DNA from: a virus
Virus record (IMG/VR): IMGVR_UViG_3300021962_000311
Location: 1-35,549 of that record
Length of the DNA: 35,549 nucleotides
Strand: one strand, 5' to 3'
Made by a program: the position numbers and the translations under genes. The notes beneath the pieces are model-generated. The model did no database searches. It was not told where the DNA came from and worked only from the letters and a program-made list of their open reading frames with translations. This document shows positions 1 to 35,549 of the stretch, one piece after another; positions within the stretch are counted from its first letter, which is position 1; every line of letters begins with the position of its first letter.

Positions 1-1
1 T

Positions 2-307
2 AGAGTAGATTGTATTGCAGAGTACAACGGTGAACTCGCAATCATTGACTTTAAAACATCAGGAAAGTTAAAGCGTGAAGATTGGATTGAACATTATTTT
101 GTTCAATGTATGGCATACGGTTACGCTTACTGGGAGCGGACTGGTATCGAGATTGATAAAATCGTTGTGATGATTGCTTGTCAGGATGGAGAGATGCAAA
201 TTTTTGAAAAGTATGATAAAATGATGTATCACCAATTACTTTTAGACTATGTTAATGAATTTTTTGAGTACCACAACGGAGCAAAGTTTGCCAATGTCAA
301 AGGATAG
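2..307 (+). CDS. PD-(D/E)XK (RecB/Cas4-like) exonuclease, C-terminal part
   Basis: The gene is cut by the left edge; the open frame runs from base 2 to the TAG at 305-307, and the ATG at 110 is internal. The visible 101 residues hold the end of a PD-(D/E)XK nuclease core: an Asp in RVD, then IIDFKTS (the D-x-K signature) about 14 residues later, then the downstream Q-x-x-AYGYA helix typical of RecB/Cas4-type exonucleases. Such enzymes cut or resect DNA; in cyanophages one lies beside the replication genes, as here (gp33, gp59 and gp32 follow). The exact substrate cannot be told. The family call is fairly safe; a specific name is not. Confidence 0.75.
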   Translation, partial: RVDCIAEYNGELAIIDFKTSGKLKREDWIEHYFVQCMAYGYAYWERTGIEIDKIVVMIACQDGEMQIFEKYDKMMYHQLLLDYVNEFFEYHNGAKFANVKG

Positions 308-557
308 AATCAATGATATCCTTGAGGAGAAGTTTATGACTTCTTCAAAGTTCTCAATGGAAATTGAGAACCTTATGAAGGTTAGTGATGGTTCTATGAA
401 CTACATTGAGTGCATCGTACATTATTGTAATGAACATAACATTGAGATTGAAACAGTCTCAAAGTTAATCTCCAAACCTCTCAAGGAGAAACTGAAGTAC
501 GATGCACAACGACTAAACTATATGAAAAAATCATCTAAAGCACGACTTGCTATATGA
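294..557 (+). CDS. gp33: gp33, late-transcription co-activator
   Basis: An 87-residue helical, charged protein. It resembles the gp33 family of T4-like cyanophages, including the stretch SKLISKPLKEKLKYDAQRLN near the C-terminus. In T4, gp33 binds RNA polymerase and the gp45 sliding clamp and couples late transcription to replication. An in-frame ATG exists at 249, but the start at 294 is preferred: it has GGAGC about 12 nt upstream, gives the usual length, and overlaps the preceding nuclease by only 14 nt. The stop overlaps the gp59 start (ATGA). NATAAATA late promoters elsewhere in this window are what a gp33-dependent system would read. Confidence 0.8.
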   Translation: MSKDRINDILEEKFMTSSKFSMEIENLMKVSDGSMNYIECIVHYCNEHNIEIETVSKLISKPLKEKLKYDAQRLNYMKKSSKARLAI

Positions 558-1174
558 CCGCTTTTGAATCCTATAAAATGTATGTCGCACTGAAGTTACA
601 CTTCACCACCGACAGTTATGATTTCTTTAAATTCAATGGCAAAACGAAAGCAACAGAAGAAAATTTCCAGAAGAGGAAGGACAGGTATTTTTTCAAGAAA
701 CTCGTTAATAAACACAAAGAGTGCGAGGTTCTTCCTTATTTCGTCGCTAACTTCGTCTCTGATCCTTCTAATTGGATTGGGACTATGATACGAACTGATG
801 GGGATGATACCTACCAGGACTGGAAGAAGAGAATGGAAAGTTTACACTATACTTTCAGTGAAGATGTAGACTTTCTCCTCTCAGAAGTTCAAGAGTTTGA
901 TGATCTATTTAAAGTTGATGGTTCACATCCACCATTACTCAAGTTTCTATTGGGAAAACGAATCTCGATGGAAACTTTTGTTATTATGAATCAAATACTT
1001 GACTTTATTCCAAGATTTGATAGAATGATTACAGAACAACTAATCTGGAAGGATGTGAGGAGAACCGCCCTAAAATACTCTCCATTTCTCACCCCAGATG
1101 TTGTTAAATACAAATGTACACTTAAGGAGAAGGTCCTAGACCACAAATGTCTTTCTTTGATTCCGAAATCGTAA
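554..1174 (+). CDS. gp59: gp59, replicative helicase loader
   Basis: 206 residues, close to T4 gp59 (217). Landmarks shared with T4 gp59 include KRKDRYFFKKL (T4: KRRDKYFFQKL), a WIGTM segment at about 75 (T4: WIG) and ISMETFVIMNQIL (T4: ISFETFILLDSFL). gp59 is all-helical, binds forked DNA and gp32-coated single strands, and loads the gp41 helicase. It starts inside an ATGA overlap with gp33 and its 3' end overlaps the next gene by 28 nt, so the cluster appears translationally coupled. Its partner gp32 lies one gene downstream. Confidence 0.9.
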   Translation: MTAFESYKMYVALKLHFTTDSYDFFKFNGKTKATEENFQKRKDRYFFKKLVNKHKECEVLPYFVANFVSDPSNWIGTMIRTDGDDTYQDWKKRMESLHYTFSEDVDFLLSEVQEFDDLFKVDGSHPPLLKFLLGKRISMETFVIMNQILDFIPRFDRMITEQLIWKDVRRTALKYSPFLTPDVVKYKCTLKEKVLDHKCLSLIPKS

Positions 1175-1488
1175 GGAAGGAAGCTCAAGAAATTACTGAT
1201 TTGCAGCAGGAAATTATTAAATTCCTTCCGAATCTTTTGATGCTACCCCGTGACGATAAACTTGAATGCATCGATAAGATGCTCAACCTAATTGAAAAAC
1301 AGAAGATTTTTTATAACAGGATTTCCCTGTCTGATGACCCCCGTGCTCTTGATCTTAAAGAACAATTTGTCAAGGCAGCACGAATGCTTGGGATGACCAT
1401 AACTGGTGCTAATATGAATCAGATCTATGATAATTTTGCGTCAAGTATGGAAGAAATGAAGCGTCAGGTACTTGACGGCACCATCTAA
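1147..1488 (+). CDS. DUF1825-family protein (cyanobacterial-type)
   Basis: 113 residues. The N-terminus MSFFDSEIVRKEAQEI, the helical middle with KIFYNRISLSDDPRA, and the C-terminal MNQIYDNFASSMEEMKRQ match the layout of the DUF1825 family, small helical proteins of unknown function conserved in cyanobacteria. It overlaps the end of gp59 by 28 nt and sits directly before gp32, so it is co-transcribed with replication genes. That placement suggests a replication- or transcription-linked role acquired from the host, but no function is shown. A sigma-70-type promoter for gp32 lies across its last codons. Confidence 0.7.
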   Translation: MSFFDSEIVRKEAQEITDLQQEIIKFLPNLLMLPRDDKLECIDKMLNLIEKQKIFYNRISLSDDPRALDLKEQFVKAARMLGMTITGANMNQIYDNFASSMEEMKRQVLDGTI

Positions 1489-1500
1489 ATAGGGTAGGAT
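1472..1500 (+). promoter_or_regulatory. Sigma-70-type promoter for gp32
   Basis: TTGACG at 1472-1477 and TAGGAT at 1495-1500 are separated by 17 nt. The elements lie across the end of the DUF1825 gene and would start transcription near 1507, giving gp32 its own leader. A late-like CTAAATA (1485-1491) lies within the spacer, so early/middle and late expression may both occur. Confidence 0.6.
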
Positions 1501-1504
1501 AACC

Positions 1505-1536
1505 AAGTGGTTGTCCGCCACACAACTAATCCACTT
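1505..1536 (+). promoter_or_regulatory. Structured leader upstream of gp32 (possible translational operator)
   Basis: AAGTGG (1505-1510) can pair with CCACTT (1531-1536). Inside, TTGT (1511-1514) can pair with ACAA (1522-1525) around the loop CCGCCAC. GTGG could instead pair with CCAC within that loop. The structure ends 17 nt before the gp32 ATG, and the RBS GAGG (1542-1545) follows it. T4 gp32 represses its own mRNA through a leader pseudoknot; the analogy here is inference. Confidence 0.4.
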
Positions 1537-1553
1537 AATACGAGGTAATACGA

Positions 1554-2498
1554 ATGTCTTTTGCTGATCTTAAGAAGCAATCTAAGTTTGGTTTTGAGAA
1601 ACTCACCAGCGAAATTGAGAAACTGCAGAACGCTGGCACGTCATCCGCTGATGACCGTCTCTGGAAACCTGAAATGGACAAGTCTGGTAATGGTTTTGCC
1701 GTGATCCGATTCTTGCCTGCACCTGAAGGAGAAGACCTCCCCTGGGCAAAGATCTGGTCTCACGGTTTCCAAGGTCCTGGTGGTTGGTATATTGAAAACT
1801 CTTTGACGACTCTGGGCAAGAAGGATCCTGTTGCAGAAATGAATCGTGAACTGTGGAACAGTGGTCACGATAGCGATAAGGAAATCGCCCGCAAACAGAA
1901 GCGTAAACTGTCCTACTACTCCAACATCTATGTTGTGAGTGACCCTGCTAATCCTAGCAACGAAGGTAAGGTCTTCATCTTCAAGTACGGTAAGAAGATC
2001 TTTGATAAGATTCAGGCAGCAATGCAACCTGAATTCCAAGATGAAACTCCCATCAATCCTTTTGATTTCTGGGAAGGTGCTAACTTCAAACTGAAGATCC
2101 GTAAGGTTGAAGGTTACTGGAACTATGACAAGTCTGAGTTCGCTTCGGTCTCTACTCTCGGTGACTTCAGTGACAGTGAACTGGAAAAGATTTGGCGTAG
2201 TGAGTATCCTCTGTCCGAGTTTATGGATGCCAAGAACTTCAAGACCTATGAAGAACTTGAGTCCCGTCTGAACGTGGTGCTCGGTCGTGGCAAGTCCAAA
2301 CCTGCCCGTGTTGATCGTGAGACCTTTGAGGATGAGGATGACGAACAGATCTTCTCGCCCCCTGCCCGCAGCACTCAGATGTTTAACACAGTAGCATCAC
2401 GAGAACCCGCTCTGCCTAGGGTTGCTGCCCCTGTAGCAGCATCCGACGATGAGGATGATACCCTGAGTTACTTTGCTCGTCTGGCAGAGGAGGATTGA
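1554..2498 (+). CDS. gp32: gp32, single-stranded DNA-binding protein
   Basis: 314 residues. The core matches T4 gp32: a basic N-terminus, KLSYYSNIYVVSDP (T4: KTSYWANILVVKDP), NEGKVFIFKYGKKIFDKI and WEGANFKLKIRKVEGYWNYDKS. The C-terminus is acidic (SDDEDDTLSYFARLAEED), the region through which T4 gp32 contacts gp59, polymerase and primase. It coats single strands during replication, recombination and repair. The protein has no cysteine at all, so the His/Cys zinc site of T4 gp32 is missing. RBS GAGG lies 8 nt before the ATG. A terminator follows the stop codon. Confidence 0.93.
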   Translation: MSFADLKKQSKFGFEKLTSEIEKLQNAGTSSADDRLWKPEMDKSGNGFAVIRFLPAPEGEDLPWAKIWSHGFQGPGGWYIENSLTTLGKKDPVAEMNRELWNSGHDSDKEIARKQKRKLSYYSNIYVVSDPANPSNEGKVFIFKYGKKIFDKIQAAMQPEFQDETPINPFDFWEGANFKLKIRKVEGYWNYDKSEFASVSTLGDFSDSELEKIWRSEYPLSEFMDAKNFKTYEELESRLNVVLGRGKSKPARVDRETFEDEDDEQIFSPPARSTQMFNTVASREPALPRVAAPVAASDDEDDTLSYFARLAEED

Positions 2499-2532
2499 CC
2501 CTCAAACCAAAATTGACTTTTAGTTACAAAAA

Positions 2533-2562
2533 AGGCGGAAAAAAATTTCCGCCTATTTTTTT
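2533..2562. terminator. Bidirectional intrinsic terminator between gp32 and gp53
   Basis: AGGCGGAAA (2533-2541) pairs with TTTCCGCCT (2546-2554) around AAAA. A T-run follows on the plus strand and an A-run precedes it, which becomes a T-run on the minus strand. It separates the convergent gp32 and gp53 transcription units. Confidence 0.85.
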
Positions 2563-2578
2563 GCCTGTAGGGTTTTTT

Positions 2579-3247
2579 TCAGATTCCTCTGAGAGTTTTC
2601 TTAATTTTAGTATTTTCTAGATTCTCGTTTGGTGAGTATTTTACTGCTTCCCTGAATAATCTAACAAAATCTTTAATGTATGCTGGTTTAATTATCTGAA
2701 TAGTGCTGTTTTTAATGTTTTTTCTTGTTTCGTACTCATAATGACTCACTGATACTACTGCTTCAACACCAGTAACAGTTTCAAAAACTATAGGATTGAA
2801 AGATTTTACATAATTAAAGGTAAATGAACTTGGGTTAGATGGATCGTAATAAACAATAGTTCCTTCAGGAAGGACAACTTCTCCTAAATCATTTTTAATC
2901 TCAATAGTTTCATAGTGTCTGATTTCACTAGGGTCTTCATATTTCTCATATAAGTATTTTTCAAATGCACTATCGCTCATCGGCCAATCATGAAATCTGT
3001 TGATAATACGATTGGTTAATAAAATAGTCCAATCATAATTTGGATTTTTATAAAGAAGTTCTGAGATATAATCTGGTCTAGCACCATTAATTACATTAAC
3101 TTCAGTAAATAAATCAGTGGTATAAATGGCATTATCGAAAGTAAATTCACGAAAAATATTTTTAGCAATAGTGTAGTCTTGCTCAGTATATCTGAATTTT
3201 ACTCTTTGTTCAGAGTACTCTATATTTGGAAGAAGTGAGAAAAACAT
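2579..3247 (-). CDS. gp53: gp53, baseplate wedge subunit
   Basis: 222 residues, near T4 gp53 (196). The start MFFSLLPNIEYSEQRVKFRYTEQDY followed by the NIFREF segment, the RPDYISELLYKNPNYDWTILL block and NRIINRFHDWPMSDSAFEKYL fit the gp53 baseplate-wedge family. In T4, gp53 joins neighbouring wedges around the hub and carries a LysM-like domain. It is the last gene of the leftward operon gp4, unknown, gp48, gp53, with 9 nt to gp48, and ends at the shared terminator. Confidence 0.85.
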   Translation of the reverse strand: MFFSLLPNIEYSEQRVKFRYTEQDYTIAKNIFREFTFDNAIYTTDLFTEVNVINGARPDYISELLYKNPNYDWTILLTNRIINRFHDWPMSDSAFEKYLYEKYEDPSEIRHYETIEIKNDLGEVVLPEGTIVYYDPSNPSSFTFNYVKSFNPIVFETVTGVEAVVSVSHYEYETRKNIKNSTIQIIKPAYIKDFVRLFREAVKYSPNENLENTKIKKTLRGI

Positions 3248-3256
3248 TGTACCTTA

Positions 3257-4309
3257 TTAGTTGTAATAGTCTTCAGCAAATTTAATTTTTGCTTCCGTAA
3301 ATGATAATGTTACTGTTGTCGCAACAGTTGTTGCTTTATTTGCATCACCCAGATTGTTTAACACTGTATAATTTCCAGTTGGAGTATAATCTATATTGAT
3401 ATTCTGTAATACACAAATTTGAGGAGAATCTATATATGGATGGATATCACCACCTCTCTGATATAGTATATTTACTTGTGGTGGTTGAGTTATAAATCTA
3501 GTATTTGTACTGAATAAACCGTTTGGTGTTATTGCTCCAACTGATAAAGCAGTTCCACCTAAAAGACTGGTAAATATACCAGCCAAACCACCACCAGCAC
3601 CTCCACCACCAGCACCTCCACCACCACCTGCAGTACCAGTTGTTGGTGTCAAAGCACTTGTAAATGCACCAGCAGCAGCACTACCCAAAGATGATGCTGC
3701 ATTAATACCAGCACTTGTAGAAATAGCAGATGATAACTCTAAATTTTGTGGGACACCACCTTTTGAAGGTGATGCTAAAAATTGAAAAAATCTAATTATT
3801 TTATAAATTTCTTCTGCGTCTCTATCAGATTTTGCAAATAGCATAAATTGATAGTTAAATGTTCTAAATTGGGGACCATCATACAAAACTTCCATCATAG
3901 GATTGTATATAATACCACTAGTGGCAGATAAAATAGAATTTTCATCTAATGCATCTGAACCTATTTTTGCCATCGCAGAACTTATTGTATTAAGTGCTGA
4001 ACCTTCCAGCATTCTTTTAATATAGCTAAATGCTGAAGTCGGTCCAGTTGCATCAACACCTGTTCTTGATCCAGTATTTCTTAATAATGCTGATGCTTCT
4101 GGTCCCAATTTTGTATTTCTATACATTTGCATTTGCGATTCTGTAATCTTTTGCGGCATGTATAGTATTACTTTACTAGTTCCATTTTGGTCAGCAGCAT
4201 CAGTATATTGACCGTCCTCACCAGTATATACTCTCCTCTTAGCTTCAAACAGCATATAATCTGTTTGTGGACTACTAGTAAAATCGTGTGGAAATCTTGC
4301 TGTTGCCAT
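3257..4309 (-). CDS. gp48: gp48, baseplate tail-tube cap protein
   Basis: 350 residues, similar to T4 gp48 (364). It begins with ATARFPHDFTSSPQTDYMLF. The middle SEEIYKIIRFF-like segment (DRDAEEIYKIIRFFQFLASP) and the C-terminal QPPQVNILYQRGGDIHPYI...CVLQNINIDYTP are tail-tube-fold features expected of gp48/gp54 proteins. A Gly/Ala-rich insertion (about residues 200-250, with GGGGGAGGGGAGGG) splits the domain and is probably a flexible loop. In T4, gp48 sits on the hub and nucleates tube assembly with gp54. Which of the two cyanophage tube-junction proteins is gp48 is taken from length and gene order. Confidence 0.7.
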   Translation of the reverse strand: MATARFPHDFTSSPQTDYMLFEAKRRVYTGEDGQYTDAADQNGTSKVILYMPQKITESQMQMYRNTKLGPEASALLRNTGSRTGVDATGPTSAFSYIKRMLEGSALNTISSAMAKIGSDALDENSILSATSGIIYNPMMEVLYDGPQFRTFNYQFMLFAKSDRDAEEIYKIIRFFQFLASPSKGGVPQNLELSSAISTSAGINAASSLGSAAAGAFTSALTPTTGTAGGGGGAGGGGAGGGLAGIFTSLLGGTALSVGAITPNGLFSTNTRFITQPPQVNILYQRGGDIHPYIDSPQICVLQNINIDYTPTGNYTVLNNLGDANKATTVATTVTLSFTEAKIKFAEDYYN

Positions 4310-4774
4310 TTAATTTTCTATAAATTTCTCTAAAGGAAGTGATGATATAAATTCCCAATCTTCATCTTTCACTTCAAAAAAGAAATTATCAGCATTTTTA
4401 AAGATGTATCTGTGAATGGTTTCATCAGGAAATCTTGCTACTTTATTTAGAACAGATTTCGCTAAAGCTGGTCTTAATTTGTCTCTAACATAATGTAAAT
4501 TATGACCTAAAAAATTATCCTTGCCTCTGTCAACTGCATATACTAAAGGATAGATGTCATAACGAGGCAAAGTTTCCTTTAATTTAGGGTCATATTCAAA
4601 AAAATACATTTTTCCTGGTACAACTTCATCAGTAACATTTTTATAGAGATATTCAAATACTTCTTTTCTATACCATTCACGACTTTTTGCTTTTCCTCCA
4701 GATTCTTTGACGATATGTTTCTCCAGACCACCCTTTGGTGCTTTTACATCTTTTTTGAAACCTTTATTTGACAT
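4310..4774 (-). CDS. Conserved phage protein of unknown role between gp4 and gp48
   Basis: 154 residues, overlapping the end of gp4 by 11 nt and ending one base before gp48. A basic Lys/Gly-rich N-terminus is followed by a compact domain with PGKMYFFEYDPK, LPRYDIYPLVYAV and FLGHNLHYVRDKLRPAL. This pattern (a YDP segment, then a YPLV strand, then LHY) looks like a small conserved family found near head- or tail-completion genes of large myoviruses. A DNA-end-protector or connector role is possible from its position beside gp4, but it cannot be shown from the sequence. Confidence 0.6.
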   Translation of the reverse strand: MSNKGFKKDVKAPKGGLEKHIVKESGGKAKSREWYRKEVFEYLYKNVTDEVVPGKMYFFEYDPKLKETLPRYDIYPLVYAVDRGKDNFLGHNLHYVRDKLRPALAKSVLNKVARFPDETIHRYIFKNADNFFFEVKDEDWEFISSLPLEKFIEN

Positions 4775-5201
4775 TGAGATGGTCTTCTGTGAGAATGAGG
4801 AATTCTAATTGTCTATCAGCACACCATTCTCGTGCTGCTTCCCATTTTGCTTGATTTATCACATAAGTTGTGACTTCATTAATATATCTTGGAGTTCTTC
4901 TCTTTTGTACTGCTGGTTCTATCGTCTGTTTCTTTGGCTTTATTTCTATCAAATATTTTTTAATTTGTCCAGATTTATTTTTAACTTTAATATAAAAATC
5001 TACAAAATAACGATGATATTTACCATCTAGAGGTGAACGATATGGTACTACAATCTCTTCACTACCCCACTCAAGAATATTATCATTTAGGTCACACCAC
5101 TTCATAAACTTAAGTTCCCAGAGAGAACGATAGAATACTTGTGTTGGATTACCTCTGTATTTTTTGGGATTATTTGGAAGATACTTCCCAGAGTATGCCA
5201 T
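4764..5201 (-). CDS. gp4: gp4, head completion protein (TnsA-like nuclease fold)
   Basis: 145 residues, very close to T4 gp4 (T4 gene 50/4): MAYSGKYLPNNPKKYRGNP, VFYRSLWELKFMKWCD, EEIVVPYRSPLDGKYHRYF, then VDFYIKVKNKSG and YLIEIKPKKQT. The Glu near the N-terminus, the Asp in VDFYIKV and the E-I-K of LIEIKPK form a PD-(D/E)XK arrangement like that of TnsA endonucleases. T4 gp4 completes filled heads so that tails can join. It is the first gene of the leftward operon; its start codon is overlapped by the divergent late promoter for gp54. Confidence 0.92.
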   Translation of the reverse strand: MAYSGKYLPNNPKKYRGNPTQVFYRSLWELKFMKWCDLNDNILEWGSEEIVVPYRSPLDGKYHRYFVDFYIKVKNKSGQIKKYLIEIKPKKQTIEPAVQKRRTPRYINEVTTYVINQAKWEAAREWCADRQLEFLILTEDHLNVK

Positions 5202-5206
5202 AAATA
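5199..5206 (+). promoter_or_regulatory. Late promoter CATAAATA for the gp54 hub operon
   Basis: CATAAATA matches the NATAAATA late motif of T4-like cyanophages. It lies 31 nt before the gp54 ATG and overlaps the first codon of the divergent gp4. On the opposite strand, CTAAATA (complement of 5224-5230) is a weaker candidate for the gp4-gp53 operon. The 36-nt gap would thus hold promoters facing both ways. Confidence 0.6.
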
Positions 5207-5237
5207 TATTAGAAGATTTAATTTATTTAGAAAATAA

Positions 5238-5900
5238 ATGGGCGTACTCTCAGAAATAAGGAGTCAATTTAATCGTGATAAGGGTGCCTCATATTCAAAC
5301 GAATATGAGGTCAGTTTTGATTTTTCTGGAATTGGTGATAGATTGAGAGAAAATTTAGAATTAGTAGGATTTACAACATTTTCTACAGGGAGTGCATTTG
5401 CAAATATGATGATGCTTTGTGATGAAGCATCTCTTCCTGGAAAGTATGCTGCAACACAAGAAATTGATGGTATGTACACAGGAAGATTAATTAACTTTCC
5501 TCACGCAAAACTTTTCAATGATTTTAGTTTGAGTTGGATTAATACTAATCAAGTAAATCCGACAAAGTTTTTTGAAGCTTGGATGTATTCAATGTTTCCT
5601 GAGTATGGATTAAATACCGCTGAGTATGTTGAATATGAGGCAAAAGGAGAAGGTCAAAGAGCGACGAGAACAAATATTACTACTCTGGCTTATTATGATG
5701 AGATTTGCTGTAAGAAAATTTCAGTTCAAAAATCATATAAACAACCTACTTCGTATAAGGGTGGTAAGTCTTCTATTACCCACATATATAATGCATACCC
5801 TTATTCCGTTGAGTCAATTCCACTTGGATATGGTCCATCAACACTTGTAAAATTAAGAGTTCAATTCCGTTACGAAAAAAACATTACTGTATTTTATTAA
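5238..5900 (+). CDS. gp54: gp54-like baseplate tail-tube initiator
   Basis: 220 residues, shorter than T4 gp54 (320). The body SFDFSGIGDRL, the MMMLCDEASLPGK segment, INFPHAKLFNDFSLSWI and PTKFFEAWMYSMFPEYG resemble the tail-tube fold shared by gp19, gp48 and gp54, and the C-terminal VKLRVQFRYEKNITVFY fits the terminal strands. The protein would sit between gp48 and the first tube ring. It starts the rightward hub operon and is 19 nt from the gp26 ATG. gp54 rather than gp48 is inferred from length and gene order. Confidence 0.65.
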   Translation: MGVLSEIRSQFNRDKGASYSNEYEVSFDFSGIGDRLRENLELVGFTTFSTGSAFANMMMLCDEASLPGKYAATQEIDGMYTGRLINFPHAKLFNDFSLSWINTNQVNPTKFFEAWMYSMFPEYGLNTAEYVEYEAKGEGQRATRTNITTLAYYDEICCKKISVQKSYKQPTSYKGGKSSITHIYNAYPYSVESIPLGYGPSTLVKLRVQFRYEKNITVFY

Positions 5901-5919
5901 TTAAAGAGGTTATTTGAGT

Positions 5920-6633
5920 ATGTCACTGCCTAAGATTAATTCTCCGTTATATGAATTAACTATTCCATCTACTGAGAAAAAGATTAAATATAGAGCATTT
6001 GTCGTTAAAGAAGAAAAGATTCTTCTTCTTGCTTTAGAATCACAAGAACAGCAAGAAATTACAGATGCTATTATTCAAATTATCAATAACTGTGTTCAGT
6101 CAAAGATTGATATTGATAGTTTATCCACATTTGATATTGAATATATTTTCTTAAATATTCGTGCAAAATCAGTTGGTGAAGAACTGGAGTTTTCAATCAC
6201 CTGTCCTGATGATGGTGAAACACAGGTAGAAGTAACGATTGACATCGATGCAATCAAAGTGCATAAAGATGATAAGCACGATAGTGTAATTGATTTGGGT
6301 AATGGATACTTCGTGAAAATGAAATATCCTACTATGAAATATATTGCTGATAAGAAAAATATTGAGACGAAGAGTGTTATTGATAGCACCTTCGATTATG
6401 CTGTAGATTGTATTGAACAGATTTATAATGAAGAAGAAGTATGGGAAGCAGCAAATTCCACCAGAAAGGAAATGGCAGAATTTGTTGAGAGTTTGAATTC
6501 TAAGCAATACCAGAAAATTCAAGATTTCTTCAATACAATGCCTAAGTTGAAGCATACAGTCAAAATTACCAATCCCAAAACTGGTGTCGAAAGTGAGGTG
6601 ACGATTGAGGGTCTGGCAAATTTTTTCGCATAG
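5920..6633 (+). CDS. gp26: gp26-like baseplate hub/tail assembly protein (zero-frame product)
   Basis: 237 residues from the ATG at 5920 (a TTG at 5914 would add two residues; AGAGG at 5905-5909 serves either). The N-terminal half, SLPKINSPLYELTIPS, KYRAFVVKEEKILLLALES and STFDIEYIFLNIRAKSVGE, is the signature of the T4 gp26 family (Pfam T4_baseplate). T4 gp26 belongs to the hub assembly pathway. The gene ends GLANFFA-stop at 6631, directly after two slippery heptamers. The -1 frame stays open to 6809 and would give a 296-residue product. Confidence 0.85.
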   Translation: MSLPKINSPLYELTIPSTEKKIKYRAFVVKEEKILLLALESQEQQEITDAIIQIINNCVQSKIDIDSLSTFDIEYIFLNIRAKSVGEELEFSITCPDDGETQVEVTIDIDAIKVHKDDKHDSVIDLGNGYFVKMKYPTMKYIADKKNIETKSVIDSTFDYAVDCIEQIYNEEEVWEAANSTRKEMAEFVESLNSKQYQKIQDFFNTMPKLKHTVKITNPKTGVESEVTIEGLANFFA

Positions 6634-6658
6634 CAGTTTTCCAGAATAATCTGGAGAA
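6618..6658 (+). promoter_or_regulatory. Programmed -1 frameshift site with downstream stem-loop
   Basis: Overlapping heptamers A AAT TTT (6618-6624) and T TTT TTC (6621-6627), both of X XXY YYZ form in the gp26 reading frame, precede the UAG (6631-6633). An 8-bp stem, TTTTCCAG (6637-6644) with CTGGAGAA (6651-6658), closes a six-base loop 9 nt after the second heptamer. Slipping back one base leads into a frame open to 6809. Confidence 0.65.
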
Positions 6659-6683
6659 CTATTATCGATTAAATTTTAATTTA

Positions 6684-6809
6684 ATGCAGCATCATAAATA
6701 CTCTTTGACAGAAATAGAAGAGATGATGCCTTGGGAACGTGATATTTACGTTCAATTGTTGGTGGAATACATTGAGAAAGAAAACGCAAGAAGAGCAGCA
6801 CAGCAGTAA
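6684..6809 (+). CDS. gp26 frameshift extension / small hub assembly ORF
   Basis: An ATG at 6684 gives 41 residues (MQHHKYSLTEIEEMMPW onward), helical and charged, with the stop overlapping the next start (TAATG). The same frame is open upstream through the gp26 stop, coding RIAVFQNNLENYYRLNFNL before the ATG. That looks like real protein and supports expression as a gp26 fusion rather than a separate gene. The ATG has no good RBS. By position (between gp26 and the tape-measure-like gene) it is the counterpart of the lambda T extension in G-T, or of T4 gp51. A late-promoter-like CATAAATA (6693-6700) lies within it. Confidence 0.65.
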   Translation: MQHHKYSLTEIEEMMPWERDIYVQLLVEYIEKENARRAAQQ

Positions 6810-9652
6810 TGGCAACACCACCAGCTAATCCAAATCCATCAGGAGGGACTAATCCAACTCCCACTTCAACTCCTGCTGCTAATAATTCAACTTCTAATCA
6901 ACAGAATCAACAGAATCAACAGAATCAACAGAATCAAACACAAAATACTCAGCAGCAAACACCAACACAAGATTTTACTCCAAATAACAATACTGGTCTT
7001 GAAGTCAGAGAAGTAAATCCTCCTTTAACACCAGATCAAGTAATTGGTGTTGTTGATACTCCAGTACCTACTCCTGTTTTACCTACATTAAAACTTGAAA
7101 ATGTAAAAATTCCTACGGTAAAAAATAAAACAATTCAAGGTCATCTTAAAGCCATTGAAGGTAAGATGATTGCGACTGAAAAGTTGATGAAAAACATTGT
7201 TAAACTTCAGCGCCTTCAGTATACAACAGAAAAGCAATTATTTGAAAGAAAGAGAGAATTATATCAAAATACTTTTGAGGAATATCTATTAGATAAAACG
7301 ATAGATTTTGGTAAAAAGAAAAAAGATTGTACTTGTATAAGTATTCCTGAAAATGTTCCTAAACAATCTTCACCTCCATTAATACCTCCATTAGGAAACC
7401 CTGCTACAGCACCTGCCACACAACCAGCAACTTCTCCTGCCACACAACCAGCAACTTCTCCTGTCAGGCAGCCAGGAACTGTGCTTCCTCCAATATTTCA
7501 ACCTGGCGGATCTCCCGCTCCAGCTCCTTTTCCCAATCCTGGTCCTGGTCCTGGTGGATTAACTTTACCCCCTCCAACACCATCTCCAGTACCTGATGTA
7601 AATATACCGAATTGGCCTGGTCCAAACGACAATACTCCTCTACCACAATTACCACCAACAACTACTGATAGAGGTAGAGATAAGGGTAGAGCACCTGGAC
7701 AAACACCTGGATTTGATTTAAAGGGTGCAATTGATGGATTAATAAATGCTGGTTTGATTACTGCCACTGCCGCTGCGATATTGTTCCCTGGTGATGGTCC
7801 GCTTCTTGATGCTGTTGGTCTTGCAGCATTAATTAGTAGAGGAGTAATGGCAAGAGCAACTATATCAGCAGTGGTAAGAAAAGTACTTACCAAAAAAGCT
7901 GCAGAACAACTTATGAAACAAGTTGATAAACTTGTAGGTGCTCCCAGACCTAGAACATCTTTTGCACCATCATATGCTTCTGGTGGTATAGTTCCTTATG
8001 CTTCTGGTGGTATTCCTGGAGGCGAAGATTTAGAACTCTATGATTCAAAATCACAAGATTATTTTAGAGGCCTCTCTAGTCAGGCTTTACAGGTAGCATC
8101 TGATATTCCTGTTGGACCTCATACACCACTACCTCATCCTGGATATGTGAGACCTCAAGGTGGTCATATTCCAAGACCTAATTTAAGAGGTATGCCAGGT
8201 CCGATGGGTAATCCTATGCCTTGGGGATGGCAACCAACTCTACTTGCAAAAGGTGGAATAGTAAAATCTTATGGCGGTGGTGGATGGTTACAGCAATTAG
8301 GTAAGTTTTTACCTGGCACTGGCACTGTAATGGCACCAAAGGGAGTATCATTGGGGTATCAAGATAAGTTTTTAGGGATTCCTATAGGAGCGAGACGTGA
8401 GATTCCTTTGAATAAAACTTATGCACCTGCTCAAGCGGCAAGGTATAATGCATCTCCAAGTGCCCCTAGCACTCTAACAACTTTTTCTAATGGACCTCTT
8501 CAGGGTAGACATGTAAGTATTCCTAAAACTACAGTATCTCCTGCTGCTACTAGTTCCACTTCACGAACTGAACCATTAACTAGTAGAACACAAGGACTTG
8601 CTAGTTCTTTATCTCAACAAAGTGAACAAAAGCAGGCTCAAATTAATGAACTTTTAGGTAAAAATGATAAAACTATGACATGGGGGCAAGCAAATCAAGA
8701 ATTAGGAAATAGATTAGGTTGGAGTACCCGAGGGGAACAAATGATGAAAGCTAAACAACAAGGGATGTTTGCTGATGGTGGAATTACGGGCGGTAGATTA
8801 GGATTTACTACAAGATTTGGTGGTCAAGTAAATAATATGGCAGGTATTACAGCAGGATTAGATTTTACTAGTGGAAAAACTAGAGCATCTGCTGATGCTA
8901 TGATTGGTGCTGGAAATACTATTGTAGGAACTTCACCAGAACGAGCTGTTGATGATTCTTTATATGCGGATCAATCTAACACTGGAGATTGGAAAGGAGT
9001 ACCATATGCACTTCCTGCATTTAAATCTGAAGTCAGGCAAGGATTGATGGGTGCTTTTGGTGCTGGTCTTACTTCTTCCTTCGGAGATTCTCCTGAAAAT
9101 GATGATGATCCCGAGAGTCCTGATCAAAGGAATCCTAGAAGAAAAACTCCTACTCCTGAAAGAGACCCTAAATCTACTAGAGCTATGGTCAGAGGAAAAC
9201 CACCAATAGTACGAGAAAAACCCCCAGAAAGAAAAAAACCAGAAGGAATAGTTCTAAAAAAAGATGGAAAAGAAAAACCAGATGATAGAACAATAAATCG
9301 AAATAGTATAGTTCCAATCACAAAGTTAGCAAAATCACCTAAAGAAGAATCAAGAGATGATGATGCCAATACTATTATAAAAAAATCTAAACAAGATTTT
9401 GAAAAATTTGGTGAAGATTTTAATGTATCACCTCCAGATGAATCTTCTTCAGGTATTAAAAATCTTGAATCTCAGCAGAATCAATTGCAACAAAGTTCAA
9501 GTGCTCCTACAGTAGACACGATGAGTACTCCTCCTGTAGTGCAATCACTTGGAAATAATACTTCTTCCCCTTCAATAGATGCTGAATTAGAACCACCTTC
9601 TAGTGCTTCAATGCCTCAGGAATTTATAGTTCCATCTAGCGGACCTTTATAA
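6809..9652 (+). CDS. Tape-measure-like tail/hub protein, 947 aa
   Basis: Visible parts in order: a Pro/Asn/Gln-rich start with four repeats of a 9-nt unit (QQN) at about residues 30-43; a coiled coil at about 108-165; a Pro-rich linker at about 185-290 with a perfect 24-nt tandem duplication; a hydrophobic Ala/Gly/Leu helix at about 308-345; then several A-x-GGI motifs (YASGGIVPYASGGIPGG near 388, LLAKGGIV near 480, FADGGITGG near 653), which are common in tape-measure proteins; and a charged disordered tail from about 750. It follows the gp26 frameshift gene, where phages place the tape measure. No T4 gp29-like sequence is recognisable. A tape-measure or hub-core role is inferred. Confidence 0.6.
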   Translation: MATPPANPNPSGGTNPTPTSTPAANNSTSNQQNQQNQQNQQNQTQNTQQQTPTQDFTPNNNTGLEVREVNPPLTPDQVIGVVDTPVPTPVLPTLKLENVKIPTVKNKTIQGHLKAIEGKMIATEKLMKNIVKLQRLQYTTEKQLFERKRELYQNTFEEYLLDKTIDFGKKKKDCTCISIPENVPKQSSPPLIPPLGNPATAPATQPATSPATQPATSPVRQPGTVLPPIFQPGGSPAPAPFPNPGPGPGGLTLPPPTPSPVPDVNIPNWPGPNDNTPLPQLPPTTTDRGRDKGRAPGQTPGFDLKGAIDGLINAGLITATAAAILFPGDGPLLDAVGLAALISRGVMARATISAVVRKVLTKKAAEQLMKQVDKLVGAPRPRTSFAPSYASGGIVPYASGGIPGGEDLELYDSKSQDYFRGLSSQALQVASDIPVGPHTPLPHPGYVRPQGGHIPRPNLRGMPGPMGNPMPWGWQPTLLAKGGIVKSYGGGGWLQQLGKFLPGTGTVMAPKGVSLGYQDKFLGIPIGARREIPLNKTYAPAQAARYNASPSAPSTLTTFSNGPLQGRHVSIPKTTVSPAATSSTSRTEPLTSRTQGLASSLSQQSEQKQAQINELLGKNDKTMTWGQANQELGNRLGWSTRGEQMMKAKQQGMFADGGITGGRLGFTTRFGGQVNNMAGITAGLDFTSGKTRASADAMIGAGNTIVGTSPERAVDDSLYADQSNTGDWKGVPYALPAFKSEVRQGLMGAFGAGLTSSFGDSPENDDDPESPDQRNPRRKTPTPERDPKSTRAMVRGKPPIVREKPPERKKPEGIVLKKDGKEKPDDRTINRNSIVPITKLAKSPKEESRDDDANTIIKKSKQDFEKFGEDFNVSPPDESSSGIKNLESQQNQLQQSSSAPTVDTMSTPPVVQSLGNNTSSPSIDAELEPPSSASMPQEFIVPSSGPL

Positions 9653-9657
9653 TGTAA

Positions 9658-11739
9658 ATGGAAAATTTAGTTCAACCAAAAACTAAAATGGTGAATGCTC
9701 CTAAACAGGAGTCAAAGTATTTTGTCGCTGAAAATAATATTGTTCCTTTACAGGTAGCAACACCACAATTAATTTTAGATCTTGAAGAAACGAAAGATAT
9801 TCAAATTCTTGATGAAAATAAGGTACAAACAATAATTAAAGAAAACAAGGGGAAATATATTCTTGATAAATTTTTCAATAAAGTTTCTGATTATATTGAC
9901 AGTGTTAATCAATTTATAAAAAGATTGACACAACTGCAGTTAAAAAATATAGAACAAAAAAAAATAATTTATGAAATTGAGAAGACAGATCAATTTTTTA
10001 AATCTAATAAGTCCAAAAAATTAATAAAAAAAATAAAAGAGGAAGAGCAAGAGCAAGAATCTAAAAATATAGACATCTCTACTGATAAAGATGCTGCTCT
10101 TCTTATTGCAGCTGCTCTTGGAATGGGAGTTACATCAGCACTTACTTCTATGCTTCCTGGGGGAACACAAGTTTACAGTGATGTAGTTAAAGAAGGAGAA
10201 TTTGGAGTTCAGCAAGGTCAGAATGTATCAATACCTCCTGCTTGGATACCTTTTCCTAAAGGAACTTCTGGATTAGTTTATACTTCTGGTTATGGGATGA
10301 GATTAAGTCCCGTCAGTGGTAGATATAAGATGCACAGTGGTATTGATATTGCTGGTCCAGTTGGTTCTCCCATCATTACTCCTATTTCTGGTATGGTGTC
10401 ATTTGCTGGTGATGAAGGTGATGGTTATGGTTATAAAGTTGTAATTACTTCTGGACAACTTAAAATGTTGTTTGGTCATATGTATCAACCACCTCCTGTT
10501 GCTACTGGGCAGCAGATTCAAGCGGGAACTAAAATTGGTGGAATAGGAAGCACTGGGCAATCTACAGGACCTCACTTGCATTGGAATGTTTATGTTAATG
10601 GAAGTACGGTAAATCCTGTTGATTGGACTAGATCAAATCGTCCACAAGTCGGCACATCTAGTTTTCAACAAAGTGGAGGTTATGGAAGATATGCTGACCT
10701 TTCACAACAAAGACCTTTGGATCAAGAATCGGAGGGTGGTATTAATATTAACAGACGCATTATGGTTGGTGAGGCAGGAGTAGAATTTACAATTCCCATC
10801 AGTCAAATGCCATTGTTCATAAAAGCAATGATGGAAGAGAAAGTTAAAACTTTAATTCCAAACTATGAAGGAACTACAGAAGCAAATGTTGGATTTGAAA
10901 CATCATCAGGACCTGCTCAAACTAAATTTGCTTCAGGTGCGATAGTTAAATATACAGGTAATCCTAATTACCGACTTGCTGCTAAAAAATTAAAATCATT
11001 ATTCCCAGAAGCAAAGGATTATCATATTGCTGCTGCTATGGGTAATTTTGAAACAGAATCAACTGGTATGTATCCAAACAGATATCAAGGTGATTATTCG
11101 ACACCTCCTACTTGGAAAAAACCAGGCAGCGGTCCTGGTAGAGGAATTGCACAATGGGAAGTTGACCACGCTGGGAATAATTTTAATGGTAGATGGTCTC
11201 AGGGTATTAAGAAGTTTGGACCTTCTTTATTTACAAGTTTACCAAAACAATTAGATTTTGTTAAATGGGAACTTGATAATAATACAAGATATTTACCTTG
11301 GGGAAATGCAACTAAAACAGAATGGTTAGGTTCAAAGGACCTTATAAGTGCTACTAAGAATTTCTTGGAAGGTTATGAAGCACCTAGTATTCCTCATATG
11401 GATGCTAGGATATTAAGAGCAAAAAGTTTTCTTGCTAATATGAGAAAGAAAGAAAATTTATTAGGAATTCCTGAGCAACCCAAACCCAAACCAAAAGAAG
11501 AAAATATTTTTGATAAAATTAAAAATTTCTTTTTGCCACCCAAGAATAAAGTTGCATTTAGTCCTACTCCAACAACTACTCCAAGTTTAACAGATATACC
11601 TGACAATGTGCAGCAAGAAATTGCATACGATACTCAAAGTAAGTTTGAGATGTTCGCTGAACCAGAAAATAGTATTCTTATTATGAAAGTTCCAGTAATC
11701 ATAGATAAAACTACTGCAGGCATTAAGGTTGTAGGATAA
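9658..11739 (+). CDS. Tail hub protein with M23 peptidase and tail-lysozyme domains
   Basis: 693 residues. A coiled coil at about 55-140 and a short hydrophobic segment (AALLIAAALGMGVTSAL) lead into an M23 peptidase domain: SGYGMRLSPVSG, H226-SGI-D230 and the HLHW motif at 306-309. M23 enzymes cut peptidoglycan cross-bridges. A GEAGVEFTIPISQMPLFIKAM stretch similar to tape-measure C-termini follows. A second enzymatic domain at about 435-585 resembles phage tail lysozymes (AAMGNFETES with Glu465, GRGIAQWE). It is probably carried in the tail and opens the host wall on injection. The upstream gene ends 5 nt before; the next start overlaps its stop (TAATG). Confidence 0.75.
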   Translation: MENLVQPKTKMVNAPKQESKYFVAENNIVPLQVATPQLILDLEETKDIQILDENKVQTIIKENKGKYILDKFFNKVSDYIDSVNQFIKRLTQLQLKNIEQKKIIYEIEKTDQFFKSNKSKKLIKKIKEEEQEQESKNIDISTDKDAALLIAAALGMGVTSALTSMLPGGTQVYSDVVKEGEFGVQQGQNVSIPPAWIPFPKGTSGLVYTSGYGMRLSPVSGRYKMHSGIDIAGPVGSPIITPISGMVSFAGDEGDGYGYKVVITSGQLKMLFGHMYQPPPVATGQQIQAGTKIGGIGSTGQSTGPHLHWNVYVNGSTVNPVDWTRSNRPQVGTSSFQQSGGYGRYADLSQQRPLDQESEGGININRRIMVGEAGVEFTIPISQMPLFIKAMMEEKVKTLIPNYEGTTEANVGFETSSGPAQTKFASGAIVKYTGNPNYRLAAKKLKSLFPEAKDYHIAAAMGNFETESTGMYPNRYQGDYSTPPTWKKPGSGPGRGIAQWEVDHAGNNFNGRWSQGIKKFGPSLFTSLPKQLDFVKWELDNNTRYLPWGNATKTEWLGSKDLISATKNFLEGYEAPSIPHMDARILRAKSFLANMRKKENLLGIPEQPKPKPKEENIFDKIKNFFLPPKNKVAFSPTPTTTPSLTDIPDNVQQEIAYDTQSKFEMFAEPENSILIMKVPVIIDKTTAGIKVVG

Positions 11740-13625
11740 TGATTAAATCTCGCACACAGATAATTCCATTTAAAAAACCACCAAAAGTCAAGGCTCTTTC
11801 GCCTATAATTCCTCGCAGAAAAAAATCTGAAGAAACTCGCAGCAAGAAGTCATTATTCAGTACTATTATTCCATTCAATCCAGAGATGTTGAGGTTGGAA
11901 GAAGTAGAGCAGAAACACTATATTGTTCCAACTCCAAAAATAGAATATATTATTGATTCTGATGATAAAAATGATTGGAATTCTCTACTTGAAAGGTTTA
12001 ATTCATTGATGAGGACTTTATTGAAGGTTCTTTCAAATATGAGAAAGCAGCAGCATCGTAATGTCATAAGTTTAAAATTAACTGAACGAGAAATTGAACG
12101 CAGGCATACTTTACTTCACGAAAAATTACTTGAAAAAACTCAGGATGCTGAAGAGGTACAGGCAAAAACTCAGTTAACTGATAAAGAAAAAATTCAAAAA
12201 TTAAAAGATTATTTGTCTGCTCTTGGATATGCAGCTGCTGGAGCACTTATGGTTGACCCAAATGCGCCAGTATTGACAGGTAATTTAGGTCAGAAATCAG
12301 TGCAACTTGCACAAAGATTAATGCAAGATTTTGGACTTACTGATTTCCAAGCTGCTGCTATTGTTGGTGTTATGAGAAGAGAGGGTTTTAGTAGTGGTTA
12401 TCCTGATGTTCGTCAGGGAAATGTGAGGGGAGCACCAACTTATGGAGGTACATCTCAAGAAGGATATGGATGGATTCAGTGGACTAATGTGCCAGGAGGT
12501 TCAGACCCAAATGGAAGATTGAATAGAGCCTTGATTTATCTTGGTATGGGACCACCACCAAAACAGACAAGACCCTGGACCGATGAGGACAATTATAAAG
12601 TATTAACTTGGGAATGGAGAACTCATTATACCAGTACAATTCCATCGGTAAAATCTACTAGCACATTAGAACAAGCTGTTTATGAATTTGTTGGTAATTA
12701 TACAGCTGGAAGTAAAGCAAATATTGCAACATATGAGGCAAATGAAGGTGGTGGATTTTTACAAAGAAGAATAGACGAAGCTAATAGTGTTTTAAAGACT
12801 CTTAGGCAAAAAGCAAGTGGAGGTATTGTAATACCAGAGTTGTTTGATAACAATCTTATTGAATATGATACTTTTAGGAAGACTACTTTACTTTCTAACT
12901 TCATCGTTGATAGACCAACGATATTAAATATGAAAGACATTGGGGAACCTTTAGTTATTATTCCATTAGGTAGACCTATTGGTAGAATGATTTTGCAGAC
13001 AATTTTTCGTGATGCTTTTAGAAGATTGGAAAATAAGTTTGAAATGAAAAAAATTCAGAGTCAACCTGTGGAGTTTTTGAAAACACCAGCACCAACTCCA
13101 ATGAAAAGTGAAATTGGAGGTCCTTCACCAGCAACACCAGGAAGTAGTGAAATTGGAGGTCCTTCACCAGCAACACCTGTAACTCCTTCAGTAAATACTT
13201 CTACTCAAAGTTTATCATCGATGAGTATCGAACAACTTAAAGGAATGTTAGACCCCACAATAACTGGAGCAGCAAATCCAAGTGTATTCAATGCAGCTAA
13301 ATCTGCGAGAGAAGCAGCAATGATGCAAGGATTATCACCAGAAGAAATTGAACGACAGGTTCTTATGGCAACAATTGCTGCTAGAAGAATGCAACCCTCG
13401 CCAGTTACATTGGTGAAATCAATTCCAGGTAAAATAATCAATACAGTTGTTCCTCTTCCAGTAGAATCTCCAGAAGCAAAAGTTCCTGATATTTCTCCAT
13501 CACCTCAGGCGCAGGAAGAAAAAAGTCGTATAGATACTAATATATCGCAAAAAACAGAGAACATCATAACAGGAGGTTCTAAGAAGGTCATTATGGTAAA
13601 CGAAACTTATATCTACACTGATTAG
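11739..13625 (+). CDS. Tail hub protein with tail-lysozyme domain, 628 aa
   Basis: The layout parallels the two preceding genes: a basic N-terminal tail, coiled coils at about 70-165, a hydrophobic stretch (SALGYAAAGALMV), then a tail-lysozyme-like domain at about 185-345 with AAAIVGVMRREGFSSG (Glu215 the likely acid) and EGYGWIQWTN. KASGGIVIPELFD near 360 recalls tape-measure motifs. The C-terminal part is Pro/Ser/Thr-rich, with a 32-nt direct repeat (13107-13138 and 13146-13177) encoding SEIGGPSPATP twice. It is likely a second wall-degrading hub component. The stop is 2 nt before the gp27-like gene. Confidence 0.7.
   Translation: MIKSRTQIIPFKKPPKVKALSPIIPRRKKSEETRSKKSLFSTIIPFNPEMLRLEEVEQKHYIVPTPKIEYIIDSDDKNDWNSLLERFNSLMRTLLKVLSNMRKQQHRNVISLKLTEREIERRHTLLHEKLLEKTQDAEEVQAKTQLTDKEKIQKLKDYLSALGYAAAGALMVDPNAPVLTGNLGQKSVQLAQRLMQDFGLTDFQAAAIVGVMRREGFSSGYPDVRQGNVRGAPTYGGTSQEGYGWIQWTNVPGGSDPNGRLNRALIYLGMGPPPKQTRPWTDEDNYKVLTWEWRTHYTSTIPSVKSTSTLEQAVYEFVGNYTAGSKANIATYEANEGGGFLQRRIDEANSVLKTLRQKASGGIVIPELFDNNLIEYDTFRKTTLLSNFIVDRPTILNMKDIGEPLVIIPLGRPIGRMILQTIFRDAFRRLENKFEMKKIQSQPVEFLKTPAPTPMKSEIGGPSPATPGSSEIGGPSPATPVTPSVNTSTQSLSSMSIEQLKGMLDPTITGAANPSVFNAAKSAREAAMMQGLSPEEIERQVLMATIAARRMQPSPVTLVKSIPGKIINTVVPLPVESPEAKVPDISPSPQAQEEKSRIDTNISQKTENIITGGSKKVIMVNETYIYTD
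13107..13177 (+). repeat. 32-nt direct repeat in the tail-lysozyme gene
   Basis: Two identical 32-nt copies (13107-13138 and 13146-13177), offset by 39 nt (13 codons), keep the reading frame. Identity at silent positions points to a recent duplication. Confidence 0.9.
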
Positions 13626-13627
13626 AA

Positions 13628-15079
13628 ATGTCAGATACAGTCTATAACACTAAGATTACTGCAGTAGTTTATCCACCACCTACAGGAGATGTTTATGGTA
13701 TGGGGTCTCCTACCAGCGGTGGTATTGATATTAGTGCATTAGTTTCTGAATTTACATATTACGAATCTATATTTTCTCCATTTTGTTATGCAGAGATGAC
13801 TATTATGGACTCTACTGGTTCACTTGAGGGTGGTGATGATAGTCCTTTAGGTGAATGTGGATTGAGAAAATTTAGTTGTGTTTCAATTACACTTCCAGAT
13901 CCGATGTCATTTAATAAAGAAAATGCCGAAAGAAGTGTGGAGGCGTATCAATGGCAAGGAACAAATTGTTTTTATGTAAATAAAATTTCAAATCAATTAA
14001 ACAAAGGTAAGAAGAAAATTTATACACTTAAATTAGTACCTAAAGATTCATTTACATCAATTGCAAAACAATTTATTCAACATTGGGGAAGTAATGGAAC
14101 TGTTTCTAGTGTTGAATATAATAGAGTAATAGAAGATATTTTAAATGATCAAATGCAGGTTCAGAAAACATTAAATGTTACTGAAGACAGAACAGAACCG
14201 ACAGCTGCTTATTCTATGCATAATGTTTTCCCACTTTCTGCTATCAAAGATATTTTAAAAAAATCAGTTTCATTGAATCAATCTGGTTCTGTTTCTGGTG
14301 CTAGCACAGGAAGTTCTAGTGGAGGAACATCCAACACAAGTAAGGAATCCACTGAAAATATGAATAAAAAAGTTGGATATGCATTTTTTGAAACGTATGA
14401 TAATTTCACATTTCGTTCCTTAGAAAGTTTTGTGAATCGTAATCATACTGCAGGTGCCGCCCCCGACCCAGATGAATATCATAGTTTTTCTATTTTCCCT
14501 GTAAATGATAGAAATGTAACAGCTCAACAATCTTCTCAGGCAATTATAAGTTATAAACATTTTGATGATGAAAACACTACTGATGTTTTAACTGAAGTAC
14601 GAAAGAAAAAAAGAGGCACTCCTAAAACAGTTCGTTATGATGTAACTACGAATACTTTTAAAACAATTGAACAAACTGGAACTGAAACAGATCCTTGTAA
14701 TATTACACAAATTGATGGTAGTTTTCAACCAATTGAACGAGATGTATATACTGAATTTCAAGTAGCATATGTAAAAGTGTGTAGAGAAAGTGATTTGAGT
14801 GGTATGCCAGTCAATCCTAAAAAATATGAACCTTATTACGAAGGAGGAGTTGAAGAAATAAAAGAAAGAACTTCTACTATTCGTGTTCCAGGAAATCTTA
14901 CACTAAAAGCTGGTGATAGAATTTTTATTAGTATTCCAAAAACTCAAGCAGAAAATGGACAACCATCTGAAGTATCCGATAAATATTCAGGACTCTTTAG
15001 TATTGTTTCTGTAGCACATCGTTTGGAAAACATCAACAAACTTTATACCGATTTAGATATTTGCAAATTTAGAGATTAA
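13628..15079 (+). CDS. gp27-like baseplate hub protein
   Basis: 483 residues. The N-terminal half, with FTYYESIFSPFCYAEMTIMDSTGSL and CFYVNKISNQ...KKKIYTLKLVPKDSF, looks like a tube-type domain. The later GYAFFETYDNFTFRSLESFV is a motif seen in gp27-type and other contractile-tail hub proteins. The C-terminal half has a second barrel-like region (IRVPGNLTLKAGDRIFISIP). T4 gp27 forms the trimeric ring that holds gp5; here the next two genes encode an OB-fold protein and a needle, which fits. A Ser/Gly/Thr linker lies at about 219-240. The length (T4 gp27: 391) is greater than in T4. The gene is TAATG-coupled to the next. Confidence 0.7.
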   Translation: MSDTVYNTKITAVVYPPPTGDVYGMGSPTSGGIDISALVSEFTYYESIFSPFCYAEMTIMDSTGSLEGGDDSPLGECGLRKFSCVSITLPDPMSFNKENAERSVEAYQWQGTNCFYVNKISNQLNKGKKKIYTLKLVPKDSFTSIAKQFIQHWGSNGTVSSVEYNRVIEDILNDQMQVQKTLNVTEDRTEPTAAYSMHNVFPLSAIKDILKKSVSLNQSGSVSGASTGSSSGGTSNTSKESTENMNKKVGYAFFETYDNFTFRSLESFVNRNHTAGAAPDPDEYHSFSIFPVNDRNVTAQQSSQAIISYKHFDDENTTDVLTEVRKKKRGTPKTVRYDVTTNTFKTIEQTGTETDPCNITQIDGSFQPIERDVYTEFQVAYVKVCRESDLSGMPVNPKKYEPYYEGGVEEIKERTSTIRVPGNLTLKAGDRIFISIPKTQAENGQPSEVSDKYSGLFSIVSVAHRLENINKLYTDLDICKFRD

Positions 15080-18000
15080 TGGAAAATATCAATCTTAATC
15101 AAAGACTAACTGAAATAGTTGAAAAAATTGCAAAGGGCAAAGAATATCTTGCTCCAGGTATTGTAGTCGCAGTTGATTCTGAAAGCAAAGCAAGAGTCAA
15201 AGTAAGAATACCCCATATGCATGGGTATTGTGATGCAGAAGGAAATAATTGCGATGATCAGGTAATAGAAAATGATAGTTTACCATATATTAAAGTTCCA
15301 CTTTTAAAGAGTGCTCCTCCAGGAGTTCAAAATGCTTATGAGAAATATTTCAAGGGTGATCACGTTCGTGTAAGAATTGAAGGTGATGATCCATCTAACT
15401 GGGAAGTTGTTACCAAAATAAAACCTCTTCCTGGTATGGGAGGAAAGGAAAAAGAAAATATTCAAAACTCTTTGGTGACGGATAAACTTGTACAAGAGTG
15501 TGAAGGTTCTTTTGTTACTGATTCTCCTGAAGGAAGAGATTGCTGTACAGTAATCACTGAATCTGCAAAAATTAAACAGAACGGTGAGAATGTTTCAGGT
15601 GCTGATCGATGCGGTTCTGGCGGTAAACTAAAAGATGGAATCACAGCAGAGATTGCTGATTTTATGAAAATTGTTCAGAGCACCAATGGAAAAATTGGTA
15701 CTCAATTTGTTAGTAATATCACTGGAGAATTATTCTCCATGGCTTCCTATATTCAAAAATACACTGCATCTATTTTAGGTGTTCTTCGCAGTGCTATTAA
15801 CTGGATTAAAGCAATCATCACTAAGTATGCTAGACAAGCAATTGATGCTTTAGTAAAAGCAATTATGGTTCCTATTAAAGGAGTTACCAAAGTTGTTGAT
15901 GATACGATTGAACAAATTTTGCAAATGATTGCTTGTTCTTTTGGCAATCTTGAAGCATTACTGCAAAATTTATTAGAAGGTCTTTTAAATTCTCTTCTTG
16001 ATAGTGCATTAAATGCAATTTGGGGTTGTTTAGATCCATTGATTGATGGTATTATTAATACTATTTTAAGTGAAATATCATCTCTTTTGAATAGCATTTT
16101 AAGTGCTATTTCAAGCATTGCTGGTCTTATTGCACCATTTGGTGATATGCTTGGCGAAGCATTGAACGCTATTTTAGATTACTTGGGAATTTCTTGTGGC
16201 GGAGCAGGCGATTGTACTGCTACTGGTCAAGCAACAATGATTTCCAAGTTTAACTCCCCTGGTGAATATGGAATGACTTTTGGTATTTCCAAAGCATTGA
16301 ACACAGGATTATCAGCAATTGATGGAATTACATCTGGAATTGTTACTGGTGTTAATGGTATTGACGCTGCTGTAGCAGCTGGAAATTCTTTTGCTGCTGG
16401 TGTATCTTTAGGTACTTCTGATTATCCTGGTATTGATACATCAAATGCTGCACTTGTTCGTGCATTTTCTGTTGCAGAGGGAGCTCTTGGACCATCTGTA
16501 TCTAGTGTTTTTGATTTTTGTGATGGTGGCGCTGGTTCTACAACAGCAGTTATTTTAGGTACAGATTTAGTATCAAATTATATGGTTACTGCATCTGCAG
16601 GTGGTGTTTGCCCAACAGGAAGTGGAATAACATTTAATGTTACTAGAGATAATACAGAAGCTGCTGGTGCTATTAACGTTGTTGCATATAAATCATCAGT
16701 AGATACTATTAGATTAGATGGTTCTAATAGAGATATTGATTTTACTAATTTCTTAACCAACGCTGATTTTATTGATGGTGATCCTTCTAATCCATTCGAC
16801 ATTATTAATAGTAGTGTTGCTTTTACTACAGCTAGTGGTAGTCATATTGGTACAAATGTTTTTTATAGTAAGAGATTGAATTTTGGAGTTGGAGAAAATG
16901 CTAAATCAGTTTATATTCCTACTAGAACTAGTTCTCCTACAATAGTTGGATATACCACTCCAGGTATTTACTTGGATTTAACTTCTACTACTGGAACTAC
17001 TACAGTTACATTTTCTCTTTCTGATGGTGGCGGTAGTACTAATAGTGTTAACATTCCAGGACCAACAGCGACGGGAGGAACCATTCCTCCTCTAACAGAT
17101 ACTTCTGGTGCGTCTGTCGCTGTTAATTTGATTGGTGGAAGAGTTTATGGTCCAATAACAGGCGCTGGGGGAGGAACTTTATACTTGGGTAATGAAGTTG
17201 TAGCAGGTATATCTGGCAGTGGTTCCTTATCTAATCAACATATAGTCATTGCTGAAGGAACTGATGACTGGGATGACTTTGTTGTTAGAACTTCTCACGG
17301 TGTTTTTGTCAATGCAACTTCAACAACGTCATTTGCATCTATTCCCACCGAAGTAACTTTCAGAGTAAGTTTGTTTAGAAACTCTGGTGATATTAGTGGT
17401 TATGATCATTCAGATGGAAGAAATTGTAGTCACTTCCCAAATACTTCTTCTGCTCTGAATACTGCTGTTGGTAGAATTACTTTTGCATCTACTGCAGTTC
17501 CTGCCGCAGCTCCTTCTGGTGCAGCTCCCGCCCCCGCTCCTTCTGGTGTACCTCCTGCTGGTTCTACAAGTATATCTTATTTCTCCACAACTTATTCAGT
17601 AACTGCTGGAAATCCAGTTCTTATGAATATAACTAGGATGCCAGACACAGCATCTGCATCTACTATTAGATATACAATTAGTGGAATTACTGCTATAAAT
17701 GGCGTTCACTTTGATGGTGGCACATTAACAGGAACTATTAATTTTGATCCTGCATCTGCTCCTCCTACTGGTGGTTTAAGAGTATTATCTATTCCTACTT
17801 TTGCTACTCCTCCAGCAGCTGCTCTTGTTCCCGCCGCCGCACCAGCTCCAGTTAATGTTCTTGGTATTGGTACTGAGGGTAGTAACATTATTACTGGCAT
17901 AACTCCTGCTATGATTGCCTCTGTTTCAGCACTTCCTTCTGGTGGTATTGGCGCTACAATTACTGGTCTTGTTGGAGGTGGTGGTATATTTGCAGTTCCA

Positions 18001-19779
18001 GTAGGAACCACAATCACTGCCGTAAATGCAGCAACTAATCAAATTACAATATCAAATAATATTTCTTCTACTGCTGCGGTTCCTGCTCCTGTTCCTATCG
18101 TCGGAGCAGTAAGTTTTAATGTTGTTGCAGCAGCTCCAGCTGTTCCAGTAGTTCCAGGAGCATTTCCTCCTATTCCTTCTTCTGGTGTAACTTTCAACGT
18201 TAACATTAGAGATGAAGTAGTACCAGCATTGCATACTAGTACATTAGGAACTGCTCCTGGTGCAAATTATGTGATGACAATTTTCCCATCAGGAGTTGTT
18301 GTTGGGGGACCAGCAATTGGTCCTGCAACTTGTGCTGCTGCTATTAATTTTACAGCAACACCACCAACTTGTATGGTTCAACCAGATACTAGTCCACTGA
18401 GTCTTGGTGTTATTGCAACTACTACTGTTGCTGGATATACATTATCTTATCAATGGCAAAGAACTTATACACCATCAAATAGTGGTTCTTGGACAAATAT
18501 TTCTGATGGTGTATTCAATACCACAGTTCCAGTTGCGACACCAACACCAATTATTCTCGCTTCTGGTGTTACTCCATCTGGAATTCCATTTGTTATTTCT
18601 GGATGGACTACTACGATTATTAATACTCCTGCTTCTTGTGGATTCTCTGGTGCAACTTCACCTACTTTAACTGTTTCGCCAATTAGTCATTTGATTAATG
18701 ATCAAGAGTATTATCGCTGTGCAGTTCTTGCAACTCCTACATTACCATCATTAATCACTCCATTCTTACCCATAGTTTATTCTCCAAATACTTATGTTGG
18801 AGTCAATGCATCTGGAGTATTCAGCACTACTGTAAATTGTTCCCCAGTTCCACCATCAGGCGGTGTTATCGTCTATAGTGGTGCTGCTCCAGTTGCATCA
18901 CCAGTTCCTCTTGTTGCTTCTGGTTTCTTCTGTGGAGTAGCACCAATTCCAGGATTCCCTGCTTCACCTCCTCCAATTGTAATTCCTTCAGGAGTTGCTG
19001 GTCCTATTGTATTGCCAGTAGTTGCTGCTCCAGTTCCTCCAGCAGGTCCAGCTGTTGTTCCTTCTGGTATTGTTCCGAGCCCAGGAGTTCCTGCTGGACC
19101 CGCTGGACCTGTAGCTCCTGGTGGCGTAGTTGCTCCTCCTCCCCCACCAGCACCTCCTGTGGGCGGCGGCCCTGCTCCAGCACTTCCCTTTGTCGGTGGT
19201 CCTATTGGTTCTGGATCTCCTGGTAGTGGTGCTTATGTTACAACACCAGTTGTAGGTCCTGGTGGTGGTGTTGTTAGCGTTCCTATTCCACCAGGATTAC
19301 CTGCCTTCGCTGCTCCTCCTATGGTTGCAATTACAGGTGGAGGTTTTGGTGCTGTTGCAAAAACTGTTCTGAATGAAAGAGGATATGTTGACAGAATTAT
19401 CGTAACATCTGCTGGATTTGGTTATTCTCCTAACAAAGGAGAGGAGCTTTGTGGTATTTTAGAAAACATTGAAATTACAGCGGTAGGTGGATATTACGAA
19501 TCATCACCAACAGTTTATGTAGATGGAGATTCTGATGTTGCTTTTGCTTCAATTGATGAACAAGGCAGAGTAGTTGATATTAGGATTACAAATCCAAAGA
19601 ATAAAGTTTATGATTACATTCCAACTATTGAACTTAGAGGTGGTGGAGGTCTTGGTGCATCTGCAATTGCCGTAATTCGTTACGTTAATTGTGCTGATGT
19701 TGCTGATGAGTACTTAAATGTAGTAGATAAATACAATACCAGAAGAATTGGTACTGTACGCATTGTAGATTGCCCATAA
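15079..19779 (+). CDS. Giant gp5/VgrG-type OB-fold hub protein with Calx-beta- and Ig-like segments
   Basis: 1,566 residues. About 20-117 is an OB-type domain (APGIVVAVDS, ARVKVRIPHMHG, VRVRIEGDDPSNWEVV) like the N-terminus of T4 gp5. About 190-375 is a long amphipathic helical region rich in Ile/Leu. Beta-rich, Gly/Ser/Thr-rich sequence follows; about 834-900 plus 1035-1060 resemble a Calx-beta domain (NGVHFDGGTLTGTINF, GVTFNVNIRDE) split by a Pro/Ala-rich insert. About 1104-1217 is Ig-like (SYQWQR, WTNISDG, YYRCAV). About 1254-1397 is Pro/Ala/Val-rich. The C-terminus has GxGY/GGGG repeats typical of solenoid phage structural proteins. No lysozyme domain is seen, unlike T4 gp5. Domain calls beyond the OB fold are tentative. 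Confidence 0.7.
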   Translation: MENINLNQRLTEIVEKIAKGKEYLAPGIVVAVDSESKARVKVRIPHMHGYCDAEGNNCDDQVIENDSLPYIKVPLLKSAPPGVQNAYEKYFKGDHVRVRIEGDDPSNWEVVTKIKPLPGMGGKEKENIQNSLVTDKLVQECEGSFVTDSPEGRDCCTVITESAKIKQNGENVSGADRCGSGGKLKDGITAEIADFMKIVQSTNGKIGTQFVSNITGELFSMASYIQKYTASILGVLRSAINWIKAIITKYARQAIDALVKAIMVPIKGVTKVVDDTIEQILQMIACSFGNLEALLQNLLEGLLNSLLDSALNAIWGCLDPLIDGIINTILSEISSLLNSILSAISSIAGLIAPFGDMLGEALNAILDYLGISCGGAGDCTATGQATMISKFNSPGEYGMTFGISKALNTGLSAIDGITSGIVTGVNGIDAAVAAGNSFAAGVSLGTSDYPGIDTSNAALVRAFSVAEGALGPSVSSVFDFCDGGAGSTTAVILGTDLVSNYMVTASAGGVCPTGSGITFNVTRDNTEAAGAINVVAYKSSVDTIRLDGSNRDIDFTNFLTNADFIDGDPSNPFDIINSSVAFTTASGSHIGTNVFYSKRLNFGVGENAKSVYIPTRTSSPTIVGYTTPGIYLDLTSTTGTTTVTFSLSDGGGSTNSVNIPGPTATGGTIPPLTDTSGASVAVNLIGGRVYGPITGAGGGTLYLGNEVVAGISGSGSLSNQHIVIAEGTDDWDDFVVRTSHGVFVNATSTTSFASIPTEVTFRVSLFRNSGDISGYDHSDGRNCSHFPNTSSALNTAVGRITFASTAVPAAAPSGAAPAPAPSGVPPAGSTSISYFSTTYSVTAGNPVLMNITRMPDTASASTIRYTISGITAINGVHFDGGTLTGTINFDPASAPPTGGLRVLSIPTFATPPAAALVPAAAPAPVNVLGIGTEGSNIITGITPAMIASVSALPSGGIGATITGLVGGGGIFAVPVGTTITAVNAATNQITISNNISSTAAVPAPVPIVGAVSFNVVAAAPAVPVVPGAFPPIPSSGVTFNVNIRDEVVPALHTSTLGTAPGANYVMTIFPSGVVVGGPAIGPATCAAAINFTATPPTCMVQPDTSPLSLGVIATTTVAGYTLSYQWQRTYTPSNSGSWTNISDGVFNTTVPVATPTPIILASGVTPSGIPFVISGWTTTIINTPASCGFSGATSPTLTVSPISHLINDQEYYRCAVLATPTLPSLITPFLPIVYSPNTYVGVNASGVFSTTVNCSPVPPSGGVIVYSGAAPVASPVPLVASGFFCGVAPIPGFPASPPPIVIPSGVAGPIVLPVVAAPVPPAGPAVVPSGIVPSPGVPAGPAGPVAPGGVVAPPPPPAPPVGGGPAPALPFVGGPIGSGSPGSGAYVTTPVVGPGGGVVSVPIPPGLPAFAAPPMVAITGGGFGAVAKTVLNERGYVDRIIVTSAGFGYSPNKGEELCGILENIEITAVGGYYESSPTVYVDGDSDVAFASIDEQGRVVDIRITNPKNKVYDYIPTIELRGGGGLGASAIAVIRYVNCADVADEYLNVVDKYNTRRIGTVRIVDCP

Positions 19780-19783
19780 AATT

Positions 19784-20968
19784 ATGACACTTTCTAACGA
19801 ACAATCTCTTCAGCAGGGTAGTGTAACAGTTACCCAAGATAGAGATGAACTTCAAGTTGAGATTACTGGCGGGTCTTTTAAAATTTCTGAGTGTATTAAT
19901 CCTAATGATAGAAGCTATGAGATGAGACATTTCAAAGCTTCTTTTTTGAGATGGCAGCACAATGGATCTATTTTATTAGTCGCTCATAGTGTAAATCTTG
20001 CTCCGAACGAAGGATATTTGGATATTAAGTCTACAGGATATACTCAAATGGTCAGTGACCATAATATTATGATTTCTGCCAAAGGTCATAAAATGACTGG
20101 CGGTGGTGATAAAGCAACTGACCAAAATAAAAGTTTAGAACTTTATGGTAAAGGTGATGTGCATATTCAATCTGATGGTAAAGGTGGTGTTTATATAAGT
20201 GCTGCTGAAAACATTGAATTCAAAGCAGGTGGTAGCATTATTCTAAATGCTGCTGATCAAGTTAGTATAAATACAGGTTCAAAAGATCCTGTGGCAGTTG
20301 GTGAATCTCAAGGAATTGGTAGTGGTAAGTTTGTAGTTTCTACAGCAAAATATGAACTTGCTTGCACAAGTTATACTGAAACTGTTACAGGAAGAAAACA
20401 AGTAACAAATACAGGTGAACTAACACAAGAACAAAAACTTTCGACTACTCAACCTAGTCTCCCAAGTAAGCATATTACTCATACGGAAACAGTTGGTTCT
20501 TTAGTTCATAAAATTGACCACGATTATGTTCTTGAAATTGGTGGCAAAATGTTACTTAAAGTTAATAATGACCCATCAAAAATTGGTGGTGTGTTAGGTG
20601 GTGGGGGTTCTTATGGAACTCAGCAAGAAGCATTAGTGCAGGAGATTGGTGGTGGTAGATTAACAACCATTAAAAAACCAATGAAACCTCCTTATGGCGA
20701 TGATGTCGTGAAAATCACGGAAGGTTATGCAGTTTATGATGTCACGAAAGGAAGAAATAACCTTGCTTTCCGAGTAAACAGTCAGAGTCTTGGAGATATT
20801 ATTCTTGAGGTAACGGCAAAAGGGCAAATTGGTCTGGGAAATAATACAGATCCAATTACAATTCAATCTAAAGCAGGTGATATTAGAATTGATGCACAGG
20901 CAAAGATGGTTGATATTAAAGGAACTAAAGAAGTTAGACTTTTTGGAGCAAAAATTAATTTAAACTGA
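19784..20968 (+). CDS. Needle-like spike protein (gp5 C-terminal / VgrG-like)
   Basis: 394 residues rich in short beta repeats. About 115-165 reads as alternating strands (GDVHIQSDGKGGVYISA, IEFKAGGSIILNA, QVSINTGS) like the triple-stranded needle of T4 gp5 and VgrG proteins. The end repeats the theme (IQSKAGDIRIDAQAKMVDIKGTKEVRLFGAKINLN). It lies 4 nt after the OB-fold gene, so the T4 gp5 functions appear split: OB collar in one protein, needle here, and lysozyme in the tape-measure-like proteins. A weak late-promoter match GATAAATA (19726-19733) lies 50 nt upstream. Confidence 0.7.
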   Translation: MTLSNEQSLQQGSVTVTQDRDELQVEITGGSFKISECINPNDRSYEMRHFKASFLRWQHNGSILLVAHSVNLAPNEGYLDIKSTGYTQMVSDHNIMISAKGHKMTGGGDKATDQNKSLELYGKGDVHIQSDGKGGVYISAAENIEFKAGGSIILNAADQVSINTGSKDPVAVGESQGIGSGKFVVSTAKYELACTSYTETVTGRKQVTNTGELTQEQKLSTTQPSLPSKHITHTETVGSLVHKIDHDYVLEIGGKMLLKVNNDPSKIGGVLGGGGSYGTQQEALVQEIGGGRLTTIKKPMKPPYGDDVVKITEGYAVYDVTKGRNNLAFRVNSQSLGDIILEVTAKGQIGLGNNTDPITIQSKAGDIRIDAQAKMVDIKGTKEVRLFGAKINLN

Positions 20969-20979
20969 GGAGATGAAAA

Positions 20980-21318
20980 TTGAAGCATGTACTGGGAAAA
21001 CACTGCTTTACAGAAGCATATAACTGTGATAAAATTCTTTTAGATGATGAGGAATTTTTAAAAGAACAGATTATTGAAGCGATAAATAAAACAGAACTGA
21101 CGTTATTGAGCATTTCCTCACATAAATTCAGTCCTCAAGGTGTTACGATAGTAGCATTATTATCTGAAAGTCATATCAGTATCCATACTTGGCCTGAGAA
21201 TGGATCAGCTGCATTAGATGTTTTTACCTGTGGTGAAACAAATCCAGAAATTGCTATGCTTCATATGATATTGGCTTTGAAATCAACAAACCACAATACC
21301 AAATGCATAGAACGCTAA
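20980..21318 (+). CDS. speD: S-adenosylmethionine decarboxylase proenzyme (SpeD)
   Basis: 112 residues. SpeD makes decarboxylated SAM, the aminopropyl donor for spermidine. The motif SESHISIHTWPE is diagnostic: autocleavage between Glu63 and Ser64 yields the pyruvoyl group; His69 and Cys84 (in DVFTCGE) match the processing and catalytic residues of the Thermotoga-type enzyme with an offset of one. The only start in frame with a suitable RBS is TTG at 20980, 6 nt after GAGGAG (20968-20973); the ATG at 20973 is out of frame. speD is a known auxiliary metabolic gene of cyanophages. It directly follows the spike gene. Confidence 0.92.
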   Translation: MKHVLGKHCFTEAYNCDKILLDDEEFLKEQIIEAINKTELTLLSISSHKFSPQGVTIVALLSESHISIHTWPENGSAALDVFTCGETNPEIAMLHMILALKSTNHNTKCIER

Positions 21319-21587
21319 TGTATAAGGTCACGGCAAAGCATGTATTAACAGAAGAAGAGGGTATTGTTAAGGTTTATTTCATTAACGACACCCCCTTTAC
21401 ATATGACTCATTAGATGATATAATGAAGGAAGATGAGACGATCATTGCCGAAATCTTAAATTGGCCAACCTTGACCATTGAAGAAATACGACAAAAATCT
21501 GCTTATCTCTTAGAAGAGGGTTTACATCCTCTGTTAAATAGTGTAGAATTACACCCAGAGAGTGTTCTTCCTGATATGCTCTCATGA
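21318..21587 (+). CDS. Small hypothetical protein, paralog of the next gene
   Basis: 89 residues from the ATG at 21318, which overlaps the speD stop (TAATG); an ATG at 21303 would lie inside speD. It begins YKVTAKHVLTEEEGIVKVYFINDTPFTYDSLDDI and ends in an acidic PES segment. The aligned pattern (K-x-x-A-x-V, then V-x-x-YFI-x-x-x-PF, then a LLEEGLHP helix and ELHPESVLP end) recurs in the following gene. No function is recognised. Co-transcribed with speD. Confidence 0.7.
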   Translation: MYKVTAKHVLTEEEGIVKVYFINDTPFTYDSLDDIMKEDETIIAEILNWPTLTIEEIRQKSAYLLEEGLHPLLNSVELHPESVLPDMLS

Positions 21588-21853
21588 AATACAAACTTGA
21601 TGCCAGATATGTATGGTATAATCAAGGAACTCAAATAGTTCTGATGTATTTCATTCAAAGTGTACCATTCAGTTTTGAAGAACTTCCAGATACTGCTAAG
21701 CAGGATTTAGAACTTATTCATCTGGCAGATTGCGAAAGGAGATTTGATCCTGAAGATCTGTATCAAGCAAATTACTACTTGATGATGGAAGAATGTCACC
21801 CAGATATGTTTGAGTTAGAACTGGAAAATCCAGAAATCTTACCAAACGAATAA
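21584..21853 (+). CDS. Small hypothetical protein, paralog of the preceding gene
   Basis: 89 residues, the same length as its upstream neighbour and starting in an ATGA overlap with it. The shared pattern is KYKLDARYV, VLMYFIQSVPFSFEEL, YYLMMEECHPDMFELELENPEILP. The pair looks like an old tandem duplication. Function unknown. Its stop is one base before tRNA-Thr. Confidence 0.7.
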   Translation: MKYKLDARYVWYNQGTQIVLMYFIQSVPFSFEELPDTAKQDLELIHLADCERRFDPEDLYQANYYLMMEECHPDMFELELENPEILPNE

Positions 21854-21854
21854 T

Positions 21855-21926
21855 GCCTCTCTAGCTCAGTGGTAGAGCACTCGCCTTGTAAGCGAGCGGT
21901 CATCGGTTCAAATCCGATGGGGGGCT
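21855..21926 (+). tRNA. trnT-UGU: tRNA-Thr(UGU)
   Basis: 72 nt. Acceptor GCCTCTC pairs with GGGGGGC, D arm GCTC/GAGC, anticodon stem CTCGC/GCGAG around loop CTTGTAA (anticodon TGT), T arm ATCGG-TTCAAAT-CCGAT. CCA is not encoded. It reads ACA codons, common in this AT-rich genome. Confidence 0.93.
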
Positions 21927-21944
21927 TGAGTTTACATAACTCCA

Positions 21945-22106
21945 ATGTCATTAATTTCCCAGAGAGATAGAGAACTTGCTATTAAAGCACTTGAAAGTTA
22001 TCTCGATACTGTAACTTTTCTACAAGAAAATAACGAAAATTTGATTATGGAAATCAATGCTCTTATAAATTGGATTAAATTAGAGTATCAAAAAAATGAA
22101 AATTAA
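21945..22106 (+). CDS. Small hypothetical protein, 53 aa
   Basis: ATG at 21945, 19 nt after tRNA-Thr, stop at 22104. The product (MSLISQRDRELAIKALESYL start) is predicted to be helical, with an amphipathic pattern suggesting a short coiled coil. It overlaps the next start by 11 nt. No RBS is evident. No function recognised. Confidence 0.55.
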   Translation: MSLISQRDRELAIKALESYLDTVTFLQENNENLIMEINALINWIKLEYQKNEN

Positions 22107-22275
22107 TCTCTGGTTTAGCAATGATATGAATCAGTGGAGATGGACCTTGATTGATGATTCCCATTTAACAATGAAAATGGAATCTGGAAGTCAGGAAAAG
22201 CTCATAAATGCTATGGATGATATCTATAAAACTGTTAAATACTTGCGTGGTAAACAAGGACTGGAAACAGACTGA
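22096..22275 (+). CDS. Small hypothetical protein, 59 aa
   Basis: ATG at 22096 inside the previous gene's end; stop TGA at 22273 shares its last base with the next ATG. The sequence begins MKINLWFSNDMNQWRWTLID and ends in a charged helix with KTVKYLRGKQG. The Trp-rich start followed by a short strand and helix suggests a compact alpha/beta fold. Function unknown. Confidence 0.6.
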   Translation: MKINLWFSNDMNQWRWTLIDDSHLTMKMESGSQEKLINAMDDIYKTVKYLRGKQGLETD

Positions 22276-22463
22276 TGGACTACATCACAAAAGAAGAAGT
22301 CCAGGAAATGATCGATGATGCAATACGAAAACATAATCGTAATGCTTCAATTATCTCAATGTGTGTTGGTTGGGTTGTTCTGTCTCTTTTTGCTGAAGGT
22401 CTTCTTCGACTCGTTGGAGTAATTCCACCTTTATTGCCATGGCTCAACATTACCCTGAAATAA
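22275..22463 (+). CDS. Small membrane protein, 62 aa
   Basis: An acidic/charged N-terminal helix (ITKEEVQEMIDDAIRKHNRN) is followed by a hydrophobic segment (about 25-56, SIISMCVGWVVLSLFAEGLL onward) long enough to cross a membrane once or hairpin. It is part of a run of tiny overlapping ORFs after tRNA-Thr. The function is unknown; a role at the host membrane is inference. Confidence 0.6.
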   Translation: MDYITKEEVQEMIDDAIRKHNRNASIISMCVGWVVLSLFAEGLLRLVGVIPPLLPWLNITLK

Positions 22464-22618
22464 TAGGAATAGTACTCCTATTAGTTTTTGCTGCCACAAT
22501 GTTTTATCAAGGCACTTGTATTATAAAGGGTCAGCGTGGATATTCGTGTAGAGATTATATGAAGCAGGATAGTACAAATATGCGTAAAAGAATAGAAGAA
22601 TTGCTTAAAGATAAATGA
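22439..22618 (+). CDS. Small membrane-anchored protein, 59 aa
   Basis: ATG at 22439 overlaps the preceding gene by 25 nt; TGA at 22616 overlaps the next ATG. Residues 7-24 (EIIGIVLLLVFAATMFY) form one membrane span; the rest is basic and soluble, with two cysteines and a charged C-terminal helix. Unknown function. Confidence 0.55.
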   Translation: MAQHYPEIIGIVLLLVFAATMFYQGTCIIKGQRGYSCRDYMKQDSTNMRKRIEELLKDK

Positions 22619-22740
22619 ACGAGTTTCCTTGGGGAGTAGTTATAATTCTTTCAACAGGTTTAGTATTTACATTATATTGCATCTATTACATTCTACGATT
22701 AGCACACGAGGAAATGAAAGATGAACCACCTCATCATTAA
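22615..22740 (+). CDS. Small membrane protein, 41 aa
   Basis: ATG at 22615 in an ATGA overlap. Residues 5-27 (PWGVVIILSTGLVFTLYCI) form a single span, followed by a short charged tail ending in HH. It is the third tiny membrane ORF in a row. Unknown function. Confidence 0.5.
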   Translation: MNEFPWGVVIILSTGLVFTLYCIYYILRLAHEEMKDEPPHH

Positions 22741-22819
22741 GACCATACTTTTATTTACATCAATAGGTTTATTTGTTAAATGGGGATTGACAAATGCGTA
22801 TCCTTCTGGTATAATGTAG
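22721..22819 (+). CDS. Possible 32-aa hydrophobic peptide
   Basis: ATG at 22721 overlaps the previous ORF; the product (MNHLIIKTILLFTSIGLFVKW start) looks like a signal peptide or single span. GAGG lies 10 nt before the start. Its 3' half contains the sigma-70 promoter at 22787-22815, so the open frame may be incidental. Confidence 0.3.
   Translation: MNHLIIKTILLFTSIGLFVKWGLTNAYPSGIM
22787..22815 (+). promoter_or_regulatory. Consensus sigma-70 promoter
   Basis: TTGACA (22787-22792), 17-nt spacer, TATAAT (22810-22815). Both hexamers are perfect. Transcription would begin near 22822, only about 20 nt before an intrinsic terminator. Confidence 0.8.
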
Positions 22820-22821
22820 TT

Positions 22822-22868
22822 TCCGTGTGAAGGAAGTCTTATAGATCGGGGAAACCCGATCTTTTTTT
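22822..22868 (+). ncRNA. Possible ~47-nt small RNA
   Basis: The predicted start of the consensus promoter and the end of the terminator T-run bound a short RNA with no room for a gene. It contains a weak TTCC/GGAA hairpin (about 22821-22834) and the terminator stem. The RNA itself is inferred. Confidence 0.35.
22843..22868 (+). terminator. Intrinsic terminator before the tail-fibre gene
   Basis: AGATCGGG (22843-22850), GAAA loop, CCCGATCT (22855-22862), then seven Ts. A GNRA tetraloop closes an 8-bp stem. It ends the speD/tRNA/small-ORF unit and isolates the late tail-fibre promoter. Confidence 0.9.
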
Positions 22869-22873
22869 ATGTT

Positions 22874-22881
22874 TATAAATA
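22874..22881 (+). promoter_or_regulatory. Late promoter TATAAATA for the tail fibre
   Basis: A perfect TATAAATA lies 6 nt after the terminator T-run and 35 nt before the ATG at 22916, the spacing expected of a T4-type late promoter. Confidence 0.8.
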
Positions 22882-22915
22882 ACCCAGAAGTACTCCCTAT
22901 TGTTAATAATATCAA

Positions 22916-25900
22916 ATGGCATTAACAAGATTAACTAATCTGATTGCTTCCAGAAATGGAAGAATGATTTATGTAAACCCAGATGATTTCAATGCTACAG
23001 ACCTGATTTCAAATACTGGTAATTCTCCTACTCGCCCATTCAAAACTCTACAGAGGGCGATTTTAGAAGTTGCTAGATTTTCTTATGTTGCTGGTCTCAA
23101 TAATGACAAGTATGACCAGTTCACCATTATGTTATCTCCTGGTGATTATATTATTGACAATAGACCTGGATTTGCAACAGCAGCAGCTTGTCCAGAATTA
23201 AGTGACCAATCTAATTTTAATATCTTAGATCCAAATAATGACCTTTATAAGTTCAATAGTACTGAAGGTGGATTGGTAGTACCTAGAGGTACATCAATCG
23301 TTGGTATGGACCTGAGAAAAACGAGAGTAAGACCTCGTTATGTTCCCCAACCAGATGATCCATCTCTTAATCCAACTTCTATTTTTAAAGTAACTGGTGC
23401 TTGTTACTTCTGGCAATTTTCTTTGTTTGATGCTCTGCAGTTAGGTGATACTTCTGGTCTTGGTGGTGTTTATAGACAACCAAATTCTAATACTCTTGTT
23501 AACCCAGACTTCTCTCACCACAAAGTAACTTGTTTTACTTATGCTGATGTAAATGACTTGAATCTTTTTTATGAAAAAGCTGCAAAGGCATTTGCAAATA
23601 TTCCTGATACTACTGGAGAACTCTTCTCTCGTGTTCAAGAAAATAGAATTGTTGGACCTCTTCAGCAGGCAGGTCAGAAGAGTGTCGGTACATTAAGTGT
23701 TTCTGGTTCCACTGCAACCTTTACTAGTATTGGCAATCATGAGTTATTCGTTGGTCAGCAAGTAACTATCGATAATATCACTGGAACTTATTCGGCATTA
23801 AATGATACTTATTATATCGCTGATACACCAAATGACACAACATTTGTAATTACGTCAACATCTTTCCTTTCATTACCATCAGGTACTGCAAGTCCTAGTG
23901 ATTTAACAAATGCTATCGTTAAGGCAGAGATTGATACTGTAGATTCAGCATCTCCATATATTTTCAACTGTTCACTTCGTTCTACCTACGGTCTTTGTGG
24001 TCTGTGGGCAGATGGTAGCAAAGTAACAGGTTTTAAATCGATGGTTGTTGCCCAGTTTACTGGGGTATCTCTGCAGAAAGATGATAATGCATTCATCAAA
24101 TTTACTGAAACTACAAATCCACCAAGTTTTGTATTGAATGGTGCTGCAGTAGATGCATCGTCATTACACCAGGATGCTAGTGGATATGTCTTCTATAGAG
24201 AAACTTGGAGACATTATCATATTCGTGTATCTAATAATGCGTTCATTCAATCAGTTTCGGTGTTCGCTGTTGGTTACGCAGAACAGCATTTGATTGAATC
24301 TGGTGGTGATTATTCGATTACCAACTCTAACTCAAACTTTGGTACTAATGCTCTGATTGCGGATGGTTTTAGACCTGATGCATTTGCACTCGATAAGAAG
24401 GGATACATTAGTCACATTGTCCCTCCACAAAGTTTAGCTGGTGTAGAAAGTGAAGTACCATATTACCCATTTGATGTTCCTAAGTCTATTGATGCAGTTC
24501 CTGCAAACTCTGCTGGCAGTAAACTATATCTACTTGACCAGACAAATCCAGATAGCACTCCAGCATTTAATATCAATCAGCAAAAAGTTGGTGGTAAAAC
24601 TAATGATAGAGTTTTCGTAAAACTTGCTAATCCTGTTGGTGGTGCATTAACTGAATATTCCGCAGTTATTAGTCCAAATGGTATTGAAGAAAGAGTAATT
24701 TCAACTGTAGACCCAGTTTCTGGTTCACCTACAGATAATACTTTCACGACAACTACCACAAATGATTTTGCCACAGGAACTCCAATCAGAATTTATAGTA
24801 GCACTGGTTACCTTCCACTTGGAATGGAATCAAACAAATTATATTATGCTGTTAGAATAACATCAACAACATTTAAAATTTCCCCCACTGAAGAAGATGC
24901 AAGAGCAGCAGCAGGTGGTTCTTCTACAAGTGTTGTCAATATTCGCTCTGCTATCCCTTTGGGAGCAACTCTTACAGTAAAAGCATATGTCAGTGATACC
25001 AATCCTAACCTTCCTGCATTTGATATTGCTGTAGATCCATCAGATACTCCTACTGGTAATTCTTTCTCTACAGGAACATATAATCACGGATTTTCTACTG
25101 GGGATCCTGTTTTTATTCAGAGAAGAAGAGATAATACTGGAACACCTATTACAGGAACTCTCCCATTAGTTCAATCGGGTGGCACAACATCTCCTCTCAA
25201 TCTTGCACAAATTTATTATGTACGAGTAGTTAATAATACAGTATTCCAGATTGCAACCACACAAGCAAATGCAACTGCTGGAAATATTGTTCTTCTCGAT
25301 TCAACTGGAGACGCAAACCTTCTCAGAGTTTACAGAGATGTTGTCAAATCACCATTGAGATTTGATCCATCTTATATAACTTCAACTACCACTGTTAAAG
25401 GATGGTATGTTTCAGTTAATGCTGTTGGTAATACAATTCATCCAATTCTTACTAGCAGTTTGCCTGGTAACATTTACACAAACCCAACTGTAACAAATAC
25501 CCAGAACTCATACTTAAAGAGAGTTCCTGATAATAGAAGAAATGCAGATAGAACCTACAGACTACGTTATGTAATTCCAAGAACAGATACTAATTCTAGA
25601 CCACCTATTCTTGGTTATGTTATTAGAAGAAAAACTGATTCTGCTGATGCTATTATTCCTCACGAAACTGCTACAAATGCAGGTGGTACAACTAGCACTA
25701 CAAATGATTTTTCAAGAGTATACTACATTTACAAAATTGATACAATCTTACCTCACATTCCAAATGAGCAGGATGGTGTATATTATCTGACTGTACTTCT
25801 TGCTGACATTGCTCCCAAAGGGTCGCAATTTGGTACAGTTACAAATACTTTTGATTATCTTAAGTATAGTCAGGATGTTTCTAAAATTTATCCTGAACTT

Positions 25901-28744
25901 GAAAAGGATAATCCAGTTTCAGATCCATCTGCATCAATTTCAGTCGCTGATAATTTGATTCAAGGATTAGTTTATCAGGACGACAATAAAAAATCAGTTA
26001 CAAAAGAAGCTGTACAGACATTTATTTCTGAGACAGGTTATACACCAACATTAACTTCATTGACTGGATTAGCAACTTCTGGTCAAGAAAATCGTTTAAT
26101 TCCATTTGCTTCAGCAACAGCGGCAGTATTTGTAGGTTCAATTTCTGGTAATACATTAACAGTATCTTCTACTACAAGCGGAACTGTTCAGGTAGGTCAA
26201 TTAATTACGGGAACTGGAGTTGCTTCAAATACAATTATTATTGCTGCTGGTGGTAGTCCTGGAACATTTACATTAAGCAATTCCCAAACAGTATCTTCTA
26301 CTACGATGCAGGGAGTTGCTGCAGTTCAAGTAGAATTGAGAAGAACTTCACAAATTCGTGCAGGTAACCAAACATTTGAATATACTGGATTTAACTCAGG
26401 TAACTATTCAACTGGTTTCCCATCTAAACAAATTAAAGTTCTAAATGATAAAGAAGTTCTTTATTCTCAGGCACAGCGCCGTCGTGCTGGTGTTGTATTC
26501 TATTCTGGTCTTAATGCTTATGGAGACCTTTATGTAGGTAATCAAAAGATTAATTCTGTTACTGGTGAAGTTGAAATTCTTGATCAACCTATTCTTACTG
26601 TTGCTGGTTCAACAGCAAGATCAACTGAAGAATATGTTCCCTATGTTTCTGGAACTCAGAATGTTCAGATTGATGGTAATTTGGTTGTTCAAGGTAACTC
26701 TACTACAGGAACTCCTCGTGTAAGAGAAAGTTCATTTAATAGTAGGGCTGATTTTAATGCTGGAGTTGTAATTAAAGCTGCTAATGTCAGTGGAATTGAA
26801 ACTAATAGAGCACTTCTAACTGAAGATGTTATTCTGAGACCAAAAATTGGTACTCCTCTTCTGGCACCAGTAAACGGAAATATTAAACAAATTGCGTTAC
26901 TTCAGTCAAATAGTATTCCCCTTCCTGGAATTGAAGGAACCTTCAGAGGCGATATGTATTATAAAAATACAATTAATTCCTCTACAAGGCATCAGGCATA
27001 CATTTATACTGGTCAGTCAGTAAATGCTGGTTGGGCGCAAGCAGGTTTAGTAGGTGTTGGACATTTAACTTCTATTGAAGAATCCTCTGCCGCAGTAGTT
27101 GGTGCTACTTCAACTACACCTGAATTTTATGAAACTACTGGTAAATTTGGTATTAACAAAACAAATCCAGCAGCAAGTTTACACGTTGGTACAGGTGATG
27201 CTATTATTGATAATAACTTTACTGTATTGACAAATGCAACAGTCAGTGGTAATACAACGATTGGTGCAATTCTTGATGTAACTGGGAATACAAACCTTCG
27301 TGCAAATCTTACTGTAAGTGGAAACACTACACTTGGAGGAACCCTTGGCGTAGCTAGTAACACCACAATTGGAGGAACCCTTAATGTAACTGGTAATACC
27401 ACCTTATCTAATGATCTCGCAGTAAATGGTTGTGACATTACAACTACCTGTACCGTATTCAATCTTTTAAACCAACCAACGACTATTAATGCATTTGCTA
27501 ATGCATCTAGAGTAAATATTGGTGCTTTCTCTGGTCAAACAGTAGTTAATAATGATTTATCTGTAGTTGGTAACCTCTTCATTAATGGTACTACTACGAC
27601 TATTGAATCCACGACAACTACAGTTAAAGATCCTGTTCTCAGTCTTGGTAGAGAATATGTCAGTACTATTTCTGGTGTTGCTGGTACTATTTCTGGTGTA
27701 ACTATTCCAGGAGTAGCTCCTGGTGATATAAAAGATAGAGGTCTGGAACTTACTTATGTTGCTTCTGGTGTTACTAGAACTGGTTTTATCGGATGGGATA
27801 CAAGTACAGGAAAATACACTGTACTTAAAGAAGCTACAAATGTAAATGATGTATTCAGTGGTTCTGATGCTGAAATACAAGTTGGTAAAATTACAGTCAC
27901 TGATTCTACAACTGGTTGGAACTATACAAACGATCCTTTTGCTAATTTTACAGCTGGTAGTTATACAGTAGCATCTAATACTGATGTAAATGCAAACTTC
28001 CGTAGATTAATTGAAAAATATGCAACTCCTGTAGGAACAATTATAATATGGTCTGGGGCTATTGCCGATATTCCTGCTGGTTGGTGTCTATGTGATGGAA
28101 CAGCAAGAACTGATCGTAATGGAAGTCCAGTAACTCCTCCAAATCTCAGAAATAGATTTATTGTTGGTGCTGGTGATACTTATGCTGTAAATGCTACTGG
28201 AGGAAACGTATCGCAAAATGTTACAACTGGAGACAACAGCGCAACACCAACCGCAAGTAGTTCTGTATCGGGAGGTATTAGTGATCATGAATTAAATAGA
28301 TCGCAAATACCTCAACACAAACACGCTATTGATCACTATCATACTATAACTGATCCTGGTCATACTCATAATTATGATAAGAGTAGTGGTTCAACAGGAT
28401 CTGGTAGTGGAGATACTGGAGGTGCTTTTACTTCAACAGCAACAAGCTCTCAAACAACTGGAATCACTCAAACTAATGATCTTGCTGTAACTTACGGTGC
28501 AACTTCTGCTGAACGTTATTCTGGTTACGGTGGCGCTAGAGATTTAGCATCTAGTACTGGAGCTTCTGGAGAATTCTGGAATGGTTTGGGTCCTAGTGGT
28601 TCTAATAGTGATAGAGGTGCAGGTCACTCTCACGGTCATAATATTTCCGTAAACACTACTTTGAATAATACTACTCACACACATTCATTTACCATTGATG
28701 TAAGACCTCCATATTATGCATTAGCTTACATCTTTAAACTTTGA
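22916..28744 (+). CDS. Tail fibre / receptor-binding structural protein with collar domain, 1,942 aa
   Basis: The N-terminus (MALTRLTNLIASRNGRMIYV, then DDFNATDLISNTGN and SPTRPFKTLQRAI) is the start common to a family of large cyanophage structural proteins; about 40-450 looks like a pectate-lyase-type beta-helix. The middle has beta-rich modules, then repeated NTTIGGTLNVTGNTTL-type units (about 1440-1510). About 1706-1780 is a phage tail collar domain (DIPAGWCLCDGT, PPNLRNRFIVGAG). The last 150 residues hold His clusters (HKHAIDHYH, GHTHNYD, GHSHGHN, THTHSF) resembling the metal-binding HxH region of T4 gp12, ending VRPPYYALAYIFKL. It probably contacts the host surface. It has its own late promoter. 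Confidence 0.85.
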   Translation: MALTRLTNLIASRNGRMIYVNPDDFNATDLISNTGNSPTRPFKTLQRAILEVARFSYVAGLNNDKYDQFTIMLSPGDYIIDNRPGFATAAACPELSDQSNFNILDPNNDLYKFNSTEGGLVVPRGTSIVGMDLRKTRVRPRYVPQPDDPSLNPTSIFKVTGACYFWQFSLFDALQLGDTSGLGGVYRQPNSNTLVNPDFSHHKVTCFTYADVNDLNLFYEKAAKAFANIPDTTGELFSRVQENRIVGPLQQAGQKSVGTLSVSGSTATFTSIGNHELFVGQQVTIDNITGTYSALNDTYYIADTPNDTTFVITSTSFLSLPSGTASPSDLTNAIVKAEIDTVDSASPYIFNCSLRSTYGLCGLWADGSKVTGFKSMVVAQFTGVSLQKDDNAFIKFTETTNPPSFVLNGAAVDASSLHQDASGYVFYRETWRHYHIRVSNNAFIQSVSVFAVGYAEQHLIESGGDYSITNSNSNFGTNALIADGFRPDAFALDKKGYISHIVPPQSLAGVESEVPYYPFDVPKSIDAVPANSAGSKLYLLDQTNPDSTPAFNINQQKVGGKTNDRVFVKLANPVGGALTEYSAVISPNGIEERVISTVDPVSGSPTDNTFTTTTTNDFATGTPIRIYSSTGYLPLGMESNKLYYAVRITSTTFKISPTEEDARAAAGGSSTSVVNIRSAIPLGATLTVKAYVSDTNPNLPAFDIAVDPSDTPTGNSFSTGTYNHGFSTGDPVFIQRRRDNTGTPITGTLPLVQSGGTTSPLNLAQIYYVRVVNNTVFQIATTQANATAGNIVLLDSTGDANLLRVYRDVVKSPLRFDPSYITSTTTVKGWYVSVNAVGNTIHPILTSSLPGNIYTNPTVTNTQNSYLKRVPDNRRNADRTYRLRYVIPRTDTNSRPPILGYVIRRKTDSADAIIPHETATNAGGTTSTTNDFSRVYYIYKIDTILPHIPNEQDGVYYLTVLLADIAPKGSQFGTVTNTFDYLKYSQDVSKIYPELEKDNPVSDPSASISVADNLIQGLVYQDDNKKSVTKEAVQTFISETGYTPTLTSLTGLATSGQENRLIPFASATAAVFVGSISGNTLTVSSTTSGTVQVGQLITGTGVASNTIIIAAGGSPGTFTLSNSQTVSSTTMQGVAAVQVELRRTSQIRAGNQTFEYTGFNSGNYSTGFPSKQIKVLNDKEVLYSQAQRRRAGVVFYSGLNAYGDLYVGNQKINSVTGEVEILDQPILTVAGSTARSTEEYVPYVSGTQNVQIDGNLVVQGNSTTGTPRVRESSFNSRADFNAGVVIKAANVSGIETNRALLTEDVILRPKIGTPLLAPVNGNIKQIALLQSNSIPLPGIEGTFRGDMYYKNTINSSTRHQAYIYTGQSVNAGWAQAGLVGVGHLTSIEESSAAVVGATSTTPEFYETTGKFGINKTNPAASLHVGTGDAIIDNNFTVLTNATVSGNTTIGAILDVTGNTNLRANLTVSGNTTLGGTLGVASNTTIGGTLNVTGNTTLSNDLAVNGCDITTTCTVFNLLNQPTTINAFANASRVNIGAFSGQTVVNNDLSVVGNLFINGTTTTIESTTTTVKDPVLSLGREYVSTISGVAGTISGVTIPGVAPGDIKDRGLELTYVASGVTRTGFIGWDTSTGKYTVLKEATNVNDVFSGSDAEIQVGKITVTDSTTGWNYTNDPFANFTAGSYTVASNTDVNANFRRLIEKYATPVGTIIIWSGAIADIPAGWCLCDGTARTDRNGSPVTPPNLRNRFIVGAGDTYAVNATGGNVSQNVTTGDNSATPTASSSVSGGISDHELNRSQIPQHKHAIDHYHTITDPGHTHNYDKSSGSTGSGSGDTGGAFTSTATSSQTTGITQTNDLAVTYGATSAERYSGYGGARDLASSTGASGEFWNGLGPSGSNSDRGAGHSHGHNISVNTTLNNTTHTHSFTIDVRPPYYALAYIFKL

Positions 28745-29005
28745 TAGTATAATGCTGTAATTCATATATTGGTCATTGGTTCCATCACTACACCAATGAC
28801 CACAAAAACTGAATTCCCATTTTTTATCAACTCTATCTTTTAAAAGTTTAAGTTTAAATCTTCTAGTCATAAATGATAGTAATTTAAATTGATAAACTCC
28901 ATTAACATCTTTATCTTCATTAAAAAGAGGACCAATATATAATCCATTGCGACCTTTTTTATCAAAATCTATTTGGAACCAATTTTTTCCTCGTAGTAGT
29001 TTCAT
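28721..29005 (-). CDS. Hypothetical protein, 94 aa, antiparallel to the tail-fibre end
   Basis: A minus-strand ORF whose last 24 nt overlap the end of the tail-fibre gene. The sequence (MKLLRGKNWFQIDFDKKGRN start, CGHWCSDGTNDQYMNYS near the end) is mixed in composition, aromatic-rich and unlike a shadow frame. An alternating beta pattern suggests a small beta-rich protein. No good promoter is visible. It contains an 11-bp inverted repeat. Function unknown. Confidence 0.55.
   Translation of the reverse strand: MKLLRGKNWFQIDFDKKGRNGLYIGPLFNEDKDVNGVYQFKLLSFMTRRFKLKLLKDRVDKKWEFSFCGHWCSDGTNDQYMNYSIILSKFKDVS
28770..28802. repeat. 11-bp perfect inverted repeat after the tail-fibre stop
   Basis: TGGTCATTGGT (28770-28780) and ACCAATGACCA (28792-28802) pair perfectly around an 11-nt loop, 25 nt after the tail-fibre stop. 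No T-run follows on either strand, so it is not a standard terminator; it might protect the 3' end of the tail-fibre mRNA. Confidence 0.6.
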
Positions 29006-29032
29006 AAATTATTCAGAACTCTATTTTTATGT

Positions 29033-29200
29033 ATGACAGATCCAGAAGTGTCACAAGATACCTTGTGGTATGATAGAATGCTTGATAACCTTATAAAAAA
29101 GGAGACCAATGAAAGTTCCAAATTGGCAACATCACTCCAAGAAACAACAGAAACGGCACCTGAAACCTCAAGCACTACGGCAGGCGAGAGCACGCCGTAG
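29033..29200 (+). CDS. Possible 55-aa acidic protein
   Basis: ATG at 29033, stop at 29198. The first half (MTDPEVSQDTLWYDRMLDNL) looks like a normal helical protein; the second half is Thr/Ser/Glu-rich and coincides with the other reading frame of the next ORF. There is no clear RBS. The stop lies before the terminator at 29224. Confidence 0.4.
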   Translation: MTDPEVSQDTLWYDRMLDNLIKKETNESSKLATSLQETTETAPETSSTTAGESTP

Positions 29201-29261
29201 ACAGTTGAAGAACCGTCTACTGAACCTCCCAAAGCGGGAGGTTTTTTCGTATTATAACTGA
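29109..29261 (+). CDS. Small very basic protein, 50 aa
   Basis: ATG at 29109 behind a strong RBS (AAGGAG, 29099-29104). The product (MKVPNWQHHSKKQQKRHLKP start, then RQARARRRQLKNRLLNL) carries a strong positive charge and may bind nucleic acid or the ribosome; this is inferred from charge only. It overlaps the acidic ORF in another frame. Its last codons run through a terminator hairpin (29224-29247), so a terminated mRNA would lack the stop codon. Confidence 0.5.
   Translation: MKVPNWQHHSKKQQKRHLKPQALRQARARRRQLKNRLLNLPKREVFSYYN
29224..29247 (+). terminator. Intrinsic terminator before the VWA gene
   Basis: ACCTCCC (29224-29230) pairs with GGGAGGT (29236-29242) around AAAGC, followed by TTTTTT. 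It ends 31 nt before the VWA-gene ATG, so that gene needs read-through or a promoter not recognised here. Confidence 0.75.
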
Positions 29262-29277
29262 AGTTCAGACAACCACG

Positions 29278-31452
29278 ATGATTAATCAAGAAATCAAAGG
29301 CAATCTTGCCAAACTGCTTGCCACCGAGAATCTCGTGGTTGAGCACAAAAAAGTTCCTACTGCTTGTTTTGATGTAGAACGTCGTGTGCTGACTCTGCCC
29401 ATCTGGAATAAAGCATCTGCCAGTGTCTACGATATGCTAGTGGGTCACGAAGTTGGTCACGCACTTTACACTCCTAACGAGGATTGGACTAAAGATGTTC
29501 GTGTGAGTGTTCCTAAAGACTATGTGAACGTTGTTGAGGATGCTCGTATCGAGAAACTGATGAAACGTAAGTTTCCTGGTCTTGCTCGTAGTTTCTATCT
29601 CGGTTATAACGAACTCAATCAAGAAGATTTCTTCTGTATTGCAGATGAAGACCTCTCCAAGATGAGTTTGATTGACCGTATCAATCTGCATTATAAGATT
29701 GGTACGTTTGCTCTGCTGCCCTTCAGTGAGAAGGAACAAGTATTTGTTGACCGTGTGGGTGCTGCAGAAAGTTTTGATGAAGTTCTTCGCATCTGTGAAG
29801 ACCTTGTAGACTTTATTAAGCAACAGGAAGAACTGCAGGCACAAATGCCTGATATTCAGAATGCTGCTGGACAGGGTTCTGGTCAGGATAGCAATGCTCC
29901 TCAAGAAGAGGGTGAGAATGATGCTGAAGAGGAAGAGACTGAAGAAAAGGATAATCAAGGTCAGGGTGAGGGTTCCTCTGCTCCACAGTCTCAAAAACAG
30001 AATGATACTCCTCCTAGCGGTGCATCACAGGGTCCTGGTGCTGGTGGTCCTGATGAGAAACAATCTAAAACTCAGCAGGCATTTGAGCAGAATTCTGAGA
30101 AATTGTCTGCTCCTACCCCTTGGATGGAAGAAACTTATTATGTAGAGGTTCCTAAGGTCAAACTAGAGAACACCATCGTTGATTGTAAGGTTCTCCACGA
30201 TCATATTCAAAAGTCTTGGAATGGTCTGCAGGCAGACCGTAAAAAGCACTGGGGAGACCTCTTTGAGACCGTAGATGCAGAGTATGCCAAATACAAGGCA
30301 TCTGCACAGAAAGAGGTTAATTACCTTGTGAAGGAGTTTGAGTGTAAGAAGTCTGCCGATGCTTATGCTCGTGCTGCTACTTCTAAAACTGGTGTGCTGG
30401 ACACTAAAATGCTCCACACCTACAAGTTCAACGATGACATTTTCAAGAAAGTTACTGTAATTCCTGATGGTAAGAATCACGGTCTTATCTTCATTCTTGA
30501 CTGGTCTGGTTCTATGAACCACGTCATTCTTGATACTGTGAAGCAACTACTCAATCTCTGCTGGTTCTGCAAGAAAGTTCAGATTCCTTTTGAGGTTTAT
30601 GCTTTCACCTATGAGTGGTCTCCTCGTATTCTGGATGATGAGAGTCTCATTCCTAATAAAACTGACCGTAAGGTTGGAGAGTTTGATATTCATCGTAATT
30701 TCCATCTGCTGAACTTCATGAGTTCCCGTACCAGCACTGCTGAAATTGAACAGCAGGCAAAGCACATTTATCGTCTGGCATATTATATGAGTGGTAAGTA
30801 TGTTTCTTATACTTGCCCTATTGGTCTTGATATGAGTGGCACTCCTCTGAATGAAAGTATCATTGCCCTTCATGAAGTTATTCCACAATTCAAGAATGAC
30901 AACAAACTGCAGAAGGTGAATGTTGTGATTCTGACTGATGGTGAGGCAAACAACCTAACCTTCAATGTCAAGAGTCCTTATAATCCTAGTAAAATTGGCA
31001 CTAATGCTGTCACTCATCGTTGTGCCCTCCGTGATCGTAAGATTGGTCACGTTTACCGTAACTTTGGTAACGAGTATAAAAACTCTTTGACCACGATTCT
31101 TCTGGAGAACCTTAAGCATCGTTTCCCTGAAGTGAACCTTATCGGTTTCCGTATCCTGGGTGGCACTGAGTTCAATCGGTTCTACAGGTATCTTCATAAC
31201 ATCAATTCTTATCTCGATACTGTGCCCGATAACATCACCAAAACCTGGAAGAAAGAAAAGTCTGTGGAGATTAATCCTGCTGGATATGATTCTCTGTACG
31301 CTATTTCTTCCACTGGTCTGTCCTCTGAAACCTCTTTTAGTGTTTCTGAGGATGCCAGCACCACTGAAATCGGTAAGGCATTCCGAGGAATGCTGAAGAA
31401 GAAAACCACGAACAAGAAACACCTCTCTTCGTTCGCATCACTTGTCTCTTGA
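29278..31452 (+). CDS. VWA-domain protein with HExxH metallopeptidase motif (CobT/MoxR-partner-like)
   Basis: 724 residues. The N-terminal domain has HEVGH at 57-61 followed by YVNVVEDARIEKLMKRKFPG; this HExxH...NxxED-x-RIE arrangement is seen in zinc-peptidase-like domains that precede VWA domains. About 195-275 is an acidic, Gln/Ser/Gly-rich linker. A von Willebrand A domain follows, with the MIDAS motif DWSGSM at 408-413 and LTDGEAN near 553. VWA proteins of this type work with MoxR/CobS AAA+ ATPases; a CobS-like ATPase lies 1.1 kb downstream. It resembles a CobT-like partner, but the peptidase-like domain argues for a remodelling or processing job over cobalt chelation. The stop overlaps a sigma-70 promoter. 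Confidence 0.75.
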   Translation: MINQEIKGNLAKLLATENLVVEHKKVPTACFDVERRVLTLPIWNKASASVYDMLVGHEVGHALYTPNEDWTKDVRVSVPKDYVNVVEDARIEKLMKRKFPGLARSFYLGYNELNQEDFFCIADEDLSKMSLIDRINLHYKIGTFALLPFSEKEQVFVDRVGAAESFDEVLRICEDLVDFIKQQEELQAQMPDIQNAAGQGSGQDSNAPQEEGENDAEEEETEEKDNQGQGEGSSAPQSQKQNDTPPSGASQGPGAGGPDEKQSKTQQAFEQNSEKLSAPTPWMEETYYVEVPKVKLENTIVDCKVLHDHIQKSWNGLQADRKKHWGDLFETVDAEYAKYKASAQKEVNYLVKEFECKKSADAYARAATSKTGVLDTKMLHTYKFNDDIFKKVTVIPDGKNHGLIFILDWSGSMNHVILDTVKQLLNLCWFCKKVQIPFEVYAFTYEWSPRILDDESLIPNKTDRKVGEFDIHRNFHLLNFMSSRTSTAEIEQQAKHIYRLAYYMSGKYVSYTCPIGLDMSGTPLNESIIALHEVIPQFKNDNKLQKVNVVILTDGEANNLTFNVKSPYNPSKIGTNAVTHRCALRDRKIGHVYRNFGNEYKNSLTTILLENLKHRFPEVNLIGFRILGGTEFNRFYRYLHNINSYLDTVPDNITKTWKKEKSVEINPAGYDSLYAISSTGLSSETSFSVSEDASTTEIGKAFRGMLKKKTTNKKHLSSFASLVS

Positions 31453-31477
31453 CAAGTGACTTTTTTTCTGGTATAAT
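31449..31477 (+). promoter_or_regulatory. Consensus sigma-70 promoter
   Basis: TTGACA (31449-31454), overlapping the TGA of the VWA gene, a 17-nt spacer, and TATAAT (31472-31477). It should drive the 164-aa gene (ATG 31506) and the YkgJ-like gene, ending at the terminator at 32515. Confidence 0.85.
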
Positions 31478-31505
31478 TTCTTTATAATCAATCAATTTTA
31501 AAACT

Positions 31506-32000
31506 ATGATTAAGCATTTCATCGAAACCAGCAACTACCCTGAAATCTACAATGCTTATGCAATGTGGATTGCAGGAAACAAACAGTATTTTCAGACTGG
31601 TGGAAACGCTGTAAAACTTTCCTTTGAACAGGTAACCAAACCCTTTGGTTTCCGTTCATTCCTTAAGGAATCGATTTCGGATGAAAAAGAAATTATCAAA
31701 GTAGAGCAAGACTGTTCTGAATATCTCGGAAAATATCCTGAAGATATCAAGCAAAAAGCAGATTTGTTTGCCAAAGTATTCCCGAACATCATTCGTGATA
31801 AGATTACTAAGAATGCCAAGCGTGAAGCACAAAAGCAACAAGCAGTGAACAGGAGTTTGAATGAATTTTTTGATCAAACTGAACTGCCTTTGAACAAATC
31901 TACCAAGAAACTTTCTGATATTGCAGAAACTATCTGTGCATTTGCAGAGCGTGGAGCGAAATCTGTCAAGTCCCCTGACGGATGGGAAGTTCAGTTTTGA
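31506..32000 (+). CDS. Hypothetical protein, 164 aa
   Basis: A mostly helical, charged protein without membrane segments: MIKHFIETSNYPEIYNAYAM start, a Lys/Glu-rich middle (about 55-120) and a C-terminal helix with AETICAFAERGAKSV. It is the first gene behind a consensus early promoter, 29 nt from the predicted start of transcription, and 6 nt before the YkgJ-like gene. Early expression suggests a host-takeover or regulatory role, which is inference only. No family recognised. Confidence 0.65.
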   Translation: MIKHFIETSNYPEIYNAYAMWIAGNKQYFQTGGNAVKLSFEQVTKPFGFRSFLKESISDEKEIIKVEQDCSEYLGKYPEDIKQKADLFAKVFPNIIRDKITKNAKREAQKQQAVNRSLNEFFDQTELPLNKSTKKLSDIAETICAFAERGAKSVKSPDGWEVQF

Positions 32001-32006
32001 TTTCTA

Positions 32007-32495
32007 ATGGAAGAAAATAACAGTAATTTTTCAGAAAGAACTTGCGAAGGTTGTGACGCTTGTTGTACGGGCACTCTTGCCGCTGAAGTTCGTGGTTATG
32101 AAATGGAGAGAGGAAAACCATGTATATACCTAGACTCTGAAAATCACTACTGCAAAGAATATTCTGAGAGACCAAAAGTTTGTTCAGAATTCTTATGTCA
32201 GTGGATGAAAGATGCTGAACATCGTTTTCTTCCAGAATATTTTAAACCTTCTATTTGTAATTTCATTTTAACTTTAAATTCTTTAGGTGATAAACATCAG
32301 TTGTTGCTACATCAAGTCAACAATAAATCAATTGACCCAATTGATATAATGCACGTTATTGCCCTTGCTCATAAGTACAGTTTAGAACTTAAAATAGTTC
32401 TAGAGCACAATGGTAAAACATCACACTCTGATACTATAACTACTCAAACAAATTTTGTTTTCAAAGACTGTGAAATTAGTCTTGTCAGTGTGTGA
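32007..32495 (+). CDS. YkgJ-like CxxCxxCC metal-binding protein
   Basis: 162 residues. The N-terminal half has CEGCDACC (13-20), then PCIYLD, YCKEYSERPKVC and FLCQW. This spacing is that of the YkgJ/UPF0153 family of zinc- or iron-chelating cysteine-cluster proteins, whose biochemical role is not settled. The C-terminal half (about 85-162) has no recognisable motif. Position between the VWA and CobS-like genes invites a link to metal handling, but that is inference. A strong terminator follows. Confidence 0.7.
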   Translation: MEENNSNFSERTCEGCDACCTGTLAAEVRGYEMERGKPCIYLDSENHYCKEYSERPKVCSEFLCQWMKDAEHRFLPEYFKPSICNFILTLNSLGDKHQLLLHQVNNKSIDPIDIMHVIALAHKYSLELKIVLEHNGKTSHSDTITTQTNFVFKDCEISLVSV

Positions 32496-32514
32496 CACTC
32501 ATCAAACTGTCACA

Positions 32515-32538
32515 ACCCCCTCTCGTAGGGGGTTTTTT
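32515..32538 (+). terminator. Intrinsic terminator after the YkgJ-like gene
   Basis: ACCCCCT (32515-32521) pairs with AGGGGGT (32527-32533) around CTCGT, followed by a T-run to 32538. Confidence 0.9.
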
Positions 32539-32576
32539 ATGCCCTATAATTACTTTGTTGACAACGGATGACACCA

Positions 32577-33725
32577 ATGCCCCGCAAATCTAACATTGAC
32601 GCTGCTGCCCTGACTGCTTTCATTAGCACTCATTTCGGTGATGAGTTTGGTGCTGATGCCATTCGTGCTGCTGCTGATGAATTCAATTCTTCCTATCCCA
32701 CTATCTGCAAACGTCTTGATGCTTATAAAATTGGTCACGGTAAGTGGAATCTGACCGTGCAAGAAAAACTTGAGCAGGTGTATCAAGCACCTGCTGCTCC
32801 TAGCACTCCTGTGAAGTATGATGCTCATATGGATGTGTTTGCTCCCGTTGTTCAAAATCTTGTTCCCGAAAAAGATGATACCTTCGTCAGTTTTGGTAAT
32901 TTCAGTGATGTCAAGAAGATTCTTTCTTCTCGCATCTTCTATCCTGTGTTCATCACTGGTCTCTCTGGTAATGGTAAAACTTTCAGTGTTGAGCAAGCAT
33001 GTGCTCAACTGAAGCGTGAACTGATTCGTGTCAACATCACCATCGAAACCGATGAGGATGACCTTATCGGTGGTTTTCGTCTCGTGAACGGTGAAACTGT
33101 GTGGCACAATGGTCCTGTGATTGAAGCACTGGAGCGAGGTGCCGTACTGTTGCTGGATGAGATTGACCTTGCCAGCAACAAAATTATGTGTTTGCAGTCG
33201 ATTCTTGAGGGTAAAGGTGTGTTCCTCAAGAAAACTGGTCGGTATGTGAAACCCGCTGCTGGTTTTAATGTAGTTGCCACTGCAAACACTAAAGGTAAGG
33301 GTTCTGATGATGGTCGTTTCATCGGCACCAATGTGCTGAATGAGGCATTCCTTGAACGATTTGCTCTCACCTTTGAGCAAGATTATCCTACTGCCAAGAC
33401 CGAACAGAAAATCCTTGAGAAACTGCTCACCTCTCTGGGTGGTAATGACCTTGAATTCTGTGAGAAACTCGCTGCATGGGCAGACATTATCCGTAAAACC
33501 TTTAAGGATGGTGGTATCGATGAGGTTATTTCTACTCGTCGTCTGTCTCACATTATCCGTGCCTACACTATTTTCGGTAAGCGGATGAAGGCAATCGAAG
33601 TTTGCATCAATCGTTTCGATGACGAAACCAAGAGTTCTTTTGCCGAACTCTATGATAAGATTGATGCTTCTGTTCACGATGAAGTTGTTGACCTTGCCAA
33701 AGAACTGGAAGAATCACCCTTCTGA
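32577..33725 (+). CDS. cobS: CobS-like AAA+ ATPase (MoxR class)
   Basis: 382 residues from the ATG at 32577 (an in-frame ATG at 32568 adds three residues; GGA at 32566 suits the later start). Walker A GLSGNGKT at 128-135, Walker B AVLLLDEIDLA around Asp194-Glu195, sensor-1 VVATANT, and NEAFLERFALTFEQDYP place it in the MoxR/CobS class. The N-terminal 100 residues are helical. Cyanophages often carry a gene annotated cobS, named after the cobaltochelatase subunit; a metabolic role in the host's cobalamin pathway has been proposed. Here a VWA protein lies nearby, the usual partner type for such ATPases. Confidence 0.88.
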   Translation: MPRKSNIDAAALTAFISTHFGDEFGADAIRAAADEFNSSYPTICKRLDAYKIGHGKWNLTVQEKLEQVYQAPAAPSTPVKYDAHMDVFAPVVQNLVPEKDDTFVSFGNFSDVKKILSSRIFYPVFITGLSGNGKTFSVEQACAQLKRELIRVNITIETDEDDLIGGFRLVNGETVWHNGPVIEALERGAVLLLDEIDLASNKIMCLQSILEGKGVFLKKTGRYVKPAAGFNVVATANTKGKGSDDGRFIGTNVLNEAFLERFALTFEQDYPTAKTEQKILEKLLTSLGGNDLEFCEKLAAWADIIRKTFKDGGIDEVISTRRLSHIIRAYTIFGKRMKAIEVCINRFDDETKSSFAELYDKIDASVHDEVVDLAKELEESPF

Positions 33726-33728
33726 CCC

Positions 33729-33757
33729 TTGACAAAATCTGTATCAAATGCTATGAT
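33729..33757 (+). promoter_or_regulatory. Strong sigma-70-type promoter
   Basis: TTGACA (33729-33734), 17-nt spacer, TATGAT (33752-33757). Transcription would start at about 33763-33764, exactly at the base of a hairpin. Confidence 0.85.
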
Positions 33758-33762
33758 ACTCT

Positions 33763-33780
33763 GGTCTCCTTCGGGAGACC
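33763..33780 (+). promoter_or_regulatory. 5'-terminal UUCG hairpin of the barrel-protein mRNA
   Basis: GGTCTCC (33763-33769), TTCG loop, GGAGACC (33774-33780): a C(UUCG)G tetraloop on a 7-bp stem. No T-run follows, so it is not a terminator. At the very 5' end it could shield the mRNA from decay. Confidence 0.6.
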
Positions 33781-33813
33781 AACCCCCTAAAGTTTATTAA
33801 CACGATTAATTCT

Positions 33814-34176
33814 ATGAAGTCTATTATTTTTGCAACCGCTGCTACTGTCCTTGCGGGTGGTTCCGCAATGGCAGCACCTTATGTAGAGTCTACTACTAAC
33901 GGTGGTCTTTATGGCACTGATTATTCTGGTGTCTGGACAGAAGTTCGTGTAGGAAATACTTGGAAAGTTGGCACTGGTTCTGTCTACGCTGAAATCGGTC
34001 CTGGTTATATCTGGGAAGACCAAGGTGGAGACCAAACTACAGCATCTGTAGAACTTGGTTTTCAAGTTCCTCTGAGTGAAAAAGTTTCTCTCCGAGCAAA
34101 GTATGAGGGTAACTACCTCACTGATGCTGATGTGCTTGACAACAGCGGTGAACTGAAAGTTCGTTATACTTTCTGA
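33814..34176 (+). CDS. Small exported outer-membrane beta-barrel-like protein
   Basis: 120 residues. A clear signal peptide (MKSIIFATAATVLAGGSAMA, cleaved after Ala20 by the A-x-A rule) is followed by about 100 residues of alternating polar/apolar strands (WTEVRVGNTWKVGTGSVYAE, TASVELGFQVPLSEKVSLRA) ending in LKVRYTF. A C-terminal aromatic residue preceded by alternating hydrophobic residues is the usual outer-membrane-protein sorting signal. Six to eight short strands would fit. The strong promoter and 5' hairpin predict high expression. It may alter the host surface, for example by blocking superinfection; this is inference. Confidence 0.6.
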   Translation: MKSIIFATAATVLAGGSAMAAPYVESTTNGGLYGTDYSGVWTEVRVGNTWKVGTGSVYAEIGPGYIWEDQGGDQTTASVELGFQVPLSEKVSLRAKYEGNYLTDADVLDNSGELKVRYTF

Positions 34177-34191
34177 GATATATAATGTAAC

Positions 34192-34205
34192 GGGGGGCAA
34201 CCCCC
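34192..34205 (+). terminator. Weak terminator-like hairpin before tRNA-Ser
   Basis: Five or six Gs (34192-34197) pair with CCCCC (34201-34205) around CAA, but only TT follows. It may end barrel-protein mRNA weakly or mark a processing point in front of the tRNA. Confidence 0.35.
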
Positions 34206-34213
34206 TTCATACT

Positions 34214-34299
34214 GGAAAGGTGGTCGAGTGGTTTATGGCAACGGTCTTGAAAACCGTCGAGGTTAATAGCCTCCGTGGGTTCAAATCCCACCCTTTCCG
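34214..34299 (+). tRNA. trnS-UGA: tRNA-Ser(UGA)
   Basis: 86 nt, class II. Acceptor GGAAAGG pairs with CCTTTCC, anticodon stem ACGGT/ACCGT around CTTGAAA (anticodon TGA), long variable arm (GAGGTTAATAGCCTC), T arm GTGGG-TTCAAAT-CCCAC. CCA is not encoded. It reads UCA codons. Confidence 0.93.
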
Positions 34300-34336
34300 T
34301 TGGAGTTATCTCCACAATGTCCTTTGTTTTTTTACA

Positions 34337-34522
34337 ATGAATTCCGCTGACGCAATGACTGCTGTTGAAAGCATCTTAGAGGACGTTGATGCCCTCATCG
34401 GTGCATTTCTGGATGCAGGTGAAGAGGAAAATGCTCAGGCACTTTGCGAAGAATTCAAAGAGTGGTTTCTTGAGTATGATTTTGGTAAAGATGTAAACAT
34501 TATGACGATGAAAGTTCTATGA
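34337..34522 (+). CDS. Small acidic protein, 61 aa
   Basis: ATG at 34337; the frame is open further upstream, but that part lies inside tRNA-Ser. The product (MNSADAMTAVESILEDVDAL start, then EEENAQALCEEFKEWFLEYDFG) is acidic and helical, probably a helical hairpin. The stop overlaps the next start (ATGA). Function unknown. Confidence 0.55.
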   Translation: MNSADAMTAVESILEDVDALIGAFLDAGEEENAQALCEEFKEWFLEYDFGKDVNIMTMKVL

Positions 34523-34728
34523 CTGAAGAAAATTCATTCGTAACCAAAGATGAAACTTATGCTGCTATTCCATTTGGGGATAAGTTTATGATTATTCATA
34601 ACGGGCAGCAACTTACTGTTTGTGATACCATTCAGGATGCCAAAGAATACATCCTGAAACGTCACAAAAAATCTCTGAACAAAAAGGTCAAGAAAACCGC
34701 ACTTTCAGAGATATTAGAAGAACAATAA
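34519..34728 (+). CDS. Small hypothetical protein, 69 aa
   Basis: Starts in an ATGA overlap. A beta-rich first half (YAAIPFGDKFMIIHNGQQLTV) with a D-T-x-x-DAKEYI helix is followed by a very basic tail (KRHKKSLNKKVKKTALSEIL). The strand-then-helix pattern with a DAK helix recurs in the two genes that follow. Function unknown. Confidence 0.6.
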   Translation: MTEENSFVTKDETYAAIPFGDKFMIIHNGQQLTVCDTIQDAKEYILKRHKKSLNKKVKKTALSEILEEQ

Positions 34729-34731
34729 ATA
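34724..34731 (+). promoter_or_regulatory. Late promoter AATAAATA
   Basis: AATAAATA matches NATAAATA and overlaps the stop codon of the preceding gene. Transcription would start near 34741, with GGAGAG and the ATG at 34760 close behind. Confidence 0.5.
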
Positions 34732-34759
34732 AAAGAAATATCTTTAAAGGAGAGAACTA

Positions 34760-34999
34760 ATGGCATCTTATGTTGTCAAACTGAAGGAAAAGTATGCTTT
34801 CTGGGCTGCTGCTGATGATTCAGCATGGACCGATAACATTGAAGAAGCAAAAGTTTATGCTAGGAAAGCAGAAGCGGAAGCAGCATTAGGTGAAGAAATT
34901 CCTACCTATTATGAACTTGAAGTAGTTGACGCTGCTAAAGTTCCTGCTCCTGAAGCACCTGCTGAAGAAGCACCTGCTGAAGAACCTGCTGCTGAGTAA
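34760..34999 (+). CDS. Small protein with acidic Ala/Pro/Glu tail, 79 aa
   Basis: A strong RBS (AAAGGAGAG) precedes the ATG. About 1-55 forms a small strand-helix domain (SYVVKLKEKYAFWAAADDSA, then WTDNIEEAKVYARKAEAEAAL). The tail is a repeat of APEAP/AEEAP units, acidic and disordered. The domain is related to that of the next gene. It stands behind a late-promoter motif. Function unknown. Confidence 0.65.
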   Translation: MASYVVKLKEKYAFWAAADDSAWTDNIEEAKVYARKAEAEAALGEEIPTYYELEVVDAAKVPAPEAPAEEAPAEEPAAE

Positions 35000-35001
35000 T
35001 T

Positions 35002-35355
35002 ATGTCGTACATTGTGAGAGTTATTGGTTATAGTGCTTATTGGACTGGTGACACCAAACCTGGAAAGTGCTGGTCCGAAAGCATTAATGACGCTAAGTTA
35101 TTCGATAGTAAAGATGATGCAGAGAAAATTGTAGAAACTGGTTGGAATATGGAGGCAGTTGATTACGATTATGCACTTGCTAATCCACAAACTCCTCCGC
35201 CCAACTGGGATGCAATCGACCTTGCTGCTAAAAAACTGAAAAGAAAAAATTCTGGTCGTGGATTTAAAGTTGCTCCTCCCGAAGAAAAACCTCACGCTAT
35301 TGTAGAGGAACTAGAACAGGAAGATTTTGAAGAAAACTTTATTCCACTCAAATGA
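35002..35355 (+). CDS. Small hypothetical protein, paralog of the preceding gene
   Basis: 117 residues, starting 2 nt after the previous stop. The first 50 residues (SYIVRVIGYSAYWTGDTKPG, CWSESINDAKLFDSKDDAEKIV) repeat the plan of the 79-aa protein: S-Y-x-V, an aromatic YW, W-x-x-x-I-x-x-AK and a DAE helix. A Lys/Arg-rich stretch (KKLKRKNSGRG) and an acidic end (EELEQEDFEENF) follow. Function unknown; the stop overlaps the next ATG. Confidence 0.65.
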   Translation: MSYIVRVIGYSAYWTGDTKPGKCWSESINDAKLFDSKDDAEKIVETGWNMEAVDYDYALANPQTPPPNWDAIDLAAKKLKRKNSGRGFKVAPPEEKPHAIVEELEQEDFEENFIPLK

Positions 35356-35468
35356 TTAAATTTATCGTTTCAATTATGGAGAACCCCGTGCTTGTAGCAC
35401 TAATGGGTTCTCTTTTAGTAATTATGCCCATTATTGGTATATCATATGTCCACCGAAAAAGAATTTGA
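35352..35468 (+). CDS. Small membrane protein, 38 aa
   Basis: ATG at 35352 in an ATGA overlap, TGA at 35466. Residues 12-32 (PVLVALMGSLLVIMPIIGI) form one membrane span, with a basic end (HRKRI). The next ORF starts within its last codons. Function unknown. Confidence 0.5.
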   Translation: MIKFIVSIMENPVLVALMGSLLVIMPIIGISYVHRKRI

Positions 35469-35549
35469 AATCCTTCATATCAGTTATAGACCTGGAAGGT
35501 CGGAACATCCTGGCGATGAGGTAGATTCAGCATACGATTATCGTTGGTA
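35446..35549 (+). CDS. Hypothetical protein, N-terminal fragment
   Basis: ATG at 35446, overlapping the previous ORF by 23 nt and open to the right edge. The visible part (MSTEKEFEILHISYRPGRSE start, then DEVDSAYDYRW) shows no recognisable motif. 3' truncated by the window. Confidence 0.45.
   Translation, partial: MSTEKEFEILHISYRPGRSEHPGDEVDSAYDYRW

Follow-up and report, generated by a model that had tools for sequence, protein, structure and literature searches.

Many tailed phages produce a tail assembly chaperone (TAC) in a short and a longer version. In lambda gpG/gpGT, a -1 frameshift near the end of the short TAC gene adds a C-terminal domain, and the E. coli dnaX signal consists of a Shine-Dalgarno-like element, the slip heptamer A AAA AAG and a downstream hairpin. 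TACs of T4-like phages were reportedly identified by Vladimirov, Gautam and Davidson (Virology 2022, 566:9-15), with frameshifting said to be conserved in several T4-like groups. Vladimirov et al. 2022 is cited in passages of the PRFect paper (PMC10885494) for T4-like phages in which a short gene and a fused one take the place of frameshifting, and in passages of the paper on phage Adele (PMC12846349) for poly-T slip signals in T4-like TAC-N genes. TACs and poly-T frameshifting in T4-like phages have thus already been published, and the kind of gene reported here is known.

The window analyzed in this study, from a marine T4-like phage, is the whole 35,549-nucleotide stretch of the IMG/VR virus record IMGVR_UViG_3300021962_000311. 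As in lambda, its gp26 gene would gain a C-terminal domain by a -1 shift near the TAC-N end, but the lambda slip sequence differs from that of the window and no sequence similarity is expected between the two. With dnaX it has the three-part layout in common, although dnaX is a cellular gene with a different heptamer and function. There was also a likeness to the T4-like TAC-N/TAC-NC of Vladimirov 2022 as represented in the citing passages, which belong to one gene family with the window's gene (that of T4 26/51), come in a short and a long form and have poly-T slip sites; the window phage differs in being uncultivated and newly added. The TAC locus of the Vandenendeviridae and Andersonviridae likewise has a T-run motif (GTTTTT) conserved at the TAC-N end and an open -1 frame that is usually misannotated, but these are separate phage families, and the available passages of PMC12846349 mention neither a hairpin nor an upstream element. 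In hundreds of cyanophage records the two pieces of the gene are annotated as separate genes, or the second is missing. The site would represent a well-conserved natural U6-7 frameshift signal in marine phages, with testable stimulators.

Layout of the gp26 locus and proposed expression

The short form, gp26 (5920..6633, + strand), is preceded by the Shine-Dalgarno sequence AAAGAGG (5903..5909, + strand), identified by sequence 10 nt 5' of the ATG at 5920, and its 3' end reads GAG GGT CTG GCA AAT TTT TTC GCA TAG, with the 0-frame stop UAG at 6631..6633 (+ strand). The two overlapping heptamers noted in the preliminary description were both located in the gp26 frame, A AAT TTT at 6618..6624 and T TTT TTC at 6621..6627 (both + strand), and the UAG followed closely, as it had stated. 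We also found the -1 frame to be open, as described, from 6609 as far as a TAA at 6807-6809, whose last base also begins the next gene's ATG at 6809 (TAATG). The segment at 6627..6809 (+ strand, 60 codons plus TAA), called gp51 in other annotations, corresponds to the putative C-terminal domain (TAC-C). The predicted product lengths of 237 aa for gp26 and 296 aa for the -1 fusion were verified from the sequence, and the fusion sequence is identical whichever heptamer slips. The window's predicted genes contain 65 in-frame X XXY YYZ heptamers, and apart from these two none leads into a -1 extension of at least 30 codons past the stop.

Taken together, gp26 and the following -1 frame very probably constitute one TAC gene, with a short TAC-N and a frameshifted TAC-NC form and with stimulators of the shift. 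The conserved signal and the selection on the -1 frame come from comparison of sequences, and the TAC fold of the N-terminus is predicted; we infer the slippage itself, its efficiency and its role in tail assembly. The majority of ribosomes would terminate at the UAG at 6631 to give TAC-N (237 aa), while a minority would move back by one base at T TTT TTC to give TAC-NC (296 aa) with an added helical domain, and the slip would be aided by an upstream GAGG Shine-Dalgarno-like element and a downstream 11-bp hairpin. By analogy with lambda gpG/gpGT, both forms may cover the tape measure protein and bring in tail tube subunits. The annotation of LIMEstone1 gp26 as a confirmed structural protein counts against the TAC reading, because in the general view TACs do not stay in the virion.

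The genes around this locus were also inspected. A tail tube protein gene (5238-5900, PF23849) lies directly upstream of gp26. Downstream, the ORF at 6809..9652 (+ strand) encodes a Pro/Gln-rich protein of 947 aa and shares the first base of its ATG with the TAC-NC stop. This 947-aa ORF had no match in PHROG or Pfam; it occupies the place expected of the tape measure gene and is a positional candidate for it. Further on, two consecutive ORFs at 9658-13625 match Phage_lysozyme2 (PF18013), the first of which also has a Peptidase_M23 domain, which suggests several cell-wall-cutting domains in the tail region.

Conservation of the slip heptamer and of the -1 frame

A tblastn search with the fusion protein matched 985 phage records, 868 of them with at least 80% query coverage. 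The conservation set comprised 241 loci with both domains, taken from IMG/VR, two cyanophage records and the window, and 130 loci that remained after dereplication at 85% identity were used in the selection tests. Results showed that the C-domain lies in the -1 frame relative to gp26 in 241/241 loci, and that T TTT TTN is kept at the identical position in every one of them, the last base being C in 210, T in 27, A in 2 and G in 2. The first Phe codon was TTT in 130/130 dereplicated loci, compared with 76% elsewhere in the same genes, and the base preceding it was T in 130/130, compared with 72% elsewhere; Phe-Phe at other places in these genes is mostly TTC TTT, with TTT TTC being rare (5/108). 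The same slip site was present in the culture-derived T4-related phages PVA8 (KVP40-like), CC2, Stenotrophomonas phage Bhz51, LG08, phiM7, Melnitz-3, ORM_20, S-PM2 and S-CAM1.

Of the two heptamers in the preliminary description, T TTT TTN was thus kept in relatives, but A AAT TTT occurred in close relatives only (25/241 loci), and T TTT TTC is therefore the common site. A AAT TTT was ruled out on this count as a general functional site; it is probably not essential, and it may provide extra slipping in the close relatives. Six loci (L043, L052 and L057-L060) at first appeared to be exceptions, with no T run near the 0-frame stop, and were rejected as such when the heptamer was found in all six; their 0-frame stop is displaced by 8 codons downstream, except in L052, where a stop comes earlier, probably as the result of an indel. 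No broken T TTT TTN was present among the 241 loci. A different arrangement was observed in Ackermannviridae and in the Vibrio phages D492 and VPALA, whose C-domain also lies in the -1 frame but follows ATT TTC or CTT TTC, not a full X XXY YYZ heptamer (L258, 3253-3292; L262, 3046-3085; L263, 3190-3229; and L267-L270).

The -1 frame had been described as protein-like, a view borne out by purifying selection in relatives as well as by its protein family match (see below). In the 130 dereplicated loci, the -1 frame had a pN/pS of 0.24 over codons +3 to +14 and of 0.11 over the core, and no stops were found in the -1 codons tested, whereas the other two frames showed pN/pS >1 and contained stops. 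The manner in which ribosomes enter this frame bears on an alternative according to which gp26 and gp51 are separate genes, with the C-domain made alone through an internal start or termination-reinitiation. The two-gene annotation of most database records, with gp51 annotated separately in many cyanophage records, agrees with this alternative, and so does the first -1 frame ATG at codon +3, just past the 0-frame stop, in 56/130 dereplicated loci (for example L082 at 4223 and L265 at 3220); gp51 is annotated from this ATG in P-SSM2 and S-PM2, and reinitiation there could yield a free C-domain. In the window, however, the earliest possible -1 start codon is at 6684..6686 (+ strand), which would open a 41-aa ORF, has no recognizable Shine-Dalgarno sequence upstream and is unlikely to be used for translation. 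Moreover, 23/130 dereplicated loci have, like the window, no ATG, GTG or TTG before codon +15, yet their pN/pS in codons +3 to +14 was 0.11. Since these codons are conserved as protein without a start codon, translation must enter the -1 frame from gp26. Two separate genes would also leave the heptamer in 241/241 loci unexplained, and the AlphaFold model of the C-domain has three helices, the first of which starts at the slip itself, although the first six residues are of low confidence. We therefore regard separate genes as quite improbable. Judged by the comparison of relatives, selection at the protein level acts on the -1 frame from the slip onward.

Elements flanking the slip site

A Shine-Dalgarno-like element, GAGGG (6607..6611, + strand), lies 9 nt 5' of the slip heptamer. 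Five codons ahead of the slip, Glu is encoded by GAG in 89/109 loci, compared with 27.7% elsewhere (p = 1.5e-31), and this choice creates GAGG 9-10 nt upstream of the heptamer. When Shine-Dalgarno-like cores of any kind were counted over the last codons, 120 were observed against 118.9 expected, but this test is uninformative because the EGL peptide forces purines, while the Glu codon test is informative. Downstream of the slip, the stem-loop first described as 8 bp at a distance of 9 nt is present but extends to 11 bp with a 7-nt spacer (6635..6660, + strand; 6635-6645 paired with 6650-6660, loop 6646-6649). The segment 6628-6668 folded at -15.5 kcal/mol (z = -6.0), and 0/200 shuffles folded as well.

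In the window's clade the hairpin persists despite sequence change through compensatory changes, with pairing intact in 96.9% of cells. Both sides had changed in 26 cells, compared with a shuffle mean of 8.7, but the pairs in which both sides varied numbered 3, which was not above shuffles. Sliding the partner by one column reduced pairing to 62.5%, a control that favours a structure derived from the same sequences; direct evidence comes from the compensatory cells at columns 9-32, 11-30 and 17-24. Across the 130 loci, 62% had a folding z < -2 downstream of the slip, compared with 15-18% at control sites, and other lineages had different hairpins there. As far as codon choice and pairing in relatives indicate, the GAGG element and the hairpin are both stimulators under selection. 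In the literature searched, where Vladimirov 2022 is represented by the citing passages, we found no earlier account of either the GAGG element or the compensated hairpin.

These two elements also bear on a second alternative, in which the long form arises through slippage of RNA polymerase on the T run rather than of the ribosome. The signal is indeed a T run, which reaches 7-9 T in some relatives, but the window has T6 only, and by established knowledge transcriptional slippage usually takes longer runs. The phase of the heptamer is in all cases that expected for tandem tRNA slippage, although the conserved Phe-Phe also fixes this phase, and the selected GAGG element and hairpin stand at ribosomal spacings. 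Polymerase slippage thus appears to us a poor candidate, with very little probability, and ribosomal frameshifting is the reading that we retain.

Protein families, T4 counterparts and predicted structures

The family matches of gp26 are PF12322 (T4_baseplate, E 2e-71) and phrog_150, and those of the -1 segment are phrog_634 ('baseplate hub assembly catalyst', E 5.5e-27) and the C-terminus of phrog_150. This double match arises because T4 gp51 (249 aa) joins a PF12322 domain and the C-domain in frame, whereas T4 gp26 has the PF12322 domain alone. In end-to-end alignments, T4 gp51 aligned with the conserved fusion protein and T4 gp26 with the short form; from this domain make-up, T4 gp26 is the counterpart of the short form and gp51 that of the fusion. 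T4 differs in that 26 and 51 are two distinct but homologous genes on opposite strands, without a slip site, and the 3' end of its gp26 reads TTC TTT GAG, followed by gene 25. Both T4 proteins appear as hub assembly chaperones in PMC3004832. As to the remark that these proteins are not usually described as frameshifted TACs, T4 26/51 is the case that lacks frameshifting, but for T4-like phages both TACs and frameshifting have been published before, as passages of PMC10885494 and PMC12846349 attest.

The in-frame fusion in T4 also gives some footing to a third alternative, that the slippery run is there by chance and the C-domain is the decaying remnant of an in-frame fusion like T4 gp51. Decay is contradicted by the strong purifying selection that the -1 frame shows in the tested loci and by the complete lack of heptamer exceptions (0/241), and this alternative is scarcely credible. 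Returning to the frameshifted TAC gene, we tentatively propose, as a possibility with less than even chances, that a three-part cassette (GAGG element, U6-7 heptamer and lineage-specific hairpin) is kept across cyanophage-like and several other T4-related phages, that the separate 26 and 51 of T4 are an alternative in which the frameshift was replaced by a second, fused gene, and that the free C-domain may be a third product where an ATG follows the 0-frame stop.

AlphaFold models were built with 37 relatives and had a mean pLDDT of 80.9 for gp26 and 83.1 for the C-domain. Among PDB sequences, gp26 had no match. The best structural matches of residues 1-95 of the gp26 model, over about 80-85 residues, were 3fgx (Z 7.9), 2ob9 (7.6), 3klu (7.3) and 5ir0 (4.5), where a Z of 7-8 is middling and can reflect a common arrangement; the fifth-best and lower matches were unrelated, at Z 2.7 and below. 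3fgx, the HK97 TAC (2ob9), YqbN (3klu) and the PLE TAC (5ir0) are TACs or TAC-like (PMC9603447, PMC12987554). The matches are supportive, not proof, of a predicted TAC fold in the N-terminal ~90 residues of gp26. A fold search with the C-domain model gave no match, and its weak coiled-coil PDB matches (HIV gp41) were judged to be due to chance. Elsewhere in the window, two adjoining short genes at 21303-21853, both of phrog_4134 (a family of unknown function), lie beside an S-adenosylmethionine decarboxylase gene (20980-21318).

Follow-up and report, generated by a model that had tools for sequence, protein, structure and literature searches.

Three consecutive large genes, lying between the tail-assembly chaperone genes and the baseplate hub genes of a T4-like phage genome fragment, are probably its tape-measure locus: we hold, with somewhat better than even confidence, that the single tape-measure gene of a T4-like phage has here become three, of which the second and third encode enzyme-bearing proteins. 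The window, by which we mean the whole stretch of DNA analysed, is the genome fragment IMG/VR virus record IMGVR_UViG_3300021962_000311 (G000; 35,549 bases). All coordinates refer to the window, and all features lie on its + strand. To simplify the presentation we refer to the three products as P1, P2 and P3, and to the place that their genes occupy as the slot.

Gene order around the slot

The order of genes is gp26, a gp51-like extension, P1, P2 and P3, followed by genes for gp27-like and gp5-like proteins, and this position between gp26/gp51 and gp27/gp5 is common to the window and the named Kyanoviridae examined. The gp26-type tail-assembly chaperone (5914..6633) was identified by tblastn matches and by a profile comparison with T4 gp26. 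The gp51-like extension follows in the -1 frame (6628..6809), as judged from a frame that is open across the gp26 stop and from counts of codon differences. P1 (947 aa; 6809..9652), the first gene product after the chaperones, has a conserved N-terminal block, belongs to no known family and is the putative main tape measure. P2 (693 aa; 9658..11739) and P3 (628 aa; 11739..13625) are the enzyme-bearing slot proteins. Downstream lie a gp27-like hub protein (13628..15079; phrog_350, 2.3e-34), a gp5-like hub/spike protein (15079..19779; phrog_1922, 2.1e-57) and a spike-like protein of 394 aa with a weak DUF2345 match (19784..20968). The three consecutive reading frames described in the first-pass annotation are therefore confirmed, and its placing of a tape measure here agrees with the chaperone pair and the -1 slippery site directly upstream of P1.

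The CobS-type ATPase of the window is 77% identical to that of Synechococcus phage DSL-LC02, and its gp26 is, among the matches listed, up to 54% identical to that of Prochlorococcus phage P-SSM5. The gene order together with these matches places the window with the T4-like cyanophages, and judged by its sequence the slot is the tape-measure slot of a Kyanoviridae-type (marine cyanophage-type) T4-like phage.

A conserved slippery site in the chaperone gene

The gp26 of the window matches 984 phage records by tblastn, most of the matches listed being annotated as baseplate hub or baseplate hub assembly chaperone, and the profile of its family aligns with T4 gp26 at an hhalign E of 8.3e-15. T4 gp51 has a gp26-like part of its own, seen with the gp26 profile (E 1.6e-5) and with T4 gp26 (E 9.1e-5). 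In the window the -1 slippery heptamer T_TTT_TTC (6621..6627) is in register with gp26, and the gp51-like sequence lies in the -1 frame, which is open from before the gp26 stop to a TAA at 6807-6809 that overlaps the ATG of P1. An ordinary start for this frame is found only at ATG 6684 (the Met of MQHHKYSL), and the -1-frame stretch upstream of it contains no ATG, GTG or TTG in the window.

When gp26 ends were read to a stop (87, of which 67 are distinct), the heptamer was present in all 67 distinct ends, as TTTTTTC in 55 and TTTTTTT in 12. The codon before its two Phe codons ends in T in every case, whichever of several amino acids it encodes (N, D, S, A), and TTT is used throughout for the first Phe; with backgrounds in the same genes of 0.74 for TTT and 0.79 for T at the third base, the naive chance is 3e-16, a figure that is overstated because the gp26 sequences are related. 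From the gp26 stop to Met 6684, pairwise comparison of 17 distinct clade sequences finds mostly synonymous codon differences in the -1 frame (739, against 160 nonsynonymous), and 91/747 and 66/802 (synonymous/nonsynonymous) in the other two frames. These counts indicate that the -1-frame stretch before Met 6684 is under purifying selection, and the lack of an in-frame ATG, GTG or TTG there makes translation by frameshifting probable. The pairing of a short chaperone with a frameshifted long one is thus present as a sequence signature; S-SCSM1 is an exception, as the same scan places its gp51 in the +1 frame.

The chaperone identity of gp26 and gp51 was already known, and the new result is the conservation of the slippery site in the cyanophage branch, of which the papers listed by our literature searches showed no earlier report, the content of Vladimirov et al. 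2022 on T4-like tail-assembly chaperones lying outside that scope. The phiCbK paper describes frameshifting in the chaperone gene upstream of the tape measure as common, and the PRFect paper notes some T4-like phages with separate short and fused chaperone genes and no frameshifting. Sullivan et al. (PMC3037559) remarked that cyanophage gp51 resembles only about a fifth of T4 gp51; the conserved slippery site would explain this.

Enzyme domains and motifs of P2 and P3

The first-pass annotation assigned an M23 peptidase and a tail lysozyme to P2 and a tail lysozyme to P3, and Pfam bears out each assignment. P2 contains Peptidase_M23 (9e-24; 10327..10617) and Phage_lysozyme2 (2e-14; 11011..11439), and P3 contains Phage_lysozyme2 (1.7e-11; 12303..12800), with PF18013 scores of 54.4 and 44.9 bits in P2 and P3 respectively against a gathering cutoff of 28.2. 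HxxxD and HxH are the zinc ligand motifs of Peptidase M23, and the corresponding residues of P2 (H226, D230, H306 and H308) are invariant in 10 of 10 aligned P2 sequences. Two kinds of wall-cutting enzyme are therefore predicted in the slot proteins, as had been proposed.

Outside the enzymes, P2 has an Ala/Leu/Gly hydrophobic segment (10099..10155; mean hydropathy 1.84 over 19 residues) and, from the alignment of its relatives, a MVGEAGVEFTIPISQM motif (10762..10809). P3 is predicted by AlphaFold2 to have a long helix, a putative coiled coil, at residues 77-141 (11967..12161) and an Ala/Gly helix at residues 148-169 (12180..12245). It also has a IGEPLVIIPLGRPIG motif (12942..12983), and an LDPTxTGAxNP mini-domain (13221..13388) is present too in slot proteins of S-H38, S-ShM2 and S-CREM2. 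The P3 model is weak, with a mean pLDDT of 49, values of 51-65 in helix 77-141 and blocks of 38 to 85 in the lysozyme region. The best Foldseek match of the modelled lysozyme is the lysozyme of phi29 gp13, at a probability of 1.00 but an E of only 0.014.

The tail knob enzyme gp13 of phi29 has an M23 half, and P2 would by its sequence combine the same two activities; P2 residues 469-594 align weakly with gp13 residues 36-157 (E 0.0013). The domain order in gp13 is reversed relative to P2, however, and the P2 and P3 domains are embedded in tape-measure-like proteins.

The SGGI and GEAG motifs attributed to all three proteins are divided among them: SGGI occurs in P1 and P3 but not in P2, and GEAG in P2 only. 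MVGEA..EF..P.SQM is invariant in 10 of 10 P2 sequences, and P3 has IGEPLVIIP. A tblastn search with the GEAG segment of the relative L014 gave matches at E 4-7 only, in which the seven records on the motif part (query 1-26) comprise five tape-measure genes and two records of an S-H38 slot protein.

Kinship among the three proteins

N-terminal regions from 10 clade members were compared by profile-profile alignment (hhalign) with column-shuffle controls of 20 and 100 shuffles. The comparison relates P2 to P3 (E 4.5e-7; score 49.0, with none of 100 shuffles exceeding 21.6) over about 60 columns that end in the first half of the predicted P3 helix, corresponding to 9766..9951 in P2 and 11880..12068 in P3. 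P1 shows no significant N-terminal homology by the same comparison with 100 shuffles, either to P2 (23.9, shuffle maximum 23.0) or to P3 (24.9, shuffle maximum 26.2), and hhalign detects no homology between P2 and P3 in the GE-motif segments that follow the enzymes or in the C-terminal tails. The best explanation of these alignments is that P2 and P3 arose by duplication of one ancestral N-terminal module.

Of the relation supposed among the three N-terminal halves, the P2–P3 part therefore stands and the part involving P1 does not. The shared plan holds insofar as a long helix is predicted in P1 and P3 and the N-terminal region of P2 is homologous to that of P3, but the hydrophobic segment of P1 is not conserved in place. 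Because P1 has no significant relation to the others and the GE segments show no detectable homology, the plan amounts to homology for the N-termini of P2 and P3 only, and to architecture for P1.

P1 itself is mostly predicted to be disordered, with pLDDT below 50 at 789 of 947 residues and a mean of 41. A long helix at residues 107-162 (7127..7294; a putative coiled coil) reaches a block pLDDT of 88 and is near-invariant in 10 relatives, and a second helical stretch is modelled at 592-650 (75-83 in its core). Of the long helix expected of a ruler, the models show only N-terminal stretches of 56 residues in P1 and 65 residues in P3, with low confidence elsewhere and from shallow alignments. 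The Ala/Leu hydrophobic segment at about residues 304-343 (7718..7837) varies in position among relatives, in which P1 ranges from 711 to 947 aa. P1 has no family match in Pfam or PHROG and no tblastn match in the phage collection, and sub-segments of P1, P2 and P3 searched singly against PHROGs gave no tape-measure match.

The slot in relatives

Scanning viral contigs with gp26 yielded 80 loci; scans with P1 and with T4 gp29 yielded two loci and only five near-identical loci respectively, and a scan with gp27 found no relative. By the gp27 HMM, 30 of 81 records (the 80 loci and the window) reach from gp26 to gp27, and raw counts of reading frames of at least 300 aa between the two genes are three in 11 records, two in 11 and one in 8. 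These counts include near-duplicates by reading-frame length (L025/L027, L029/L030 and L034/L068), as well as L076 (three) and L057, L064, L066 and L067 (two), whose slots, judged by eye only, seem to hold other tail genes and which are left out of the clade statement. That statement is that all nine slot-spanning loci with a gp26 73-78% identical to that of the window (L005, L008, L012, L014, L015, L017, L019, L020 and L022) have three slot genes, the third being split in L022 (461+127 aa). Two large slot proteins are found in S-PM2, S-ShM2, S-H38, S-CREM2, S-N03, S-H34, S-B68, ACG-2014f, P-SSM5 and S-SCSM1, and one in S-CRM01 and in Melnitz-3 (742 aa, beside a 109-aa reading frame); single-slot proteins span 689-1001 aa. 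The slot of DSL-LC02 was not found within the first 50 kb of its genome.

Seven of 11 comparisons between slot proteins of the same phage or clade reach E values below 1e-5 and outscore all of their shuffles (P2–P3, cluster C, S-ShM2 combined with S-H38, S-PM2, ACG-2014f, L034 and S-SCSM1), although the kinship of L034 with S-SCSM1 means that these are not seven independent cases. P1–P2, P1–P3, P-SSM5 and the L025/L029/L039 group are not significant against hhalign shuffles. The S-PM2 match involves an internal segment of p209 (381-620), chosen by eye, and p210; no match to p210 is seen in the first 200 residues of p209.

Enzyme modules vary within this framework. Among the six of 10 P2 sequences scanned with Pfam, all have M23, and the second domain is Phage_lysozyme2 in the window and L012, Phage_lysozyme in L015 and L019 (in L022 below the cutoff), and none found in L008. 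Six of 10 P3 sequences were scanned likewise, with Phage_lysozyme2 in the window, L005 and L017 and none in L012, L015 and L022, which have another domain between the same flanks. A SleB-type hydrolase was considered as the replacement in P3 of L012, L014, L015 and L022, and is unsupported: Pfam finds none, PHROG gives 0.098 in L022 only, and hhalign scores of 13.1 and 20.0 compare with shuffle maxima of 17.2 and 19.5. Other slot proteins carry GH19, GH24, C39, M15, VanY, glucosaminidase or M23, and one from L070, which is more distantly related, has a match to tape-measure PHROGs (1.4e-18).

Comparison with T4, lambda and A-1(L)

Like T4, the window has the hub gene cluster with a homologous gp26, and T4 gp29 resembles the slot proteins in combining disorder, helices and a hydrophobic segment. 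T4 differs in having one tape measure rather than three proteins, and gp26 and gp51 as separate genes on opposite strands. The first-pass annotation considered gp29 unrecognisable here, and we agree: P1–P3 have no match to gp29 (PF25671) at E<=1, and none of six records has a homologue at E<=10 (T4 gp29 itself scores 1388.7 bits). The P1 coil aligns with gp29 residues 185-211 (hhalign E 0.0014; score 29.5, shuffles at most 18.3), which as one of 31 comparisons is a lead only. A gp5 homologue, also thought unrecognisable, can be recognised, and it is its lysozyme that is missing: Pfam finds none in the gp5-like proteins of the window, S-PM2, S-CREM2, ACG-2014f and S-SCSM1. In T4 the wall is opened locally by the lysozyme in gp5, whereas here the enzymes are on the slot proteins, which suggests a transfer of the wall-cutting role from spike to slot.

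The two-gene slots of other Kyanoviridae (S-PM2 p209/p210, S-ShM2 013/014, S-SCSM1 213/214 and S-CREM2 208/209) share the position, the hydrolase modules, GG-rich motifs and N-terminal paralogy within these pairs (S-ShM2 taken together with S-H38, S-PM2 over an internal segment), but have two genes instead of three and other enzymes (GH19, GH24, C39, M15, VanY, glucosaminidase). In lambda, too, a chaperone gene and a -1 frameshift site precede the ruler gene (G, T, H), G/GT being made by -1 frameshifting, and a GG..GEFVF segment of gpH resembles one in an S-SCSM1 slot protein; the window differs in that its chaperone family is that of T4 gp26 and that three genes follow. In A-1(L), according to its report, the tape measure is mostly a six-fold helical bundle in which three C-terminal ends meet the spike, and the lysozyme, endoglucanase and peptidase domains are on the hub rather than the tape measure.

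Virion presence and tail length

Records name slot proteins of relatives as endolysin, lysozyme, chitinase or other enzymes, yet those of two relatives have been detected in virions. The S-CREM2 report lists 73 and 71 unique peptides for ORF208 and ORF209, both labelled endolysin, and that for S-SCSM1 includes ORF213 and ORF214 in the virion proteome, its authors thinking structural roles unlikely. Reported tail lengths and slot-protein sizes are 418 nm with 1565+1456 aa in S-CREM2, 138 nm with 933+722 aa in S-N03, 129 nm with 936+735 aa in S-H34 and 173 nm with 950+1131 aa in S-SCSM1. S-CRM01 has a tail of 140-170 nm with one protein of 864 aa, and slot gene number therefore does not track tail length. 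The S-CREM2 excess, which includes S/T/N-rich and 39-base repeats, is 632 and 734 residues for a difference of about 284 nm, or 0.45 or 0.39 nm per residue if either protein acts alone and 0.21 for the sum. As a fully extended chain spans about 0.36 nm per residue, either protein alone would need more than full extension, an indication that the added length comes from both, or else that the 418 nm value is in error. The comparison of S-CREM2 with S-N03 and S-H34 is suggestive of tail length scaling with slot-protein length, although one phage does not make a correlation.

Discussion

The tape-measure-locus reading is supported by the position of the slot, the frameshift signature, the P2–P3 homology and the seven of 11 N-terminal homologue pairs, together with the virion presence in S-CREM2 and S-SCSM1, the L070 PHROG match, the invariant M23 residues, gp5-like proteins in which Pfam finds no lysozyme, and the longer slot proteins of S-CREM2 with its long tail. 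It is weakened because P1 matches no family and lacks both a significant relation to P2 or P3 and a firm one to gp29, because P1 is mostly predicted to be disordered, unlike a helical ruler, and because the segments miss the tape-measure PHROGs, the GE segments and tails of P2 and P3 show no homology, and S-CRM01 has one slot protein and a tail of 140-170 nm.

In other phages a tape measure can be followed by tail-associated murein hydrolases, and it is conceivable, if on balance unlikely, that P1 alone is the tape measure, P2 and P3 being independent tail lysins located at the hub or at the end of the tube. P1 has no enzymes and directly follows the chaperones, the enzymes being on P2 and P3, to which P1 is not homologous, and the hydrolase domains of A-1(L) likewise sit on the hub. 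P2 and P3 nevertheless have N-terminal helical regions and short hydrophobic segments of their own, and both S-CREM2 slot proteins are expanded. In addition the N-terminal module is found in both slot proteins of the two-gene relatives, usually together with an enzyme, so that ruler and lysin are not cleanly separate. We consider it improbable that P1 is a disordered structural or scaffold-like protein while P2/P3 or another gene measures the tail: its predicted disorder, the lack of a family match and its variable length (711 to 947 aa) would fit, but not its position directly after the chaperones or its near-invariant N-terminal helix. An endolysin role in host lysis for P2, P3 and the slot proteins of relatives, which several record names and PHROG lysis classes imply, is disfavoured and highly improbable given genes inside the tail operon, long helices and disordered parts in the proteins, and the virion data available for S-CREM2 and S-SCSM1.

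The best reading remains a tape measure split over three chains, in which P1 is mostly ruler, most likely the main ruler chain, and P2 and P3 are enzyme-bearing. The chaperones gp26 and frameshifted gp26–gp51 would help to load P1, P2 and P3 into the tail, where by analogy with A-1(L) the three proteins would occupy the tube lumen and have their C-termini at the gp27/gp5 hub. At contraction they would leave through the tube, whereupon P2 (M23 endopeptidase and tail lysozyme) and P3 (tail lysozyme) would open the wall locally, a job apparently lost by gp5 of the window. The joint assembly, the placement in the tube, the ejection and the ruler role of P1 are steps that we infer.

We further put forward, tentatively and at somewhat less than even confidence, a hetero-oligomeric tape measure in which two or three chains with paralogous coiled-coil N-termini are bundled in one tube, each with an exchangeable hydrolase. 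Such a bundle would set both tail length and wall penetration, and how many kinds of chain it contains (1, 2 or 3) would be evolving across T4-like marine phages. Tail-length control could be tested in culture, as S-CREM2, S-N03, S-H34 and S-SCSM1 exist as isolates. If the model is true, the ruler would also be a multi-enzyme drill, the large proteins filed as hypothetical proteins, endolysins or chitinases would be the tape measure so far missing from the abundant T4-like cyanophages, and a tape measure would not have to be a homo-oligomer.

Domains of the tape-measure-locus proteins

The third protein encoded at the tape-measure position of the window (P3) contains, besides its tail lysozyme, a mini-domain of the form LDPTxTGAxNPxV..AA..AR (window 13221-13388), which is also found in proteins from the same position in S-H38, S-ShM2 and S-CREM2, and whose helices form the highest-confidence prediction within P3 (blocks 84-87 by pLDDT). 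In four close relatives (L012, L014, L015 and L022) the third gene at this position has a different domain in place of the P3 tail lysozyme, and the flanks around the exchanged domain are conserved. The S-CREM2 proteins from this position carry long S/T/N-rich expansions together with 39-base repeats (L088 6839-7121 and 12001-13437), with 29 copies of the repeat motif in the second protein as against 0 in its S-N03 counterpart. In S-PM2, the N-terminus of p209 (L002 4090-7593) matches NAD:arginine ADP-ribosyltransferases (PF01129, 1.3e-5), in addition to a tail lysozyme.

The gp5-like protein of the window (15079-19779) has a hydrophobic helical stretch at aa 184-434 that matches tape-measure PHROGs (best match 4.7e-8, the others weaker), at about the same place as the lysozyme of T4 gp5.

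Chaperone genes

A conserved -1 slippery heptamer lies at the 3' end of gp26 (window 6621-6627), is present in all 67 of the 67 distinct gp26 ends, and is followed by gp51 in the -1 frame (window 6628-6809). T4 gp51 (L086 3980-4729) looks like a gp26-like domain joined to the short gp51 part, which would make it a ready-made long form of the chaperone. In marine T4-like phages, the heptamer and the -1 frame gp51 probably reflect a chaperone frameshift of the G/GT type.
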